A DNA stretch of 64,000 nt from Actinomycetota bacterium. Lineage in GTDB: Bacteria; Actinomycetota; Thermoleophilia; RBG-16-64-13. Positions 1 to 64,000 of the stretch are shown piece after piece (the first letter of the stretch is position 1; each line of letters opens with the position of its first letter). Where the stretch lies: the NCBI GenBank assembly GCA_016278725.1, contig JADQBG010000004.1:1-64000 (forward strand). Reading direction: 5' to 3'. The notes beneath the pieces were generated by a model. The model had not been told where the DNA came from. It saw nothing but the letters and a program-made list of their open reading frames with translations, and did not search any database. A program made the position numbers and the translations under genes.

Positions 1-150
1 CGGCTGCGCCCATCCCCGGCCGCAGGCGGCGCCCCGGCCGCCGGCTGCGCCCAACTCGACTCGAGCCGGCCCCCGTGGGGTAAGGTAGCCTCACAGAGCT
101 TTCCCAGGGCAACTTCCCGGGGTACGTCCATCTCTCTCTAGGGGGCCTCC

Positions 151-1278
151 ATGGCGGAGCACAACGGCGGAGCACGCGAGGAGCGAAACGGCGAAGCACG
201 CGAGCCGCAACCGGAGGCAGATGCCTGCACTCCCGCCTACCTCACCGGATCTCTCTCCTACAAGGATGCCGGAGTGGACATCGAGGCGGGCGAAGAGGCG
301 GTTCGGCTGATGAAGCAGCACGCCGAGAGCACGCGCATCCCGGGGGTGATCTCCGGGCTGGGAGGGTTCGCCGCCCTCTACGAACTGCCTCAGGGCATCA
401 CCAACCCGGTTCTGGTCACGGCCACCGACGGAGTGGGCACCAAACTGCTGGTGGCTCAGGAGGCCGGCAAGCTGAACACGATCGGGATCGACCTCGTGGC
501 CATGTCGGTAAACGACGTCATCACTTCGGGGGCCAGCCCGGTTCTGTTCTTGGATTATCTCGCGGTGGGCAAGCTCGACCCGGCGGAGGCGGCTGAGGTG
601 GTCTCCGGCATCGCCGACGGCTGCCGGCAGGCGGGCTGCGCCCTGGTGGGCGGGGAAACCGCCGAGATGCCCGGGCTCTACGCTCCGGGGGAGTTCGACC
701 TGGCGGGGTTCTGCGTCGGCCTGGCCGAGAAGGATCATCTCATCGACGGCTCCAAAATCGCGCAGGGGGATGTGGTGATCGGCCTGGCCTCGGACGGCCT
801 GCATTCCAACGGATACTCGCTGGCCCGGGCGATCCTCGAAAGCAACCAATGCGATCTGGGAGACAAGTTCCCGCATTTTGGCGAGAGCATCAGCTACACG
901 CTGCTCAAGCCCACTTTGATCTATGTCAACCCGGTCTTCACCTTGCTCGAGCGGGTGGCCGTGCACGGCATGGCCCACGTGACCGGCGGGGGCATCGGGG
1001 GAAACCTTGCTCGGGTGATCCCTGAAGGGTTGAGCGCCCGGCTCCACTTCGACAACTGGAAGGTGCCCAAGGTCTTTAGGGCGCTCCAGGAACTGGGTGG
1101 GGTCGAGGACGAAGAGATGTTCCGCACCTTCAACATGGGCGTCGGCTACGTGATAGTGGTGCCCTTCGAGTCGGCCGAATACGCGGCAAAACTCCTGCTT
1201 CGGGGCGGGGCGGACCCGGTGTATCTGGGCTCGATCGTCAAGGGCGAGCAACCAGTCACCCTGCAGGGAATCTTCTAG
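151..1278 (+). CDS. purM: Phosphoribosylformylglycinamidine cyclo-ligase (AIR synthetase)
   Basis: This enzyme closes the imidazole ring in purine synthesis, converting FGAM and ATP to AIR in the cytoplasm. The 375 residues carry the PurM signature: ATDGVGTKL near residues 91-99, NDVITSGA, and GGETAEMPG. The C-terminal half has the HVTGGGIGGN and FNMGVGY segments. The family is usually about 345-350 residues; the extra length is a polar N-terminal tail of about 33 residues, low in complexity, before LTGSLSYKDAGVDIEAG. I kept the ATG because a purine-rich AGGGGG lies just upstream, but a later start is possible. The gene leads a co-directional run with a VOC gene, purN and purH, so it probably belongs to a purine operon whose earlier genes lie left of the window. 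Confidence 0.96.
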   Translation: MAEHNGGAREERNGEAREPQPEADACTPAYLTGSLSYKDAGVDIEAGEEAVRLMKQHAESTRIPGVISGLGGFAALYELPQGITNPVLVTATDGVGTKLLVAQEAGKLNTIGIDLVAMSVNDVITSGASPVLFLDYLAVGKLDPAEAAEVVSGIADGCRQAGCALVGGETAEMPGLYAPGEFDLAGFCVGLAEKDHLIDGSKIAQGDVVIGLASDGLHSNGYSLARAILESNQCDLGDKFPHFGESISYTLLKPTLIYVNPVFTLLERVAVHGMAHVTGGGIGGNLARVIPEGLSARLHFDNWKVPKVFRALQELGGVEDEEMFRTFNMGVGYVIVVPFESAEYAAKLLLRGGADPVYLGSIVKGEQPVTLQGIF

Positions 1279-1297
1279 GGGCTAAGGGAAAGAGCGG

Positions 1298-2143
1298 ATG
1301 CAAGACAGCGGCGACATCTCGGTTTTCGGTCCGCTCGGCCTCTCGGTCCTGGACCTGGAGAGGCAGAGAGAGTTCTACACGGAATTCCTGGGGCTGCGGC
1401 TTTTTGGCGGGGACCAGGGGCGCGCACTCCTCGGGGCGGGCGACCGCCAGATCCTCGCCTTGGAATCCGGGGCCAAGCGCCCCCGCCCCTCACGCACCAC
1501 CGGCCTCTACCACATGGCGATCCGGTTCCCCTCGCGGGCCGCTCTTGGTCAGGTGTTGCAACGGATGCTGGCGAAGGACGCGGCGCCGCAGGGCGGCGCG
1601 GACCACCTGGTCAGCGAAGCGCTCTACCTGGCCGACCCCGAGGGCAACGGGATCGAGCTCTACTGCGACCGCCCGGAATCCGAGTGGCCGCGCAAGGACG
1701 GCATGGTGGTGATGGAGAACGCGCCACTCGACTGGGACGGGCTGCTCGCCGAAGCGCCGGTCGAGGAAGCGGGCGCCGCTCCCGGCACGCGACTGGGCCA
1801 TGTCCACCTCCAGGTGGCCGACCTGGAGGCCGCAGACGCCTTCTACGTGGACGTGCTGGGCTTCGAGAAGTCGGCCGAGTTTCCGGGGCAGGCGCACTTC
1901 GTGTCCCTGCACGGCTATCACCACCACATCGCCTACAACATCTGGGCCGGACGGGGAGCCCCGCCCGCGCCCCCCGGGTCCGCCGGCATGCTCCACTTCA
2001 CCCTGCCGCTCGAACCGGCGGCGCGCGAGGCGGTCATCGAGCGCGCCATCGCCGCCGGCCTTCCCGTGGAGACCGGCGAATCCGGCGACCTTCTGACCGA
2101 TCCTTCGGGCAACCGCGTCCTGCTCGCCCCGCCCGGTTTCTAG
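1298..2143 (+). CDS. Two-domain VOC (glyoxalase/extradiol dioxygenase) family protein
   Basis: A 281-residue protein made of two vicinal-oxygen-chelate modules, about residues 8-130 and 165-280, in the CatE-like arrangement. Visible metal-ligand candidates are His in YHMAIRF and Glu in GNGIELYCDR of the first module, and His residues in GHVHLQV and GMLHFTL of the second. The second module ends SGNRVLL, lacking the usual Glu, so one site may be structural only. Such proteins bind a divalent metal and act on catechols or glyoxal adducts; the substrate cannot be told here. It begins 19 bases after purM and lies between purM and purN, so it is probably co-transcribed with purine genes although no link to purine synthesis is evident. 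Confidence 0.85.
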   Translation: MQDSGDISVFGPLGLSVLDLERQREFYTEFLGLRLFGGDQGRALLGAGDRQILALESGAKRPRPSRTTGLYHMAIRFPSRAALGQVLQRMLAKDAAPQGGADHLVSEALYLADPEGNGIELYCDRPESEWPRKDGMVVMENAPLDWDGLLAEAPVEEAGAAPGTRLGHVHLQVADLEAADAFYVDVLGFEKSAEFPGQAHFVSLHGYHHHIAYNIWAGRGAPPAPPGSAGMLHFTLPLEPAAREAVIERAIAAGLPVETGESGDLLTDPSGNRVLLAPPGF

Positions 2144-2264
2144 TTATCAAGCCCAGTTGATACGATGAGCCCGCCGCCCGGCAAGGGTGGTTCCCGCGGT
2201 TTGTGTTGGCTGCGCCACGCGGCCGCCGGGAGGGAGTAGCGGGAGACAGGGGAGGCTCTTTCTC

Positions 2265-2903
2265 GTGTACCGGGTGGCCGTAATGGCCTCGGGAAGCGGC
2301 TCGAATCTGCAGGCGATCCTCGACCGGCTGCATCATCAGGTTGCGGGGGTCGAAGTGGCGCTGGTCGTGAGCGACGTCCCCGGCGCCCTCGCTCTCGAGC
2401 GGGCCGAACGGGCCGACATTCCCACCGCCGTTTTTCCGGTTCACCCCCACGTCACCCGTGAGGAGCGCGACCGGGCCATCGCCGACGCCATCACCGCCGC
2501 GTCCGCCGATCTGATCGTCCTCGCGGGCTACATGCGCATGCTCACCCCGCCGCTCCTCGAGCGGTTTCCCTGGCGCGTGATCAATCTGCACCCCGCGCTG
2601 CTTCCGGCTTTCCCCGGAACCGACGGCATCCGCGACGCGCTCGAGTACGGGGTCAAGGTCACCGGGGTCACCGTCCACTTCGTTGATGAGGGGATGGACA
2701 CCGGCCCGATCATCCGGCAGGAAAGCCTCACCGTGGGCGAGGGCGAAGGACGGGTCTCGTTGGGGGAGCGTATCCATGCGCTCGAGCATCGGGTGCTCCC
2801 CCGGGTGGTGGAACTGTTCGCGACCGGCAAGGTTCAACCGCCCGAGCGGGGGTCTCGCCTGGTCCGTGTCGACGACTCAGAACCCAGTCGCATCGACTGG
2901 TAA
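2265..2903 (+). CDS. purN: Phosphoribosylglycinamide formyltransferase (GAR transformylase)
   Basis: This folate-dependent enzyme transfers a formyl group from 10-formyl-THF to GAR. The 212-residue protein has the N-terminal MASGSGSNLQAIL phosphate-binding segment, the catalytic region LAGYMRML...INLHPALLPAFPG (Asn and His active residues), and VTVHFVDEGMDTGPII with the conserved Asp. I chose the GTG at 2265 rather than an upstream in-frame start because GGGGAGG lies just before it and the protein then starts directly in the first beta strand, giving the normal family length. It is followed 12 bases later by purH, which places the two in one transcript. Confidence 0.95.
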   Translation: MYRVAVMASGSGSNLQAILDRLHHQVAGVEVALVVSDVPGALALERAERADIPTAVFPVHPHVTREERDRAIADAITAASADLIVLAGYMRMLTPPLLERFPWRVINLHPALLPAFPGTDGIRDALEYGVKVTGVTVHFVDEGMDTGPIIRQESLTVGEGEGRVSLGERIHALEHRVLPRVVELFATGKVQPPERGSRLVRVDDSEPSRIDW

Positions 2904-2915
2904 TTGGAGGCAAGC

Positions 2916-4460
2916 GTGAAGGTTAACCGTGCTCTGGTGTCTGTGTCGAACAAGGGGAACCTGGAGGGCTTCGCGCGGGGGTTGGTGGATCTTGGCGTGG
3001 AGATCATCTCCACGGGCGGAACCGCGCGGTTCCTCGAGGAAAAGGGCATCCCGATCACCCCGGTATCCGAAGTCACCGGCTTTCCGGAGATACTCGACGG
3101 ACGGGTGAAGACCCTCCACCCCAACGTGCACGGCGCCATCCTGGCGGACCGCAACGTGCACGAGCACATGAAGGCGCTGCAGGAACTCCAGATCGAGCCC
3201 ATCGACCTGGTGGTGGTCAACCTCTACCCCTTCGAGGAGACCGCCGAGAAGCGCGGGGTGGCCGAGGAAGAGGTCATCGAGAACATCGACATCGGCGGAC
3301 CCACCATGGTGCGCGCCGCCGCCAAGAACTTCCACAGCGTGGCCGTGTTGGTCGATCCGCAGCGCTACGACGGCGTGCTTCAGGAACTCAAGGAAGGCGA
3401 GGGGCGGATCTCGCTCAGCACCCGCCGGGAGTTGGCCATCGAGGCCTTCCACCACACCGCCCACTACGACTTCGCCATCGCCAACTGGTTCACCGCGAAC
3501 GAGGACCAGCATTTTCCCAGCTACCTCATGTGGGACTTCAAGAAGGTCCAGGACCTGCGTTACGGGGAGAACCCCCATCAGCGGGCGGCCTTCTACGCCG
3601 ACGTCGACGGGCGCAAGCAGGTCCTCGATCAGATCATGCAGCTGCACGGAACGGATCTATCCTTCAACAACCTCCTCGATCTGGATTCCGGACGGCGGCT
3701 GGCGGACGAGTTCACGCTGCCTGCCTGCGTGATCATCAAGCACAACAATCCCTGCGGCGTAGCCGTGGCCGACAACGTCACCCACGCTTACGAGAAGGCC
3801 TTTTCCTGCGATCCGGTTTCGGCCTTCGGCGGGGTCATGGTGGTCAACCGTCCGGTCGAGGAGGAACTGGCGCGCGCGATGGGAGACCACTTCGTCGAAC
3901 TGCTCTTCGCCCCGGCCTTTACCGAGGAAGCTCTGGAAATTCTGGGCCGCAAACCCAATATTCGCCTGCTGGTCGACCAGGACGGCCGGCGGAGCGGGCG
4001 CCGCGGGCTGGATCTCAAGCGGGTGATCGGCGGCCTCTTGGTCCAGGACCGCGATTCCGACTCGGAGAACCGAGAGGCCTGCGAGGTGGTCAGCGAGCGG
4101 CACCCCAGCGAGGACGAATGGGGCGACCTGCTCTTCGCCTGGCGGGTCGCGAAGCACGTGAAGTCAAATGCCATCGTCCTGGTGAAGGATCTGATGACCG
4201 TGGGCGTGGGCGCGGGCCAGATGAGCCGGGTGGACGCCGCCAAGATCGCGGTGGAGAAGGCGCGCTTTTCCCTGGACGGGACGGCCGTGGCTTCCGACGC
4301 CTTCTTGCCTTTCCCGGATACCCTCGAGGTGGTGGCCGACGCCGGCGCGACCAGCATGATCCAGCCCGGGGGGTCGATCCGCGACGAGGACGTCATGCGC
4401 GTGGCCGAGGAGCGCGGATTCGCCATGGTCTACACCGGGCGACGGCACTTCCGGCACTGA
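2916..4460 (+). CDS. purH: Bifunctional AICAR transformylase / IMP cyclohydrolase
   Basis: This protein performs the last two steps of IMP synthesis: formylation of AICAR and ring closure. The N-terminal MGS-like cyclohydrolase domain shows SVSNKGN, IISTGGTARFLEE and VKTLHPNVHGAILADR. The C-terminal transformylase domain shows the KHNNPCG and KSNAIVL segments and the closing run SDAFLPFPDTLE...IQPGGSIRDEDV. The 514-residue length is normal. The GTG at 2916 is preceded by GGAGG with five bases of spacing, which fixes the start. It is the last purine gene of the run; the next gene lies on the opposite strand. Confidence 0.97.
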   Translation: MKVNRALVSVSNKGNLEGFARGLVDLGVEIISTGGTARFLEEKGIPITPVSEVTGFPEILDGRVKTLHPNVHGAILADRNVHEHMKALQELQIEPIDLVVVNLYPFEETAEKRGVAEEEVIENIDIGGPTMVRAAAKNFHSVAVLVDPQRYDGVLQELKEGEGRISLSTRRELAIEAFHHTAHYDFAIANWFTANEDQHFPSYLMWDFKKVQDLRYGENPHQRAAFYADVDGRKQVLDQIMQLHGTDLSFNNLLDLDSGRRLADEFTLPACVIIKHNNPCGVAVADNVTHAYEKAFSCDPVSAFGGVMVVNRPVEEELARAMGDHFVELLFAPAFTEEALEILGRKPNIRLLVDQDGRRSGRRGLDLKRVIGGLLVQDRDSDSENREACEVVSERHPSEDEWGDLLFAWRVAKHVKSNAIVLVKDLMTVGVGAGQMSRVDAAKIAVEKARFSLDGTAVASDAFLPFPDTLEVVADAGATSMIQPGGSIRDEDVMRVAEERGFAMVYTGRRHFRH

Positions 4461-4505
4461 TCGCCCAATTGGTCCACGGTCGTCCGTTATTTCCGGGCAG
4501 CCGCT

Positions 4506-4736
4506 TTACGCGCTCGGGTCCAACTCTTCGAGCGCCTGTTGCAGAGCCTCGTTCATGCGGGTGGTGAGCTCCGCCACCTTCTCGAGAGAGGCGCGGGTAA
4601 CGGGCAGGTCGTCCTCGGACAGCTTCTGGCGCCATTCGAGGTAGCTTTCCCGGTGCCCGTCGTTGTGCTCGACCCAGTGCCTGACCAGGTGGGCCAGCTT
4701 GTCTCTGTCGGGGGTTGCGCGCGCCTCGTCATGCAT
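4506..4736 (-). CDS. Small conserved acidic protein (HWxEHN-type)
   Basis: A 76-residue soluble protein rich in Glu, Leu and His. The motif LVRHWVEHNDGHRESYLEW followed by a long helical, coiled-coil-like tail matches a small family seen in bacteria and archaea (I recall it as DUF8180) whose function is unknown. The clustered His/Glu positions suggest metal or cofactor contact, which is inference only. The ATG at 4736 has GAGGAG upstream, better than the longer upstream extension, which is low-complexity. It runs convergent to purH and is a single gene before tRNA-Lys. Confidence 0.7.
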   Translation of the reverse strand: MHDEARATPDRDKLAHLVRHWVEHNDGHRESYLEWRQKLSEDDLPVTRASLEKVAELTTRMNEALQQALEELDPSA

Positions 4737-4897
4737 GTCCGGCTCCTCGCTCGATTTCGGTTCGCAGGTGAGTATTCCCGTTGAAGCAGATCTTCCGTCG
4801 CGGCCGTGGCGCCAAACGGTGAGGGCGCACGGGGAGGGCGCGCCCCGTCGCCGCCGTTGACCTGCGCTACCAATCGGGCTAGAATGCATCCTCGCTC

Positions 4898-4970
4898 GGG
4901 CCCGTAGCTCAGTTGGTAGAGCATCGGACTTTTAATCCGCTGGTCGTAGGTTCGAATCCTACCGGGCTCA
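4898..4970 (+). tRNA. tRNA-Lys (anticodon TTT)
   Basis: A full cloverleaf can be drawn over 73 bases. The acceptor arms GGGCCCG/CGGGCTC pair apart from one G-T. The anticodon loop CTTTTAA reads TTT, and the T arm is GTAGG-TTCGAAT-CCTAC. The CCA end is not fully encoded (A then CC). A rho-independent terminator follows within five bases. Confidence 0.97.
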
Positions 4971-4974
4971 CCTT

Positions 4975-5000
4975 AAACCCTCGTTTTGCGGGGGTTTTTT
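4975..5000 (+). terminator. Rho-independent terminator of tRNA-Lys
   Basis: A 9-bp stem (AAACCCTCG with CGGGGGTTT, one G-T pair), a five-base loop, and a run of six T residues that includes the end of the stem. Confidence 0.85.
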
Positions 5001-5111
5001 AGTGGATTCCTTCTGACGGGGAGTTTCCCCTCACCGCCCGCCGGGACCCTCCGCCGGGCCGGGCCACTTGCGAATCTAGAGGATGGGCCACGGTCCGGAC
5101 GGCCAATAAGA

Positions 5112-5133
5112 GAGGGGCGCCGGAGCGCCCCTC
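5112..5133 (-). terminator. Perfect GC hairpin, likely terminator of the 22-residue gene
   Basis: GAGGGGCGC and GCGCCCCTC form a perfect 9-bp stem around CGGA. It lies just downstream of the minus-strand small gene at 5162-5230. The minus-strand tail TCTCTTATT is only moderately T-rich. Confidence 0.6.
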
Positions 5134-5161
5134 AAAGGCTTGGTCCAAAATCACCTTTCTC

Positions 5162-5230
5162 CTAGAGCAGGAGCAGGACCAGAATAACGATCAAAACGAT
5201 GAGGAGTAGGCCTCCGAAACCGTAATACAT
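5162..5230 (-). CDS. Tiny single-helix membrane protein (22 aa)
   Basis: The reading frame encodes MYYGFGGLLLIVLIVILVL followed by three more Leu and a stop. This is an aromatic/Gly N-terminus and one unbroken hydrophobic helix with no charges. The ATG is preceded on its strand by GAAGGGAAGAC, a good ribosome site, and the gene is followed by a perfect GC hairpin, so it has the frame of a true transcription unit. Tiny Tyr-Gly-Phe/Leu-Ile-Val proteins of this look occur in Gram-positive genomes. Its role is unknown; one-helix peptides often modulate membrane complexes, which is inference. Confidence 0.6.
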   Translation of the reverse strand: MYYGFGGLLLIVLIVILVLLLL

Positions 5231-5423
5231 GTCTTCCCTTCCTTCGGGGACTGCTTACTTGCTACGAAGACATGTTCCCTGTAAATAGGGAAGTTACGCA
5301 TAGAACAGGAAGTCTAAGGTATCGTCCGGGTAACGATGTGGGTCGCGGGAGGGGACTAGACGGACCGGGGCCGCGGGCACCTGGGCTGCGGAGGCGCCGG
5401 GCCGTGGAGCCGCCAACCTCCGC

Positions 5424-5624
5424 CTAGCCGTGGGCGTAGAAGAGGAAGGACCCCACCAGCAGGACTGCGGCGGCAAGCAGCGGGATCCCGAACTTGGCCA
5501 GAGGACAGAATTGGGTCTCTGAGCGCTGCACGCCATCGACGGTGCGGATGCAGGGCTTCGCCTGGCTAAGGCCGAAGAGCGTCGCGAAGAAGAGCAACGA
5601 GAACAGGACCACAAAGACGACCAT
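5424..5624 (-). CDS. Small two-helix membrane protein
   Basis: A 66-residue protein with two hydrophobic segments, about residues 2-20 and 45-63. They are joined by a polar loop carrying two Cys residues (KPCIRTVDG and QFCPLAKFG), which could be disulfide-linked outside the membrane or bind a metal. A GGGGG stretch lies upstream of the ATG. No family recognised. It sits with two other single small membrane-protein genes on the same strand (5162-5230 and 5824-6078), each with its own spacing, so separate transcription is likely. Confidence 0.6.
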   Translation of the reverse strand: MVVFVVLFSLLFFATLFGLSQAKPCIRTVDGVQRSETQFCPLAKFGIPLLAAAVLLVGSFLFYAHG

Positions 5625-5752
5625 CGGTTTCCCCCTATGCCGGTCTCTTGGTCTGGTCGGAACCGAGCGCTCCCCCCGGAAGCTCGGATCGGCCCGCGCC
5701 CAGCGCGGATATCCAGATCTTGGCAGATGCCTCGGCCAAAAACCAAGCAGAA

Positions 5753-5777
5753 AGGCCGCCGGACGGACCGGCGGCCT
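5753..5777 (-). terminator. Hairpin terminator after the 5824-6078 gene
   Basis: AGGCCGCCGG and CCGGCGGCCT form a perfect 10-bp stem around ACGGA. On the minus strand it is followed by a T-rich stretch that includes five consecutive T residues about 10 bases after the stem, and it lies about 50 bases after the stop of the gene above it. Confidence 0.7.
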
Positions 5778-5823
5778 CGTTATCCCGATGAACGGTCGGT
5801 GTGTGCTGCGTTTGGATGAGGGG

Positions 5824-6078
5824 CTAGAGGAAGAAGATCACGAGAGCGAGGGCCAAAACCAGTATGGCCACGACGATAATTGCCAGATACACGCCGCCGC
5901 CGATGGCCGCCGCGGTTTCTTCTTCCCTGGCCAGGACGGGCTCGTCATCGGCGTGGACTCTCGGCGCGCCGTAGAGGCCTTCCTCGCGGGCTCTGAACTC
6001 CGCGCGAGTCTCCACATCCTCCTCGATCACCTCGTCTTCGGGCCGATTGTCTCTGAACACAGGGTCGTAGTCTGCCAT
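5824..6078 (-). CDS. Small acidic protein with C-terminal membrane anchor
   Basis: An 84-residue protein. The N-terminal 60 residues are strongly acidic (DNRPEDEVIEEDVETRAEF), and one hydrophobic helix follows (GGGVYLAIIVVAILVLALAL) ending near the C-terminus, a tail-anchor layout. The ATG at 6078 has a perfect AGGAGGAG ribosome site, so I preferred it to an in-frame start 45 bases upstream. No family recognised and no neighbour suggests a role. Confidence 0.65.
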   Translation of the reverse strand: MADYDPVFRDNRPEDEVIEEDVETRAEFRAREEGLYGAPRVHADDEPVLAREEETAAAIGGGVYLAIIVVAILVLALALVIFFL

Positions 6079-6309
6079 AGTACTCACTCCTCCTAAGCCG
6101 CAATTCGCCAAAAACGGCTGCAAGTTCCACTATATTTGGTATACCCAGCAGTCTTGGAAGTTATCCCTGATCAAGTTCGGGTAGCGGGCCTGGCCGGCCC
6201 AGGCTATGGGGTGGGCGGCCGACGCGGGGTGGACCGGGGTGGCCGGCCGAAATCTCGCTCTTGGCCCGCGGACGGGTGGCCGGAAGGCCCGGAGGGTAGG
6301 AGCAGGACG

Positions 6310-6576
6310 ATGGTCGAAGTGCTTCTCATAATCAACACCGTCTTACTGCTGGGGATCGCCGTGGTTCTCGGGGTTGTCGTTTACCGGCTGGAGCGGGCCC
6401 GCCGGGTGCTCGAGGAGAAGCAGCGTCGGTTCGAGGGCAGCCTGGAAACCCTCGCCCGCCTTACCGAGGGGCTCGAGAGAATCATGTCCGCGCTTGGCGG
6501 TGTGCGCGGCTACGCGGGAGTGGCCGAAGACATCGGCAGGATCATCGGGATCGGCCGCCGACGGCGCCAGCCCTAG
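6310..6576 (+). CDS. Membrane-anchored coiled-coil protein
   Basis: An 88-residue protein with an N-terminal membrane helix (about residues 3-25), then a heptad-like charged helix (RLERARRVLEEKQRRFEGS to about residue 62) and a basic tail. The layout resembles DUF948-type or scaffold-like small proteins, but I cannot assign a family. AGGAGC lies upstream of the ATG. It stands alone before the tRNA-Glu/Val/Asp cluster. Confidence 0.6.
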   Translation: MVEVLLIINTVLLLGIAVVLGVVVYRLERARRVLEEKQRRFEGSLETLARLTEGLERIMSALGGVRGYAGVAEDIGRIIGIGRRRRQP

Positions 6577-6688
6577 CGGTCTTCGAGGGCGCCGAGTCCA
6601 GCCTGCACGGCGCGTTGCGCCGGTGGTTGTCCTCGAGGTTCTGTGTTAGGATTCCGCCTCGGTCGCTCGCGGCCGAATGGATTGGCGC

Positions 6689-6761
6689 GCCCCCATCGTC
6701 TAGTGGCCTAGGACATCGCCCTTTCAAGGCGACGGCGGGGATTCGAATTCCCCTGGGGGCA
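6689..6761 (+). tRNA. tRNA-Glu (anticodon TTC)
   Basis: Acceptor arms GCCCCCA/TGGGGGC pair fully. The anticodon arm TCGCC-CTTTCAA-GGCGA reads TTC, and the T loop is ATTCGAA. It is the first of three closely spaced tRNA genes, probably one transcript with tRNA-Val and tRNA-Asp. Confidence 0.97.
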
Positions 6762-6824
6762 CCTCCTTTCCTCCTGAGTTTGCGCTGGCCCGGGAACGAC
6801 TCGGGGCTGCGAGCTGGAAACGTT

Positions 6825-6896
6825 GGGCGCATAGCTCAGTGGGAGAGCACCTGCCTTACAAGCAGGGGGTCGTAGGTTCAAATCCTACTGCGCCCA
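6825..6896 (+). tRNA. tRNA-Val (anticodon TAC)
   Basis: Acceptor arms GGGCGCA/TGCGCCC pair fully. The anticodon loop CTTACAA reads TAC, and the T arm is GTAGG-TTCAAAT-CCTAC. Length 72 bases. Confidence 0.97.
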
Positions 6897-6961
6897 CCTG
6901 ATTGGGGCAGCATTTTCACCGGGACCGCGGCCGGGCAAAGAGCCCGGAGCATGCGGATCAC

Positions 6962-7035
6962 GGGGGCGTAGTTCAGTTGGTCAGAACGCCGGCCTGTCAC
7001 GCCGGAGGTCGCGGGTTCGAGTCCCGTCGCTCCCG
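6962..7035 (+). tRNA. tRNA-Asp (anticodon GTC)
   Basis: Acceptor arms GGGGGCG/CGCTCCC pair with one G-T. The anticodon loop CTGTCAC reads GTC, and the discriminator base is G, as usual for Asp. A strong terminator follows. Confidence 0.96.
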
Positions 7036-7050
7036 CCTCAGTAAGTCGAG

Positions 7051-7080
7051 CCCCTCGCCGAATGGTGGCGGGGGGTTTTT
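7051..7080 (+). terminator. Terminator of the tRNA-Glu/Val/Asp cluster
   Basis: CCCCTCGCC pairs with GGCGGGGGG around a seven-base loop, followed by TTTTT. Confidence 0.85.
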
Positions 7081-7126
7081 CTTTGGCCTGCAACGTGGTG
7101 ATGCTCGTTCATCGTCCTGGCGGTGG

Positions 7127-7612
7127 CTAATCCCGCGGAGTCACCACCGGCACCGGGACTTCCATGCTTCCGGCGATCGCGAACGTGAGTTCCAGGGAGA
7201 ACACGTCGCCGTCCGACAACCGGGGGAGGGCATCGAGAAGCAGGAGATGATCACCCTCCGGCGTGAGCTTGACCTCTTCGCCCGCCGGGACTGCCAAGGG
7301 GACATCCGGCGATACCGGCGAGCGCTCGCCCCCGAGTACCAGCAGCACGTCGCCCCCCGCTGGGCTGCTTGCGCCGACGAGCGCGTCCGTCTTATCCCCC
7401 TGGTTAATGACCGTCAGGTAGACCGGTAAAGAGTCGGCCAGCGGCGCGTTGAGCGCATAGGGCTGGGAGATCACCACCTCGCCGGCCCGGGCCGCCACCG
7501 GCGGTTCGCTGTCACCGCAGGATAGCCCGACAGTCGCCAAGGAAAGTGCGAGCGCCGCCGTGGCCAGCGCGAGCGCGGAGCGAGCCGGGAGGCGAAGCTT
7601 TTGGCCTTCCAA
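7127..7612 (-). CDS. PCu(A)C-like copper-chaperone-family lipoprotein with lost ligands
   Basis: A 161-residue protein with a lipoprotein signal (hydrophobic residues 13-30, lipobox VGLSC), so it is probably anchored on the outer face of the membrane. The mature part follows the PCu(A)C/DUF461 pattern: VPAGEEVKLTPEGDHLLLL, then GDVFSLELTFAIAGSMEVPVPV. In copper-delivering members the motif H(M)x10Mx21HxM binds Cu(I); here the Met positions are Leu (HLLLL in place of HLML-type), so copper binding is doubtful. The start codon is TTG with a weak ribosome site. It lies just downstream of the metal ATPase and may be its distal operon gene. Confidence 0.75.
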   Translation of the reverse strand: MEGQKLRLPARSALALATAALALSLATVGLSCGDSEPPVAARAGEVVISQPYALNAPLADSLPVYLTVINQGDKTDALVGASSPAGGDVLLVLGGERSPVSPDVPLAVPAGEEVKLTPEGDHLLLLDALPRLSDGDVFSLELTFAIAGSMEVPVPVVTPRD

Positions 7613-7635
7613 CGGAAGGCCTAACGCCGCGCCGC

Positions 7636-10323
7636 TCAGCCGCCTCCGGGTGCCGCCTCCCCACTGCAGCCGCAGGAATCCCCGACCAGCGCTGGTGATT
7701 CACGCTGCCGCAGTCTGCTGGGAAGACCCGAAGACTGGGGTTGGGCAGAAATGCCGATTCGGGCGTGAAGGTGCTCGTCTTCGAGCGACTCCGGGTACGG
7801 AGCGGGTTCGGGCAGCACGGCGCCTTCTTCCCGCGGTTCGACCGCCACCGCTTCCGCTCCGACCGCCTCCTCGCGTCCGTGACGCAGCAGGCGCAGGCCG
7901 TTGAGGATGACCACCAGCGAGGCGCCGGTGTCGGCCAGGACCGCCATCCAGAGCGTCAGCAAGCCGGGGAACACCAGCAGGGTGGCGAGCACCTTGATGC
8001 CCAGAGCAAAGCCGATGTTCTGCCGTACGGTGTGGCGGGCCGCCCGGGAAAGCCGGATGGTGAAGGGGACGCGGGTGAGGTCATCGGCCATCAGGGCAAT
8101 GTCCGCGGTTTCGATGGCGGTATCGCTCCCGGCCGAGCCCATGGCCAGCCCCACTGTGGCCGTGGCGAGGGCGGGGGCGTCGTTGATTCCGTCGCCGATC
8201 ATCCCTACCTGCCCGTATCGCTCGAGCAGCTCCTTGATCGCGTCGACCTTGTGCTCGGGCAGCAGTTCTGCCTTGTACTCGTCCAGGCCGGCGCGCTCGG
8301 CCACTGCGGCTGCGGTGCGCTCGTTGTCACCCGTCAGCATGATCAGGTGCTCGATGCCGGCCTCGCGCAGGTCCTGGATGGCCCCGCGGCTGACCGGCCG
8401 GAGCTCGTCGGCGATGGCGATAGCCCCGATGGCGCCGTCGCTCGTCCCCAGGATGACCACGGTCTCGCCCCGGGATTGCCGCTCCGCCAGGTAATCCAGC
8501 ACGTTCTGTTCGAGTGCGATGCCCTGTTCTTCGTAGAGGCGGGCGTTGCCGATCAGGTAGGAGCCTCCGTTCAACCGCCCCCGGGCCCCCCGGCCGGGAA
8601 CGGCCTCGAAGTCGTGCACCGTTTCCAAGTCAAGATCGCGGGCTGTGGCGGCGTGCAGAATGGCCTCGGCCAGGGGATGCTCGGAGTCCTTCTCCAGGGC
8701 CGCCGCCATCGCGAGAATCTCGTTGGCCGCGTGGTCGTCGCCCAGACTGTCGTTGCCGGCGTTGCCGTTGCCCCCACTGCCGTCACCTGCGTGGCCGTTC
8801 CCCGTGGCCGCCAAGGCCGACTTCGAGAAACCGTTGAAGTTGGCGACGTGCGTTACTCGGGGCAGTCCCTCGGTGAGGGTCCCGGTCTTGTCGAAGGCCA
8901 AGGCCCGCAGGCTGCCGGCGGCCTCCAAGTGCGCTCCGCCTTTGATCAGCACGCCCTGTCGGCTGGCCGCGCCGATGGCGGCCACGATGGTCACCGGGGT
9001 CGAGATCACCAGAGCGCAGGGGCAGGCCAAGATGAGCAGAGCGAGCGCCCGATATATCCAGGTATCCCAAGCGGCGCCCAGCAGCAGAGGAGGAAACACG
9101 GCGGTGAGCAGGGCAATGACCATGACTGCCGGGGTGTAGTACTTGGCGAAGGCGTCCACCCAACGCTCCGAGGGCGCCTTCTGCCCTTGGGCCTCCTGCA
9201 CCAGGGTGATCAGCCGGTCGAGCGTGGTGTTGCCGGCCGGTGCGGTCACCTGCACCTCGAGCGTGCCGTTCTGGTTGATGGTGCCGGCGAACACCTGGTC
9301 GTCCACGGCTTTTCCGCGCGGCATGGACTCCCCGGTGATCGGTGACTCGTCCACCGCCGAGTGACCCTTGACCACCACGCCGTCGAGCGCGATCCGGTCC
9401 CCCGGCTTGATCACGATCACCTGGCCCACCGCCACCTGCTCCACGGGAATGCGCTCCTCGTGGTCGCCGTGGCGGATCAGGGCGACGTCGGGGGAGAGGT
9501 CGATCAGCTGCTGGATGGAGCCACGGGTGCGCTCCACCGCCCAACCTTCCAGGGTTTCGCCCAGGCCAAAGAGCACCACCACGAGCGCCGCTTCCACCCA
9601 CTCGCCCACGGCCGCCGCCCCGATGACGGCGACGGTCATGAGGACGTTCATGTCCACGTTGCGGGTGCGTATTACGGTGTTGACGCCGTTGCGCGCCACC
9701 GAATAGCCACCGATGACCGCCGCCGCGGCGAGGAAGCCGATCGCCGCCAGGTGGGGCTCCGGGGTGTTCAGCCAGAGGACGACCCCGACCAGGAGGAGCA
9801 CGAAACTCGCCAGGGTGACCAGCGAACGGCGGTTACGGAGGTAGAAGGGCCGGGTTTCGCCGGCCGCGCGCTGGGCCTTGTATTCCTCCTCGGTCCAGAC
9901 TTCGTAGCCCAAGCCGCGCACGTCGGAGGCGATCTGCTCGAGCAAGTGGTCCCGGCAGTCGTACTCCACGAAGAGCCGCGCGCTGGCGAAGTTTGCCGAG
10001 ACGTAGAGCACCCCCTCCCGGCGCTCGACCGCACGCTCGATCGACCGGGCACAGTCGGCGCAATCCAACCCACCCAGAATCAGGTTGTGATGGCAGTAGC
10101 TCTCGGCGAGCTCCGAACAGGCCTCCTTGGCGCGTTCCTCGATCCCGCGGAAGGTGAGGAGGTCGGGATCGAAGCTCACGGTCATGGTACGCCCGCGATC
10201 GTTCACATGGACTTCGCTGACGCCCCGGGTGTGCTCCATGTGTTCCTGGAGGCGGAGCACGCACTGCCGGCACTCATCCTCGGTGGGGAGGACGATGGGG
10301 ACTTCTACCTGCTTTTGCGGCAT
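7636..10323 (-). CDS. Zn2+/Cd2+/Pb2+-exporting P1B-type ATPase
   Basis: An 895-residue heavy-metal pump of the plasma membrane. It has two N-terminal metal-binding (HMA-like) modules with CRQC (about residues 18-21) and CADC (88-91). The catalytic core shows TGES (~330), CPC in the sixth helix (434-436), DKTGTLT (Asp ~478), SEHPLAEA and GDGINDAPAL. The last helix motif LADTGASLVVILNGLRLL is typical of the P1B-2 (ZntA) class. Two additions stand out: a Gly/Asn/His-rich insert after the phosphorylation site and a Cys/His tail ending with CGC, both plausible metal sensors. I chose the ATG at 10323 because GGAGG lies six bases before it; an upstream ATG at 10338 abuts the repressor stop. It forms an operon with the upstream ArsR gene. 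Confidence 0.95.
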   Translation of the reverse strand: MPQKQVEVPIVLPTEDECRQCVLRLQEHMEHTRGVSEVHVNDRGRTMTVSFDPDLLTFRGIEERAKEACSELAESYCHHNLILGGLDCADCARSIERAVERREGVLYVSANFASARLFVEYDCRDHLLEQIASDVRGLGYEVWTEEEYKAQRAAGETRPFYLRNRRSLVTLASFVLLLVGVVLWLNTPEPHLAAIGFLAAAAVIGGYSVARNGVNTVIRTRNVDMNVLMTVAVIGAAAVGEWVEAALVVVLFGLGETLEGWAVERTRGSIQQLIDLSPDVALIRHGDHEERIPVEQVAVGQVIVIKPGDRIALDGVVVKGHSAVDESPITGESMPRGKAVDDQVFAGTINQNGTLEVQVTAPAGNTTLDRLITLVQEAQGQKAPSERWVDAFAKYYTPAVMVIALLTAVFPPLLLGAAWDTWIYRALALLILACPCALVISTPVTIVAAIGAASRQGVLIKGGAHLEAAGSLRALAFDKTGTLTEGLPRVTHVANFNGFSKSALAATGNGHAGDGSGGNGNAGNDSLGDDHAANEILAMAAALEKDSEHPLAEAILHAATARDLDLETVHDFEAVPGRGARGRLNGGSYLIGNARLYEEQGIALEQNVLDYLAERQSRGETVVILGTSDGAIGAIAIADELRPVSRGAIQDLREAGIEHLIMLTGDNERTAAAVAERAGLDEYKAELLPEHKVDAIKELLERYGQVGMIGDGINDAPALATATVGLAMGSAGSDTAIETADIALMADDLTRVPFTIRLSRAARHTVRQNIGFALGIKVLATLLVFPGLLTLWMAVLADTGASLVVILNGLRLLRHGREEAVGAEAVAVEPREEGAVLPEPAPYPESLEDEHLHARIGISAQPQSSGLPSRLRQRESPALVGDSCGCSGEAAPGGG

Positions 10324-10338
10324 CGGTTCCTCCGTCAT

Positions 10339-10689
10339 CTAGCGGTGCTGCACATGCTCGACGCAGACAGCGATCAGTTGTTCGACGTGTTCGTCGTCGG
10401 GGCGGTAGTAGACCTCGCGGCCCTCACGACGGAAGCGGACCAGTCCCGCCGTGCGCAGGATCCGCAGGTGATGGGAGACCGCGGAGGGACTCATATCGAT
10501 GGATTCGGCGAGATGGTTGACGCAAAGTTCTTCGCCCTCGATCAACGTCCTTAGCAGCAGGACCCGGCTCGGATCGCCGAGGACCTTGAACAGCTCGGCC
10601 ACGGCCGTGGCCTGTTCGCGGTCGGCGGGGGGCGCCGGCTCGAGCAGCGACTGGTCGGAGTCGGCGAAGGGACCCTGGCTGGCTGGCAT
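10339..10689 (-). CDS. ArsR/SmtB-family metal-responsive repressor
   Basis: A 116-residue winged-helix dimeric repressor. The DNA-recognition segment is SPSAVSHHLRILRTAG. The alpha-3 region has ELCVNHLAE, with one Cys only, so the classical alpha-3 cadmium/lead site is incomplete. The C-terminal helix carries DEHVEQLIAVCVEHVQH, matching the alpha-5 zinc site D-x-H-x10-H-x2-H/E of SmtB and CzrA. Zinc is therefore the likeliest inducer. AGGAGG precedes the ATG. Its stop adjoins the ATPase gene, and a palindromic operator candidate lies upstream, so it probably represses its own operon until zinc or cadmium rises. Confidence 0.93.
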   Translation of the reverse strand: MPASQGPFADSDQSLLEPAPPADREQATAVAELFKVLGDPSRVLLLRTLIEGEELCVNHLAESIDMSPSAVSHHLRILRTAGLVRFRREGREVYYRPDDEHVEQLIAVCVEHVQHR

Positions 10690-10766
10690 CCGATCCTCCT
10701 TGGTCCCTCGGGGCGGGGACGGAAAACTTCGATCGAGCTCGTTTACAGGATATCTGCCTTCATAAG

Positions 10767-10790
10767 ACATATGAACAGATATGCAGATGT
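10767..10790 (-). promoter_or_regulatory. Candidate SmtB/ArsR operator
   Basis: The 24-base imperfect palindrome ACATATGAACAG-ATATGCAGATGT matches its reverse complement at 8 of 12 positions per half. It is AT-rich in a GC-rich region and lies 78 bases upstream of the repressor ATG. SmtB-family operators are typically 12-2-12 palindromes containing TGAACA, as seen here. A second ATCTGC/GCAGAT pair flanks it. Confidence 0.5.
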
Positions 10791-11019
10791 TAAACGGATT
10801 TGGCGCCGCTGGGAAGGGGCAATTTGGCGGTTCCAGGGGGGCGGGGTGACCAGCGGCGAGCGAGGGGACCCGGGCGCCCGAAACCCACCTCCCCTCTGTG
10901 ACCGGACTACACCCCCCGAGTGGGCGCCACGCGGGGCCGGCCACGCTTGCAAACCCCTGCCCCCTCGGCTACCATTCCTCTTCACCCCGACGCCGGGTCG
11001 CTTCATCGTGGCGTCGTTG

Positions 11020-11092
11020 GGCGGGATAGCTCAGTTGGTAGAGCACATGACTGAAAATCATGGTGTCCGCGGTTCAAATCCGCGTCCCGCCA
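11020..11092 (+). tRNA. tRNA-Phe (anticodon GAA), integration target
   Basis: Acceptor arms GGCGGGA/TCCCGCC pair fully, and the anticodon loop CTGAAAA reads GAA. The T arm is GCGG-TTCAAAT-CCGC. The 3' half from the anticodon onward is repeated at 45065-45107 and partly at 54584-54598, and an integrase gene lies nearby, so this is the restored target of an integrative element. Confidence 0.97.
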
Positions 11093-11093
11093 C
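11051..11093 (+). repeat. Left attachment repeat (tRNA-Phe 3' half)
   Basis: The 43 bases from the anticodon loop to the 3' end match 45065-45107 at 40 of 43 positions, with an identical first 18 bases (CTGAAAATCATGGTGTCC). Two of the three differences are a compensating change in the T stem (G-C to C-G). The following terminator and the short TTTTGTG...TGAAG stretch are also similar, so the repeat extends over about 80 bases. Confidence 0.8.
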
Positions 11094-11094
11094 T

Positions 11095-11118
11095 AAAGCT
11101 CCTGGAAACAGGGGCTTT
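11095..11118 (+). terminator. Terminator of tRNA-Phe
   Basis: AAAGCTCCTG pairs with CAGGGGCTTT around GAAA (10 bp, one G-T), followed by TTGTGTTT. It belongs to the repeated attachment region. Confidence 0.75.
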
Positions 11119-11361
11119 TGTGTTTGAAGTGTTGGCCGCCGGAGACGTTCTGGGCACGTCTGCCAACGGTTTGCCAACGCCGGGGTTGTCCGAGTGTGTA
11201 CGTGGTTGGCCTCCGTTGGGCTTAACGAGGCAGCGCACGGCGGCTGTGCACAGATCTGAGACTCGGCTACCTCTCTTTGTCCTCTCGTGCGGTATTCTCC
11301 CCGAGCCCAGGGTGAGGACAAAACCCCGACGAACTAGCGGTGGCTGCAGGAAGGAAAACCC

Positions 11362-11751
11362 GTGAGACGCACAATGCTGGGTGGCAAGATTCATCGCGCC
11401 ACGGTGACCGGCGCGGACCTCGCCTATGAGGGCAGCGTCACTGTCGATCAAGAGCTGCTTGACGCGGCTGGCATTCTCGAGGGCGAAGCCGTCGAGGTCT
11501 GGGACGTCACGAACGGAGCGCGCCTTGCGACCTATTCGCTCTTTGGGCCGCGGGGTTCGGGTGTGGTGTGCATCAACGGAGCAGCCGCCCACCTCGTGCA
11601 CACGGGCGACGTCGTGATCATCGCGAGCTTCGTCTCGTTCGACGACGCTGAGGCGCGCTCCTGGCAGCCGAGCATCGTGTTCGTAGACAGCGACAATCGC
11701 TTGGTGGAGAAAAGACCTGAGCGACACCCCATTGCCGTGGGTGACGCCTAA
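11362..11751 (+). CDS. panD: Aspartate 1-decarboxylase proenzyme
   Basis: PanD makes beta-alanine for pantothenate and coenzyme A. The proenzyme cleaves itself between Gly and Ser to create a pyruvoyl cofactor; the site is visible as YEGS with Ser at residue 25, the usual position. The start [15 protein letters not shown], the segment [16 protein letters not shown] and [12 protein letters not shown] are all family hallmarks, and the 129-residue length is normal. GTG is the start, with AAGGAAA upstream. The odd point is its place: a lone metabolic gene between the tRNA-Phe target and the integrase, away from other pantothenate genes, so it is either element cargo or was captured with it. Confidence 0.95.
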
Positions 11752-11859
11752 CCCTGCGTGGGACCTGTGTCCCCACGTGCCTCCTGACTGTTGGCGGGAG
11801 GTGCCTTGAGCCACGGTGGGATTCCTGACGCGCGGGCGGCAACGGGGGAGAAGCGGAGA

Positions 11860-13092
11860 TTACCCGGTGACGAGCGCCGCAATCCGGGAGGCCGCCTCTT
11901 CCTCCATAGAGGGAACGGCATGCGAATACACGTCCAAGGTGAGGGACACGCTCGCGTGCCCCAGCCGCTCGGACACTACCTTAGGATGGACCCCCGCAGC
12001 GAGCGCCAGGGTTGCATGGGTATGTCGAAGCCCATGTAGTGTGATGGGTGGCGCGCTCGTCTTCTTCGCTGCAGCCTTGAAGACTTGAGTGATCCGCTCG
12101 GGCCGGTAGCCGGTTCCGTTTTCCCGAGTGAACACGAGCCCGGTGTTGATCCAAGCACGCCCCCAGTCGAGCCGTTCCTCGCGCTGGCGGCGTCGCCACG
12201 CTTTCAGGGCAGCCACCGTCCCCGGGTCGAGGGTGACCGAGCGATGCCCCTTCCGCGTTTTGGGCTCGCTTACCACGACCAGGGAGTTGACCGGTACGAC
12301 GCTCCTACGCACCACGAGGCGCCCAGCCTTCAGATCGACGTCCTCCCACAGGAGCCCGAGCGCCTCGCCCCGACGCAGCCCGGTGAGCGCCAGGGTGAGC
12401 CAGAGCGGGTAGAGCCGGTCGTTCTTCACCGCCTCAAGGAACTTCTTCAGATCTTCCGCCTGCCACGCCCGGCCCGCGGACAGCTTGGGATCGACCTGGC
12501 GCGGGGGATCCGCGTTCTCGGCCGCGTTCCTTGGCAGATAGCCCCAGCGCACCGCGTCTCTGAGCGCTCGGTGAAGGGTGGCATGGACCCGTCTCACCGA
12601 GTTCGGCGAGAGCCCGCCCTTGCCGCTCGCCTTGCCTTCGCGGGCAAGCTCTGAGTAGAGGCGGTTGATCTGCCCGGGGGAGAGCTTCTGCAGGGGGACT
12701 GTGCCGATACGGGGCGCGATATGGACCTTCACGTGTGTTGAGTAAGAGGCGAAGGTGGCCGGGCGGATGGTCGACTCGATGGCGGGTAGCCATTCGAGGG
12801 TGAGAAACTCTTTGACCGTTACCTTGGCCGGCTCGATGTAGGTGCCCTGCTGGAGCTCGGTAAGCGCAGTCGCGAGGGAAGCCTGGGCTTCTTTCTTCGT
12901 CTTAAAGCCTGTCTTTACCTGCTGCTTTCGTTCGACCCGGCCCACCAATGAGCCGCCACACTTCGGGCAGGCTTTTAGGAGAGTTCGTCCCACCCAGTGG
13001 CGCTTGTTGCACTCGGTGCAGCGCTGGGTGGGACGATCGCCGAGTTCCAGGATGTACTGCCAGGTGCCTCTCTTTCGGACGTGGCCCTGCAA
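11860..13092 (-). CDS. int: Tyrosine-type site-specific integrase with N-terminal zinc ribbon
   Basis: A 410-residue phage-type integrase that probably recombines the element with tRNA-Phe. An N-terminal arm-binding domain contains a four-Cys zinc ribbon (Cys 25, 28, 42, 45), unusual for this family. A SAM-like core-binding domain follows (~90-190), then the catalytic domain with Arg240 (TGLRRGE), Lys278, His353-x2-Arg356 (HGLRH), His379 and nucleophile Tyr389. All catalytic residues are present, so it looks active. The start is TTG with GGAG upstream, two bases after the stop of the 13095-14000 gene, so the two are co-transcribed. Confidence 0.95.
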   Translation of the reverse strand: MQGHVRKRGTWQYILELGDRPTQRCTECNKRHWVGRTLLKACPKCGGSLVGRVERKQQVKTGFKTKKEAQASLATALTELQQGTYIEPAKVTVKEFLTLEWLPAIESTIRPATFASYSTHVKVHIAPRIGTVPLQKLSPGQINRLYSELAREGKASGKGGLSPNSVRRVHATLHRALRDAVRWGYLPRNAAENADPPRQVDPKLSAGRAWQAEDLKKFLEAVKNDRLYPLWLTLALTGLRRGEALGLLWEDVDLKAGRLVVRRSVVPVNSLVVVSEPKTRKGHRSVTLDPGTVAALKAWRRRQREERLDWGRAWINTGLVFTRENGTGYRPERITQVFKAAAKKTSAPPITLHGLRHTHATLALAAGVHPKVVSERLGHASVSLTLDVYSHAVPSMEEEAASRIAALVTG

Positions 13093-13094
13093 CG

Positions 13095-14000
13095 TTACCT
13101 ACTCCGCTGTCGTCGCTTCTGGGCCCGGGCGGCGCACCGCGAATTGGTGCCGGGAAGATCCGGTGGGCAGTAGCGCTGCCTCCTATCGGTCACGAGAAAG
13201 GGGGCTCCGCACTCTTCGCATCTTCTAAGCTCGCCCCCGAGGGCCATGTCTCGTACGAGAAGCCAGATGATCTCGATGAGGCCGCGCGCGCCCAGCTTCA
13301 TCCCAAAGCCCTTCGTCTCAAAGTCGATCTTTAGGGTTTCACGGACCCCTCGCGTGTTCCTCTCGACGAGGTCGGCCACGATCTCGAGGGCGTGCATTCG
13401 TAGCCCTTCATCCTTCTTTGGCAGGTGGTAGAGGCCGGTGGTGTACCAGCCCCCGATATCTTCGGCGGCGTCGCCGAACTTCCCGCCGCCTCCCCCGTAG
13501 CCGCCGCCTTCTGCGATGTAGTAGGTGGCATAGAGACTACCGGAGCTCGTCCGTGCTTCTTTCGGGTAGGTCTCCGCCTCGTGTACCGTAAGTCTCCGGG
13601 TGCGGAGGATGCGACCGAGGCGCTCCTCAGCGTCTTCCTGGAGAGCCTCGATGAGCTCGAGGGCAAAGCCGACGGTCTTAGCTTGGGCGATGATCCAGTC
13701 GATGGGCTCTGTCCGCGACAAAAGGCCCGGTCGGTAGCTCTTGGGCCACATCTTCTGCTGCTCTTCGCTTAGGAGCCCCCACCAACCGAGGTGGCCAAAC
13801 TCCGTGAGGAACCGTTCGATGCTTGCCTCATCGATGGCCTTGGCGAAGGCGTTTGGCAGGTTGGGGTGGTCTGAGGGGTCATACATCTGCTTCGGGTCCA
13901 TCTTTATGCGGGCAAGACCCTTTTCGATCTGCAGGGTCTCAGGCCGGGCCCAGACTGGCCTTTGCTGGCTCACCTGCCGCTCATCCCGTGTAATCGCCAT
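13095..14000 (-). CDS. Element-borne protein with C-terminal zinc finger
   Basis: A 301-residue protein co-transcribed with the integrase. Most of it is an unrecognised helical domain with a Gly-rich loop (GGGYGGGGGKFGD, about 165-178). The end is a Cys-rich finger, CEECGAPFLVTDRRQRYC followed by a later Cys and a basic tail, similar to CGNR/rRNA-like zinc fingers in actinobacterial regulators. It probably binds nucleic acid and may act with the integrase or as an element regulator. AGGAGG precedes the ATG. It is divergent from the small regulators starting at 14105, so the 100 bases between should hold divergent promoters. Confidence 0.7.
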   Translation of the reverse strand: MAITRDERQVSQQRPVWARPETLQIEKGLARIKMDPKQMYDPSDHPNLPNAFAKAIDEASIERFLTEFGHLGWWGLLSEEQQKMWPKSYRPGLLSRTEPIDWIIAQAKTVGFALELIEALQEDAEERLGRILRTRRLTVHEAETYPKEARTSSGSLYATYYIAEGGGYGGGGGKFGDAAEDIGGWYTTGLYHLPKKDEGLRMHALEIVADLVERNTRGVRETLKIDFETKGFGMKLGARGLIEIIWLLVRDMALGGELRRCEECGAPFLVTDRRQRYCPPDLPGTNSRCAARAQKRRQRSR

Positions 14001-14104
14001 TTCTGTCCTCCTATATGTCCAGACAACACGTATTGAGTTATCAAGACTACGAGTGGTAGCATCGTACCGGTTAATGGTTCAAGACGCAAGCGCAGGGAGC
14101 GGAC

Positions 14105-14329
14105 TTGCTCAGGATCGCCCAGGAGATAACGGCCCAGCAGCTCACCCACGCGGAGCTCTCCCGCCGGACCGGCATTCACACGAGCACGATCTCTCGCCTG
14201 GTTGCCGGCAAGCTTCACCCTTATCCCGGGTGGCGACGGCGTCTCGGCAAGGCTCTGGGGGCCGACGGTGAGGAACTGTTTCAAGAGGTGGTGGCCACCA
14301 TTGAACGCTCGGGGGGTATCGAGCTATGA
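14105..14329 (+). CDS. Small XRE-family DNA-binding protein
   Basis: A 74-residue protein that is essentially one helix-turn-helix: LTHAELSRRTGIHTSTISRLVAG. The start is TTG with GGGAG upstream. It is divergent from the integrase pair and overlaps the next gene by an ATGA junction, a layout typical of an element's immunity-type or copy-control repressor. Its operator has not been identified. Confidence 0.8.
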   Translation: MLRIAQEITAQQLTHAELSRRTGIHTSTISRLVAGKLHPYPGWRRRLGKALGADGEELFQEVVATIERSGGIEL

Positions 14330-14619
14330 GCGAGCGACAGGAGCGAGGGCTTGGTGCCCACGCCGACACTGGGTTTGCGGTTGATGACCGTCTGCCTGCC
14401 TGGCTAAGAGAAATCATCCAAGAGGAGGGCCGTCTTACCCTGACCGACTACGAGACTGCGCGCCTACTTGGTATTAGTCGGGGCAGCGTCCGGCAGGCTA
14501 TCGGGGCGGGTGAGGTGCACTCGGTTCGTCTGGGGAGGCGGCTGCTCGTCCCGGTTATCCCCCTGCTGCGTCTGCTGGGACAAGAGGATGCGCTCCAGGG
14601 GGCTATTGATGCCGAGTGA
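14326..14619 (+). CDS. Excisionase-like MerR/HTH_17 protein
   Basis: A 97-residue protein with a winged-helix excisionase-type module (LTDYETARLLGISRGSVRQAIGAGEVHSVRLGRR in segments, about residues 37-72). Such proteins bend DNA for excision or act as regulators. It is translationally coupled to the preceding XRE gene and precedes the primase-helicase, the normal position for an Xis or replication regulator. Confidence 0.75.
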   Translation: MSERQERGLGAHADTGFAVDDRLPAWLREIIQEEGRLTLTDYETARLLGISRGSVRQAIGAGEVHSVRLGRRLLVPVIPLLRLLGQEDALQGAIDAE

Positions 14620-14708
14620 GATGCCTAGTGAATCGCGCCGCTTCATGTCGAACCTCGTCGCCATCGGTAATGAACCCGCCCAACAACTTACCGGCGGGAG
14701 GCGATGAA

Positions 14709-17126
14709 ATGACGAATGGCGTGTCCCCCTCGGATGTAACTCGGTTCTTGCTTACCCTGTGGAGGCAGGGAGACGTCCGTGAGGTCCGGATCCCTAAGCA
14801 CGACTCCTATAGCACCGCCTCAGGCTACTTTGATACTCCCGAAGCTCTGGCCGACGCCGCGCTCTCCTGGGATAAGAGGGCCAATATCTACGTGACTCTG
14901 AATCCGGTAAAGAGTGACCTGCTTGCACGGGCAAACAACCGAATCGAGCGTCGGGCTAGGCATGCGACGTCAGACCAGGACGTCATCTGGCGACGCTTCT
15001 TGCCAATAGATATTGACCCGGTGCGACCGAGCGGGGTTAGCGCGACCGATATTGAGCGCCAGGCGGCATACGATCTTCTATGCGAGATCGTGACGTCCCT
15101 TCACTCCTGGCCCGAACCGATCACGTGTCTGTCGGGGAACGGCTACTATGCCCTCTATCCCATTGATCTTCCGAACGCCCTTGAGTCGCAGGAGTTGGTG
15201 CAGGGGGTCCTCCGGTTTTTGGACCAGCGCTTCAGCAATGAACGCGCCAGAGTCGATCCGACGCTTGCCAACGCATCCCGCATCATCGGCCTCATCGGTA
15301 CCCTAAAGATGAAGGGCGACTCAACCAAGGACCGCCCCCATCGACGTTCGAAGCTGCTGGAAGTTCCTCAGAAGATCGAGGCGGTGCATCCGACACAGCT
15401 GCGCCGACTGGCCGGTGACGCGCAAGAGTCGAAGCGGACCTGTTCGAAAGGCGGCAACTCAGAGCCAGTCAACCTGCTCCTGGAACGCCACGATGTTCGT
15501 TTCAAGGAGCAGCCGCCAGATCAGTCGGGAAACGTCTGGTATCACGTCGAGCGCTGCCCTTTTCACGATGACGGGAGGGATTTCGAGTGCGGTGTCGGGC
15601 AGGCGCCCGACGGACGGTACCTGGGCAAATGCTTTCACCCGGAAGGTGACGGGAAGGGCTGGCGGGAGTTTAGCGAGGCTCTCGGGCTAAGGTCGACGCA
15701 GAAGCCCGACATGAGGAGGCAGGACTGGCAGGGCGAGGGGGTCGCGGCGGGAGGTGCTGCCGGGGCTCATGCTGATCGTTCGTGTGTTCCGACTGTCTTT
15801 AACCGGACTGACGCCGGCAACGGCGAGCTCTTCGCCGCTTTGTACCGAGGCCTCGTTCTTTACGACCATGGTCTAGAACGCTGGCTGCGCTGGACGGGGC
15901 AGCGGTACACCGAAGACGAACTGGGTGCCGTCGAGGGACTGGCCGTGGAGGCCGCCCGGCATCGCCACCATCAGGCGGTCCACTTGGCGGACTCGACGGA
16001 GCGAAAGCTCGAAACTGATTTCGCAATGCGCAGCGAGGATGAGAAGCGCATCCGCGCGATGCTGCGTCAGGCAAGGCGCCAGCCGGGCGTCGCTGAGCGT
16101 GCCGAAGCCTTCAATCGGGATCCTTGGCTTGTGGGGATGGAGAACGGGGTTTTCGACCTGAGAACTCAGGAGCTTCGGCCGGGGCGTCAGGAAGACCGGA
16201 TCACTTTCTCCACCGGCCTACGCTACGATCCGGATGCTGCCTGCCCGCGGTGGGAGAGGTTTCTCAACGAAATATTCGAAGGCGATCTGGATCTGATCGA
16301 CTACATCTGGCGCGCCACAGGCTACAGCCTCTCAGGTAACACCGGCGAGCAGTGCTTCTTCATCTGCCATGGGCGAGGTGCGAACGGAAAGAGCGTGATG
16401 CTGAATACGCTTAAGACGGCGGCCGGGGACTATGGTCACACCCTGGCGTTTAGCGCGCTCGAGTACGAGAACCGCGGCACGAGCGACCCGCACGTTGCTG
16501 AGCTTAAGGGGCGGCGCTTCGTGGTCTCATCGGAGATCAACGAGGCGAGCCGCCTAAATGAGGCCAAGCTTAAGGCTCTTACCGGCCAAGACGATATGCC
16601 GGCGCGCAAGCTGTACAAGAGTCCCTTCAGCTTCGTACCGGAGGCCACTCTATGGCTCGCCGTCAACCACGCACCCGAGATTCGCGATAGCTCAGATGCC
16701 TCTTGGCGGCGCATCCGGGTTATCTCCTTCCCCCGCTCCTTTCAGGGCGAAGAAGTGGATAAGGAGCTCGAGGAGCACCTGCGGCACGAGCTGGTAGGCA
16801 TTCTTGGCTGGATGCTACGGGGATGCCGGGAGTGGCAGGAGCGCGGACTCCGTCCCCCAGCCACCGTGGAGTGTGCCACGGAGCAGTACCGTAGAGAGTC
16901 CGACCCGCTGGCGGAGTTCTTGGACGAATGCTGCCTCCCAGATTCGGAAGCCACGGCACAAGCGAGTCTGCTGTACGCCGGCTACCGCGAATGGGCGCAA
17001 GCGCGACGCCTATCAGAACGCGAGATCCTCTCGAGCAAGGCCTTTGGCAGCCAGCTCACCGGCCGGTTCCCCAAGGGCCGCAACAGGTCCCACACCTTCT
17101 ACTCTGGGCTGAGGCTAATCTCATGA
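14709..17126 (+). CDS. Primase-polymerase/SF3 helicase replication protein (P4/D5 type)
   Basis: An 805-residue fusion that should initiate element replication. The N-terminal archaeo-eukaryotic primase-like domain has DID (~101-103), SGNGYYALYPI (~142-152) and ANASRIIGLIGTLK (~187-200). A Cys/His zinc module follows (CPFHDDGRDF...KCFHP, ~283-311), then a D5-N domain and a superfamily 3 helicase with Walker A GRGANGKS (555-562) and Walker B-like RRFVVSSE. The ATG at 14709 follows GGGAGGCGATGAA; longer in-frame starts lack a site. It lies directly before a long inverted repeat that could be its origin. Such proteins occur in satellites, plasmids and integrative elements. Confidence 0.9.
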   Translation: MTNGVSPSDVTRFLLTLWRQGDVREVRIPKHDSYSTASGYFDTPEALADAALSWDKRANIYVTLNPVKSDLLARANNRIERRARHATSDQDVIWRRFLPIDIDPVRPSGVSATDIERQAAYDLLCEIVTSLHSWPEPITCLSGNGYYALYPIDLPNALESQELVQGVLRFLDQRFSNERARVDPTLANASRIIGLIGTLKMKGDSTKDRPHRRSKLLEVPQKIEAVHPTQLRRLAGDAQESKRTCSKGGNSEPVNLLLERHDVRFKEQPPDQSGNVWYHVERCPFHDDGRDFECGVGQAPDGRYLGKCFHPEGDGKGWREFSEALGLRSTQKPDMRRQDWQGEGVAAGGAAGAHADRSCVPTVFNRTDAGNGELFAALYRGLVLYDHGLERWLRWTGQRYTEDELGAVEGLAVEAARHRHHQAVHLADSTERKLETDFAMRSEDEKRIRAMLRQARRQPGVAERAEAFNRDPWLVGMENGVFDLRTQELRPGRQEDRITFSTGLRYDPDAACPRWERFLNEIFEGDLDLIDYIWRATGYSLSGNTGEQCFFICHGRGANGKSVMLNTLKTAAGDYGHTLAFSALEYENRGTSDPHVAELKGRRFVVSSEINEASRLNEAKLKALTGQDDMPARKLYKSPFSFVPEATLWLAVNHAPEIRDSSDASWRRIRVISFPRSFQGEEVDKELEEHLRHELVGILGWMLRGCREWQERGLRPPATVECATEQYRRESDPLAEFLDECCLPDSEATAQASLLYAGYREWAQARRLSEREILSSKAFGSQLTGRFPKGRNRSHTFYSGLRLIS

Positions 17127-17130
17127 GTCC

Positions 17131-17225
17131 GTGCTGGGTGGTGGATGTGTTGGGTTCTCCTCTTCGTTCTTATTTTGCTCTCTCTTCTTTGGTGACTTCC
17201 TCTGAAACCCAACACCATCCAGCAC
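17131..17225. repeat. Long bulged inverted repeat with pyrimidine-rich loop
   Basis: The arms 17131-17156 and 17205-17225 pair over 21 bp (13 plus 8) with one five-base bulge (GATGT). The loop of about 48 bases is nearly all C and T, with several CTCTT-type repeats. It fills most of the gap between the helicase stop and the next gene. It could be a replication origin, a structured RNA or a terminator-like leader; there is no T run at the stem base on the plus strand. Confidence 0.6.
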
Positions 17226-17244
17226 CCCCCACGAAGGGAGTTCG

Positions 17245-18483
17245 ATGACCAAGCTCACTTCCCCGTCCTTTGATCTCGTCAGCTTGCCTGTTGGCGAGCT
17301 TCGCCCCGACCCCGCCAACCCCCGACGCATCTCCGACTCAGACCTCGAAGCCCTCACAAGAAGCATTCAGGAGTTCGGCCTGGTCGATCCCATCATCGCG
17401 CGAGCCGACGACAAGATGGTGATCGGTGGCCATCAGCGCTTGCTAGCCGCCCGGCGCCTGGGCCTGAAAGAGGTCCCGGTCGTCCTCCTAGACCTCTCGG
17501 AGGAGAAGGGTCGTCTCCTCAACTTGGCCCTGAATAAGATCTCGGGCTCTTGGGACGAGGAGCTCCTCGCCCGTCTCCTCGCCGACCTGGACCAAACCCC
17601 CGACCTTGACCTCGGCCTCTCCGGCTTCGACGAGGAAGAGGTGAAGAAGCTCCTGAAGACCCTTGACGTGCGGGAAAAGCGCGACCGGCCGGAGAGCTTC
17701 GACCTAGATGCCGCCCTCGCTGAGGCCGAGCGCGAACCCCGGGTGAAAGCAGGCGAGCTCTGGGCGCTGGGGGACCATCGGCTGCTCTGCGGGGACGCCA
17801 CTGATGCCCAAGCGGTCAGAGAGTTGCTGGAGGGCCGTCAGGCAAGGGTGGCCTTCACCGATCCCCCATACAACGTCGCTCTCGGTGATCACGGCGGCCA
17901 GCAGCAGGGTCAGAAGAAGCGCCGCATCAAGAACGACGCGCTGCCTGCTGCCGAGTGGGAAGCCTTCTGCCGGGGTTGGGCCGAGAACCTCATCCGGCAC
18001 GTGGACGGGGCGCTATACGTTTGCATGAGCACCAAGGAGTGGCCCTTGGTCTCCGGAGTCCTGGAGGAGTCCGGGGCGCATTGGTCAGACACCATCATCT
18101 GGCAAAAGGACCGCTTCGTCTTAGGCCGCGCCGACTACCAGCGAGCCTATGAGCCCATCTGGTACGGCTGGCCGGAGGGTGCCAAGCGCCACTGGTGCGG
18201 CGACCGGGATCAGTCAGACGTGTGGAAGGTGGCCCGGCCCTCGGCCTCAGAGGCCCACCCCACGATGAAGCCCCTGGCCCTCGTCGAGCGGGCGCTTGAG
18301 AACTCTTCTGAGAGAGGAAACCTTGTCCTCGACCTTTTCCTGGGTTCCGGGAGCACGCTGATCGCCGCGGAGAGGACCGGCCGGATCTGCTACGGCACCG
18401 AGCTTGATGCACACTACGCTTCCATAGTGCTGGCCCGCTGGGAGGCCTTCACCGGGGAGCAAGGACGGAAGGTGGAGCCCTAG
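17245..18483 (+). CDS. ParB-domain / DNA N-methyltransferase fusion
   Basis: A 412-residue protein common on actinobacterial and phage elements. The N-terminal ParB/Srx-type domain (about 10-100) shows LRPDPANPRRISDSDLEAL and IGGHQRLLAA. The C-terminal methyltransferase has DPPYN (206-210) before the SAM-binding FLGSGST (~370), the beta-class order, suggesting N6-adenine or N4-cytosine methylation. The ParB part probably steers DNA binding rather than partition. No restriction partner is adjacent, so it may be an orphan enzyme protecting or marking element DNA. Confidence 0.9.
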   Translation: MTKLTSPSFDLVSLPVGELRPDPANPRRISDSDLEALTRSIQEFGLVDPIIARADDKMVIGGHQRLLAARRLGLKEVPVVLLDLSEEKGRLLNLALNKISGSWDEELLARLLADLDQTPDLDLGLSGFDEEEVKKLLKTLDVREKRDRPESFDLDAALAEAEREPRVKAGELWALGDHRLLCGDATDAQAVRELLEGRQARVAFTDPPYNVALGDHGGQQQGQKKRRIKNDALPAAEWEAFCRGWAENLIRHVDGALYVCMSTKEWPLVSGVLEESGAHWSDTIIWQKDRFVLGRADYQRAYEPIWYGWPEGAKRHWCGDRDQSDVWKVARPSASEAHPTMKPLALVERALENSSERGNLVLDLFLGSGSTLIAAERTGRICYGTELDAHYASIVLARWEAFTGEQGRKVEP

Positions 18484-18540
18484 TGCCTACCAACCGCCAT
18501 TCATTAGCAGTGGTAATAGGTAGTACCGCTGAGGTAGGCA
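18484..18540. repeat. Inverted repeat between methyltransferase and next gene
   Basis: TGCCTACC (18484-18491) and GGTAGGCA (18533-18540) are perfect inverted copies at the two ends of the gap; the second overlaps the ribosome-site region of the gene at 18541. It may be an operator or a translation-control hairpin. Confidence 0.4.
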
Positions 18541-19038
18541 GTGAGCACCGGTCTTAGCCGAGTCTGCCGCTACCGACACCTCGACGGGAGACCCTGTGGG
18601 GCCCACCCCCTGGTGGACGACGACTACTGCTTCTGGCACTCACCGGCACGCAAGGCGGATCTGGCCGAGGCCCAAGCCCTGGGCCGTGCTCGCCGCAAAC
18701 GCGAGAGTACCGTGGCAGCCGCCTACGATTTGCAGGGCCTCTCCAGCCCCGAGGACTATCAGCGCGTGGTGGAGATCGGCATCTTCGACACCCTGGCCCT
18801 GGATAACTCGATCGCTCGGAACCGCACCCTGGGCTCGCTGGTGCAGACCGGGCTCAGGTGCCGGGAGGCCGGCGATCTCGAGACGAGACTCGCGGCCCTT
18901 GAGGCAGCGGCCGGCTGGACAAAGCCCGGGGAGGAGGACTCCGTCTTCGACGTCGATCCCTTGGATGAAGACGAGGCCGAACCCGGAGAAGAACACTTGC
19001 CTAATCACTCGCACTCCACCTCCACTTCTGAGCCGTGA
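18541..19038 (+). CDS. Element protein with N-terminal Cys/His finger
   Basis: A 165-residue protein starting at GTG. The N-terminus CRYRHLDGRPCGAHPLVDDD followed by YCFWH forms a C-C-C-H zinc-finger-like unit seen in many phage- and plasmid-borne actinobacterial proteins. The rest is helical, with a very acidic Asp/Glu tail. No function known; a DNA-handling or small-terminase-like role is a guess. It overlaps the next gene by GTGA, so the pair is coupled. Confidence 0.65.
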   Translation: MSTGLSRVCRYRHLDGRPCGAHPLVDDDYCFWHSPARKADLAEAQALGRARRKRESTVAAAYDLQGLSSPEDYQRVVEIGIFDTLALDNSIARNRTLGSLVQTGLRCREAGDLETRLAALEAAAGWTKPGEEDSVFDVDPLDEDEAEPGEEHLPNHSHSTSTSEP

Positions 19039-19898
19039 GCCGGCCTGAGGGGCGCCTCGGCCGGCTGGAGACCGGGCTCACTCCCAGCCAGGCCTTTCTC
19101 CTCTGGCTGCAGGAGGTCCAGGGCTTCGACAGTCTCGTCGCCTACGCCCGCTGGGTTGTCGAGCAACCAGACGGCTCCTATCCCCTGGTAAGGATGCCCA
19201 GGCAGGTGGCCGAAGCGGTGAGGCAGGCGATGAAGGGCAAGTCGCGGAACGAGTTCAGTCGGCAGATCGCCAGGGCGCAGAAGGAAGTCGTCTTTCTCTT
19301 CTACCTCTGGAAGATCCCCAACCTGGAACTCCTGGCCGCCGCCGAGGAGCTAAGGCTCCGGCTGCACCTCCTGGTGGAACAACATAGGCTCCTCAGCTTG
19401 GCCCAGCAGGTTGAACGCGAGGTGGGGCGCCGGCGAAAGCGGCCCCTCGCGTTCTGTTACCCCACCGACGTCGCTAGCCTGGACGAGAAGGCAGTCGAAT
19501 GGCGGGAGTCGGCCAGGGACTGCTTCCTTTCCGTGTTCACCTCGGCCGCCGCCGCGCGTCTTCTCTCCCGGCACTACTTCTCCGGGCAGGAGTTCCTCTT
19601 CTCTCAGACGGCCGGGATCCTCGCGAATGCCGAGGGCGCCGTCCAGTGCTTGACCGAGCTCTTCAATCTGGGGCCGCGAGCGAAGGATGACATCGGGCTC
19701 GTGCTGGATGAGATTCAGGAAGAGGCCAGACCGCAGGCCCGGGCGCTGGCCCGGTACTGGGTGGACATGGCCAAGGCGGAGGCATTGGAGAAAGCGGGGG
19801 AGGAGGGGGCGGCGGAGGAGCTCGTGAGGAGCCACCTCGCGAGACCCTTACTGGCGCAGGAGATCTCGTCGACGCAGGAAGAGGGCCAAGCACTATGA
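19035..19898 (+). CDS. Uncharacterised helical element protein
   Basis: A 287-residue, largely alpha-helical protein without membrane segments or obvious catalytic motifs. I see no known family. It is coupled to the zinc-finger gene before it (GTGA overlap) and to the small reading frame after it (ATGA overlap), which supports a real operon of element housekeeping genes following the methyltransferase. Confidence 0.6.
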   Translation: MSRPEGRLGRLETGLTPSQAFLLWLQEVQGFDSLVAYARWVVEQPDGSYPLVRMPRQVAEAVRQAMKGKSRNEFSRQIARAQKEVVFLFYLWKIPNLELLAAAEELRLRLHLLVEQHRLLSLAQQVEREVGRRRKRPLAFCYPTDVASLDEKAVEWRESARDCFLSVFTSAAAARLLSRHYFSGQEFLFSQTAGILANAEGAVQCLTELFNLGPRAKDDIGLVLDEIQEEARPQARALARYWVDMAKAEALEKAGEEGAAEELVRSHLARPLLAQEISSTQEEGQAL

Positions 19899-20077
19899 GG
19901 CGGTTGTGTGCGATGCAATGGCGGGCCGCGTGGTCGCGGCGCCTCTTAGAGACGGCGATGGAAGCAACGCAGCGCTCGAGGGGGTGGGTGAGCGGGCGGA
20001 CCAGGGAGTTCGGGAAGTACTGTTTCGTGCCTCAGGGAGCGCTCAGGAGGCTGCGTCCGATGAGGAGGGTAAGGTAG
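19895..20077 (+). CDS. Small basic protein
   Basis: A 60-residue Arg-rich frame (MRRLCAMQWRAAWSRRLLE...). The only support is its ATGA overlap with the gene before it and the start of another frame two bases after its stop. It could be a real coupled gene or chance. No family. Confidence 0.3.
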   Translation: MRRLCAMQWRAAWSRRLLETAMEATQRSRGWVSGRTREFGKYCFVPQGALRRLRPMRRVR

Positions 20078-20138
20078 GATGAGGAAGAATTTACGGTCGG
20101 GCCGTCCTGCAGCTCTCTCAGGGAGATTCGAACGAAGC

Positions 20139-20808
20139 ATGACTAGGCCGTCGGCAAGACCGCTGTACCCCGTTGCTGAAGCTTCCCGCTACGCTAGGGC
20201 TAAGCAGAGCAACGTTCGCAATTGGCTCAAGGGCTACGAGGCCCGCAATCGCCTCTATCCCCCCCTGCTCGACCCCCCCGGTCGAGCGACCCGAAGGCGA
20301 GCTGGCGCTCTCGTTCGAGAATCTAATCGAGATTGCATTAGTTACTGCATTGCGAGGCAGCGGGATATCGCTTCAGGCCATCCGTGAAGCGCACAAAATA
20401 GCGAAGAAGGAATTTGGCGAGCACCCATTCGCCCGGCGAGACGTCTTTATCGCGGGCAAAGACCTCTTCATGCGAGCGTCTGAACTGGTGGAGGGAGGGT
20501 CGGGACACCTAACCGCCCTAACGAGGGGCGGTCAGCGAGCATTCGAACCCGTGCTCAATACGTACCTCACGACGATCCAGTTCGAAAGGGGTTGGCCGAT
20601 TGAATGGCGCCCCCGTCAGGGGGCCGTTGTCCAAAACCCTGAGATCGAATTCGGACGACCTAACGTCGACGGGATCCGAACAGAGGTGATCAGAGAGCGG
20701 TTTGAGGCGGACGAGAGCATCGGCTTCATCTCGGATGATTTTGGGCTGACGCCCGAGGACGTTGAAGCGGCGTTAAGGTACGAATTCTGGTTGCGGCCCG
20801 CCGCTTAG
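20139..20808 (+). pseudogene. DUF433 antitoxin of VapB45 type, frameshifted
   Basis: The N-terminal part MTRPSARPLYPVAEASRYAR...NVRNWLKGYEARN...YPPLLDPP is a MerR-like DNA-binding region. After a run of seven C residues near 20275-20281 the frame changes, and the rest continues as PPVERPEGELALSFENLIE...SGISLQAIREAHKIAKKEFGEHPF to the stop at 20808. Together they give a normal DUF433 antitoxin. One extra C explains the break, so the gene is either recently dead or the assembly has a homopolymer error. AGGGAG precedes the ATG. The VapC45-like toxin follows directly. Confidence 0.75.
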
Positions 20809-20811
20809 ACA

Positions 20812-21190
20812 CTTTCTTCTGCGACCGTAACTTGGGTCGCACTGTGCCCCGTTGCCTCCGGGAGGCTGGTTGGCAGTCGAGGTGCACGATGACCACTTCA
20901 CCCAACGGACCAAAGACCCAGTCCTCCTCCTGCGCGAATTGGGCCGCCGGGGATGGGTTCTAGTTACCAAAGACAAACACCTTCACTCCCGACCTGCCGA
21001 GCGGGAGGAATACCTGCAGGCCGGCCTTCGCATCTTCGTGTTGACTTCCGGTTCCATCCGGGCAGAGGAGGCTGCGCAAGCGTTTCTCGAGGCCGAGCGG
21101 GCAATCAGAAGCGTCCTTGAAGCGAATCATGGACCGTTCATATGCAGGGTGACGAGGGACGGTTCGGTCAAGCTAGTCGTCGGGCGGTGA
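20812..21190 (+). pseudogene. PIN-like toxin of VapC45 type, frameshifted
   Basis: The first 60 or so bases read FFCDRNLGRTVPRCLREAGWQ in one frame, and the rest continues as VEVHDDHFTQRTKDP...VLVTKDKH in another, ending KLVVGR. The N-terminal Asp (CDRNLG) and the TKDKH segment match PIN-like RNase toxins paired with DUF433 antitoxins. A single missing base near 20876 explains the change. No good start codon is visible after the antitoxin stop. With its partner also frameshifted, the pair is probably inactive unless both breaks are sequence errors. Confidence 0.7.
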
Positions 21191-21649
21191 TGGGGCCGGT
21201 ACCCGGCGTCGCTCGCTGGCCACACTACGACGCAATCATGCCCTGATGCGAGTGCCCGTGCTGACTTCGTGGCGCTCTCATCGTGAAGAGGCATGCTTAA
21301 GCCGGAGGCGCTGGACAACGTTGGGGGTCCGGCGCCGGAAGAGCCAATCGCAAGACGCCCGGCGCAAAATCGCCGCCGTGGTCGACCCCATTTGATCCAC
21401 TCCAGTCAACCAGGTGAGGTGCGACCTGCGCGCGGTTCCTGGCGTGCCCTCGTCCAGCGGGAAGTCGCCGGCCCCCGACACTCGTGCCCACCGCGCAGAG
21501 ATTCGGTGCCTCAGCTGGCGTAGCAATGTTGCATAGGTCCCAACTTGGCAGGCGAGGCCCGGACTACGCGGCTCCGTTCAAAGTCCAAAGACGGGACGGA
21601 CGTATTCGGAAGGCGGGGAAGGTCCAAAGTGGCGAGGCTTAAGGGCGCT
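21191..21649. other. Non-coding gap before the Ubl operon
   Basis: About 460 bases. The short open frames on both strands have no family resemblance, poor starts and no coupling. I see no tRNA, repeat array or stable terminator. It separates the dead toxin-antitoxin pair from the promoter of the ubiquitin-like operon. Confidence 0.6.
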
Positions 21650-21677
21650 TTGGTTAGTCCAGTAACGGTTGTATAAT
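21650..21677 (+). promoter_or_regulatory. Sigma-70-like promoter of the Ubl operon
   Basis: TTGGTT (21650-21655) and TATAAT (21672-21677), the latter a perfect -10 box, are separated by 16 bases. Transcription would begin near 21684, giving a leader of about 30 bases before the GTG of the Ubl gene. Confidence 0.7.
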
Positions 21678-21715
21678 CGCGCGGCCGGCCCATGCCGTTT
21701 GACAAAGGAGTCTCT

Positions 21716-21982
21716 GTGAATGAGAAAAACAACAAGATCAAGCTGACAGTCGTTATATCGAGCAGGGACCACGAAGTGACTGTTAATCCCCACCAGACGG
21801 TTGAGCAACTGGTCCGAGAGGCGCTTCGCGACAGCGGGAACGAGGGGCAACCTGTCGACAACTGGGAGCTGAAGAAGTCCGACGGTTCCGTCGTTCCTAA
21901 CGGAGCTCGGATTCAGGACACTGGAATTACCGACGGGTCGAAGCTCTACCTCTCTCCTAAGGCCGGAACGGGTGGCTTCTGA
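21716..21982 (+). CDS. Ubiquitin-like modifier ending in Gly-Gly-Phe
   Basis: An 88-residue single-domain protein with a beta-grasp pattern: IKLTVVISSRDHEVTVNPHQ (two strands), a helix (TVEQLVREALRDSG), then GARIQDTGITDGSKLYLSPK. It ends TGGF, so removing Phe88 would expose a C-terminal Gly86-Gly87 for adenylation. The GTG at 21716 has AAAGGAG five bases before it, better than an ATG at 21692. The following genes encode an E2-like, a JAMM peptidase and an E1-like protein, each overlapping the last, so this is the modifier of a conjugation system. Homologous four-gene systems (Bil) block phage by modifying virion proteins; that role here is inferred. Confidence 0.85.
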   Translation: MNEKNNKIKLTVVISSRDHEVTVNPHQTVEQLVREALRDSGNEGQPVDNWELKKSDGSVVPNGARIQDTGITDGSKLYLSPKAGTGGF

Positions 21983-22595
21983 TTCTCTCCCCGTTCTCGT
22001 TGACCCGACTGTAAGCCGGCGAAAGCTCCAGCGCGAAATCGACGCTTGGAGACGTAACGAAGCGGACTATCGAGCACGTGGATGGATCCTTCTCCGGCAC
22101 GAGGATTTGGTTGTCGAGGTAAGCTTCGCACGCGCGGTTCAACTTGGAGGAGCCCAACTGCCTCTCCTCGTACCGACCGTCCGCTTCAGCTTTCAGAATT
22201 ATGACCTGTGGCCGCCGTCACTCACATTCATCGATTTCTTCAGCGGTGCCGCGACCGATTGCCCTCTCCCCAATGCTTGGCTCGCGACGACAGAAGGCCC
22301 CCGCAACATCTTGCTCCGGAATCCAGATGGGAAGCAGTTCCTGTGCCTCGAGGGAACCCGAGAATTTCACACGCATCCTCAGCATACCGGAGAGCACTGG
22401 GCGCTATGTCGTTCGAGAGGAATGGGATCACTTGCCGTCCTGTGTGAACGCGTCTGGGAAGCAATCACACAAACTGTGGGTGGGTTGGGATTCACGCCCG
22501 TGGTCGTGCAGAAACCACCGCAGCAGGTTCTAGAAATAACCCCTCAGATGATAGCTGCCCTTCAACAGCTTGCTGGGGGACCGGGGCAAGCGTGA
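21972..22595 (+). CDS. E2-like protein of the Ubl conjugation operon
   Basis: A 207-residue protein that begins with a GTG inside the Ubl gene (11-base overlap). The segment LPLLVPTVRF...YDLWPPSLTFIDFF fits the strand-Pro-Pro pattern of the E2/UBC fold. A cluster follows: C125 in QFLCLEG, then EFHTHPQHTGEHW with His 133, 135, 138 and 142, typical of prokaryotic E2-like proteins with a conserved His/metal-like motif. C125 is my candidate thioester Cys; C97 is another Cys. Its job would be to receive the Ubl from the E1 and pass it to a target. The C-terminal tail (about 175-207) is unconserved-looking. Family assignment rests on motif and context. Confidence 0.75.
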   Translation: MASDSLPVLVDPTVSRRKLQREIDAWRRNEADYRARGWILLRHEDLVVEVSFARAVQLGGAQLPLLVPTVRFSFQNYDLWPPSLTFIDFFSGAATDCPLPNAWLATTEGPRNILLRNPDGKQFLCLEGTREFHTHPQHTGEHWALCRSRGMGSLAVLCERVWEAITQTVGGLGFTPVVVQKPPQQVLEITPQMIAALQQLAGGPGQA

Positions 22596-23083
22596 GCCAG
22601 CGTGGACTTCTTGCGGTCGAACGGTTCGTCTTGCCCGAGCGAATCCTTGAGCTGACACTGGAGTCCCTGGCAGCTATCGGCAGAAGACGGGTCGAGGGGT
22701 TTGTTGTATGGGGAGGCGTGCTCGAGGAAGGTGGTCGCCTTCTTCGATTCCAGTCTGCGCTGACCCCTCGGCAACAGGCCTATCGGACCCAGATGGGCTT
22801 GCTCGTGGTGGTAGACAGCGATGGCCTTTTCGAGATCAACAAGACGCTGAATGACCTCGGACAGATCTTAGCCGCACAGGTCCATACACACCCAGGAGAG
22901 GCGTACCACAGCGAAACAGACGATCATCAGCCCATCGTCACGCTTGTTGGCGGTCTCAGTTTGGTCATCCCCTTCTTTGCGCAACGAGGACTCGAAGCTT
23001 GGGACGACTTTCGTTGGTATCGCCTGGAGGGGTACGCGGACTGGCGGGCGATCGACGCGGACGTGGAGGTGATCGTTGTATGA
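22592..23083 (+). CDS. JAMM/MPN metallopeptidase (deubiquitinase-like)
   Basis: A 163-residue protein with a complete JAMM zinc site: Glu35 in RVEGFVVWGG, His98 and His100 in HTHPGEAYHSETD, Ser107 and Asp110. These bind the zinc that activates water. In such operons this enzyme trims the Ubl precursor and can remove Ubl from targets; the Phe after Gly-Gly in the Ubl is an obvious substrate. It overlaps the E2-like gene by GTGA and the E1-like gene by ATGA, which keeps production in step. Confidence 0.9.
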   Translation: MSQRGLLAVERFVLPERILELTLESLAAIGRRRVEGFVVWGGVLEEGGRLLRFQSALTPRQQAYRTQMGLLVVVDSDGLFEINKTLNDLGQILAAQVHTHPGEAYHSETDDHQPIVTLVGGLSLVIPFFAQRGLEAWDDFRWYRLEGYADWRAIDADVEVIVV

Positions 23084-24666
23084 GCCTCCCGCGGTTTATC
23101 AGTCGTGTTGCCGACGCCGCTATTCCGCTCCTCGGTGGACTCGATAGGGGCGACTTCACCGAGCACCTAGCAGGTACGGCGGTAGGCCTAGCCGTAGCCG
23201 AGGAGGTTGCTGCTGCAAATCATCACTTGTCACATGCCTTCTTGCTTGCGGTCAATTTGGCAGCACGCTTCTATCCCAGGCTAGTAATAGATGCGCCCCC
23301 AGAACTGAGGTCGAAGGCAGAGGCGCTCGCCTTCGCTATCAATCCCTTGTGTGAGACAGAGTCCACTGCGTTACCAGTGTCCTCGCAACTCGTCTTCACG
23401 CCAGATTCTCCGACCGGGAATGAAGTCACCGTCTGGGCATCCGGTTGGAATGTGGTTATCGATGGCGGTGCGGGTGGCCCTCTGTCGACGCCGTTACTGC
23501 CGGCAGCGTTGGCCGCGGGCACACTCGGGATGGCTGAGGTATTCCGAGCAGTATTCGCCGACCTTCTAGGTCCCGTCCGAGGTCGGACTGCGCCGCAGCC
23601 GGGCAGCCTAAGCCTGATCACCACTGAAACCTGGACCCAGGGATTAGACATCGAGCTTAAGCGCCTGAACGTCGGCCGGGTTCATTTGGTTGGAGCGGGC
23701 GCGATCGGACAAGCGGCTGTGGAGGTGTTTCGGCACCTCGACCTGACGGGGTCGCTGGTTGTAGTCGACCACGAGGCGGTTGATTTGTCCAACCTCCAAC
23801 GATACGTGCTCACGCGGGACGAAGACGAGCATCGGTCGAAGACAGCCATTGTGAAGCAGGCCCTTGCTGACAGCTCCAGCCTTGAGGTGCACGAAGTACC
23901 CCAGCGGTGGGGGCTTGATCTGGAGGCTCAAGGCAACCTCGACGCTGTCCTTGTTGCACTCGACACTGCGGAGGACCGGATGGGGGTTCAGGCATCATTG
24001 CCTAGACGGATATACAACGCATATACTCAGCCGCTCGACCTTGGCTGGTCTCGCCACGAGGCGTTCGGTGTAGAACCCTGCCTCGCGTGTCTTTATTGGC
24101 CGACTTCACGGACTCCAAGCCGACATGAAGTCATCGCGCAAGCATTGGGGGAGTCGCCGTGGCGCGTTCTTGCCTACCTCGCCTCTCGACGGCCGGTTGG
24201 AACCTCTCTCGTCGCCACAGAACTTGTGCCGCCGGTGGAGGCGACAGCCGTCGAGAGGGGACACTGGACCACAGTCCCGTTGCTGGAGGATCTTATCGGT
24301 CGCTTCGGACTTCCCGCCGACGCCCGACCGGAATGGGCTAACAGCACAATAGAGGATCTGTATCGCCGCGGGGTATGCGGGGGCGCTATTATCAAGACCG
24401 GGACGGGTTCGTCAGAGCGAGAAGTAGTAGTGCCACTAGCTCACCAGTCTGCGTTCGCTGGCATCATGCTGGCCGTGCAACTGCTGGCTTCGTCGCACCC
24501 TGTTCTCGCACACGCGAGGCCCGACCAGGTGGAAGGACGGTTTGACGTGCTGGGAGGGCTGCCGCAGGTCCCAGGTGTGCCGCGAGCACGGACGCCGGGG
24601 TGCATATGCTCAGATGCCGATTTTTTTGAGCGCTGGGAGGAGTTCCAGCAAATGGAATTGCTATAG
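23080..24666 (+). CDS. E1-like (ThiF/HesA-fold) activating enzyme
   Basis: A 528-residue protein with a unique N-terminal region (1-195) and a ThiF-type adenylation domain: VHLVGAGAIGQ (201-211) binds ATP, VVVDHEAVDLSNLQR (227-241) gives the Asp that contacts Mg-ATP, and DEHRSKT carries the Arg/Lys. CLAC (334-337) and CIC (508-510) are placed to form a four-Cys zinc knot. Cys433 in RGVCGGAI is a candidate thioester Cys. It should activate the Ubl C-terminus and hand it to the E2-like protein. The N-terminal domain is not recognised and may bind the Ubl or E2. It is the last gene of the operon. Confidence 0.9.
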   Translation: MSLPRFISRVADAAIPLLGGLDRGDFTEHLAGTAVGLAVAEEVAAANHHLSHAFLLAVNLAARFYPRLVIDAPPELRSKAEALAFAINPLCETESTALPVSSQLVFTPDSPTGNEVTVWASGWNVVIDGGAGGPLSTPLLPAALAAGTLGMAEVFRAVFADLLGPVRGRTAPQPGSLSLITTETWTQGLDIELKRLNVGRVHLVGAGAIGQAAVEVFRHLDLTGSLVVVDHEAVDLSNLQRYVLTRDEDEHRSKTAIVKQALADSSSLEVHEVPQRWGLDLEAQGNLDAVLVALDTAEDRMGVQASLPRRIYNAYTQPLDLGWSRHEAFGVEPCLACLYWPTSRTPSRHEVIAQALGESPWRVLAYLASRRPVGTSLVATELVPPVEATAVERGHWTTVPLLEDLIGRFGLPADARPEWANSTIEDLYRRGVCGGAIIKTGTGSSEREVVVPLAHQSAFAGIMLAVQLLASSHPVLAHARPDQVEGRFDVLGGLPQVPGVPRARTPGCICSDADFFERWEEFQQMELL

Positions 24667-24827
24667 GCCGCGCCTGGTAGAGCGCTCCAAGCCGCTGGAA
24701 CTCGCTCTCTGACTCCGCAGGCGGCCCCACCGCATGCGGCCTTCGGCACCACCCTCGGTGTATTTGGAGGCCCGACGACAGCGGCTACGCTATGACCGAA
24801 TAGCGTGACCTAAAGGTTCTACTGTCG

Positions 24828-25355
24828 CTACAATAGGCCTTGTCTTCCTGCCCAATCGAACAGGTCCGATCCATGGCACGGAAACCACATTTCTGTATCC
24901 GCCAGCGCGTCTACTAGTTCTACTGCTGTCCCTCGACTCAACTCTCCCATCCGGAAGCCTCGTATAACTAGCCACAGAGTACCGTGCACCACCACATTCC
25001 GTCGTCTGCCGTGGTTAGTCCCGGCTCTTTCGTCGACAATTGCAGTTGCGCCGTTCAGCTCTGCCCAGGCAAGTACTGAAGCTTCGCCGATGTCCCGCTG
25101 GCTCGATCCGAGGAGACGAGTGTATTCGGTGAAGACACGGAGTGCGTCCAGCCCCTCGCCCAGGCGTACCTCCTCAAGCCACGTAGCGGTTAGGATGTCT
25201 TGATTCAACGGATGGAGACCGAGACCATCCCGAAGCTCTTCCAAGACGGACTGCGTCGCCACACTCCTACAATCCTGGCACAGCTTCCGCAACGACTCGA
25301 CTTCGCCTGCCCGCGCAAAATGCGTGAGCGGGGTCGTGTCGAAAACAAGAGTCAT
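24828..25355 (-). CDS. PIN-domain RNase toxin
   Basis: A 175-residue protein with acidic PIN residues: Asp6 (LVFDTTPLTHF), Glu39/40 (SVLEELRDG), Asp88/Glu91 (RDIGEASVLAWAE) and Asp108 (AIVDERAG). It resembles DUF3368-type PIN proteins, Mg-dependent ribonucleases. Its ATG overlaps the stop of the upstream XRE-ImmA/IrrE gene, a classical toxin-after-regulator arrangement. It ends 161 bases from, and convergent with, the Ubl operon, so it is separately expressed. Confidence 0.85.
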   Translation of the reverse strand: MTLVFDTTPLTHFARAGEVESLRKLCQDCRSVATQSVLEELRDGLGLHPLNQDILTATWLEEVRLGEGLDALRVFTEYTRLLGSSQRDIGEASVLAWAELNGATAIVDERAGTNHGRRRNVVVHGTLWLVIRGFRMGELSRGTAVELVDALADTEMWFPCHGSDLFDWAGRQGLL

Positions 25356-26470
25356 CAGCTTTCGTTGAACTCTGGGGTGAGGGCTTCGAGTGGCAATTCA
25401 TACGTCTCGGGTAGCTCGTCTTCAGTAAGGGTGTGGTGTAGCAACTCGAGCGCCCGCGTACTCGTGATCTTGTTGCGGCGGTAGCTCCCTATGACTGCGG
25501 CGGAATACCGCGGTGGTAACGAAGGCGGTATGAGCTCCTCTTGGAAGACCAACGCTCGTTCTATGTAGTCAGCTCGTGTAGGGGGCTGTGATAAAAGAAT
25601 GGTTCGCCTATCCTCATCAATGAGACCCAGATTCAGGAGGTGCGCACAGGCGGCTGTCCAGCTGACTCCAAAGTAAGCCGCAAGCGAGATTGTGGCTCCC
25701 CGTGGATCGACATGGCCTTCCGCATCCCCCCATAGCTTCACTGTCACATTTCTTGGCATCAACAAGAATATGGCGAATGCATTCAGCAGCCGCTCGTGAG
25801 CGCCACTGATGTCATCGAACAAGGAGTGGTCGACAGAGTAAGCGTCTGAAAGGACGTGATGACCAATCTCGTGGGCAAGTGTGAATCGCCTCCGACCAGC
25901 TGGCATGCTGCCATTAATGATTGCCACGCCTGCACCCTCTAACAGAACGTAGGCGCCGTCGGATGTACCGGCAGGCATCTCAAAAGAGAACGCGTAGAGG
26001 CCAAGTCGTTCTGCGGTAAGCTGGAGGTTTGGAATGGCTGCTGATTCGCCAAGTTCCGTTCGGACGCTCGTTGCCAGGTCCTCGGCTTGGGAATGGCTTC
26101 GAATTGAGGAGGGGTCTCGAGAGTCCTCCTTAGGGAGCCCGCCTATCTCGAGCAGCAGCTCGACGTCACGTGACACGCGCTCAAGTTCCAGGTCTAAGGA
26201 GGTTGATGGACTAGTGTCGAGCTGGTCCGAGCGACGGCTTACCACCGACTGAGGAGGCTCCGTAATGAACCACTCAAGAGGGAGGCTCAGGACGTTAGAG
26301 ATCTGCCCTAGCTCCAAGGAGCTGATGCTTCGCCTACCTCGCTCGATCTTGGCAATAGCGGTCCTGTCAAGACCGACAGACGACGAGAGCTGAGCCTGGG
26401 TCAGCCCGCGTGCCTCTCGGGCCTGGGCCACGCGGGTGCCGATCTGTTCCCAGGTTTCGAAGTAGCGCAT
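25355..26470 (-). CDS. XRE regulator fused to ImmA/IrrE metallopeptidase
   Basis: A 371-residue protein with an N-terminal helix-turn-helix (about 10-65; LTQAQLSSSVGLDRTAIAKI) and a C-terminal ImmA/IrrE zinc peptidase (HEIGHH, 200-205, with a downstream Glu/Asp-rich helix HERLLNAFAIFLLMP). Family members are both repressors and proteases that clip repressors or antitoxins on stress. It is coupled to the PIN gene and probably acts as antitoxin/regulator. AAGGGAGCGAGG precedes the ATG. The pair is a known toxin-antitoxin-like layout and could serve as a backup or guard for the neighbouring defence genes. Confidence 0.9.
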   Translation of the reverse strand: MRYFETWEQIGTRVAQAREARGLTQAQLSSSVGLDRTAIAKIERGRRSISSLELGQISNVLSLPLEWFITEPPQSVVSRRSDQLDTSPSTSLDLELERVSRDVELLLEIGGLPKEDSRDPSSIRSHSQAEDLATSVRTELGESAAIPNLQLTAERLGLYAFSFEMPAGTSDGAYVLLEGAGVAIINGSMPAGRRRFTLAHEIGHHVLSDAYSVDHSLFDDISGAHERLLNAFAIFLLMPRNVTVKLWGDAEGHVDPRGATISLAAYFGVSWTAACAHLLNLGLIDEDRRTILLSQPPTRADYIERALVFQEELIPPSLPPRYSAAVIGSYRRNKITSTRALELLHHTLTEDELPETYELPLEALTPEFNES

Positions 26471-26533
26471 GGCCCTCGCTCCCTTTGGTTCTCCTTGTGC
26501 GATATTGGCACACCTACCCTCGGTTCACAAGCC

Positions 26534-27526
26534 TCATTCCTTTATACTAGGCTCAGACCTGGATGCGGGCGCAAGACCGGTCGAAGCGGTTTCTTCCAGT
26601 GAAATTGCTTCGGCGACCTTCTGCCATCCTGGGTCCTCCTGCCCTTCCAGCCGCCGAAGGTAGGTCGTGGTCACAGCGAGGGAGGAGTGGTCCAGGAAGC
26701 GGGAAACCTCCTCGATGGACTGCCCGGCGTCCCGCCGTAGCTTGGCGGCGGAGTGGCGGAAGATGTGGACACCGGCGCGCGGGAGGCCGGCTTTGCGGAG
26801 GTAGCCCTGGAGGGAGGCGTAGAAGGTGGAGCTCCGGACCGCTGTACGGGCCTCTGTCGGCCACAGCGACTCTTCCGGGGCCATCTCCTCCAGTTCGCGC
26901 CCGAAACCGCGCAGAGCGGTTCTGAGCGCGTCGTAGGCCGGTCGTGGCAGCTCTCGCCGTCCCGATTTCCCGCCCTTCCCGCGGTACTGGTAGTAGGGCA
27001 CCGCGCTATCCAGGCTCAGGTCGCCCGCGGTCAGTCGGAAGACCTCCTCACGGCGGCGGCCGGTCAGCACCAGAAAGAGGATGATCGCCCGGTTGCGTAG
27101 GCCGACCGACGTGTCCGGGAGCACAGCGAGCAACCGGCGTATCTCCTCCGCGGACAGCCCTCTTGGCGTTGACTGCGCTAACTTTGGCCGCTCGAGCCGG
27201 TCACACGGGTTGGTGCTGACGATCTCCATCCGAATGAGGAAGCGGAAGAAGGAAGAGACGCAGGCGATCCGCGCGGCCGTGGTGGTGGGGGAAGGGTCCT
27301 TGCCCGAGGCGCCGGGGGAGTGGGCCCAGACGAAGACGTCCTGGCTGGTCAGCTCATCCGGCGTCTTCCCGACCCGGCCGAAGAAGGCTTGTAGCATCCG
27401 CGAGTACCCCTCGACGGTCCGGCGGGAGCCTGAGCGCCGCTCCTTTTCAACGAGGAAGGCGACCAGGGCTCGCTCCCAACCCACCAGGTCCTCGGCCGGC
27501 CGGGCGACCGCGTACGATTGACCCAT
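26534..27526 (-). CDS. Second tyrosine recombinase (XerC/D-like)
   Basis: A 330-residue recombinase with a SAM-like N-terminal domain (15-105) and catalytic residues Arg157 (TGRRREE), Lys184/187, His254 with Arg257 (HIFRHSA), His280 and Tyr289. All are present, so it may be active. GAGAGGAG precedes the ATG. It lies mid-element between the Ubl/PIN cassettes and the TIR genes, which suggests that one of these cassettes moved in as a unit; I see no clear attachment site next to it. Confidence 0.9.
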   Translation of the reverse strand: MGQSYAVARPAEDLVGWERALVAFLVEKERRSGSRRTVEGYSRMLQAFFGRVGKTPDELTSQDVFVWAHSPGASGKDPSPTTTAARIACVSSFFRFLIRMEIVSTNPCDRLERPKLAQSTPRGLSAEEIRRLLAVLPDTSVGLRNRAIILFLVLTGRRREEVFRLTAGDLSLDSAVPYYQYRGKGGKSGRRELPRPAYDALRTALRGFGRELEEMAPEESLWPTEARTAVRSSTFYASLQGYLRKAGLPRAGVHIFRHSAAKLRRDAGQSIEEVSRFLDHSSLAVTTTYLRRLEGQEDPGWQKVAEAISLEETASTGLAPASRSEPSIKE

Positions 27527-27828
27527 GATGTCTCCTCTCGTCGTGGAAGCACCATGTTCGCTCTGATCCCGGCGAAGTCAACGCTCATAAGGCCAGAGCC
27601 CGACAAGATGGCCGCAGCCGACGTGCGGCGCCCACACTAACGGGCCATAGTGCGAATTCGTTACATGTGGCTGAAGCTTCCCGGAAGGCTTTCCAGCGGG
27701 CAACGTCGCCTTCTCGCTCGGCATTCCTTGCTAAGAGGCGGTCAGGGCTGCGTCGGTGGCGACAGTGCCACTCGGCGCTGTGCTACGGTGGCAGCGTCCA
27801 GGGACATCACCTAGACGGGGGCTTTGCC

Positions 27829-29010
27829 TTGAATGCGTGCACATTACCGGTCCCGGCATTCATTTCGTATTCGCATCGTGACGAAACCTTCAAAGATCGG
27901 CTGGAGACGCAACTTGCACTTATGCGTCGCCAAGGGGTAGTGAGCGATTGGCACGACCGAAGAATTACTGCAGGGCGGGAATGGGAGGGCGAGATCGATG
28001 AGCATCTCGCTTGTGCATCTCTCATTCTGCTCCTGATCAGTCCGGATTTCCTTGCATCCGACTACTGCTATGACGTCGAAATGCAAAAGGCTATGGACCT
28101 TCATGAAGCCGGCGAGGCCCGTGTCATTCCGATAATGATTAGGCCTTGTCCGTCTGGCTGGAAGAAGACGCCTTTTGCACGGCTTCAAGCTCTTCCGAGG
28201 GATGCGCGTCCGATCAGTGAGTGGGAAAATGAGGATCGCGCTTGGGTCGACGTGGTGGACGGCATAGAAGCAACTCTTGCTGACATGTGCCAGATGACGG
28301 ATGTTGAAGAGAATCCATACGAGAACTTCGGAAGATCTCGCCCCAGCGATTCGGTCCCAACCCATGATGTTGATCTTAGGCCGATTCTAGATAGGGCCAG
28401 GGCAGGTATACCGAAGACGTCGTCTTTTGGTCCTACCTTGCTGTGGTTTTGCATGGCGGGACGACCCTCTCCCGCTGTTCGTCCTGCAGAGTTTGACGCG
28501 CAGAGGTTAGAGCAAAGACTTGCCCAGTTGTTGCTGTTCGACGTGGGATTATTTCAACCCGGCGGCGGTTACGACCTTCGCCGGGAGGGATCCCAGCTCC
28601 AGATGGTGCAGGAGAAGTACAGAGTAGTGGTAGATGAAGAAGCGACAGTATGCATAGCCCAGCCTGCTGAGGCGGGTCCGTCTGGATTAACTTGCATTAT
28701 TGAGGAGGACTTGCGGGGCAAACTAAGCGAAGCCGTTCAGGTGGCCCAGGGTGTTCTCTCTCTGGTGGACCCAGAACGCAAGGTCGAATGCCTTGCAGTG
28801 GCGGCGGGCCTGACTGACTGTTCGCTTCTATGCTGGCGCACCGAAGCGGAGCATGCTGCAAGCCCAAATTCCATGACCATGGATCACTCAGACGGAAAAC
28901 CCATACTAGTTGAACTTCCGCGCCCTGTGGAACCGAGCCACCTCACACGTGACCGAGGGGATATAGTCGAAGACCTGTTGGTTCTTTTGCGTCGGGAGGT
29001 CAAGGGGTGA
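27829..29010 (+). CDS. TIR-domain protein with C-terminal sensor-like region
   Basis: A 393-residue protein. The TIR domain (about 8-150) shows AFISYSHRDE, DWHDRRITAGREWE, ASLILLLISPDFLASDYC and the probable catalytic Glu84 (YDVEMQ), as in NAD-cleaving bacterial TIRs; RVIPIMIRPC and RLQALPRDARPI complete the fold. Residues 210-393 form an unrecognised domain. The start is uncertain: TTG at 27829 has GGGGG eight bases upstream, but the frame is open much further. It overlaps the following gene by GTGA. The pairing and location in a defence island suggest an abortive-infection system; the trigger is unknown. Confidence 0.8.
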   Translation: MNACTLPVPAFISYSHRDETFKDRLETQLALMRRQGVVSDWHDRRITAGREWEGEIDEHLACASLILLLISPDFLASDYCYDVEMQKAMDLHEAGEARVIPIMIRPCPSGWKKTPFARLQALPRDARPISEWENEDRAWVDVVDGIEATLADMCQMTDVEENPYENFGRSRPSDSVPTHDVDLRPILDRARAGIPKTSSFGPTLLWFCMAGRPSPAVRPAEFDAQRLEQRLAQLLLFDVGLFQPGGGYDLRREGSQLQMVQEKYRVVVDEEATVCIAQPAEAGPSGLTCIIEEDLRGKLSEAVQVAQGVLSLVDPERKVECLAVAAGLTDCSLLCWRTEAEHAASPNSMTMDHSDGKPILVELPRPVEPSHLTRDRGDIVEDLLVLLRREVKG

Positions 29011-29777
29011 GCAGTGGAATGGCTGAAACCGAGCTCCGGAGGGCCAGGTGGGTTCGGCATAGAAAGCGCTTGGCTCTGCACCTTCCCCAAGATTCAGGCT
29101 TCTGCGCGGATCCTTTCGGCCACGAACCAGGTGCATCTGTCCGTATGCTGGTTCTACCCTCTGATCCTGACCAGGAATTTCTAGATTTCACCCCGTCCCT
29201 CTGGCAGTCACTTAGCCAACTAATGGACCCGGTGACCGGTAAGTCCGCGAGGTGGGGTCATCCTCGGCCCACGTCGGAAGCAGCTCTGCTCAAGTCGCCA
29301 CAGACAGGAAACTCTCTAAGTAGGTATTTGGCTGTATATCGAAATGGAGCGATCGAGGTAGGTTTAGGGGCTGAAGCCTTCTTTGAGTCACAGGGTCGAA
29401 GGTGCTTTCGATTGGTCACCATTGTGGGGCGCCTCTGGGCTGGCTTAAGCACGTATTCTGCACTCCAGGCTGGCGTTTTGAGCATTTCGAACCCCTGCCA
29501 AGTCGTGGTGGGGTTGCGCTGCACCGAGGGAGCGTCTCTCGGCCAGCTTAATGCTGGATGGGATGCTCATATTGACGAGTATACGCCTCGGTGCTTGGCC
29601 CCCGCGATCGGCCTTGCCTTTACCGTTGATTGCTGGGGGGAGTCAGTTTCCATACGAGAACTAGCGTTCCGTATCGGTGGGTGGCTTGAGGATTCTTTCG
29701 GGTCGATGGAACGCCGCTTCCTCAACCCTTCAAATCCGGACGAAGGGTCTTTTGCCGCAGCTACTTATGGGTGGTAG
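29007..29777 (+). CDS. Unknown partner of the TIR protein
   Basis: A 256-residue protein coupled to the TIR gene through a GTGA overlap. The middle (SLSRYLAVYRNGAIEVGLGA, then a long helix-strand run and VVVGLRCTEG) recalls the C-terminal region of AlbA_2-type helix-turn-helix ATPase-like proteins, but no catalytic motif is visible and I do not assign a family. It could be the sensor or regulator of the TIR effector. Not recognised as ThsA or any other described TIR partner. Confidence 0.55.
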   Translation: MSSGMAETELRRARWVRHRKRLALHLPQDSGFCADPFGHEPGASVRMLVLPSDPDQEFLDFTPSLWQSLSQLMDPVTGKSARWGHPRPTSEAALLKSPQTGNSLSRYLAVYRNGAIEVGLGAEAFFESQGRRCFRLVTIVGRLWAGLSTYSALQAGVLSISNPCQVVVGLRCTEGASLGQLNAGWDAHIDEYTPRCLAPAIGLAFTVDCWGESVSIRELAFRIGGWLEDSFGSMERRFLNPSNPDEGSFAAATYGW

Positions 29778-30409
29778 GCCCCCCGCTTTGGCCTCGAACG
29801 TCGGAAGTCATCACTGCTGGGCGGGCGCCCCCTCGGGGCCCCCACGATCTACGCTACGGGGTCGGCCTTCGAACCTCGTTCTATGACCTGATCGTGTTAA
29901 GCACTCTTGATGCTTCGCGCAGGACGATAGAACGAATACTTCGTCTCCTATTCGCTCGCTGACCAAGTATCACTGTGTCGTGCTTGCTGGCCATGAGAAT
30001 GCGGCGCGGAGTCCTATCCGAACCCGCTTCACCTCTTCCTTCCGCCGGAGCGGGCTCGCGACCGGCGCTCAGACTTCCCGGCACCTGTCGCTGAGACCAT
30101 CCGTCCGCGAACATATTTGCGGTCGGAGATCGTCGGCTGCTGAAGGCCACGAGACGGTTTCCCTGCCGAGGACGAGGAGGGTGAGAGCTAGCCCTCGATC
30201 ACTCAGCAGGAGCCGGGTCCCTTGGGGACTCAACAGTAGTTGTGCCGGTTGGCGAGAAGGCGTCCAATTAACCACCTGCAGGAGATATGGCCTAGAATGG
30301 CCAAGAGCCGCAGTCGCTCGCTTGTGGGGAGCTATCCGCCGAGGGCGCCAAGGTAGGTTGGCAGGGCAGACGATCGAGACGAGGTCTGCCGGTTTCACAC
30401 CCCCCCGTC
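29778..30409. other. Non-coding gap before the type III R-M genes
   Basis: About 630 bases without a supportable gene. It has an 8-bp inverted repeat (29877-29884 with 29927-29934). A short open frame from an ATG at 30297 (MAKSRSRSLVGSYPPRAPR) could be a frameshifted N-terminus of the methyltransferase, since the Mod start below is weak. Confidence 0.5.
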
Positions 30410-32617
30410 TTGTACAGTGCCTCCCTGGCGAGGGCCGCGGCCAGGGGCGCAAGCGCACGAAGGGAATTCCGCGAGTTGTCACGACTGACAGAACTTCTCC
30501 GTCAAGCACGTAAGGCCGACGAGCAACTGGGTGCCGACTTAGAAGCGGAAATCGCGACACTGCTCAAGCGCCGCACCTTCGGTCTCGTCTTCGAGCGTCA
30601 CGTTCCTGAAGCCGTCGAGCTGCCTGGCCGCTCAGTGCGGCGCGGCGACAAGGTACGTGTCCTGCCGTCTCGTGGCGAGACCTGGGCCGGGGACCAGCGT
30701 CTTTGGCGAGTAGAGCGCGTTCAACGGGTGGACGGTGCACGGGAGGCCCACGTTTGGGAGCTTGATGCGGAGGAGCCAGAGACCCAAGTCGTTGCTGTTG
30801 ATGATGTCGTCGTCGTGGCGGAGTTCAAGGACCGGCTCTATCCGGGGCTAGTGGAGACCGGCAGAGTTGAGCGAGGCGGTGACAAGCCCTTTCACACGGT
30901 CATCAACGCGGAGAACTTCCATGCCCTCCAGATGTTGACTTACACCCACCGGGGCCGAGTAGACGCCATCTATATCGATCCGCCTTACAACTCGGGCGCA
31001 AAGGACTGGAAGTACAATAACGATTACGTAGAGGGTGATGACGACTACCGACACTCGAAATGGTTGGCTTTCATGGAGAGAAGGCTGAATATTGCCCAGG
31101 AGTTGCTCGACCCTGACGATTCAGTCCTGATTGTCACCATTGACGAGAAGGAAGTACACCGCCTGGCCCTGCTCTTAGAGCAGATGTTTCCCGACGCCGG
31201 TATACAAATGGTCAGTTCACAGATCAATCCTGCTAACGTGGCCCGTCGTGGTGGTTTCGGACGCAACGATGAGTACTTGTTTTTCGTCATGATAGGAAAG
31301 GCTTTCCCGCAGAGGGTACGGTTGGGGGATGACTGGGTCTCCGGGAAAGGCAGAACTTTCACCGGCAAGGTACGTTGGGACCTTCTTCGGCGCTCCGGAA
31401 CAAATGCTCAACGCTCGGATAGGCCGAGGTTGTTTTACCCGATACTGGTGGACCCTGGAAGCAAGAGAGTCGTTGGAGCTGGCCCACACTTGTCGGCCGA
31501 ACAGACACCGGATGATTATCGACCTGACAATACTGACCTGATCCCAGTCTGGCCAATACGAAAGGATGGATCTCAAGGGAACTGGCAGTTGGGTCAGGCT
31601 GCACTTATGGAACATGTCGATCAAGGGCGAGTAAGACTAGGCGGTTCTGCGGATAAAGGGTACGTCGTGTACTACATCAAGGGAGGAGAATACGAAAAGA
31701 TACTGAGGGGAGATTACCCATTGCATGGGAGGAATCCCGACGGATCGCTGAATGTGGGTCACTCCTCAAGTGATGGGAATCTCGTAGTTCCAGGGACTCA
31801 GTGGAAGATTGCTTCTCACGACGCCACTCAGTATGGGTCCCGTTTGCTTTTACTCCTACTGCCCGGCCGTCCTTTCCCTTTCCCCAAGTCTCTGTATGCA
31901 GTCGAGGATGCGCTTCGATTCTTCGTTAATGACAAGCCTGAGGCAGTAATCCTCGACTTCTTCTCAGGCTCGGGCTCGACCGCTCACGCCGTCATGCGAC
32001 TAAATCATCAAGACCGCGGACGGCGCCAGTGCATCTCGGTCACCAATAATGAGGTGTCGGCTAACGAGCAGAAGGCTCTTAGAGCCAAAGGGCTTCGCTC
32101 AGGCGACCCGGAGTGGGAGCAATGGGGCATTAGCGACTACGTAACGAAGCCCCGCATTTGTGCCGCAATCACCGGAAATACTCCCGAAGGCCGACCGATA
32201 AAGGGCGCCTATAAGTTCGTGGACGAATTTCCCATGGCTGAAGGGTTCGAGGAGAACGCGGCATTTTTCACCCTGACGTACGAGGCTCCGCTACCGGTGA
32301 GACACCACCGGGCGTTTGACCGCATTGCGCCGATGCTTTGGATGCGCGCGGGGGCCCAGGGGCGGATGATCACCGACCTCGGAGAACATGGCTGGGACGT
32401 GGCCAACACCTATGGAGTACTGGAGAACCTTGACCGGGCGGCGGACTTCGTGGCCCGTGTCGTGGAGACCAATACTGTTCGAACGGTGTTTGTTGTGACG
32501 GATGACGAATCTGCATTCCAAATGGTGTCCCGAGACCTCCCCAGCCGCGTTGTACCGGTCCAACTCTACGAGTCCTATCTCCATAACTTTGAGATCGACA
32601 CGGCTCGGAGCCACTGA
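30410..32617 (+). CDS. Type III restriction-modification methyltransferase (Mod)
   Basis: A 735-residue site-specific N6-adenine methyltransferase. Motif IV DPPYN (190-194) precedes motif I FFSGSGST (~515), the beta-class order of Mod subunits. The N-terminal 60 residues are an Arg/Glu-rich helix, and the C-terminal region (~590-735) fits the subunit-contact domain. Mod recognises the DNA site for both methylation and restriction. The TTG start at 30410 has no good ribosome site, so the true start may lie upstream past a frameshift or further inside at RRE/LSRL. It overlaps the res gene by one base (TGATG). Confidence 0.92.
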   Translation: MYSASLARAAARGASARREFRELSRLTELLRQARKADEQLGADLEAEIATLLKRRTFGLVFERHVPEAVELPGRSVRRGDKVRVLPSRGETWAGDQRLWRVERVQRVDGAREAHVWELDAEEPETQVVAVDDVVVVAEFKDRLYPGLVETGRVERGGDKPFHTVINAENFHALQMLTYTHRGRVDAIYIDPPYNSGAKDWKYNNDYVEGDDDYRHSKWLAFMERRLNIAQELLDPDDSVLIVTIDEKEVHRLALLLEQMFPDAGIQMVSSQINPANVARRGGFGRNDEYLFFVMIGKAFPQRVRLGDDWVSGKGRTFTGKVRWDLLRRSGTNAQRSDRPRLFYPILVDPGSKRVVGAGPHLSAEQTPDDYRPDNTDLIPVWPIRKDGSQGNWQLGQAALMEHVDQGRVRLGGSADKGYVVYYIKGGEYEKILRGDYPLHGRNPDGSLNVGHSSSDGNLVVPGTQWKIASHDATQYGSRLLLLLLPGRPFPFPKSLYAVEDALRFFVNDKPEAVILDFFSGSGSTAHAVMRLNHQDRGRRQCISVTNNEVSANEQKALRAKGLRSGDPEWEQWGISDYVTKPRICAAITGNTPEGRPIKGAYKFVDEFPMAEGFEENAAFFTLTYEAPLPVRHHRAFDRIAPMLWMRAGAQGRMITDLGEHGWDVANTYGVLENLDRAADFVARVVETNTVRTVFVVTDDESAFQMVSRDLPSRVVPVQLYESYLHNFEIDTARSH

Positions 32618-35196
32618 TGCGCTACACCTTGAAGGACTATCAGGTCGATGCGGTCCGAGAGGTACTGACCAACCTCCGGAAGGCTCGAACCTACTATCAC
32701 TTGGAGAATGACTGCACATCATTCTCACTGAGCGCGACTACCGGCGCCGGCAAAACTGTCATGGCCGCTGCCATCGTCGAGGCGCTTTTCTTCGGTTCCG
32801 ACGAGTTTGACTTTCCTGCCGATCCCGGCGCGGTCGTTCTCTGGTTCTCGGACAGTCCTGACCTCAATGAGCAATCTCGGGCACGGCTGCAGGTAGCGGC
32901 GAGTGAGTTGGACTCACGATTACGGGTCATTGGGACGACCTTCTCGGAGCCCTCGCTTCGTCCCGGGAACGTCTACTTCTTAAACACCCAGAAACTCAGC
33001 AAGAACTCGCGTCTTGTGCGGGGAGAAACGAACCCGTCGGAGCAGGAACGGCTCTTCCGTCCTCGTCCGGACGAAGTTCAGTCTACGATCTTCGATGTGA
33101 TCACCAACACCATCGAGAACGAGGAACTCACCCTGTACTTTGTGCTGGACGAGGCCCACCGCGGTATGGGCACCGCCTTGAAGGAACGCTCCACCATCGT
33201 GCAGCGGCTTATCAACGGTCAGGGCTCGGTGCCGCCCATGCCCGTGGTGTTTGGCATCTCGGCCACGGTCGAGCGCTTTGACGCGGCTATGAAGGACGCC
33301 AAGGGTCGGACAGCCCTGCCCTCGGTCGAGGTCGACTCAGGGCTCGTGCAGGCGTCGGGCCTCTTGAAGGACGACATCGTGCTGTCCATTCCCGCCGAGG
33401 AGGGCGTCTTCGACACCGTGCTCCTTACACGGGCTGTCGATAAGGTTCGGGCTTCCACGGCGGCTTGGCAGGCGTACGCCGATGAGCAGGAGGAGGCCGA
33501 TCCTGTCGTACCGCTGCTTGTGGTGCAGGTCGGCGACAAGCCGTCCCAGGAGACCCTTGTGCGGGCGCTTGACACCATCTACCAAGCATGGCCAGAGCTT
33601 CCCACTGAAGCGGTGGCGAACGTCTTTGGAGAGCACCAGGACCTAATCGTGGGTCAGCAGTCCGTCCCGTACATCGAGCCGCAGCGCGTGCAAGACGCCG
33701 CCCACGTGCGCATACTCCTGGCAAAGTCAGCCATCTCGACCGGATGGGACTGTCCCCGAGCTGAGGTGCTGGTGTCCTTCCGGCAGGCGGCGGACAAGAC
33801 CCACATCACGCAACTGCTCGGCCGAATGATCCGAACGCCGCTGGCCCGGCGTATCCCGGGTAACGAACTGCTTAACTCCGTTGACTGCCTGCTGCCGTTC
33901 TTTGACCGCAAGACCGCGACGAGCGTCGCGACGATGCTGATGAAGGGCGCCACCTCAAAGGACGACGCAGATGAGGGTGCCGGCGGCGGCGAGGGACGGC
34001 GAGTGCTCTTCGACCCAGTGGAGCTCCATCCGATCCCGGAGATCTCGGAGGAGGTCTGGGAACGCTTCGCCGCGCTCCCCTCGGTGAGCATTCCCAGGAA
34101 GGACGTGAAGCCGGTTCGCAGGCTAACCGCTCTTGCAACCGCCCTCTCGAAGGACGGGTTGGTCGAGGACGCGGTGGCGGAGGCGCACAAGCGACTACAT
34201 AAGGCGCTTGACGGGCGAGCCGTTCAGTACGATGAGAAGGTCGCCAAGGCCCGTGAGGACGTGCTTACGATGCAAGGCGAGGAAGCCCGGGGTCGAATCG
34301 GAGTCGGCATCTCTTATAGGTCTTTTTCGGAAAGCGCCGACCCTCGGGCCATAGAAGACTCCTATCGGGCGGCGGCGCGGGTCCTCAGCCCCGCGCTGTG
34401 CTCTTCCTACGTCGACCACCTGGTTGGAGAAGAAGGGGAAGATGACGACCTTCTGGAGGCTCACATCACCGTCGCTGCCCTCGGTCTGGTGCCTGAGATC
34501 GCCGAGGCGATTGAAGCAGAGGCCGACGACATCGCCCGAGCCTGGCTAGCCGAGACGCGGGTGGCACGCAAAGGCCTTACCGATGAGAGGCAGGCCGAGT
34601 ACGATCGGCTGGAAGGGATGTCCACCCAGCCCGAGCGCATCTCGCTGACCCAGCCGAAAGCCGCGCAGGCGGACACGAAAGCCCGTCACCCGGACGGCAC
34701 CGAGACCGTCCTCCCGACGCGGGAAATGCACCTCATGGCGGCCGACGACGGTACGTTCCCGATCGACCTGAACAGTTGGGAGCAGCAGGTGCTCGACTCT
34801 GAGATGGCCCGGGCCGGCTTCAAGGGCTGGTATCGCAACCCCGCGCGGGCAACCAAGGAGTCCCTGGCCATCGCCTACAAGGATTCATGCGGGGACTGGA
34901 AGGCGCTCCGTCCCGACTTCATCTTCTTCACGGCAAGTCACGATGGCACGGTGGTGGCCGACCTGGTAGATCCGCACAGTCATCACCTCGCGGACGCTCT
35001 TGCCAAGCTGAAGGGTCTCGCGGATTTCGCGGAAACGTATGGCGCGGAGTTCCGGCGCATCGAGTCGGTGGCCGAAATCGACGGGGCACTGCGCGTCCTT
35101 GATCTCACCCGGCCAAAGATCCGCCAGGCGATCCGGGAGGCTGCGGCGGCCAAGGACCTCTACGCCGAGGACTCAGGCGTCTCGAGCGCTTACTGA
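32617..35196 (+). CDS. Type III restriction enzyme helicase-nuclease (Res)
   Basis: An 859-residue SF2 helicase with nuclease end. SATTGAGKT (39-47) is Walker A, VLDEAHRG (~176) is the DEAH box, and GISATVERF is motif III. STGWDCPRAEVLVSFRQ and TQLLGRMIRTP are motifs V and VI. The C-terminal RPDFIFF...VVADLVDPHSHHLADALAKLKG fits a PD-(D/E)xK-type nuclease with Asp and Lys residues. With Mod it cuts DNA bearing two unmodified head-to-head sites. All motifs are intact, so the system looks functional. Confidence 0.92.
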   Translation: MRYTLKDYQVDAVREVLTNLRKARTYYHLENDCTSFSLSATTGAGKTVMAAAIVEALFFGSDEFDFPADPGAVVLWFSDSPDLNEQSRARLQVAASELDSRLRVIGTTFSEPSLRPGNVYFLNTQKLSKNSRLVRGETNPSEQERLFRPRPDEVQSTIFDVITNTIENEELTLYFVLDEAHRGMGTALKERSTIVQRLINGQGSVPPMPVVFGISATVERFDAAMKDAKGRTALPSVEVDSGLVQASGLLKDDIVLSIPAEEGVFDTVLLTRAVDKVRASTAAWQAYADEQEEADPVVPLLVVQVGDKPSQETLVRALDTIYQAWPELPTEAVANVFGEHQDLIVGQQSVPYIEPQRVQDAAHVRILLAKSAISTGWDCPRAEVLVSFRQAADKTHITQLLGRMIRTPLARRIPGNELLNSVDCLLPFFDRKTATSVATMLMKGATSKDDADEGAGGGEGRRVLFDPVELHPIPEISEEVWERFAALPSVSIPRKDVKPVRRLTALATALSKDGLVEDAVAEAHKRLHKALDGRAVQYDEKVAKAREDVLTMQGEEARGRIGVGISYRSFSESADPRAIEDSYRAAARVLSPALCSSYVDHLVGEEGEDDDLLEAHITVAALGLVPEIAEAIEAEADDIARAWLAETRVARKGLTDERQAEYDRLEGMSTQPERISLTQPKAAQADTKARHPDGTETVLPTREMHLMAADDGTFPIDLNSWEQQVLDSEMARAGFKGWYRNPARATKESLAIAYKDSCGDWKALRPDFIFFTASHDGTVVADLVDPHSHHLADALAKLKGLADFAETYGAEFRRIESVAEIDGALRVLDLTRPKIRQAIREAAAAKDLYAEDSGVSSAY

Positions 35197-35250
35197 TCGT
35201 TGGAGTCATATAGTCGGGCGCTTGCTGGCTGAAAGGGAGGTCCGTTTCGA

Positions 35251-35765
35251 GTGAATGATGCAGCGATGATACCGAGGTGGTGCTGGTACACCGGCATGTT
35301 CCTGTACGCGGCGGATAGAGAGCGGCTTCAGGCACCGAAGAAGCCGATTGAGCTTGTCTTCCAGGATTTCTTACAGGAGCAGGGCTTGTCGGAAGATTCG
35401 GGCTTTCAACTTCGCAACCAAGGGCTTACGTTAATGATGGCCTACGGTCTACTTGTACTGCCGCGAGCGTTACAGCAAGACTCTCAACCTATATTTGCCT
35501 TTCAAGCTAGAGATAAGTTCGTATTCGAGATTGATGATGACGAGACGGAGTCCCACGGCGGAAGATTCTTGCGCGCTATGCGTAACGCTTTAAGCCACAG
35601 TAATATTTCGATAACAGTCCCTTCCAATACAGATGATCCAAACTCGTGGGTATTCTGGGACGAGAAACACGGTTCGGGAAATGTTCGTTTAAGGTATCAA
35701 CGTCATGGTCGGGGTTTAGCCAATTCTTGGACGAGGTCGCTCGCTACTACATAACTCCCACCTAG
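35251..35765 (+). pseudogene. HEPN-like (pEK499_p136-type) gene with C-terminal frameshift
   Basis: The GTG start has AGGGAGG upstream and the first 150 residues form a helical protein with FLRAMRNALSHSN, an R-x4-H HEPN motif of RNase-type domains. In the G run near 35711-35714 the frame must change to keep the expected end, FSQFLDEVARYYITPT with stop at 35765; the undisturbed frame stops at 35754 with an unrelated tail. One missing G explains it. HEPN proteins are commonly RNA-cutting toxins or defence effectors. It directly follows the R-M genes. Confidence 0.65.
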
Positions 35766-36057
35766 GCAATCACACGAGGCAAAGCACTCCTCCCCTGGGA
35801 GAAGGTGGCTCCGGAAAATGGTTGCACGGCCGAAGAGCGGGTGGTCTCGCCTCCTGGTTTGATTAGTGGAGACATGGAAATGCGGAGCCGTGGGTCGGTC
35901 GGCCGGAGAGAGGGAGGCTTATTCGACCGATCCTCCAGCGTCGGATCTGACCGTCACCCCCTCGTCTTCCACCGCCAAATTGGCTGCCTATATAGTTCTG
36001 ACAAGGCACGTCCGATAACGGATATCGAGATAACACTCTTGGGAGGAGGTTGCACCG

Positions 36058-36870
36058 TTGGGACGAGTCCATGAACCGCGGGCGCAGGCCAGGGAAGCTG
36101 CTGTGGTCGGATCTCAGCGTGCAGGAGGAACCGTCTCCCTGGATGTCTTCTTGCTCGGAGCAGCAAGCCTCGTCGCGGTCTTCGTGGCATACCAGGTCGA
36201 CCTCTTTGAAATCCTTGCCGACTTCAGCAGGGCCCACGAGCAGTGGGAGCTTGACGAGATCTTCTCGTCGCTGATCGCATTCTCGCTTTTCGTCAGCGTC
36301 TTCGCAGTTAACGAAGTCCGCAGCCTTCATGCGGAGGTTGCGGAGCGTCGACGGCTGGAGGCGGAACTGCGCGAACTCGCCTTCTACGACCCTCTTACTC
36401 AGCTGCCCAACCGTCGTCTCGCGCTCGAACTAGCTGAACTAGAACTTCGCCACGCGGCAAGAGAGGGCACCCGGCTTGCCGTCGTCTTCGTAGACGTGGA
36501 CGACTTCAAGGAGGTCAATGACTCCTTCGGCCATGACACCGGCGATCAAGTACTGATGGACATTGCTCAGAGCCTCTCCCGGTCCGTGAGGGAGTCGGAT
36601 GTCGTGGGCCGCCTAGCGGGTGACGAGTTCGTGGTCATACTGGCGGGACTAGAGACGGAAGAAGATGCTGAACTGGCTGCGAGGAAGGTTGTCGGAGGGG
36701 TCACTCACGACCTCCTCGGAAGGGAAGATCTGCCGGTTAAGCTAAGCGCTGGAATTGCCACCTATCCTGAGGCCGGAGGAAGCGTGGATGCGCTCCTGCG
36801 CGCGGCAGATGAGGAGATGTATGCCGCAAAGCGGCAAAAGGAGGCGCGGACCGCTTCACAGGCGGACTGA
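36058..36870 (+). CDS. Membrane diguanylate cyclase (GGDEF domain)
   Basis: A 270-residue protein with two N-terminal membrane helices (about 27-47 and 68-85), a short linker helix and a GGDEF domain (from about 105). FYDPLTQLPNRR, VDVDDFKEVNDSFGHDTGDQ, and the active-site loop AGDEFV (Gly1 replaced by Ala, common in active enzymes) are visible. It makes c-di-GMP from GTP. No RxxD inhibitory site is obvious. The start TTG lies after GGAGGAGG. It faces the same way as the HD-GYP phosphodiesterase at 42372, so the element carries both synthesis and breakdown. Confidence 0.9.
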   Translation: MGRVHEPRAQAREAAVVGSQRAGGTVSLDVFLLGAASLVAVFVAYQVDLFEILADFSRAHEQWELDEIFSSLIAFSLFVSVFAVNEVRSLHAEVAERRRLEAELRELAFYDPLTQLPNRRLALELAELELRHAAREGTRLAVVFVDVDDFKEVNDSFGHDTGDQVLMDIAQSLSRSVRESDVVGRLAGDEFVVILAGLETEEDAELAARKVVGGVTHDLLGREDLPVKLSAGIATYPEAGGSVDALLRAADEEMYAAKRQKEARTASQAD

Positions 36871-37778
36871 GCCATTTCGTCAGATCGAAGGGGGTCGAAT
36901 CCATTTGTTCTGACGGGTCGGGGGATAGCCGGGTCCGCTAGTCGAGCGAAAGCTCATGGCCTTGGCGCAAGAGTTTCTCGCGAACCAGGTGCGGATCGAG
37001 CGCAAGCGGCGAGACCTCGTAACGTTCCGCCAGCGCGACGGCAACTCCCTTCGCACCCGCGCTCCCCAGGGGCGCTCCGATCCGGGGGAGTGAGGAGGAG
37101 GTCTAGGCCCTGCTGGACCAAGCTGGCAGCGGAACAATATCGCCAAGCAGCTGCACGCGAGCGCAAGGGACGTCTCTGGGCTGCTCGCCGAGGTGGGCTA
37201 GCGGTATCCGAACAGAATTCGGCCGGTTTGTGGCAGCCCCGCGGTACGCAGTCCCGGCCATTAGGGGCTCATACTTCGAGCCTTCAGTAGGTTCAGCCAC
37301 TTGGTCAGTTTGCCTTCGTCTGGTGGCGTCGCTTCCCGTGTGATTGTCACCCAGTAGTACTGATTGACCAGGTCGATGGGAGTGCCAGAACTACGTGGAG
37401 GTCAAAGGCTCGCCGATCATCGGTCGCCTGCCTCGAGACTGAGAGCCGCCGAACCCATCAATTATTCGGGGCGGTTCGCCGCGGGGGTCCAAGAACCGCG
37501 GCGATCCGCCGGAAGGAGCGCTTCTACGGAGAAGGCAACACTCCTACGCAAAAATTCCGTGAATTCCCTTGACTTGGCCGTATCCGATGAGTAGATATCT
37601 GCTTTTCAGAACGAATCTTCCTCAAGTTGTTCTCTTTCTCTGCCGATTGGGTGAGAGTAGAGAACGCTGAGCTTCTCTCATTGTCCCTTCTTGTGGGGGC
37701 GTCTTCGGTCTCGAGCAGAACCGGGGACGCCCCCGAGCATGTCCAGGAAAGGCGAGGAGCCGGCAGAGGGAGGCCAGG
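36871..37778. other. Degenerate region with gene remnants
   Basis: About 900 bases without an intact gene. On the minus strand 36938-37080 keeps the end of a PqqD-like frame, and about 37275-37385 keeps another short open stretch (LVNQYYWVTITREA...). The rest shows no signal. Remnants of this kind and the IS fragments further right mark this as a decayed junction. Confidence 0.5.
36938..37080 (-). pseudogene. PqqD-like fragment
   Basis: About 47 codons end in VAVALAERYEVSPLALDPHL, then REKLLRQGHELSLD and a stop. The pattern fits the C-terminal part of PqqD-type peptide-binding domains (an AERYxV helix, then a second helix ending QGHEL). The N-terminal half and any start are missing. PqqD proteins partner radical-SAM or lasso-peptide enzymes; none is left here. 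Confidence 0.35.
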
Positions 37779-37991
37779 ATGGTATTTGAGTGGCCACGCG
37801 TCGTGCCTTGGGAAGCTGAAGCCCCGGCGCTGGGAGCTTGCATCGTCTGCGGCCAGCCCCTGCCCGTCGAGGGTGAATCCGGTGAAACCCAAAGCGCCGT
37901 CGGGGAGTGCTTCCTGTGCCCCGAGCACGGACGCGAGCACCTTCTTGAGTGGTCCTCCGTCTCGAGGCACAACATCTTCTCAATCTGGTAG
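37779..37991 (+). CDS. Small Cys-rich protein
   Basis: A 70-residue frame with CIVC and CFLCPEH, which could bind one zinc. AGGGAGG lies just before the ATG, and the frame is followed by another small zinc-finger frame. No family recognised; the surroundings are decayed, so it may be a fragment. Confidence 0.35.
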   Translation: MVFEWPRVVPWEAEAPALGACIVCGQPLPVEGESGETQSAVGECFLCPEHGREHLLEWSSVSRHNIFSIW

Positions 37992-37994
37992 AGG

Positions 37995-38219
37995 GTGCTA
38001 AGGCCATACATGGTCTGCCCTTACTTTGCGGGCTCAGTACAGGAGAAAGGAAACCGGTGGCTGGCGTCTGCGGCAGAAGCGGCACCAGTACCCGTAGCCG
38101 CCATACCTTCCTGCCCCCGCTGCGGCTCGTCCATGGTTCGACGGCGGAGTAAGTACGGCCCCTTCTGGGGCTGCTCTAGCTTCCCCGACTGCGGTGGAAC
38201 GCATCCGATCTCGCCATAG
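37995..38219 (+). CDS. Small protein with topoisomerase-type C4 zinc finger
   Basis: The C-terminal 35 residues form a typical zf-C4_Topoisom unit: CPRCGSSMVRRRSKYGPFWG, then Cys and DCGG. This finger occurs at the end of topoisomerase I and of several nuclease-like proteins. The N-terminal 35 residues are unlike any domain, so it is probably a remnant of a longer gene. GTG at 37995 or ATG at 38010 could start it. Confidence 0.45.
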   Translation: MLRPYMVCPYFAGSVQEKGNRWLASAAEAAPVPVAAIPSCPRCGSSMVRRRSKYGPFWGCSSFPDCGGTHPISP

Positions 38220-38221
38220 TG

Positions 38222-38345
38222 TTATGCCTCTCAGTTCCTCGTGGCGATCTCTGAGCGAGATGCGCACGCTGACACGCCGGCCGACGACACCCGGCGGGAC
38301 CGAGTAGTCGGCGCTGCCTGAGTGGACGAAGGCGTCCTTTCTCAC
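38222..38345 (-). pseudogene. IS21-type transposase (IstA) fragment
   Basis: On the minus strand RKDAFVHSGSADYSVPPGVV followed by GRRVSVRISLRD fits the Mu-transposase-C region of IstA (core of the YSVP...VG..V.VR type). Both ends are missing. Confidence 0.5.
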
Positions 38346-38430
38346 GCGGGTCTGCGTGCGGCGATCGGTGTCGGGCAGCGGATCGGGCAGCGCGGCGAGA
38401 AAGGCTCTTTGGAGCAGGAGGTGTCTAGCA

Positions 38431-38617
38431 TTGGGACAGACCCGACCACCTACCCGCCTGAGCTCAAGCGCCGAATCGTGGAGCTTCCCCCCGCGGGCGT
38501 TTCATTCCGGAGCTGGCACAAGGGTTCGAGCCCTCTGACGTCACGATCAAGGAGTGGGTGAAACAGGCTGAGGAGTATGAAGACCTGCGCAACAAGGAGC
38601 TGCGAGACCGATTGTAG
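38431..38617 (+). pseudogene. IS3-type OrfA fragment, frameshifted
   Basis: The frame TYPPELKRRIVELPPAGVSF breaks, and continues in another frame as FEPSDVTIKEWVKQAEEYED to the stop at 38617. Together they match the helix-turn-helix OrfA of IS3 elements. No OrfB or terminal repeat accompanies it. Confidence 0.6.
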
Positions 38618-38866
38618 ATATTTCTGATATTTGCTCGAGTCCGGTCGTTCGCCTGTGGATCGATGGCTTCTATCGAAAGGAGAAGCTATCTGATACGGTT
38701 ATCTATGCGGTCGTTGGACGATGCCCGTCCGATGCTCGCTGCTCGACCGAGGGGAAACATGTGCTGCGCTCGCGATCGGGGCTGGTGGGCAGGCGAGGCA
38801 GGCTGCGTCACCGGGCTGAGGGGCACCGCCCGGACATATCGAGCACTTTGGGGGTCTGATCCACTC

Positions 38867-40006
38867 ATGAGCACCCACACGAACCTTCGCGTCCCACTCC
38901 TTCTGCTCCTAGTCTCCTTCGCATTCTTGGTCTTGCCGGGAGTGGCGTTCGCGGCCCAGCCGCCAGTGGACCTGGGAACCACCGAGAGCTTCGCTATCTT
39001 GGCTGGCTCCACCATCACGAACACCGGCTCGACCATCATCAGCGGCGATGCGGGCGGGAATGTCGGCCTCTATCCAGGTACGGCCTTCCCGGGGCAGGCG
39101 AGTGTTACCTTGAGCGGAGAGGTGCACCTGGCGGATGCCGTCGCGCAGGTAGCGAAGGACGACCTCGTGACCGCCTACAACGATGCGGCCGGCCGCACGC
39201 CGGTGACCACCATCCCGACCGAACTCGGGGGACAGACCTTGACGCCGGGCGTCTACGATTCTGCCTCAGGCACCTTCCAAATAACGGGCACTCTTACGCT
39301 CGACGCCCAGGGCGATCCTGACGCCGTCTTTGTGTTCCAGACAGCCTCTACACTTATCACTGCCTCGAACAGCACGGTGAACCTGCTCAACGAGGCCCGC
39401 TACTGCCGAATCTTCTGGAAGGTGGGGAGTTCTGCGACCTTGGGAACAGGCTCTCATTTCGTTGGGCACCTATTCGCGCTCACGTCCATCGCCGCTCAGA
39501 CCGGAGCAACGGTGCAGGGCCAGTTGTTGGCTCGAAACGGTGCGGTGACGCTGGACACCAATACCATCACCAACGGTCTCTGCGCCACCGTCGCAACATC
39601 GACCACGACCACGCTTGACGGCACGACCTCCACCACGCTTGACGGAGGACCTACCACGACGACCCCAGGGGGAACCTCCACCACCCTTGACGGAGGACCT
39701 ACCACGACGACCCCAGGGGGAACCTCCACCACGCTGGGCGGCGCGACTTCCACCACGCTGGGCGGCGCGACTTCCACCACGCTGGGGGGTGGAACTACCA
39801 CGACGTCACTCAGCGGAGGAACTACCACGACGGGAGCCACGACCACGACCACGGCCCCTTCGGACACCACGACCACCACAGCGCCTGGCAGAGGACAGTT
39901 TCCTTTTACCGGCCTGCCGTTGGCTAACGTATTCTTAGCGGGGGCCGCGTTGGTGTTGACCGGCGTAGCCGGCCGTTGGGTATTCAGCCAAAAGCTGCCC
40001 CGATAA
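38867..40006 (+). CDS. Secreted ice-binding-like (DUF3494) surface protein with PFTG anchor
   Basis: A 379-residue exported protein. It has a signal peptide (residues 8-30, ending AFA) and a DUF3494 beta-helix domain (about 35-240; VDLGTTESFAILAGSTITNT, ...GDAGGNVG, TPGVYDSASGTFQITGTLTL, AVFVFQTASTLIT). A Thr/Gly-rich repeat stalk follows (245-335), and the end is FPFTGLP plus a membrane helix and basic tail, a sortase-like sorting signal. Family members bind ice or act as adhesins that hold cells to surfaces. The stalk would project the domain beyond the wall. The ATG at 38867 is chosen because the signal peptide begins there. Confidence 0.88.
   Translation: MSTHTNLRVPLLLLLVSFAFLVLPGVAFAAQPPVDLGTTESFAILAGSTITNTGSTIISGDAGGNVGLYPGTAFPGQASVTLSGEVHLADAVAQVAKDDLVTAYNDAAGRTPVTTIPTELGGQTLTPGVYDSASGTFQITGTLTLDAQGDPDAVFVFQTASTLITASNSTVNLLNEARYCRIFWKVGSSATLGTGSHFVGHLFALTSIAAQTGATVQGQLLARNGAVTLDTNTITNGLCATVATSTTTTLDGTTSTTLDGGPTTTTPGGTSTTLDGGPTTTTPGGTSTTLGGATSTTLGGATSTTLGGGTTTTSLSGGTTTTGATTTTTAPSDTTTTTAPGRGQFPFTGLPLANVFLAGAALVLTGVAGRWVFSQKLPR
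39638..39802 (+). repeat. Tandem repeats encoding the Thr-rich stalk
   Basis: Two copies of a 48-base unit start at 39638 and 39686, and copies of a 24-base unit start at 39731, 39755 and 39779. They encode TSTTLDGGPTTTTPGG- and TSTTLGGA-type blocks. Near-identical copies suggest recent expansion and length variation. Confidence 0.85.
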
Positions 40007-40437
40007 GACGCAAGTATCGCCGGACTCGTTTGGGGTCGTCATTCGCGGCCCCAACGTTTCGGCGAAGAGATCATTGGCCTCATCATCGCTACACCGACCA
40101 CCGCTACAACTAGCCCGGGAATCTGGGGATGCCCTCCTTGGTCAAACGTCCGCTGTCGCCTTGCTTAGCTTTGTAGGACTCATGGGTCCACTGGATGACC
40201 GCTTGAGGGATTTATGGGTGAGACGAACGTCGCGGGAAAATACGGCACACCTTCGAATCCGGTATTTTCCCAAGGGCTGAGCTTATGTTCTCGACTCTGC
40301 GCTTCCTCCACCTTCCGACTTTAAAGCCCCACCTTTTCTGCCGATGTGTGACGCAGTAGTCTGTTCTGTGCGCCCATGCTGGCCCGGTCTTGGCGAAATC
40401 AATCGTGCACAGCGGGTAGCAGGTACGAGGTGCGAAG
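40007..40437. other. Non-coding gap with two inverted repeats
   Basis: TTGGGG (40030) with CCCCAA (40049-40054) makes a likely terminator hairpin for the ice-binding gene. A perfect 10-bp inverted repeat, GGGAAAATAC (40234-40243) with GTATTTTCCC (40262-40271), sits AT-rich in a GC-rich stretch 170 bases before the sensor operon and could be an operator or terminator. No gene is supported. Confidence 0.55.
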
Positions 40438-41901
40438 TTGGCTCTAGCGGATAAGACAGGGAACAGTGCCCCGGAGGCCACCTCAGAAAGTGCGATTCTG
40501 TCATTGCTACCCCTCGGGGTACTCACGTACTCAGTCGAGGGTGAATGCAGATCTACCAACGAGGCGGCCGCTAACCTTCTTGGCAGACCCCGCGAGCGCC
40601 TCTTCAGGGAGAACTTCCGAGAGATCCCTGTCTGGAAGAACTCTGGCCTTCTAGAACTGGCCGAAGAAACCATGAGGACTGGTCGCCCGCGTCGCTTGGA
40701 TATGCCTTGTATCCCCGACTCCGGTGTCAGCCGGTGGCTGGACTTCACGCTCACTCGGGTGAATATGGATGGAGAGGCGAATCTACTCGTGATCATCGAA
40801 AATGTCACCGACCACAAGCGCGCCGAGGAACTGCTGCGGGCTAGCGAGCGGCGCTACCGCTGTCTCTTCGACGCGGCCGGCGAGGGCATCATAGTGCACG
40901 ACTTGGAAGGTCTAATCCTGGAGGCCAATGCTGCGATCATCAAGCGGTTGGGCGGCTCAAGGGACGACCTAGTTGGCATGAACGTCATGGAAATCTGTGG
41001 CTCAGAGGCGTCAGCTTCTTGGTCCGAGCACATGGTGCGGGTCCGCCGGCAGGGTCACGCTGTGTTCGAGATGACCCATCGATGCCTTGATGGTACTGCG
41101 ATGCCCGTGGTAGTGAGCAGCCATTTGATAGAGGACGTGAGTGGTGAGGTTGTACTCAGCATTTCGCGTGACTTCACCGAGCACAGGCGAGCGGAAAAGG
41201 CTCTATTGGATGCTGTGGAGGAGCTTCAGCGTTCCAATTGGGATCTTGAGCAATTCGCTCGTGTAGTTTCCCACGACTTGCAAGAACCGCTACGCATGGT
41301 CGAGAGCTATACGCAGCTTCTCGCGCAGCGCTACGAGAACCAACTAGACGACAAGGCCCAGAAGTACATCCATTACGCCGTGGACGGGGCCGCGCGCATG
41401 CAGCGGCTCATCAACGATCTGTTGACCTACTCTCGTGTCGCCACGCAAGGTCAAGTACCCGAGGCGGTCGACTCGGGTTCGGTGCTAGACGAGGCCCTGC
41501 GGAACCTCTCGGCGGTCATCGACGAGAGCGGAGCCACAGTCACCAACGGCCAGCTGCCCCAGGTGCGCGCCGACGCCACCCAGCTCCTGCAGGTGTTTCA
41601 GAACATGATCGCTAACGCCATCAAGTTTCGCGGTAAGGACTCTCCGGAGGTGTACGTGGTGGCTCGTGAGGAGGACGGCGAGTGGCTCTTCTCGGTGAAG
41701 GATAACGGCATCGGCATCGACGCTCAGTATGCCGACCGGGTGTTCACGATCTTCCAGCGACTGCACACCAGGGACGAGTACCCGGGCACGGGCGTCGGTC
41801 TCGCCGTGTGCAAACGCATCGTGGAGCGCCATGGCGGCAGGATCTGGTTCGAGTCCGAAATCGGCAAGGGTACGACCTTCTTCTTTACGCTCCCGAGATG
41901 A
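40438..41901 (+). CDS. PAS-PAS sensor histidine kinase
   Basis: A 487-residue soluble kinase without membrane helices. PAS domains cover about 18-130 and 140-260 (SERRYRCLFDAAGEGIIVHD). A HisKA domain of the bacteriophytochrome type has the phospho-acceptor in VSHDLQEPLRMVESYTQLL (His ~279), and a HATPase domain has QNMIANAIKFRG, DNGIGI and GTGVGLAVCKRI. Linker sequence HRRAEKALLDAVEELQRS forms the coiled coil. It should phosphorylate the next gene's receiver. The start is TTG and weak, so the exact N-terminus is uncertain. Confidence 0.9.
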   Translation: MALADKTGNSAPEATSESAILSLLPLGVLTYSVEGECRSTNEAAANLLGRPRERLFRENFREIPVWKNSGLLELAEETMRTGRPRRLDMPCIPDSGVSRWLDFTLTRVNMDGEANLLVIIENVTDHKRAEELLRASERRYRCLFDAAGEGIIVHDLEGLILEANAAIIKRLGGSRDDLVGMNVMEICGSEASASWSEHMVRVRRQGHAVFEMTHRCLDGTAMPVVVSSHLIEDVSGEVVLSISRDFTEHRRAEKALLDAVEELQRSNWDLEQFARVVSHDLQEPLRMVESYTQLLAQRYENQLDDKAQKYIHYAVDGAARMQRLINDLLTYSRVATQGQVPEAVDSGSVLDEALRNLSAVIDESGATVTNGQLPQVRADATQLLQVFQNMIANAIKFRGKDSPEVYVVAREEDGEWLFSVKDNGIGIDAQYADRVFTIFQRLHTRDEYPGTGVGLAVCKRIVERHGGRIWFESEIGKGTTFFFTLPR

Positions 41902-41916
41902 AAGGAAACCGCCTTC

Positions 41917-42375
41917 TTGACTGAGCCGCAGCTGGTCAAGCCCGTCGACATCCTCTTGGTGGAAGACAGCCCGAGCGAGGCCGAGCTAGTGCACGAAGCA
42001 CTGGCGAGTGACAAACTCAACAAGCGGCTGCATGTGGTCGGTGATGGCGAGAAGGCCATGGCCTTTCTGCGCCGGCAAGGCTGCTATAAAGAGGCGCCGC
42101 GGCCGGAGCTCATCTTGCTCGATCTCAACCTGCCCTGCAAGGACGGACATGAAGTGCTGGCCGAAGTCAAGACCGACAAGGTCCTACGGCGCATACCGGT
42201 GGTCGTTCTTACGAGCTCTCAGGACCAGGGAGACGTCCTACGAACCTACAGCCTGCATGGGAATTGCTACGTCATCAAACCGCCAGACCTGGATAACTTC
42301 TTCCACGTGGTCAGGTCCATAGCGGATTTTTGGCTAAGCATCGTAGCGCTGCCAAGTGATGAGATGTTGAGATGA
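41917..42375 (+). CDS. Rcp1-like single-domain response regulator
   Basis: A 152-residue receiver with [14 protein letters not shown] (acid pair), [17 protein letters not shown] (phospho-Asp), VVLTSS (Thr) and [11 protein letters not shown] (Lys). The FLRRQG insertion is typical of Rcp1-type regulators paired with phytochrome-type kinases such as the one before it. It lies 15 bases after the kinase and overlaps the next gene by ATGA, so the three form a phosphorelay operon. Confidence 0.92.
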
Positions 42376-44126
42376 GCGACCGCATCAGTGTGCTTATGGT
42401 TGAGGACAACCCGGGTGACGCCGACCTGGTCATTGAGCGATTGCCCAAGGATGGGCCCACTGGATTCGAGCTTTCCTGTGTGCCGCGGCTCGCAATGGCG
42501 TTTGAACGCCTCACAGCAGACCGCCCAGACATTCTTCTAGTGGATCTCGGCCTGCCTGACAGCACGGGGCTCGACACGGTTCGGGCCGTGCGGAATGCGG
42601 CTCCCCACCTTCCCCTTGTTGTCATCACCGGAAACGGCGATGAGGAGATGGGGATGGCGGCTATGAAGGAGGGCGCCCAGGATTATGTGGTCAAAGGGAC
42701 GGCCTCCGACGCCCTGCTGCCGCGCGTTCTACGCTATGCGGTGGAGCGCAATCAGAACGCAAGGAAACTGCGAGAGAGCGAGCAGCGCGAACTCGAGGTC
42801 CTAGAACACGGTGGCGTCGGCGTGACTTATTGGGATCTCGACGGCCGCCTACTGCTAATGAACCGGCGAGCGATGCGTGATCTCAGAGGCAGCAATCTGC
42901 GGGAGTTCTTGGGCAAGTCCCTCGCCGAGATCTTCGGCGATGAGGTTGGGCGTCAGTATCTGGAGCGCATTCGCGAGGCGGCAGTCTCGCCGACGCCGCT
43001 CGAATTCGAAATCCACGCGGACATGCCCATCGGCCCGCGCTGGTACTCATCGGTCTTTACCCGTTCGCTAGACGATGCGGGCAAGGTGGTCGGCGTCCAC
43101 GCCTACGCCTACGACATCACTGAGCGCAAGCTGATGGAAAAGTCTCTTCGTCTAACCAAGTTCTCGGTGGACATGGCCGAGGATTGCGTTTATTGGTTGG
43201 ATCTCGAAGGTCGATTTGGAGACGTCAGCGACTCCCTTTGTCAACGCTTGGGTTATGCACGTGAGGACCTGCTCAGCATGACCATTTTTGACATCGACCC
43301 GAACTTGACACGAAAAGACTATGCATGCTACTGGTACGAAAGTAAGTATCGGGGCTCATTCACCTTCGAGTCAGAGCATCTGACCAAGAACGGTGTGACC
43401 ATCCCGGTAGAGAGTACGATTAACTACCTCGAGTTCGATGGCCAAGAGTTTGGCTGCGCCTTTACCCGCGATATCACTCAGCGCCAGCTAGCAGCCGAGG
43501 AAATAAAGGAGAGCTCCGCCCGTCTCGTGCGCCTGGTGCAGGGGACGGTTCAGGCTCTTAGCTCCCTGGCGGAGCAGCGTGATCCGTACACAGCCGGCCA
43601 TCAACAGAGGGTGGCCTCGCTGTGCTGCGCCGTCGGTGCACAAATGGGTTTCGCTCCTGAAGATCTAGAGGGTTTGCGTACCGCGGCCCTGCTGCACGAC
43701 ATCGGTAAGGTGGCAGTGCCCATCGAAATTCTGAGTAAGCCGGGAGCGCTTAGCCCCCACGAGATGGAAATAGTCAGGACTCATCCCGAGGTCGGGTACC
43801 AAATCCTAAAAGACATAGATTTTCCCTGGCCGGTCGCGCAGATCACTCGGCAGCATCACGAGCGTATGGACGGTTCCGGCTATCCCTATGGCACAGCTGG
43901 GGAGAACATCCTGCTCGAGGCCCGGATCCTTGCCGTGGTGGACGTCGTGGAGGCCATATCCTCTCATCGCCCCTACCGAGCCGCTCTGGGATTGGATACG
44001 GCTCTTGCCGAAGTCTCGGCGCAGCGCGGTTTGTTTGACCGCCGGGTCGTAGAGGCCTGCTTTAAGGTGTTTGAATCCAGCTTCACTTTTGAGGGCGGCT
44101 GGCTGAGCGTGGCACCGAGTCGCTGA
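42372..44126 (+). CDS. Receiver-PAS-PAS-HD-GYP c-di-GMP phosphodiesterase
   Basis: A 584-residue output protein. The receiver (1-125) has [11 protein letters not shown] and [12 protein letters not shown]; two PAS domains follow (about 135-255 and 260-375; [11 protein letters not shown] and [10 protein letters not shown] mark their ends). The HD-GYP domain (about 385-580) has LLHDIGK (~441), [10 protein letters not shown] and [12 protein letters not shown] (~495), the metal and signature residues for c-di-GMP hydrolysis. Phosphorylation by the upstream kinase probably changes its activity, so light, redox or another PAS signal would lower c-di-GMP. Confidence 0.92.
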
Positions 44127-44391
44127 TGCAGCAGTGAAGTGAGCTCGGGAAGTCGACCGGCTGGCCGCTTACTCCGCCCTCTGGCAAATCAGGTACCCGG
44201 CTTTCTTGGCGTGTTCCTAAACTCATGGGTCGCGATGTCCGGGCAGAGCCACCGGCCCGGTAGACGGTAAACACATGTCCCGAGTCCCGCCCGTGGCTGC
44301 CGGCCTGAGCTCGTTCTGCGGCCTGGCGGATGCGATGACCCTCAAGCGCCTGGACCTCTAGGCGGGGAAGCGCGATGCGCCGGCGGCTCGT

Positions 44392-44905
44392 CTAGCTTTT
44401 GGGTTCATCCAGCTCAAGGCCCTTGCCCGGGGAGCGGTGAAGACCCCGGCGCACCTGGAGCGTCCGGGCTTCTAGGTCGACGTCGTCCCAGCGGAGGCCG
44501 AGGACCTCGCTCCTCCTGAGGACGGTGGCGAGGGAGAGGATGTATAGGGTTTCCAGCCGGCCGCCCTTCACTTGCTTGAGCAGTGTGGCCGCCTGTTTTG
44601 AGGTGAGGGCCTCTACCCGCTGGTGCTCCTGGCGAGGGATGCGGGCAAGCGCTGCTACTATCCTTTCTACCTCCCCCCAGCGGACGGCGTCGTTAAGCGC
44701 GTTAAGAAGGATGTCCTTTGAGAGACTTCACCGACTGAGGCGCCATGGGGCCTTTGCGCTCATCGAGCAGGTTCTGTACGTCCTCCACCCGCCGCAGCTC
44801 GACAAGGCGCTTCTTGCCGAGGGTGGGGTAGACGTGGCGCTCGAGATACCCCTTGTAGCCGTGGTGGGTGCGGGCGCGGAAGTGGACCTCCTTCCAGAGT
44901 CAGGT
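44392..44905 (-). pseudogene. Tyrosine integrase remnant next to the right attachment copy
   Basis: On the minus strand LWKEVHFRARTHHGYKGYLE and VYPTLGKKRLVELRRVEDVQ give the N-terminal SAM-like domain. The frame changes near 44715, then NALNDAVRWGEVERIVAALA and LSLATVLRRSEVLGLRWDDV continue to the catalytic Arg region and stop at 44392. The C-terminal His and Tyr residues are gone. It is the integrase of a second or ancestral element that used the same tRNA site. Confidence 0.8.
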
Positions 44906-45064
44906 GAGCTGACCAGGCCTGATAGCAGCCAACATTTTGCCAACGGCGGGCGTGACCGGGTTTGTACTTCGCTAACCCCTATTGCCACCGAGACAAGCCG
45001 CTGTGCAGCCCTTTCTGCCCTTACCTGGCTCGCCATGACCTTGGCCGTACTGCCCGGGTCATTT

Positions 45065-45107
45065 CTGAAAATCATGGTGTCCCCGGTTCAAGTCCGGGTC
45101 CCGCCAC
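45065..45107 (+). repeat. Right attachment repeat: tRNA-Phe 3' half
   Basis: The copy runs from the anticodon loop to the 3' end. Its T stem is CCCGG/CCGGG, so it differs from the 11051 copy by a base-pair-preserving change. No 5' half precedes it, so it cannot be a functional tRNA. It marks the far end of the 34-kb element. Confidence 0.8.
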
Positions 45108-45112
45108 CTAAG

Positions 45113-45137
45113 AAAAGCCCCGCATAAGCGGGGTTTT
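45113..45137 (+). terminator. Terminator retained after the right attachment repeat
   Basis: AAAAGCCCCGC pairs with GCGGGGTTTT around ATAA. It corresponds in position and flank to the tRNA-Phe terminator at 11095. Confidence 0.75.
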
Positions 45138-45214
45138 GTGCTCTGAAGCCGTATATGCCCTCCCTTCCCCGCCTCTTGTGTGCCGATCAGTTTCGTTTGG
45201 AAGTGTCCTGTTTT

Positions 45215-45226
45215 CGAGGGTCCTCG
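45215..45226. promoter_or_regulatory. Palindrome upstream of the RHH-GNAT pair
   Basis: CGAGGGTCCTCG is symmetrical apart from its central GT and lies 55 bases before the antitoxin start. RHH antitoxins repress their own operons at such sites; this is a candidate only. Confidence 0.35.
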
Positions 45227-45280
45227 AGTACGGTAGTATTTATGAGGTCGGTGCCCGCGATGGGCATTAGGGAGAGCAGA

Positions 45281-45547
45281 ATGAGCGAGAGCGTACACCT
45301 TTCGGCAGACGTTTCGAAAATGCTGGAAGGTTATTCAAAGAAGACAGGCATCAAGGAGTCCGAGTTGGCTGAGGAGGCGATTCGGATTTACGTAATGGCG
45401 CGTGAAGCCGAGATCCCGGCCTCCGTGGTCATCCCCCCGGTAGCTGTCCTCACGGCGTCTTCTGCTGAGAAGGTCATGGAGCGATTGAGCCGTCCTGCCA
45501 AGCCCTCCCGCGCCCTGCAAGAGGTCTTGAAGGCTTGTGAGGATTAG
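45281..45547 (+). CDS. Ribbon-helix-helix antitoxin of a GNAT toxin
   Basis: An 88-residue protein with SVHLSADVSKMLEGYSKKTG and IKESELAEEAIRIYVMAREA, the ribbon-helix-helix pattern. The C-terminal 35 residues would wrap the toxin. AGGGAG precedes the ATG. The toxin gene begins inside its last codons (11-base overlap), the usual order for these pairs. Confidence 0.8.
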   Translation: MSESVHLSADVSKMLEGYSKKTGIKESELAEEAIRIYVMAREAEIPASVVIPPVAVLTASSAEKVMERLSRPAKPSRALQEVLKACED

Positions 45548-46058
45548 AAAACTCGAGGAAGACGACAACCTCGAGTCCTTTTCCTGTGGGGTGCCCGAAT
45601 ACGACAATTTCCTTCGGCGGTATGCTTACGCCAATCAGGATAGTTTCTACGTCGGCGTTACCTACGTCGCCGATGACGACGGGGAGATAGTCGGCTACTT
45701 TACGATAGCTGGCGGCCATCTTCGGTTCGACGAATTACCCGCCGATTTATGGGCCGACCGACCGCGCTATCCCGCACCAATAATGCGCTTGGCTCGTCTC
45801 GCAGTCGATACCCGACACTGCGGACAAGGTATAGGCAAGGCCCTGGTTGGCTACGCTTTGCGTTTGGCTCTTCGGCAGAGAGATCTATTAGGCTGTATCG
45901 GAGTGCTAGTTGACGCCCTTCCCGAGAGAGCGAGCTTTTACGAGGGGTTGGAATTCATGAATGTTGATCTCCTCCTCGGGCGGACGCGCGAACCGGCCCA
46001 TACGGTAACTATGTTCCTCCCCATCGAAGAGATTGCACTTAACGAGTCCCTTCTCTAG
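45537..46058 (+). CDS. GNAT acetyltransferase toxin (TacT/AtaT-like)
   Basis: A 173-residue GNAT protein. The N-terminus FSCGVPEYDNFLRRYAYANQ is typical of toxins that acetylate aminoacyl-tRNA, and the acetyl-CoA site is RLAVDTRHCGQGIGKALVGY. The C-terminal RASFYEGLEF Tyr/Phe loop fits catalysis. Start GTG inside the antitoxin gene. It lies just outside the right attachment repeat and so may have been held by the second element. Confidence 0.88.
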   Translation: MRIRKLEEDDNLESFSCGVPEYDNFLRRYAYANQDSFYVGVTYVADDDGEIVGYFTIAGGHLRFDELPADLWADRPRYPAPIMRLARLAVDTRHCGQGIGKALVGYALRLALRQRDLLGCIGVLVDALPERASFYEGLEFMNVDLLLGRTREPAHTVTMFLPIEEIALNESLL

Positions 46059-46254
46059 CGCGGGTCGTCGGAAACGCTCTGAGGGGCGGCTCAAGAGTCC
46101 GAATTCTCGAATTTGTTCCCGCCCGGCGCCAAGATCTATCCCGCAGGGGCAAGGCCATCGCGGCGCCCGTCGAATCCCGTGCGGGTGGCTATTGAGAGAA
46201 GTGGCCGGGTTCGTCTGAACAGCTCCATGCGTTTCATAGGTGATGACCCGCTCC

Positions 46255-46815
46255 TCAGGCAGCCGTTCGTTCCATCCGTAGTGTAGACCGGTAGACCTCA
46301 TCAGGGGTCCGGTCTTCAAGGCCTTGGTGCCGGCGCCGCATGTTGTAGAAGTCGAAGTGGGTGTTCGAGACTCGGAAGGCGAGCACCCGTCGGCTGGCCC
46401 AGTCCATGATCGCCGTGAGGTAGCAGAAGCCTCTCGCCATCGGCAGATACGTGATGTCGGCCGCCCACACCTGCCCGGCGCGGGTGATCTCCATCCCTCG
46501 CAGAAGGTAGGGGTAGACCGTGTGGCCGGGGGCAGGCTTGGAGAGCCGACGTTTGGGATAGAGCGCCTCCATCCCCATCTTGCGCATGAGGGTGGCGACG
46601 TGCTGCCGGCCCACGGCAAAGCCCCGATCAAGGAGTTCGCCCCGGATCCGTCTGATCCCGTAGAACGGCAGCTTCATGTGGATGTCGTCCATGGCGGCCA
46701 TCAGGGCTAGATCCCTCTCGCTCGGTCCGACCGGCTCGTAGTAGACACTTCCGCGGGATATACCGAGAAGCTCAGCCTGTGTCTTCACCGGCAGGAGATG
46801 GGTCCGGTCGATCAT
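46255..46815 (-). pseudogene. IS3 OrfB transposase, deleted in the catalytic core
   Basis: The frame starts with HTH_21-type GISRGSVYYEPVGPSERDLA and reaches the first catalytic Asp (VWAADITYLPMARGFCYL) and RVLAFRVSNTHFDFYNMRRR. The jump from RVSNTHF to DFYNMRRRHQGL lacks about 100 residues that hold the second Asp and the Glu. It cannot transpose by itself. OrfA overlaps by ATGA. Confidence 0.88.
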
Positions 46816-47117
46816 CGCTTTGCGCTCGTGCCGCTCATGCGACCGAGCGCACCGGACAAAAAATCGTTCTCCATGGTCAGCTCGCCGATCTTGGCGTGCA
46901 GCTCGGCGATGCAGGGTCCTCCCTCCTGGTCCTGCTCACTCTCTCCGAAGACGGCGGCAGCACCCTCCAGGAGCTGGCGCTTCCACTTGGTGATCTGATT
47001 GGGATGCACGTCAAACCGCTCGGCGATGGTGATGAGGGGCTCCTCGCCCTTGATGGCCTCCAGGGCCACCTTGGCCCTGAACACCGGTGAGTGATTGCGT
47101 CTCGGTCTTCTGGGCAT
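46812..47117 (-). CDS. IS3 OrfA (DNA-binding transposase subunit)
   Basis: A 101-residue protein with a helix-turn-helix (FRAKVALEAIKGEEPLITIA followed by ERFDVHPNQITKWKRQ) and a leucine-zipper-like tail, as usual for OrfA. GGAGGAG precedes the ATG. It is intact although its OrfB partner is not. Confidence 0.88.
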   Translation of the reverse strand: MPRRPRRNHSPVFRAKVALEAIKGEEPLITIAERFDVHPNQITKWKRQLLEGAAAVFGESEQDQEGGPCIAELHAKIGELTMENDFLSGALGRMSGTSAKR

Positions 47118-47347
47118 TGTGCATGCTCCTCCGTGGTCGTGTACAGGGAGCAGTATCACCTATCGGGCTGTCCAGTTTCGCCCGGCCACTTCTGTCTGGC
47201 GGAGCTGGACCTCTCGGGTGAGCGGATGGGTGACGAGGATGCTCACCCCTCGGCCCAGAAGGAATACCAGCGAGACCTGGCCGAAGAGCGGGAGAAGTAG
47301 CCGACAGCACTCCTGCCGGCCCTGACCTCCTCCTCGGTGGGCCGCGT

Positions 47348-47722
47348 TCACCCCCGCTTTCTCCTCGAGGTAGCGGAGGAGCGAAGTGAGAAACGGATCA
47401 GCGCCTCGAGAAGCGCCTGAGCGCCCGAGATGGAGAGAACGAGGAGCAGTGCCCTGCCTATCCGGGGGGCGAGCAGACGCAGCCCCAACAGGCCGGCCGA
47501 GCTCCAGATCCCCGCGCACCAGTAGCAGGTGAGCAGATAGCCCACCTGGTTCTTGGGAACCTGCCGGCTTCCCTCCCCGCCGTCTGGTCGGGAGACCGCC
47601 TTCTCCCGCAGGAAGGGAGCGCGGAGAAACTCGGTGATGGCGTCGAAGACGACTAGATGGGTCAGGCGGAAGCTGGCGAGGGCGAACATCAGGAAGGTGA
47701 GAGGCCGAATACGAAGCAACAA
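47348..47722 (-). CDS. DUF1360 family membrane protein
   Basis: A 124-residue membrane protein with LASFRLTHLVVFDAITEFLR and GYLLTCYWCAGIW, hallmark segments of DUF1360, and a second hydrophobic helix near the end. Function unknown; in Gram-positive bacteria it is linked to sporulation or cell envelope. It lies 110 bases downstream of fdhE on the same strand, so it might be the distal gene of the formate dehydrogenase operon, but its family has no known tie to formate. Confidence 0.8.
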   Translation of the reverse strand: MLLRIRPLTFLMFALASFRLTHLVVFDAITEFLRAPFLREKAVSRPDGGEGSRQVPKNQVGYLLTCYWCAGIWSSAGLLGLRLLAPRIGRALLLVLSISGAQALLEALIRFSLRSSATSRRKRG

Positions 47723-47832
47723 CAGTAGTACCTCCAGTTGGATGGTCCTTCAAGCAGGCACTACCCATACCTCGTCGTGGGCTACCGAAATAGGCTCGTC
47801 GGCCCGAACGTATCCAGAAACCGAAGATCTGG

Positions 47833-48651
47833 TCAACGATAGCCGGCGGCCTGGGCATGGGCGTCGAGATCCAGAGTCAAGAGGCGCTCCAGGCCTACGG
47901 CTGTCGCACTTCCTTCCTCCTGCCGCCGGTCTATGGTTTTGAGGTAGCCCCCACATACTTCGCAGACGTCGGTCCGATAGGGACTGGACTCGTCCGCAAA
48001 GTGGGACAGCCGAGTATGGTCTGTAGTGTTGCAGAAGGGACACCTCATCCGCTGGAACAACCACTCGGTGTCACAGCGGGAGCATACGAGCCAGCGCGCT
48101 CCCCGCTCCTCGTCGAGATAGGCGAGGTCCGGCTCACCGCCACACACCGGGCAGCGACCCTGGAGCCAGCGCTCTTGCTCGAACTCCATATCCAGACTGC
48201 TACGATACCCTGCAAAGAAGGGGTTCAGTGTCAGGGTGAGGACGGCCAGGCCATAGACCGACATCTCCATGTCCAGGGTCCCGCGAAGCCAGCCTCGGGC
48301 CAGCCGACGGACGTCCCCGGGGCCGACGACCGGTTCGATGGGCTCTTGGGCGAACAGATCCGCGTGGCGGGCAAAGACCGAAGACGTGGAGTTCAGACCC
48401 TCTTCAACTACATCCCAGTCGAGGTCGAAGTCCTCGAATTCTAGGAGCGGCTCGCCTTGATCCAGCCTCTTTTCGCGGTCGAGTTTCGCTTGGAGGGTAG
48501 GCTTTGATGTTGGCCCCCATCCCTTCCCCTGCCAGCGGAACCGCGACTGCACCTCCATCAGCTCTCGGAGAAATGCAACTAACGGCTCCGTCTCGGCTTC
48601 TTCCGCGGTCCACTCTTCCAATCTCTCCAGGGTCCGGTCATCCCCCGTCAT
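47833..48651 (-). CDS. fdhE: Formate dehydrogenase accessory protein FdhE
   Basis: A 272-residue cytoplasmic, iron-binding rubredoxin-like protein needed for active formate dehydrogenase. It has four CxxC pairs: CPVCGGEP, CSRCDTEW, CPFCNTTD and CEVCGGY. The N-terminal region is helical, as usual. It is last in the order fdnG-fdnH-fdnI-fdhE, typical of the operon. Confidence 0.92.
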   Translation of the reverse strand: MTGDDRTLERLEEWTAEEAETEPLVAFLRELMEVQSRFRWQGKGWGPTSKPTLQAKLDREKRLDQGEPLLEFEDFDLDWDVVEEGLNSTSSVFARHADLFAQEPIEPVVGPGDVRRLARGWLRGTLDMEMSVYGLAVLTLTLNPFFAGYRSSLDMEFEQERWLQGRCPVCGGEPDLAYLDEERGARWLVCSRCDTEWLFQRMRCPFCNTTDHTRLSHFADESSPYRTDVCEVCGGYLKTIDRRQEEGSATAVGLERLLTLDLDAHAQAAGYR

Positions 48652-48703
48652 TCCGCCTCCCGGTCGTCGGTTGAACTGCGCTGCTGCGCCATAACCATCG
48701 GAT

Positions 48704-49393
48704 CTATGCCTTCTCTCTTTCGCCGACTATCCGGTCGTACCACCTCCGCGAGTGTGTCCTCACGTACCCTGCGGTCACCGTGCCCCTCGTCATCGCCCGC
48801 TTGGATTCAGCGAACATCGGATGGAACAGGCTCAGGTAGAAATGAATCAGGAACATACCGCCCAGAAGTATGAAGGCGATGTCGTGAAAGAACACCAACC
48901 ACTGGAGCCACGGGGAGGGTCCGGCCAGAGCAGAGGTCTCAGACGTGGGAGAGGTGATGAACACCCACAAGAGGATGCCGGTAATCACGAGCACGGGCGC
49001 AAAGATCACTGTCAGCAGACGCCAAGCCCTCTGCCCGCCATTCAGCGTATCCTGAGCAGGCATGGTGCTACCGTCATTGAGAAAGTAGTAGCGGGGCATG
49101 GCTCTCAACCAGCCATAATCATATCTGTGCCAGGAAAAAGCATCTTTGATGAACTCCAAGGAAGCGCGGGGAGCCAGAAAGAAATAGATGACTGGGGCGA
49201 CGATGAACACGACGGCCGCCGCCGAATGGATCAGCCGGGTCCAACTGTCCTGCGCGGCAAGGGATATGCCCGGGGCAAAGAGGATAAGGCCCGTGATGAA
49301 GAGGGTCACGAAGGATCCGGCGTGGATCCAGTGTAGAATCCGGCGTGGCCTGTCATATTTGACAATCACTTCTTGATCGGCCATGGTCGACAT
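48704..49393 (-). CDS. fdnI: Formate dehydrogenase cytochrome b subunit (gamma)
   Basis: A 229-residue four-helix membrane subunit. RILHWIHAGSFVTLFITGLI gives the first helix with a heme His; LIHSAAAVVFIVAPVIYFFL and the later FFHDIAFILLGGMFLIHFYL contain the other candidate heme ligands. It anchors the exported FdnG-FdnH dimer and passes electrons to menaquinone. Its ATG follows the fdnH stop by one base, so the start at 49393 is favoured over a second ATG nine bases inside. Confidence 0.92.
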   Translation of the reverse strand: MSTMADQEVIVKYDRPRRILHWIHAGSFVTLFITGLILFAPGISLAAQDSWTRLIHSAAAVVFIVAPVIYFFLAPRASLEFIKDAFSWHRYDYGWLRAMPRYYFLNDGSTMPAQDTLNGGQRAWRLLTVIFAPVLVITGILLWVFITSPTSETSALAGPSPWLQWLVFFHDIAFILLGGMFLIHFYLSLFHPMFAESKRAMTRGTVTAGYVRTHSRRWYDRIVGEREKA

Positions 49394-49394
49394 G

Positions 49395-50249
49395 TTACTG
49401 CTCCTTCTCCTTCTCCTTCTCCTTCTCCTTCTCGGTCTCCCGGACGGCGTTCGCTCGGGCCACGAAGTAGTTGATCCCCAGCCCGAATGCACCCGCCACG
49501 AAAATCCCCAAACCCACGGGAGTGAGAATCTCATTGTCGATGGTGGCCACTGCCGGGATTTCTGGGTTGGACGGAAGCCGGTAGACCTCGGGGGCGTCGT
49601 CAAGCACGTAGAGCACATGCAGGCCGTCCAGCTCCTTTTCCCCATACAGGTGGGCTTTGCCGTGCCCTTGGCCTTGGAGCGTCTGCACCCGGTCCTTGCC
49701 GTAGGCTACCATGTCTGCCCAGTTACCCGATCGCAGCGCCCGAGGCGGACAGGACTTGACGCAGGCCGGCTGCCAGCCTTGCGAAATGCGGTCGAGGCCG
49801 GCCGTCGTGCAGAAGGTGCACTTGTCCTGTTTGCGGAAGATGTTTGCGGTGCTCTCCGAGAGGCGTGGGACGTTGAATGGACAGGCCGACACGCAGTAGC
49901 CGCAGCCGGTGCAGATGTCCTTGTTGTAGGAGACAAACCCCAAATCGTGGTGAAACAAGGCGCCGGTGGGGCACACTAGAACGCAGCCGGCGTTGGTACA
50001 GTGCATGCAGGAGCGACGGTTGAAGAGCCACCTGAACGAGTCACTGTCGTCGACCTCGTTGAACTCGATCAGGAGCCAGGTGTGGATGGAGGTGTTTGGG
50101 GGGTTTTCGTAGCTGCCGTCCATGGTAGTGTCCGACGGCAAAAAGTCTTCGTCGGTTTCGTTCCACTCCTTGCACGCCGCTTGACACCCACGGCAGGCCA
50201 TGCACAAGGTCGAATCAAACAGAATTGCTCTATCCGTGTCTTTGGCCAC
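49395..50249 (-). CDS. fdnH: Formate dehydrogenase iron-sulfur subunit (beta)
   Basis: A 284-residue electron-transfer subunit with four [4Fe-4S] Cys sets: CMACRGCQAAC, CMHCTNAGCVLVCP, CTGCGYCVSACP and CTFC...CVKSCP. A C-terminal membrane helix (VGLGIFVAGAFGLGINYFVA) tethers it outside the cell. It ends in a Glu-Lys repeat coded by a hexamer repeat. It passes electrons from FdnG to FdnI. Confidence 0.94.
   Translation of the reverse strand: MAKDTDRAILFDSTLCMACRGCQAACKEWNETDEDFLPSDTTMDGSYENPPNTSIHTWLLIEFNEVDDSDSFRWLFNRRSCMHCTNAGCVLVCPTGALFHHDLGFVSYNKDICTGCGYCVSACPFNVPRLSESTANIFRKQDKCTFCTTAGLDRISQGWQPACVKSCPPRALRSGNWADMVAYGKDRVQTLQGQGHGKAHLYGEKELDGLHVLYVLDDAPEVYRLPSNPEIPAVATIDNEILTPVGLGIFVAGAFGLGINYFVARANAVRETEKEKEKEKEKEQ
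49400..49433 (-). repeat. Hexanucleotide repeat in the end of fdnH
   Basis: GAGAAG on the coding strand is repeated about five times in tandem, encoding alternating Glu and Lys. Being six bases, unit changes would alter length but not frame. Confidence 0.85.
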
Positions 50250-50258
50250 GACTGACTC

Positions 50259-53200
50259 CTAAGCTTTCCGAACGTCGCAGAGGAAGGCTTTGTATTCGGG
50301 AATGGTGGTGTTTGCGTCGCCCTCGTGCGGGGTCAGGATATTGCCGCTATCACCCGTGCTCAACCCCACATAGCCCCAGTGCCAGACAACGCCGATCTGA
50401 TGGACCGTCTGGCCACCGACCTCGAAGGGCCTAAAGCGCTTGGTGACTACCGTCTTCATCTTGACGTCCCCTCGCGTGGAACTGACAATGGCATAGTCCC
50501 CGTTGTCGATCCCCTTCTCGGCAGCGAGTTCCTCGCTCATTTCCATGAAGGGCTCCGGCATCATCTGATTGAGCCACGGGGAGTTTCGGCTCATCTGTCC
50601 ACCCAGCCAGTGCTCAGAGACGCGATAGGTGGTTCCTACGATCGGGAACTGTTGCCGGTCGGCCCGTTCGGCAGGACGGAAGATGTGGAAGGCGGGGTCT
50701 AGCTGCTGTTTTGAGACCGGGTTGTCGATCGGTGATTCCCACGGCTCGTAGTGCCAGGGGAGGGGCCCATCTGCCAGACCCGGGCCGTAGAAGAGACCTA
50801 CGCCATCGGGTTTCATGATGAACGGCAGGTAGCCGCCCTGATTCATGGGTGGCGCTGCACCATCGGGAACGTCGCCCACCCATTCTTCGTTTCGCCACCA
50901 GATGACCGGTCGGTCTTGGTCCCACGGTACTCCATCCAGGTCCACCGAGGCGCGGTTGTAGATGATGCGCCGGTTGAGCGGCCAGACCCAGGCCCAGTTG
51001 GGGTGCATGTTGATCTCGAAGGGCCCCGGAGTGCGATCCCGGCGGCTCATACGGTTTCCGGGTATGGGAGCGTCGGGCTCCTTCTCGGGTTCGACATAGC
51101 TGTTGCAGTAGAGCCAATTGCCCGAGGTGGTGGACCCATCGGCTTTGAGATCGCCGAAGCTGTCTAGGAGCTTGCCCGTAGTAAGGTCATAGCCGTTGAT
51201 CTCCTTGGCCATGGTGCGGGGGTTGGGCGGGTCGCCGAAATCCCAGGTGAGCTGAGTGATCGATTCGGCGCTCGGACCTCCTTCTTGGTCATAGAGTTCT
51301 TTGAGCCTGCGCATGATCCGGTCGATCATCCAGGTGTCTTCCCGGCTCTCGGCAGGACCGTCGGCCGCCTTGTAGCGCCATTGAGCCATCCGGCCGCTGT
51401 TGGTCACGCTGCCTTCCTTCTCGAAGGAGTTGGCTGCGGGCAGGAGGAAGACTTCCGTCTTGATCGCAGAGGGATCGACTCCCGGACGATGCCAGAAGTC
51501 GGCGGTCTCGGTGTGCCAGAGATCGCTCACCACCAGCCAGTCGAGCTCATGCAAAGCTCGGCGCTCCAGGGTGGAGTGGGGACCGCCAACCGCTGGGTTC
51601 TGACCCCAGCAGAAGCAGCCCTTGATCGTCCCAGAGTGCATGGCCTCGAAGAGGGGGATCCAGGAGTAGTTCTTCCCCGCTTCGATCTTGGGCAAGAAAT
51701 CAAACCCGAAGCCGTTCCCTTCGGTGGCCGCGTCGCCGTACCAGGCCTTGAGCAGGCTTACCACGTACTTTGGCCGGTTGCTCCAGTAGTTGAGGCTGTT
51801 CGGCATGTTTGTGGTGGGGGTCACCCGAGTCAGGTAGGCATCGAGTGAGGTGTCCACGTCCTGAAAGACCGGGAGATAGCCGGGGAGGATGTGGTAGAGC
51901 AGGCAGTGATCTGTGGAGCCCTGTACGTTGGACTCCCCCCGCATGGCGTTGATGCCGCCCCCGGCAAGACCAATGTTCCCGAGCAACATCTGCAACATCA
52001 CGTAGGAACGTATATTTTGGGTGCCATAAGTGTGCTGCGTAGTGCCCATCGCGTAAAGTATGGTCCCCGATTTACCCGGTTTTCCTGATGCAGTGAACGT
52101 CCGGGCCACCTCGAGGAACTTATCCGGCGGCGTCCCGCAGACCCTGCTCACCATTTCCGGGGTGAACTTGTCGTATTGCCGCTTCATAATCTGGAAGACG
52201 CAGTTCGGGTCTTGCAGGGTCTTATCTCGTTTTGGCGCGCCGTTCGCGTCTGTCTGGTAGCCCCAGGTCTCCGGTATCGTCTGCCAAGAGTCAAGCTTCT
52301 GCGTCCGGTTGTACTTCCGCTTCGCGTTGTCCATTTCATTCAGACTACCTGCGTAGTCCGAAAAGAGACCATCCAGCTCTACCGGTCCTTTGAAGTCCGG
52401 ATTAACCAAGAAAGAAGCGTTAGTGTATTCCTGTATGTAGGTCAGGTTGTAGTTGTCAGGATTGGCTTCGATATCATCCAATACATATTTGATTAAACCG
52501 CTCATGAAGGAGATATCCGTGCCGGAACGCATGGGGGCGTAGAGGTCGGCCTTTGCCGACGTGCGCGTAAAGCGCGGATCTACGTGTATGAGCTTAGCCC
52601 CCTGCAACTGGGCCCTGGTCACGTGGATAAAGACCGCCGGGTGATTCTCCGCGGGGTTTCCGCCAATAGTGAGGATGACATCGGCGTTGACCACATCCGT
52701 CCAGTGGTTCGACATTGCCCCTCTGCCAAACGACTCTGCCAGAGCCGCTACGGTTGAGGAGTGTCATATTCGGGCGTGGTGCTCCAGGTACACCACACCG
52801 AGGGACCGGGCGAACTTGGCCAGGGCATAGCAGCCCTCGTTGTCGAGAGCAGAGCCGCCGAGGTTTGCGATCGCCTCGGTGCGGCTGACCACCGTGCCGC
52901 CGCTGTTGCTTGCAATAAAGGAAGTATCCCTGGTGTCTTTGACCCGCCGCGCAATGCGGTCTATGGTCCAGTCCCAGCTCTTCTCTTCCCAGTCGGCGCC
53001 GTTGGGCGCCCGGTAGAGCACGTTGTTCAACCTCTGCGGGTTGTAGCTCGCGAGTTCGCGTATCGATTGGCCCTTGGAACAGCCACCGCCCTCGTTGATG
53101 GGGTGGTCCGGATCGCCTTCGATGTTGACCACCTTGCCATCCTGGACGTCGACGATGAAGCCGCATCCGGAGGCGTCGTAGGGGCAGATGGTGATGATCT

Positions 53201-53336
53201 CCCCACGTCGCTTCCTGAGAGGGGTCAGTTGCTGCAGGGCGTTAAGCACATCGGGCCTCAGCAATCCCGCCAGGATGGCTCCGCTGACGCCGGCCCCTGA
53301 TGCTTTTAGGAAATCTCTACGGGTTAGTTCTCTCAC
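50259..53336 (-). CDS. fdnG: Selenocysteine-containing formate dehydrogenase-N alpha subunit
   Basis: The molybdopterin catalytic subunit, 1025 residues if one in-frame TGA is read as selenocysteine. Residue 191 (TGA at 52764-52766) lies in ARI-Sec-HSSTVAALAESFGRGA, the exact position of the catalytic Sec/Cys of FdnG. After it the frame continues through MSNHW, GNPAENHP and molybdopterin-binding segments to a normal end. The N-terminus TRRDFLKASG is a twin-arginine signal, so the enzyme is exported folded. The [4Fe-4S] motif reads CPYDASGC...GGGCSKG, with Asp in place of the usual second Cys. GTG start after GAGGAGGAAGG. The product oxidises formate outside and reduces menaquinone through FdnH and FdnI. 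Confidence 0.9.
52731..52766 (-). promoter_or_regulatory. Selenocysteine UGA codon and SECIS-like hairpin
   Basis: The TGA (52764-52766) is followed in the same strand by a perfect 7-bp stem with one G-U pair, CGGCTCT/AGAGTCG, around the loop GGC, 16 bases further on. Bacterial SECIS hairpins lie directly after UGA with G residues in the apical loop. The spacing is about five bases longer than in E. coli fdnG, and the lower stem is weak, so the codon assignment is surer than the hairpin. Confidence 0.6.
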
Positions 53337-53355
53337 CCTTCCTCCTCTCGGGACG

Positions 53356-53907
53356 TCATTCCGTGCTGCTGCCTGGGGCTATGCCGCCGGGAGTAGCAGT
53401 CACCTGGACACTCGCCACCGCCGGCGGTGAAAGTGGCATGTCATCCTCGTCGACCAACTGGGCAGAGAAGGTGTGGTCACCCGCTGGGACGTCTGCCCAC
53501 TGGAAGTAATTCCTGTCGCTTACGGCGTAAGTTCCTTCTTGGGTAGTGGCCGGCTCGCCGGGAGTAGTGGGAGGTTCGCTGTCCAAATAGAAGATCACAT
53601 GGCCTCGAGGCTCTACAGCGGTCACGTCCACGCTCTGGCGGGAGTAGTTGAGATCGAAGTTGCTCGCGACCACGAAGATGGTTGTAACGCCGGCGGAGGT
53701 TATTCCCCCGTTCTCCGGAGTGGTGATTGCGATAGAGGGCGAGGTCCCTCTGGCGGAGGAGGATGAACTTGAGCACCCCACGAGGAGTAGTGTCATCAAG
53801 AAGGCCGCGGATAGGAAACCAAGCCGTCCGAGAGACAGGAGGGTTACTCTGCGCCCTGGCCCCTCGGCGAAGATCACATAGCCGATGACTGCAGAGACCC
53901 GGCCCAT
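53356..53907 (-). CDS. Lipoprotein heading the formate dehydrogenase operon
   Basis: A 183-residue protein with a long N-terminus, hydrophobic helix and lipobox (LLLVGCSSS, lipidated Cys at about 45), then an Ig-like beta-rich domain (PSIAITTPENGG...GHVIFYLDSEPP, ADVPAGDHTFSAQLVDEDD). The fold pattern recalls DUF4399-like cell-surface domains. Function unknown. AGGGGGAG precedes the ATG, and its stop is 19 bases from fdnG, so it is co-transcribed and may help assemble or hold the exported enzyme. Confidence 0.7.
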   Translation of the reverse strand: MGRVSAVIGYVIFAEGPGRRVTLLSLGRLGFLSAAFLMTLLLVGCSSSSSSARGTSPSIAITTPENGGITSAGVTTIFVVASNFDLNYSRQSVDVTAVEPRGHVIFYLDSEPPTTPGEPATTQEGTYAVSDRNYFQWADVPAGDHTFSAQLVDEDDMPLSPPAVASVQVTATPGGIAPGSSTE

Positions 53908-54081
53908 CGCAACTCCCCCTTTGCGTCCCGCGGTCGCCTGCCGGCGTGGACTTGCCGTACCAAATCTCTACCGACCAAGTGCCTGTCGGGGATCGTCTAG
54001 CTTACCCTTGTGCGGATAGTTACATATCCGGCCACGTCCTGTCAAGTGGTACGAACTGAGCTCCATCCCGAGCCTCATTCC

Positions 54082-54410
54082 TCAGCTCGCGATCAGCACG
54101 GGTGCCACCTCCTGTGTGATTTCTCCCGTCTCAGTCTCCTCCATGTAGAGCTTGGCGAGGGACTCCTGGCTCATGTAGCGCCGAGCTACCTGCCACTCGT
54201 CGTGCTGTTCGGTCAGGGAAGATGCCCACCACATCCGTGCGGCGGCGGATCTCGCGATTCAGGCGCTCCTGGGGGTTGTTGGACCAGATCTGTCGCCAGT
54301 GCTCGACGGGAAAGGAGGAGAACGCCGTGATGTCGGGGCCGGCTGGGATGCCCTCTAAACAGCCCTTCCCATAACCCAGAGCTGAGGCTTCGAGAGTCGC
54401 GTAGGCCGTT
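54082..54410 (-). pseudogene. IS256-type transposase remnant
   Basis: [20 protein letters not shown] then [17 protein letters not shown] is typical of Mutator/IS256 C-termini. A frame change follows, and the end reads [18 protein letters not shown] to a stop at 54082. Upstream parts, including the catalytic residues, are missing. Confidence 0.75.
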
Positions 54411-54583
54411 CGGAGCGAAACTAGTATAGACAACAGTGGACTAGTAGAACCGGACTCTTAATCCTCAGGTTCGTTCCCGCTTGAAGGTCAGATCAGCATG
54501 AGGATGCGCCCAGACTCGTAGCGGATGAGCACCTCCAGCCCGAGATCCAATTCCTGGAGCTTAGGCTCCCCGCCACGATTAGT

Positions 54584-54641
54584 TCCGGGTCCCGCCACAG
54601 GAAAAGCCCCGTAAATCGGGATTGCTTTGTGCTCTGAAGCC
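54584..54641 (+). repeat. Third, degraded tRNA-Phe 3'-end copy with terminator remnant
   Basis: TCCGGGTCCCGCCAC (54584-54598) is identical to 45093-45107. A GAAAAGCCCCG...CGGG hairpin remnant and TTTGTGCTCTGAAGCC (54626-54641) also match the region after the second copy (45112-45150). The anticodon half is gone. It bounds the 9.5-kb block with the formate dehydrogenase genes. Confidence 0.7.
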
Positions 54642-54740
54642 CCTTCCTGCCCCTCGCTTCTCCAGGCGCTGAGACTTGCTCCCACTCATGGAGTCGCGCC
54701 TGAACCAGGACATCCAGCCAAGGAATGCCTACAGAGAGTC

Positions 54741-54769
54741 TTGACGTTTGCCGATTTCACCTATAGGTT
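54741..54769 (+). promoter_or_regulatory. Promoter and palindromic operator of the TAC module
   Basis: TTGACG (54741) and TATAGG (54762) or TAGGTT (54764) fit -35/-10 boxes with 15-17 bases between. A perfect palindrome ACCTATAGGT (54759-54768) covers the -10 box, an ideal place for the XRE antitoxin to repress. Transcription would start only about five bases before the toxin GTG, so the mRNA may be nearly leaderless. Confidence 0.6.
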
Positions 54770-54780
54770 AAAGCACCACT

Positions 54781-55200
54781 GTGAAACTTCGTCTCATTCA
54801 AGAAGGCCAGGCGTTCACGATTTTCGCCGTAGACACCGGCCGTGCTACCGACTTCCACATAGTCGAGGCGGACTGGGAGGGCCGAGAGCCGGATTGGTCG
54901 CAACTTTGGGCGCGAATCGACAACCTCGCTGAGCGAGGTCCAATCTTCGACAACAAGAAGTACAGGCCGCTGGGGCACGGGATTTTCGAGATCAAGACAA
55001 AGAGGGAAGGTTTTCGGGTCCCTTTCTTCTACTGTGGACGAGGCGTAGTGGTCTTCACACATGCTTTTGCGAAGGGCGAGCCGACCGATCGTGAGATCGA
55101 TCGGGCGAAGCAGATCCGGTCCGCGGTCGTCAAGGCCGTGACAAACGATGACTACACGCTTATTGCGGAGGCTATGCCAAGGAGGTTACCAAGTGCCTAA
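54781..55200 (+). CDS. higB: HigB/RelE-superfamily toxin of a TAC module
   Basis: A 139-residue Gp49-like (DUF891) toxin, a ribosome-dependent mRNA interferase in known members. Visible segments are WSQLWARIDNLAERGPIFDN, KYRPLGHGIFEIKTKREGFR and VVVFTHAFAKGEPTDREID, with the basic and aromatic residues of the family. GTG start near the promoter. It overlaps the antitoxin gene by eight bases. The toxin-first order is usual for HigBA. Confidence 0.88.
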   Translation: MKLRLIQEGQAFTIFAVDTGRATDFHIVEADWEGREPDWSQLWARIDNLAERGPIFDNKKYRPLGHGIFEIKTKREGFRVPFFYCGRGVVVFTHAFAKGEPTDREIDRAKQIRSAVVKAVTNDDYTLIAEAMPRRLPSA

Positions 55201-55615
55201 GCTCGAGCGCCCAGACCACACTGATCGCAACTACGAGGCCGTGCGACAACGTGCTCGCCGCTCCCATGCCTATTGGGCTGAACGACTGAAACTGCGAGCG
55301 GCTGACGAGATTGCAAGATTAATGGAAGAAGAGGGGGTTTCCAGAAGCGAGTTAGCACGAAAAATGGGAAACGCACCTTCTTTTGTTACGAAGATCCTAC
55401 GAGGTGAGCACAACTTCTCATTCGATACTTTCTCTAAAGTAGGTATCGCGTTGGGCTATACCTGGGAGATCAGCCCGGTCAAGCTCAGTGCGCGTATGAC
55501 CAGTTTCCACTTTATTGAGAAGGCCGCTGTCACTTCTCCACAAACTGAAGACTGCAAGTACACCGAGCGAGAGCGGGAGAGAGAGGTGGCACGTGCTGAC
55601 CAACTTGCAGCTTGA
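55193..55615 (+). CDS. higA: HigA-type antitoxin with chaperone-addiction tail
   Basis: A 140-residue XRE protein. The helix-turn-helix is at about 48-80 (GVSRSELARKMGNAPSFVTK). The last 40 or so residues are an extension beyond normal HigA (MTSFHFIEKAAVTS...YTERERERE), as in antitoxins that need a SecB-like chaperone to fold. AGGAGG precedes the GTG at 55193. It neutralises HigB and probably represses the operon through the palindrome at 54759. Confidence 0.85.
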   Translation: MPKLERPDHTDRNYEAVRQRARRSHAYWAERLKLRAADEIARLMEEEGVSRSELARKMGNAPSFVTKILRGEHNFSFDTFSKVGIALGYTWEISPVKLSARMTSFHFIEKAAVTSPQTEDCKYTEREREREVARADQLAA

Positions 55616-56081
55616 ACGCTACTATATTGAGGGGGTTTCCTTTGCCATTAATCCGGATTACAACGCGGATCTGGTTGAGCATGGAGGGGAAATTGGCGTT
55701 GTCCCGCAATATCACTCGCACTCTGAACTAGCGCAAAACTATAGAGCCACGCTTTCTGTCTTTGTCGTTCCCGAGAAGGGCGAGGCAGGGCATCCATACA
55801 ATATTGAGGTTACTGCGAGAGCATTCTTTGCTCTGGTAGAACCGTCAGAAGATCTGATGACGATAAGCCCTGACACTGTAATATTGCAGATGGGATCTAT
55901 CCTCTACTCTCTAATTCGAGGGTACATTTCTCAACTCACAGCGCAAAGTGAGCACGGACAATTTCTTCTCCCGCCTCTGGATCCTTCTGCGCTTGTTCCC
56001 CAGAATGAGGAGGAAGAGGCCAGTAATGAGGTCGAAACGACAGAAGAGCCTCCAGCAGTTGCGGCAAACAACTCCGTTTGA
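55593..56081 (+). CDS. SecB-like chaperone of the TAC module
   Basis: A 162-residue SecB-fold protein: LTNLQLERYYIEGVSFAINP is the first-strand signature, followed by ALVEPSEDLMTISPDTVILQ and a C-terminal helix region, with a Glu/Asn/Val tail. In toxin-antitoxin-chaperone systems this protein holds the antitoxin tail and so ties toxin control to protein-folding stress. GTG at 55593 lies inside the antitoxin gene with GAGAGAGG before it. The three genes form one coupled unit. Confidence 0.85.
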   Translation: MLTNLQLERYYIEGVSFAINPDYNADLVEHGGEIGVVPQYHSHSELAQNYRATLSVFVVPEKGEAGHPYNIEVTARAFFALVEPSEDLMTISPDTVILQMGSILYSLIRGYISQLTAQSEHGQFLLPPLDPSALVPQNEEEEASNEVETTEEPPAVAANNSV

Positions 56082-56421
56082 AGTCAAGATAACGCAGAGT
56101 AGCCCTCGCGGCGGCAGCCCTCCTCTTTTGCCCAAGCCTCGGCAGGCGGCCTTCAGGTAGGCCGCGACTCTGCGGCACACCTCGTCTGGCCGTTGTGGAG
56201 CGCTGTCTTGTGCGCGGATTTGTGTGTCCAGGGCGAATCTGCTTGTTGCGCCTCCGCTCCGAGATACGCCTGGGCCCTTGCCCTGGCTTCGGAACGAACT
56301 GACCCACGAGTACTCGACCGTGAACGATGTCATCGTCTGGGGGATAGCGCAACGAGACGTCCCCGCTTGCGACGAGACTCTGCGGTCTTGCTGGAAGAAC
56401 TCGGTGGCTAGAGGCGCCAAC
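56082..56421. other. Non-coding gap after the TAC module
   Basis: About 340 bases. A longer frame in phase with the small gene at 56422 runs through it, but its start and residues are not convincing. No hairpin terminator is obvious after the SecB-like gene. Confidence 0.5.
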
Positions 56422-56556
56422 ATGAATAGCCTCCGCGGATGGCTGTGGAGGTTGCAGGAACGAGCCATCGCCGTCCTTCGTCAGTTCTGGTGGATTTGGG
56501 TCCTCGCCTTGGCTGTCTTCATCTACATTCTTACTGTGAATAGCGTGTCGGGATGA
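56422..56556 (+). CDS. Possible 44-residue membrane peptide
   Basis: MNSLRGWLWRLQERAIAVLR then FWWIWVLALAVFIYILTV forms an amphipathic N-terminus plus one membrane helix. There is only a weak ribosome site. It could be real or chance. Confidence 0.35.
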   Translation: MNSLRGWLWRLQERAIAVLRQFWWIWVLALAVFIYILTVNSVSG

Positions 56557-56804
56557 CAGCGGAGCAACCATTGGCTTCCGGGTTCGCCATCGAAAGGCCT
56601 GCATATGCTGGACTTTCTTTCTTACCAGCCTCGAACCGGAAACAGTGCATACTCGATGACAGTTGCGGCAACCTTATTCCCTCGCAACAGGTCTATTCGT
56701 TCGACGGTTGAGCCGCGACCCGGTTCGCGGTTCCGCCGGAAAAGCCCCGCCCCGGCAACTCATCCGGTGTCCCCCTCGCGAGTACCGGGTATCCCGAAAA
56801 TGCC

Positions 56805-57283
56805 ATGACTGCCGGTCTGATCTTGTCCGGCGTGGGCGCGTCTCTCGTGTTCCTCGCCGTTCTCGTGGCGGAGGGCGCGCTCCGCCCCGATTACGACCCC
56901 GTCTACCACACAGGGAGTGAGTTGGAATCGGCATGGTGGTGGCCGGACTCTTTGTGCCGGACGCTTCCCGCGGGTATCCGCCCGGGGCCGCAGTGACGCC
57001 GCACGAGCCCTCGCGCCGCCACCGGGTTCACCACTTGCTCGGGGGGCCGGTGGCCTTTTTGGCACTGTTCGGAGCCGGCGTGACCTCGGCCTTTCGCCTG
57101 CGCGGCGTTTGGCGCTTGTACACCGCACTGACCGCGCTCTTCGGCCTAGTCCTTACCATCGCGACGGCCGCCGCGTACCAGCGCGACGCGCGCCGCACCG
57201 GACTCGTGCAGCGCGGGCTCATTCTCACGTACTGGACGTGGATCGTGGCTTTCGGCATCCACCTCACCCGTAGCCGGCGCTGA
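56805..57283 (+). pseudogene. DUF998 membrane protein with internal deletion
   Basis: The first part (LSGVGASLVFLAVLVAEGAL, DYDPVYHTGSELES) is the N-terminus of DUF998. The next frame gives VVAGLFVPDASRGYPPGAAV and later helices to the stop at 57283. About 70 residues that should lie between are missing and the frame changes there, which indicates a deletion of around 200 bases. Confidence 0.65.
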
Positions 57284-57334
57284 CAGGGAGCCGTGCCTGA
57301 CGTTTCAGCCCCAGGTACTCGCCGCCATGTCTCC

Positions 57335-57739
57335 TCAACCGTTCAGGTTTGGGACGACGGCACGCAGGCCGACGACTTGGTACAGAATGGCGACGTCCAG
57401 GAGCAGCGGGATGAACGCCCACTGATTGAAGAAGAGAAGGTAGAGGAGGACCGAAGCGCCGGCGCCGGTCACGAGCGCGGGTGCGAACCACCCGGCCGGA
57501 GCCACCCAGCCGAAGAGGCTGAAGAAGGCCAGACCAAGGCCGGCCACAGAGACGAACCCAAGCAGCAGGCTGAGCAGGTGGTCGTCGAAGGGCAGCTTCC
57601 CAAAGGCCGATCCGAAGACCGAACGAACGTCGTTGGTGAGCGGAGCCAACCAGTGCGAAGGTGGCTCCGGCAGCAGGATGCCGCTCAGGCTGTAGTGGAT
57701 GGCGACCAGAAGAAGCGAGGCAAAGAGATAGCGGTTCAT
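57335..57739 (-). CDS. Hypothetical four-helix membrane protein
   Basis: A 134-residue protein with four hydrophobic segments (about 3-20, 50-72, 77-102, 104-125) and almost no soluble part. No family recognised. It is the last of three minus-strand genes downstream of the large LuxR regulator, and its ATG follows the upstream gene by 13 bases, so the two are co-transcribed. Confidence 0.65.
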   Translation of the reverse strand: MNRYLFASLLLVAIHYSLSGILLPEPPSHWLAPLTNDVRSVFGSAFGKLPFDDHLLSLLLGFVSVAGLGLAFFSLFGWVAPAGWFAPALVTGAGASVLLYLLFFNQWAFIPLLLDVAILYQVVGLRAVVPNLNG

Positions 57740-57752
57740 GACTGTTCCTTTC

Positions 57753-58025
57753 TTAGATCTGAGACGTACGGCCGAGGAAGATGAGGGCGATGGCCACCTT
57801 GACGAACACGACGACGAGCAGCAGCTTGATCGCGTCGCCGTCCGTGTGCACCAAGGCCATGTCGATATTCGCGATTCTGAGTGCAACCAGGCCGAGCGCC
57901 GCTACCCCCAGCACGCTGCCCGCGATGCCGGGGAAACTGAGCCAGTCGTCGGATTGGGCCACCTTGCCGATGCCGGCGGAGCAGATTGCCATCCCCAGGA
58001 CGGTGACCCCGATCATGATGAGCAT
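57753..58025 (-). CDS. Hypothetical small membrane protein
   Basis: A 90-residue protein with three hydrophobic helices (MLIMIGVTVLGMAICSAGIG; about 33-52; about 67-84). The ATG at 58025 has AAGGAGG with six bases of spacing; a GTG at 58064 with GAGGAGGAG is an alternative that adds 13 polar residues. No family recognised. Coupled to the next membrane-protein gene. Confidence 0.6.
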   Translation of the reverse strand: MLIMIGVTVLGMAICSAGIGKVAQSDDWLSFPGIAGSVLGVAALGLVALRIANIDMALVHTDGDAIKLLLVVVFVKVAIALIFLGRTSQI

Positions 58026-58107
58026 GCTGGTCCTCCTTCTTGTGTTGACTGCCGTGCGATTCACGATTGCTCCTCCTCTTGCGCTTCGCTGTAGCCCGCC
58101 GTGTCGA

Positions 58108-58332
58108 TCAGCCTGCCGGGTCGATCGGGCAGCAAGACGTGACGGAGATCAGCTTTAGGTTCAGATTGAGGAGGTGGTTCAAGACCCCGTGGAGTGCCGA
58201 CTGGTCCTGGAGCACCCCGCGCAGGAGAGTGATGTCGTCCGACTCCCGAGCGATCTCCATCTCGTCGAACCAGACCTGCCAGGCCTCGTCCAGCGACCCT
58301 TGGACACTGATCTCGTAGATCTGTTCGTGCAA
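58108..58332 (-). CDS. Small conserved protein (GxLxExWxxWF type)
   Basis: A 74-residue protein with YEISVQGSLDEAWQVWFDEM, TLLRGVLQDQSALHGVLNHL and LKLISVTSC. This pattern occurs in small actinobacterial and chloroflexal proteins, often next to LuxR/MalT regulators or sensors; the function is unknown. TTG start with GGAG upstream. Confidence 0.7.
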   Translation of the reverse strand: MHEQIYEISVQGSLDEAWQVWFDEMEIARESDDITLLRGVLQDQSALHGVLNHLLNLNLKLISVTSCCPIDPAG

Positions 58333-58509
58333 CTCCGCGCTCCTATCTCAATCCCGGTCTCCGAGTTCGAGCTTAGGCTTGGCGTGCTCGTTAGTCAGCA
58401 CCCAAAGGAGTGATCTCGGGGAGTGAGGCGACCACGTCGGCGGATTACTCGAAAGTGTGAGCGAGAAGTATCAACGGCGGGGGCCGCGCAGTGGACGGTG
58501 GGGAGGAGG

Positions 58510-61209
58510 TTAGAGGAGGCCTTGCTCCCGCGCGATTGCCACCGCTTCCGTGCGGCTGCCTGCGCCGAGCTTCGAGAAGATGTTGCTCGAGTGCTTCTTC
58601 ACCGTGTTCAACGTCAGCCAAAGAGCGGCGGCTATTTCCTTGTTCGAGCGGCCGGCGGCGATCAGACGCAGCACCTCCAGTTCGCGGTCGGAAAGCGGAC
58701 CCGGGGACGTAATGTCCGCGTCAGGAGAGAGGGAGGCGAGAAGATGTGCGGCGTGGCGGTTGGCCCTTTCCGACCAGGTGGTGGCAGCCGCCCGCCGCTC
58801 CAACAGGAGCCGCAGAGGCTCGCCCTCTTCCAGGAACGTCAGCGTGTACCCCTCAGGCTCTGCCAGGTCGAGTGCGATGCCCAGTTCGGCCAAGGCGGCG
58901 GCGGGGTCTCCCCCGTCCATGGAGACCAACGCTGAGAGGAGATGCACCTCCAGAGCTCTCCCCTTCCGGCCCTGCGACTCCGCGGCCTCCAGCCCTTTTC
59001 TGAGCAGGCGAAGGGCTTCGCCCGGCTTGCCTTCGGCCAGCCGCACCCGCGCGATCACCGTGGCTTCGTGCTCGCGGGTATGACCTCTGTCATCGCCCGG
59101 CCTGTGCTCGGCCCATTGGGCCCAGCTTCTTGCCTGGTCCAAATCGCCCTCCGCCAGCGAGAGGCGGGCGCGGAAGGCGCGCAGTTCCGCCGCCGCGAGC
59201 GGTGCCCCGCCGACCTTGCTCTCCACCTTCCCCAAGGCAGCCAGGGCGCCGGGCAGGTCGCCCTCGGCCAACTTCAGTCTCGCCAGTGTTGCCGCGTAAC
59301 CGACCAAGATGTCGACCAGCCCCGCGTGTCTGCCGAGCTGCTCCGCGAGTTCCAGGTGATGCTTGGCCTCCTCGAGGCGGTCTTGCTCGAGCGATAGCAG
59401 TGCCATGCCGAGGTGGAGAGCACCGACCGCCGGGTCGCCGGCTAGTCCTTCGTCGTCCGTCCGGGCAAGGAGCGACCTACAGAGTTCGAAGGGCTCCCTC
59501 AGGTGCCCCCTGAGCCTTTCATTCTTCGCGACGGAAAAGGCCGCGGCCATAGCGGCGAAGTGATTTGCGCCCTGCCACAGCAGCGGTATCGCCGTGCGCA
59601 GGCTGTCGACACAGCCCTCCGTATCTCCCAGCTCTCCCAGGGAGTGGCCCATCGCCGAGAAGCCCAGCCCCTTGAGCAGCGGCATGTCCTCGGGAGCCTC
59701 TCTTATGCTCTCTTCTGCCGCCGCGAGCGCCGTTTCGACCTCGCCCATCTGCCGCGCCAAGAGAGAGCGGAGCGAAGCGAGCCCAGACGACATCACCGCA
59801 CCCTGGGGAGGAGCAAACATACCGGCTCTCGCCGGGTCATCAAGCAGGGCTCGAGCCTCATCAGCCCGTTCCCGGGCCCCTTCGATGTCTGCAACCAGCC
59901 ACAAGATCCAGGCAAAGGCGGTGCTCAGCCACGGGTCGCTCCGCACCAGGTCTTCCGGCAGCGCCTGCAACCAGCGAAGCACTGTGGCCGCCCGGCCGGT
60001 ATGCCCGACCGGCATCCAGTTGGCAGCGACGAGCCGGGCGGCCCGCGGCCAGTCGGCGGCGGCGGCCGCATGGTTGAAGGCGGGGTCGGCCAGTCCTTGG
60101 GACTCGTACCACTCGCTTGCCCGCCGGTGCAGGGTTTCGACGATTTCGGGCTGCACTCGACGCAGCTGGCTTTGCAGCACTTCGGCGAAGAGGTGGTGGT
60201 ACCGGTACCATTTACGTTCCTCGTCCAGACCGACGACGAAGAGATTCCGCCGTTCCAACCCCTCGAGCATCTCGCTGCCGCTAACCCCGAGTTCGCCGTC
60301 GGCAACGTGCTCGCAGAGGGGACCGCACAGTCTCTCGAGAAGCGACGTCTGGAGCAGGAAGTCCCTAACCTCTTCGGGCTCGTGGGAGAGCACCTCTTCG
60401 ATCAGGAAGTCGAGAATGAAGCGGTTGGTGCCGGCGAATTCGGCGATGAAGGCGGCCTTATCGCTGCGGCCTTGGAGAGACAGGGCCGCCATCTGCAACC
60501 CGGCGGCCCAGCCTTCGGTCCGGCCGGCCAGGGTCAGGACCTCGTCGTCAGGAAGCGCGAGCCCCATTGAGTCGTTCAGAAAACTGCTCGCCTCCTCCGG
60601 GGTGAAGCGAAGAGAGCCGGCCCGGACCTCCACCATCCGGCCTTGGGCTCGTAGCCTGGCTAGAGGAAACGGCGGATCGAAGCGGGTCGCTATCGCGAGT
60701 TGCACCTGCGGGGGCATCCTCTCCAGGAAGAGGGCGACGGCACTGTGGATCGCCGGGTCGGTGATGGAGTGGTAGTCGTCGAGTGCGACCACGATGTCTC
60801 GAGCGACCGAGGCCAGATCATTGAGAATGAGCGAAACCAGGTCTTCAACGGGCGGGAGTTGGGAGGATCGGAGCAAGGGGCTCACGCCGCGGCCGGCCCC
60901 CGGGTGCACGGTCTGCAGGGCAGCTATGAGATAACCGAGAAACACGCCCGGGTCGTTGTCTGTGGCATCGAGGGAGAGCCAGCATGCGGTGTTGGGCTTG
61001 GCGCTCAGCCATTCGGCCATCAGGCTGGTCTTACCGAACCCGGCGGGGCCGGAGATCAGTATCAAGCGGGCGTTGCGTGCGCGGTCGAGCAGGTCGATCA
61101 GGCGAGGGCGAGAGACGGCATTCGGCCGCGGAGAGGGCATGTAGAGCTTGGTCTCAAGGAGCACTCGAGAGGCGCCGAACTCGTTCTGCGTCTGCTCGGT
61201 ACCAGGCAA
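58510..61209 (-). CDS. MalT-type LuxR-family ATP-dependent regulator
   Basis: An 899-residue STAND-class activator. The NTPase domain has Walker A GPAGFGKTS (~55-63), VALDDYHSI (Walker B, ~140) and a conserved GWAAGLQMAALSL helix. The middle (about 350-820) is a TPR-like helical sensor with many Ala/Glu helices. The C-terminus is a LuxR helix-turn-helix: LSDRELEVLRLIAAGRSNKE and LWLTLNTVKKHSSNIFSKLG. Such proteins oligomerise on ATP and inducer binding, then activate transcription. The ligand is unknown. The three small genes at 57335-58332 downstream on the same strand are likely to be linked. Confidence 0.93.
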   Translation of the reverse strand: MPGTEQTQNEFGASRVLLETKLYMPSPRPNAVSRPRLIDLLDRARNARLILISGPAGFGKTSLMAEWLSAKPNTACWLSLDATDNDPGVFLGYLIAALQTVHPGAGRGVSPLLRSSQLPPVEDLVSLILNDLASVARDIVVALDDYHSITDPAIHSAVALFLERMPPQVQLAIATRFDPPFPLARLRAQGRMVEVRAGSLRFTPEEASSFLNDSMGLALPDDEVLTLAGRTEGWAAGLQMAALSLQGRSDKAAFIAEFAGTNRFILDFLIEEVLSHEPEEVRDFLLQTSLLERLCGPLCEHVADGELGVSGSEMLEGLERRNLFVVGLDEERKWYRYHHLFAEVLQSQLRRVQPEIVETLHRRASEWYESQGLADPAFNHAAAAADWPRAARLVAANWMPVGHTGRAATVLRWLQALPEDLVRSDPWLSTAFAWILWLVADIEGARERADEARALLDDPARAGMFAPPQGAVMSSGLASLRSLLARQMGEVETALAAAEESIREAPEDMPLLKGLGFSAMGHSLGELGDTEGCVDSLRTAIPLLWQGANHFAAMAAAFSVAKNERLRGHLREPFELCRSLLARTDDEGLAGDPAVGALHLGMALLSLEQDRLEEAKHHLELAEQLGRHAGLVDILVGYAATLARLKLAEGDLPGALAALGKVESKVGGAPLAAAELRAFRARLSLAEGDLDQARSWAQWAEHRPGDDRGHTREHEATVIARVRLAEGKPGEALRLLRKGLEAAESQGRKGRALEVHLLSALVSMDGGDPAAALAELGIALDLAEPEGYTLTFLEEGEPLRLLLERRAAATTWSERANRHAAHLLASLSPDADITSPGPLSDRELEVLRLIAAGRSNKEIAAALWLTLNTVKKHSSNIFSKLGAGSRTEAVAIAREQGLL

Positions 61210-61448
61210 GAAGCCTCCGGCTGGGCCGAATCATTGGGGCTTGCGGGAAGAATCATAGTAGTTAGCGAGCTGGCCATTGACAAGAGGCATGAGCGGCCGC
61301 AGGCCGCGCCCGACTCTCCGTGGCGAGCGATATGCTACGCAGGCGCGTCGAGCCCCGCTCCGCATCCAACCGCTCGGCGGTGTTAGCTTCGGCGAGCTGG
61401 GCTGGGGGCCACGCGTTCGCCAAGTCAGTAGATCCCAGGAGAGTCAAA

Positions 61449-61946
61449 GTGCGCAGAACCGACCGGCAGATCACCGAGGCCGAGGCCCGGTTGCTTCTTG
61501 AAGCAGGCGAGTTTGGCGTGCTCAGCACCGTCTCGGCGGACGGCACACCCTACGGCGTGCCGGTCAACTACTGCGTAATGGATGGGGACATCTACTTCCA
61601 CAGTGCACCCGAGGGCGCGAAGCTCGACAACCTCGAGCACTCCCCCGAAGTCTCGTTTTGCGTCGTCGGATCGACCGAAGTGCTCCCCAGCAGGTTCGGG
61701 ACCAAGTACGAGAGCTGCGTGGTCGCGGGCCGCGCGATCGAGGTGTTAGGCGAGGGGAAGCGGCGCGCGCTGGAATGCCTGGTCGCCAAGTATTCGCCGG
61801 GCTTCGAGGCGGAGGGGCTACGCCACATCGAGCGCCTCCAGGGCAAGACGAGGGTTTTCAGGATTTCGGTTCACTCGGTCTCCGGGAAGGCCAGTCCTCC
61901 GAGGCGAGCGCCGGGAGGCCGACCCACGCAGACCCCGGAGGGATAG
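61449..61946 (+). CDS. PNPOx-like flavin-binding protein
   Basis: A 165-residue protein of the pyridoxamine 5'-phosphate oxidase-like split-barrel class: ITEAEARLLLEAGEFGVLST, VSADGTPYGVPVNYCVMDGD, IYFHSAPEGAKLDNLEHSPE and SCVVAGRAIEV. FMN or F420 could bind; many such proteins are uncharacterised or NimA-like. The GTG at 61449 has CAGGAGAG upstream, whereas the longer upstream frame is not conserved-looking. The Arg/Pro-rich last 25 residues are disordered. Confidence 0.88.
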   Translation: MRRTDRQITEAEARLLLEAGEFGVLSTVSADGTPYGVPVNYCVMDGDIYFHSAPEGAKLDNLEHSPEVSFCVVGSTEVLPSRFGTKYESCVVAGRAIEVLGEGKRRALECLVAKYSPGFEAEGLRHIERLQGKTRVFRISVHSVSGKASPPRRAPGGRPTQTPEG

Positions 61947-62014
61947 CCGAGCGACTGGACGAAGCGCCGAATGCGCGTCAGCGGAAATGCTGACCCTGGT
62001 CGCTCGGCTCTGCC

Positions 62015-62728
62015 TTAGGCCGCCGCGACCCCAGGGCTCGAAACCACCCGCTCCACTTCTCGCTGACTGGTGCGAAGCATCGCGATTCCCGTCCAAGCGA
62101 ACCACACGATCTGCAGCAGACCGAAGATCATCCCGGCGTCCCTCAGAACCGGGACCACCGAGACGATGCCGATCATACCGATCGCCGCTGCCAAGTATCC
62201 GAGGCTCAGGGGCAGAGCCCGGGTGCGCAGAACCGCCCCACCCACGAGTAGCATCCAGAGGCCGCCGAGGATTTCGCCTCCCGCTCCTCCGAGTCCCTCC
62301 GTCACCGGCTCGATCGCCTGCCAGACCGCCACGGCTTGATCCGGATGGGTGCTGTGGAGGTCGGCCACCGTCTCCATGCCGAAGTTGAAGATCAGCCCGC
62401 TCGCGACCAGGACGACCGCCCAGATCAGCCCCACGGCGGTGGCCGCCTGCATCAGGACCGGTGCCCCGTCCTTCATTCGGCGGTAGAGCGTGAGTGACAG
62501 TACGGCCAGGACGACCCCAAAGATCACGTAGGTGACGAGGTACATGGCGGTCATGCTGCTCTGGTGATCAGCGAGCAGAGCCACCTTTTCGGCCGGGTTG
62601 GTCACGCCGGGATAGTCAACGGCGATGAGGAAGTAGGGCATCGCGACCAGATAGGCCAGCGCCAAGTAGAGCGCGGCGAGGCCTCCCACCCTCTGATGGA
62701 GTGCGTCGCCCCGCACCAGTGCTTTCAT
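62015..62728 (-). CDS. DUF4386-like membrane protein
   Basis: A 237-residue protein with six hydrophobic helices. The pattern RVGGLAALYLALAYLVAMPY followed by a soluble loop (DYPGVTNPAEKVALLADHQS), and an acidic IEPVTEGLGGAGGEI loop before later helices, resembles DUF4386. Function unknown. It is a single gene, convergent with the flavoprotein and divergent from the DUF6326 gene. Confidence 0.75.
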   Translation of the reverse strand: MKALVRGDALHQRVGGLAALYLALAYLVAMPYFLIAVDYPGVTNPAEKVALLADHQSSMTAMYLVTYVIFGVVLAVLSLTLYRRMKDGAPVLMQAATAVGLIWAVVLVASGLIFNFGMETVADLHSTHPDQAVAVWQAIEPVTEGLGGAGGEILGGLWMLLVGGAVLRTRALPLSLGYLAAAIGMIGIVSVVPVLRDAGMIFGLLQIVWFAWTGIAMLRTSQREVERVVSSPGVAAA

Positions 62729-62964
62729 TTGACTCTCCTCTCATCTCGAGACGCGACGGTTCTCCTCATTCGAGCATAGGTCCGGATAGGCGCTGCGATA
62801 CCGGCCAGATGCAGGGTTATCAGCTGGCCACTCGGCCCAAGGTCAAAATCCCCTCCTCCATGGCCAGGATAAGACTCCCCTTTTGGCCGGGTGAGCCGAT
62901 TCTTTCCGGCAGTACAGTGGTCCTTGGGGTGATAGCGAGACTCTGCGATTAGGAGGCCAAGGCG

Positions 62965-63420
62965 ATGAACGACACGGGCTCGAGACTCTCGACACTCTGG
63001 GTGGTGGTCATGTTCAACATGGTCTTCGCCGACATCCTGACCTTCATCAAGCCGGGGGCCTTGCAGGAATTGTGGGCCGGACAGGCGGGCGTGGAGATCA
63101 CTCAGGGAGTTCTGCTGGGGTTCGCGGTTCTCTTGGAGATCCCCATTGCCATGATCTTTGTGTCCCGGGTACTGCGCGGGGCCGCCAACCGCTGGGCGAA
63201 CACGGTCGCTGCGGCGATCACCACCGCGTTTGTCGTGGGCGGGGGGTCGCTGGATCTCCATTACGTGTTCTTCGCGGCCGTGGAAGTCGGGTTCATGGCG
63301 CTGATCGTCTGGTCTATCTGGTCGCGGCGCAGCGCCGAAGGGGCGCTTTCCGACTTGTCTCGAGACGGCACGCAGAATCGTCCGGCTGCCGGGCGTCCCC
63401 TTCCAGACGTGCTCCAGTAA
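62965..63420 (+). CDS. DUF6326 family membrane protein
   Basis: A 151-residue protein with four hydrophobic helices. LSTLWVVVMFNMVFADILTF and VLLGFAVLLEIPIAMIFVSR match the family, and LDLHYVFFAAVEV is the last helix. The C-terminal 25 residues are polar. Function unknown. An AGGAGG lies 13 bases before the ATG. It precedes a DUF4386 gene by 27 bases, so the two are probably one operon. Confidence 0.82.
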   Translation: MNDTGSRLSTLWVVVMFNMVFADILTFIKPGALQELWAGQAGVEITQGVLLGFAVLLEIPIAMIFVSRVLRGAANRWANTVAAAITTAFVVGGGSLDLHYVFFAAVEVGFMALIVWSIWSRRSAEGALSDLSRDGTQNRPAAGRPLPDVLQ

Positions 63421-63447
63421 GTACGCAGACGGTGGAGGCGAGGAGCG

Positions 63448-64000
63448 ATGAAGTCATACCGAGGAAATGCAATCGCGGTGGGGATCCTGTTGATCGCCTG
63501 CTCCGCCGCCAGCATCCTGAGTGTCGTCCCCCTGGGCTCTATGCTCGACGGCTCGGACTACCTGGCGCGGATGGCGGCGAGCAGCGACCGGGTGGTACTG
63601 ACGGCGCTCATTGAGTTCGTCTGGGCCGCCGCCGCCGCCGGCATCGCCATCGGGCTGTATCCGATTCTCCGGAAATACTCCGAGTCTCTGGCTCTTGCCT
63701 CTGTCGCGGGCAGAGTGGTCGAGGGTGTGCTCATCCTGGTCGGGACCCTCAGCCTGTTGGCGCTGCTCACCTTGGGCAAGGAAGCGGGAGCGGTCGGCTT
63801 GGCCGGCGCGAGTCCTTATCAGGCGAGCGGAGACACATTGCTCGCAGTGCGGGATTGGATCAGTTGGTTTGTCATGTCGCTCGCGTTTGCCGTCGGGGCG
63901 CTGCTGTACTACTACGTGCTCTATAAGTCGAGGCTGGTCCCCCGATGGCTGTCCGGTTGGGGTCTTGCCGGAGCCGGGCTGTGTTTGGTGGCCACGGTGT
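63448..64000 (+). CDS. DUF4386 membrane protein, cut by the window end
   Basis: The first 184 residues have helices at about 8-30, 50-75, 90-112, 135-155 and 165-184, with YRGNAIAVGILLIACSAASI at the start and LVPRWLSGWGLAGAGL near the end, typical of DUF4386. AGGCGAGGAGCG precedes the ATG. It is the partner of the DUF6326 gene; the end lies outside the window. Confidence 0.82.
   Translation, partial: MKSYRGNAIAVGILLIACSAASILSVVPLGSMLDGSDYLARMAASSDRVVLTALIEFVWAAAAAGIAIGLYPILRKYSESLALASVAGRVVEGVLILVGTLSLLALLTLGKEAGAVGLAGASPYQASGDTLLAVRDWISWFVMSLAFAVGALLYYYVLYKSRLVPRWLSGWGLAGAGLCLVATV

Follow-up and report, generated by a model that had tools for sequence, protein, structure and literature searches.

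Identity and organization of the operon

Four closely packed genes in the window (the whole 64,000-nucleotide stretch of DNA that was analyzed) raise the question of whether they encode a bacterial ubiquitin-like conjugation system and, if so, whether that system is of a new kind. A sequence-only reading had proposed both a Bil-type conjugation operon in a defense context and a distinct subtype of it. We consider it very probable, at roughly 0.93, that the genes, bilA-bilB-bilC-bilD, form a complete Bil (bacterial ISG15-like) operon that is probably functional and is cargo of an island integrated at a tRNA-Phe gene. The relevant features are as follows.

21672-21677, + strand, TATAAT hexamer, possible -10 element (from sequence)
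21716..21982, + strand, bilA, ubiquitin-like modifier (Ubl), GTG start, 88 aa, stop at 21982
21972..22595, + strand, bilB, E2, 207 aa
22344..22385, + strand, CEHH motif of BilB, C125/E131/H133/H138 (catalytic Cys and His), from conservation and published spacing
22592..23083, + strand, bilC, JAMM/JAB metallopeptidase, 163 aa
23080..24666, + strand, bilD, E1, ATG start, 528 aa
24376..24378, + strand, codon of the BilD catalytic Cys433 (VCGG), aligned with the ICGG Cys of the solved BilD, invariant in 45/45

Inspection of the open reading frames bears out the four coupled Ubl-E2-JAMM-E1 genes that had been read from the letters. Across 21716-24666 all four are intact, co-directional on the + strand and translationally coupled, with overlaps of 11 nt (bilA/bilB), 4 nt (bilB/bilC), and 4 nt (bilC/bilD), and the order A-B-C-D in a single direction is that of Bil. 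The GTG at 21716 is favored over the ATG at 21692 as the start of bilA because an AAAGGAG ribosome-binding site lies 5 nt before it. Of the TATAAT promoter that had been proposed, the hexamer is present, but a promoter scan found no matching -35 for it, and the promoter is therefore unsupported.

For each of the four proteins the top match in the PDB is the corresponding Bil subunit, with E values from 5e-11 to 2e-54, far beyond chance. These matches, together with the TIR and type III restriction-modification genes of the island, uphold the reading of a Bil-type conjugation operon in a defense context. The E1 weakly matches CBASS E1-E2 models and ThiF/MoeB, which could be taken to mean that type II CBASS genes or MoeB/ThiF sulfur-carrier genes have been mistaken for a conjugation operon. 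However, E1 and E2 are encoded here as two proteins, the PDB match to BilD (2e-54) is far superior, and another gene of the genome, of the ThiF family, scores much higher against ThiF. The matches of BilB and BilD refute the CBASS/ThiF explanation, to which we give next to no credence.

The four proteins compared with Bil subunits

BilA is a beta-grasp Ubl with a near-terminal Gly, as evidenced by its Pfam match to DUF2604 (5.9e-21), its best PDB match to BilA of the solved Bil (8TYX_A/8TYZ_B, 5e-11), and its C-terminus, ...KAGTGG-F, in which one residue, Phe, follows Gly-Gly. The view that a minimal, single-domain Ubl capped by one residue is unusual is not sustained by the relatives, among which single-domain, short-capped Ubls are the rule: a single recognized Ubl domain is seen in 40/40 distinct BilA proteins, and in most of these 40 the C-terminal Gly lies at the end or a few residues from it. 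The solved BilA chains 8TYX_A and 8TYZ_B have 98-100 residues. Longer BilA proteins with more than one domain also exist, such as the 243-residue 8U38 chain, and an ISG15-like multi-domain form has been described (PMC11354881). The terminal Phe after Gly-Gly is absent from the other 39 distinct BilA proteins compared.

BilB matches Metal_CEHH in Pfam (9.4e-25), and its best PDB match is 8TYZ_C, E2(BilB) (1.1e-16). C125, H133, and H138 are kept in 42/42 distinct relatives and E131 in 41/42, while H135, the remaining His of the cluster, is unconserved. In the published BilB, the CEHH motif consists of Cys138, Glu144, His146, and His151, with Cys138 and His151 catalytic (PMC11354881), and the spacing of C125/E131/H133/H138 is identical to it. 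The His-rich character that had been held to set this E2 apart is thus the known CEHH motif of BilB. A search for the PF14461 E2 family gave zero matches. An AlphaFold model of BilB, for which two rows from plasmid records were left out of the input, has a mean pLDDT of 79.6, and its best structure matches are BilB of 8TZ0/8TYZ (E about 1e-9, TM 0.83-0.86 by target length); the next matches, which are weak, are eukaryotic E2s, e.g., Ube2W and UFC1. Structure prediction had been named as the check on the E2 fold, and it returns the fold of the solved BilB, so that an E2 fold and a CEHH motif are found in one protein. The Pfam name invites the view that BilB is a metal-binding protein in place of an E2. 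We reject this because the motif is shared by the solved BilB, whose fold the model also reproduces.

The best PDB match of BilC is 8TYX_B, DUB(BilC) (8e-21); the protein also matches the PADLOC BilC model (2.4e-12) and, weakly, Prok-JAB in Pfam. E35, H98, H100, S107, and D110 are all present and are invariant in 39/39 relatives. The JAMM active site expected of Bil is therefore intact, and the protein is the complete JAMM peptidase it had been called.

BilD has 8TYZ_A, E1(BilD), as its best PDB match (2.1e-54, residues 1-367 and 409-519 aligned), and it matches the PADLOC BilD model (2e-13) as well as ThiF (1.6e-14) and, weakly, Prok-E2_C in Pfam. Alignment to the solved BilD gives an N-terminal inactive and a C-terminal active adenylation domain, which with the catalytic Cys are the parts that characterize the Bil E1. 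Since the N-terminal part of BilD is known to be an inactive adenylation domain (PMC11354881), and the protein here aligns with that domain from residue 1, the 195-residue N-terminus that had passed as unrecognized is accounted for. GxGAxG, D230, and C433 are invariant in 45/45, as are C334, C337, C508, and C510, which presumably are zinc ligands. A stretch of 24 residues (376-399) has no counterpart among the 44 other distinct E1s. Taken over the operon, the catalytic residues that the sequence-only reading had named in the E2, the JAMM peptidase, and the E1 all lie where it had placed them and are family-invariant.

By homology, a conjugation cycle can be proposed. BilC would trim Phe from the C-terminus of BilA, leaving Gly-Gly exposed. 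The active adenylation domain of BilD would then adenylate the exposed Gly, leading to a BilA thioester at Cys433. BilB would take BilA on Cys125 and, with the help of His138, transfer it to lysines of target proteins, and BilC may also reverse the conjugates. A tested Bil attaches its Ubl to the phage central tail fiber (PMC12948488, citing Hor 2024). During infection the expected targets would be phage structural proteins, so that progeny particles would be defective. The analysis directly establishes which genes are present, how they are ordered, their folds, and their catalytic residues; we infer the anti-phage role, the targets, and the activity of this particular copy from its relatives.

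Relatives, divergence, and distribution

A profile search recovered 66 Bil loci in genome contigs, and the family so counted, about 66 loci, extends over several phyla. The hosts are rhizobia including Ensifer aridi, Methylobacterium, Sphingomonas, Acidobacteria, Eremiobacterota, and Dormiibacterota, and further Actinobacteria, Bacteroidota, Desulfuromonas, and one Bacillota species. The operon is also matched by 20 plasmid records. No relatives were found in viral contigs or phage genomes, and viral carriage of Bil was rejected on this count. Most of the 66 genome loci have the A-B-C-D order. A Desulfuromonas locus (L058, 3016-5994) departs from it, having the order A-B-D and, beyond the E1, a JAMM gene in convergent orientation. 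In Hymenobacter profundi (L063, 4233-5462), the BilA and BilB regions lie within one open frame of 409 aa, possibly a Ubl-E2 fusion.

The E1 is 26-37% identical to its relatives. In a midpoint-rooted tree of the Bil E1 proteins only, BilD forms a long isolated branch (3.38) between a Desulfuromonas/Pseudoneobacillus pair and all others, a placement that is unsure given the program's warning of long branches meeting. The sequence-only reading had itself held that trees placing the operon among Bil branches of the same layout would tell against a subtype. Run as an E1 tree, this comparison goes against the subtype, and the long isolated branch remains. The anatomy of the Ubl, the E2, and the E1 is in each case family-typical, and the operon has the gene order and the domain layout of Bil; we thus reject a distinct subtype defined by any of the three.

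There is a second, functional form of this idea, in which the Bil layout is kept while the target, the trigger, or the chemistry has changed. It would draw on the solitary E1 branch between the Desulfuromonas/Pseudoneobacillus pair and the other sampled Bil E1s, on the unique residues at E1 376-399, on the Phe that the other 39 distinct BilA proteins lack, and on the PADLOC models for BilA and BilB, which find no match in this operon, although those for BilC and BilD do. We regard it as improbable. The catalytic and architectural features are all as in Bil, the supposed novelties are family-typical, and the branch length fits ordinary fast evolution of a defense gene in a tree whose placement is flagged as unsure. 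The PADLOC BilA and BilB models equally fail on the Sinorhizobium fredii NGR234 operon (L004), which is close to that of Ensifer aridi. The misses therefore reflect the reach of the models, and surveys built on the two models may undercount Bil. What the data describe is an ordinary, sequence-divergent copy of Bil, in which every defining biological trait of the system that was tested is present.

Metal_CEHH occurs in 2/299 sampled genomes of the class, this genome included, and the match of the other class member scores 187 bits versus 46 and 41 bits for BilB here. The Bil operon is absent from the one other genome of the genus. The rarity in the class, the absence in the other genus member, and the better fit of the other copy together suggest that the operon was gained by horizontal acquisition.

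The tRNA-Phe island and its cargo

The surroundings of the operon contain the following features.

11020-11093, + strand, tRNA-Phe gene (tRNA search)
11051..11093, + strand, attL, the 3' part of tRNA-Phe, left island end (43-nt direct repeat, 93%)
11860..13092, - strand, tyrosine integrase adjoining attL (Phage_integrase 7.2e-20; phrog_1 integrase 7e-75)
14616-17126, D5-type primase, inside the island
17245-18483, ParB/DNA methyltransferase, inside the island
20173-21190, + strand, genes for a DUF433 protein and then a PIN_10 protein, immediately preceding the Bil operon
24828-26470, - strand, HTH + ImmA/IrrE peptidase gene (PADLOC model matches: RmrA, CapP, CapH) and, beside it in the same interval, a PIN-like (PDC-S70) neighbor
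27667-29010, + strand, TIR-domain protein, Thoeris ThsB-like (ThsB match 1.5e-52)
29007-29777, 256-aa protein of no known family, after the TIR gene
45065..45107, + strand, attR, right island end, where the 3' end of tRNA-Phe recurs as a displaced copy (43-nt direct repeat, 93%)

The tRNA-Phe repeat ends, the integrase, the primase, and the ParB-methyltransferase identify the Bil operon as cargo of an island of ~34 kb (11020-45107), which also encodes a type III restriction-modification pair. In a sister genome (G198), the tRNA-Phe gene sits at the edge of its contig. A different contig of G198 carries a second, partial copy of the 3' end of this tRNA, which may point to a hotspot at this site. 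The DUF433 and PIN_10 genes are likely a toxin-antitoxin pair.

The HTH-ImmA/IrrE gene lies just downstream of bilD and is convergent with it, and related HTH-ImmA genes are found divergently upstream of Bil in loci L006, L055, and L063. It is possible that the gene encodes a CapH/CapP-like regulator of Bil. Carried further, one could picture a deeply diverged Bil lineage on the tRNA-Phe island with targets or a trigger unlike those of tested Bil, possibly switched by this CapH-CapP-like repressor-peptidase; we think this unlikely. The adjoining HTH-ImmA gene could also speak for a housekeeping or stress-response pathway of protein modification rather than anti-phage defense, the more so as the related Bub systems are often coupled to DNA-damage regulators and phage protection by Bub is not yet shown (PMC13373217). 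The patchy occurrence of the operon (0/1 other genus genome, 2/299 class genomes including this one) and its carriage on an integrated island alongside TIR and type III restriction-modification genes argue against such a pathway, and we assign it little probability. Read as a defense operon of the Bil family, the four genes add a divergent member to it, located on an island integrated at a tRNA gene in a lineage that rarely carries Bil; the picture of bacterial ubiquitin-like conjugation stays unchanged.

Comparison with known systems

Type II CBASS, with Cap2/Cap3, likewise employs E1-, E2-, and JAB-type enzymes in defense. Cap2, however, is a fusion of E2 with E1 that acts on a CD-NTase (PMC12355090). 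In the present operon no polypeptide combines the two enzymes, which have an ORF each (E2 at 21972-22595, E1 at 23080-24666), and a true Ubl gene is present in addition. Bub operons are likewise bacterial conjugation operons of the Ubl type, and DNA-damage regulators lie near them (PMC13373217), but in the PDB each of the four proteins here finds its best match in Bil.

Closer still are the operons on rhizobial plasmids (Sinorhizobium fredii NGR234 pNGR234a; Rhizobium plasmids), in which gene order and families are identical and which are annotated gene by gene as DUF2604, putative metal-binding, Mov34/MPN, and "E2 ligase fold family C". They differ in host lineage, in residing on plasmids instead of a tRNA island, and in an E1 that is 30-34% identical. 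The Ensifer/Sinorhizobium-type BilA ends in AG-A, whereas BilA here ends in GG-F. The crystallized Bil proteins presumably came from Ensifer aridi. Compared with the solved Bil (PDB 8TYX, 8TYY, 8TYZ, 8TZ0), identity is about 30-35% and BilD has an extra ~24 residues at E1 376-399, yet the two systems share the four subunits, the single-domain BilA, the CEHH E2, the JAMM peptidase, the inactive adenylation domain at the E1 N-terminus, and the catalytic Cys, within VCGG here and ICGG in the solved protein.

Follow-up and report, generated by a model that had tools for sequence, protein, structure and literature searches.

Does the TGA codon inside a gene for a formate dehydrogenase (FDH) alpha subunit, on the minus strand of a 64,000-nucleotide stretch of an Actinomycetota genome (contig JADQBG010000004.1; hereafter the window), encode selenocysteine (Sec), and does the genome hold what is needed to read it? 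The sequence features on which the answer depends were as follows.

50259..53336, minus strand: fdnG, selenocysteine-containing FDH-N catalytic (alpha) subunit (TIGR01553, Pfam and PDB matches)
52764..52766, minus strand: in-frame TGA, codon 191, Sec codon at the catalytic position (alignment of 80 relatives)
52718..52761, minus strand: bacterial SECIS hairpin, upper stem 52749..52729, GGC loop 52740..52738 (fold, frozen codons, weak SECIS_3 match)
53157..53186, minus strand: [4Fe-4S] ligand motif CPYDASGC, second Cys replaced by Asp at codon 54, 53177..53175 (alignment; GAC codon)

The fdnG frame started with GTG at 53336 and ended with TAG at 50261..50259. With TGA read as Sec, translation of 53336..50259 yielded a product of 1025 residues that carried a twin-arginine signal, MRELTRRDFLKASG, at the N-terminus. 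The TGA was the sole internal stop; the other 1024 codons were open, 834 of them between the TGA (52766..52764) and the TAG. In a profile search, the FDH-N alpha model TIGR01553 matched residues 4–1024 of 1025 with 1175 bits (cut-off 814.2), in agreement with the first-pass annotation, which had described the frame and the family motifs as continuing on either side of the TGA. The interval given there (52731–53336) did contain the TGA, but it covered only the N-terminal fifth of the gene and the SECIS loop, while the gene reaches 50259. The Pfam domains Molybdopterin, Molybdop_Fe4S4 and Molydop_binding were found in FdnG, and the protein aligned over its full length with solved Sec-FDHs, including PDB 9qm0 and 1kqf. 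The gene is a Sec-containing FDH-N alpha subunit of a well-known, ordinary selenoprotein kind. No other selenoprotein family is as widely distributed in bacteria as FDH (PMC13188914).

A search with the FdnG protein against one genome per species retrieved 80 relatives, which came from many phyla and separate assemblies. The codon aligned with FdnG 191 was TGA in 73 of these 80, TGC in four and TGT in three, so that every relative had TGA or Cys at the position that had been called catalytic from the sequence of the window. The catalytic context read HHARI-U-HSSTVAAL. TGA or Cys occupied the position in all 82 aligned rows, and the following residue (H192 in FdnG) was His in each of them. TGA also stood at this codon in two more genomes from the family of the window, one of them from the same genus.

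The assembly to which the window belongs (2.73 Mb, 26 contigs, 99.65% complete) encoded the entire selenocysteine machinery, each component scoring above its curated cut-off. The tRNA-Sec gene selC was located at C14:2172-2264 (74.9 bits, cut-off 47), and ARAGORN likewise called a tRNA-SeC with anticodon tca. The selB gene (C18:20413-21501) scored 320 bits, or 344 together with its in-frame C-terminal part, and directly adjoined selA (C18:21560-22930, 556 bits); selD was found at C26:106754-107677 (401 bits). Together, selB and selC are the signature of Sec decoding (PMC1273633). The first-pass annotation had predicted from the window alone that the organism holds selA, selB, selC and selD and that all four lie elsewhere; they were indeed all present, on contigs C14, C18 and C26. 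It had proposed a genome search for selB and tRNA-Sec, both of which were detected, and had named absence of the machinery from a complete genome as the observation that would speak against Sec; the nearly complete assembly showed the opposite. Within the window's family, selB exceeded its cut-off in 14 of the 18 genomes. Two other genes of the same genome contained an in-frame TGA. One was selD itself, with TGA at HGSG-U-ACK, the known Sec site of the SelD family. The other encoded a second, more distant FDH (C19:43539-45482, at C19:44799) with the context HCARL-U-HSSTVAGL. Genes resembling this second FDH, with one internal TGA each, occurred in many genomes of the family.

A hairpin followed the TGA of fdnG, and the first-pass annotation had already described it as a G-loop hairpin. 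It occupied nucleotides 3–46 past the TGA, with a 9-bp upper stem and, at a distance of 23 nt, the apical loop GGC; the 48 nt downstream of the TGA folded at −23.8 kcal/mol. Published bSECIS criteria describe a loop of 3–9 nt on an upper stem of 4–16 bp, a G in the first two loop positions, a spacing of 16–37 nt and a minimum free energy of −7.5 or lower (PMC13188914), and the fdnG hairpin lay within all four. Equal stability was reached by 69 of 2000 synonymous recodings and by 4 of the 1010 windows taken from this gene. Stability alone was thus a moderate signal, with a modest advantage over synonymous recodings, and the sequence constraint was much stronger. Codons 197–202 (GCG GCT CTG GCA GAG TCG) showed zero synonymous variation among 29 sequences with the type-A SECIS; over the conserved degenerate positions of the gene, the most frequent codon had a mean share of 61%. 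The definition of type A rests on the eight bases GGCTCTGG, from which the invariance of codons 197–199 follows by construction; codons 200–202 (GCA, GAG, TCG) lie outside this definition and were still invariant. The lack of synonymous variation indicates that the hairpin RNA itself is under selection. The match to Rfam SECIS_3 was weak (20 bits, gathering score 63), and binding of SelB to the hairpin is a prediction from sequence.

Beta and gamma subunit genes are expected beside an FDH-N alpha gene, and both were found directly downstream of fdnG in an operon with the order fdnG-fdnH-fdnI-fdhE, all on the minus strand.

49395..50249, minus strand: fdnH, iron-sulfur (beta) subunit with a KE-repeat tail (TIGR01582, 221 bits, below the cut-off of 334.7; Fer4_11 above cut-off)
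48704..49402, minus strand: fdnI, cytochrome b (gamma) subunit, start approximate (TIGR01583, 80 bits, below cut-off; Ni_hydr_CYTB, 81.8 bits, above cut-off)
47833..48651, minus strand: fdhE-like FDH accessory protein (TIGR01562, 55.8 bits, below cut-off; FdhE_central above cut-off)

The FdnH-, FdnI- and FdhE-like products thus scored below the strict equivalog cut-offs and above those of the corresponding Pfam domains. The C-terminus of FdnH, KEKEKEKEKE, was encoded by a short GAGAAG repeat (49395–49432, minus strand) immediately ahead of the gamma gene's start. Not far downstream of the operon lay an IS3-family transposase pair (46255–47159, minus strand), with a DUF1360 gene in between. E. 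coli FdnG (PDB 1kqf; TIGR01553) shares with the window protein a full-length alignment, the position of Sec, the twin-arginine signal and the FdnGHI gene order. The window differs from it in having Asp for the second [4Fe-4S] Cys, a SECIS with a GGC loop and an fdhE-like gene in the operon. The top-scoring solved structures for FdnG were the Sec-FDHs 9qm0, 6sdr and 8cm4 (998 bits), which we take to be Desulfovibrio-type enzymes; compared with these, the window operon adds a cytochrome b subunit, and FdnG has Asp in the [4Fe-4S] motif.

If the TGA were a true stop, fdnG would be a recent pseudogene, or the codon would be a sequencing error for TGC or TGT, the Cys codons that seven of the 80 relatives do have at this position. 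Against this stand the open state of the remaining 1024 codons, the frozen SECIS codons, the complete Sec machinery and the TGA at the same codon in 73 relatives from separate assemblies. With the two family genomes added, this shared TGA can be neither a stop that arose by chance nor an error of assembly, and we rejected the true-stop reading as extremely improbable. Even less probable is a genome-wide reassignment of TGA to another amino acid, by which codon 191 would not be specifically Sec. In-frame TGA did occur in three genes of the genome, but all three codons were at known Sec positions of known selenoprotein families, and tRNA-Sec, SelA and SelB were encoded. Within the window, moreover, fdhE, the DUF1360 gene and the IS3 pair used TGA as an ordinary stop, which rules reassignment out. 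We consider it virtually certain that TGA codon 191 is a genuine selenocysteine codon in the alpha subunit of an FdnGHI-type FDH; its readthrough is expected from what is known of the family.

Granted that FdnG contains Sec, it could nonetheless be no working FDH, since its proximal cluster has lost a Cys ligand. Asp does occur as a [4Fe-4S] ligand elsewhere, for example in Pyrococcus furiosus ferredoxin, which weakens this idea. FdnG retained three of the four cysteines typical of TIGR01553 family members (C51, C58 and C86, with D54 at the remaining position); four cysteines are a usual trait of the family rather than a condition of the model, and Asp54 is a candidate for the fourth ligand. 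Position 54 was Cys in 76 of the 80 relatives and Asp in the other four (L022–L025), all from Chloroflexota. In the tree, the window protein and these four close relatives formed one small group (SH-aLRT 97); the next branch, L038, kept Cys. Three other Chloroflexota sequences (L073, L079 and L083) had Asp for the fourth Cys of the motif instead. A DNA pattern for CPYDASGC matched a single genome, that of the window, among 396 sampled from across the phylum. A literature search on aspartate ligands and formate dehydrogenase returned nothing on the subject, judged by title and abstract. A precedent for inactivity is the FDH-like CISM protein of Dehalococcoides, which was taken to share phylum and protein family with the window FDH. 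It has Ser at the catalytic position in place of Sec or Cys and is predicted to be inactive for that reason (PMC5736913), whereas the window gene encodes Sec. FdnG has kept its catalytic Sec as well as the His after it, and the partner genes fdnH, fdnI and fdhE were present. A Sec-containing but non-working FdnG appears improbable, somewhat less so than a true stop. The aspartate could mean altered electron transfer, and we infer FDH activity for this reason from the family.

The SECIS of fdnG was of type A, while the five closest relatives (L022–L025 and L038) carried a different hairpin, GTCGCCAGTTTGGCG or near it. Sulfate-reducer relatives had the same type-A SECIS sequence as the window gene. 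The SECIS region (52718–52763) was identical at 46 of 48 nt to that of an FDH-N from a same-genus genome (L108), compared with 65% identity in the flanks; the two FDH-Ns were 58% identical. Gene conversion of the fdnG SECIS from a resident FDH-N is possible, but selection on the hairpin would look the same, given how much of the SECIS is common to other type-A sequences. The SECIS type of the window may have arisen by recombination or by convergent selection, and the data fit either. The combined proposal, that fdnG belongs to a small clade in which Asp holds the proximal [4Fe-4S] cluster and that recombination or convergence in the window's lineage replaced the SECIS with another type, almost the same as in a same-genus FDH-N, is tentative, and we hold it to be rather doubtful as a whole. 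RNAalifold found no common structure in the pooled TGA set, because at least two hairpin types were mixed in the pool. The second FDH of the window genome had a SECIS of the GGTCT-loop type. A strict pairing of SECIS type with the host SelB was unsupported, as this one genome holds both type A and the GGTCT type; one SelB presumably serves both. A Nitrospirota MAG (L055, around 1359) encoded a Cys (TGC) version that kept a type-A-like hairpin with a GGC loop; Sec seems to have given way to Cys recently there, leaving a relic SECIS.

Direct observation here covers the reading frame, the alignment, the genes of the Sec machinery and the selective constraint on the hairpin, and a route from gene to enzyme can be proposed along the lines of the family. 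SelA would make Sec-tRNA-Sec with selenophosphate from SelD, and the hairpin just downstream of UGA 191 would recruit SelB carrying Sec-tRNA-Sec, so that the ribosome would read through the codon as Sec. Sec191 would be a ligand of a bis-MGD centre with Mo or W and would participate in oxidising formate. From FdnG, the alpha subunit of a membrane-bound FdnGHI-type FDH, electrons would reach the quinone pool by way of the [4Fe-4S] clusters in FdnG and FdnH and then the cytochrome b subunit FdnI. Once mature, the enzyme should be exported and act as a formate:quinone oxidoreductase anchored in the membrane; its metal, direction of catalysis, location outside the membrane and activity are all assigned from the family.

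An annotation without recoding would break fdnG in two, a fragment of 190 residues and an ORF of 818. Read through, fdnG confirms that formate metabolism in this genome depends on Sec, with the activity itself expected from family membership. Specialist interest is limited to two side points, the Asp54 clade and a SECIS type unlike that of the closest relatives. The two SECIS types of fdnG and the second FDH suggest that a single SelB accepts both, and the Asp-for-Cys position offers a naturally occurring variant in which to study the tuning of formate/CO2 catalysis by the proximal cluster.
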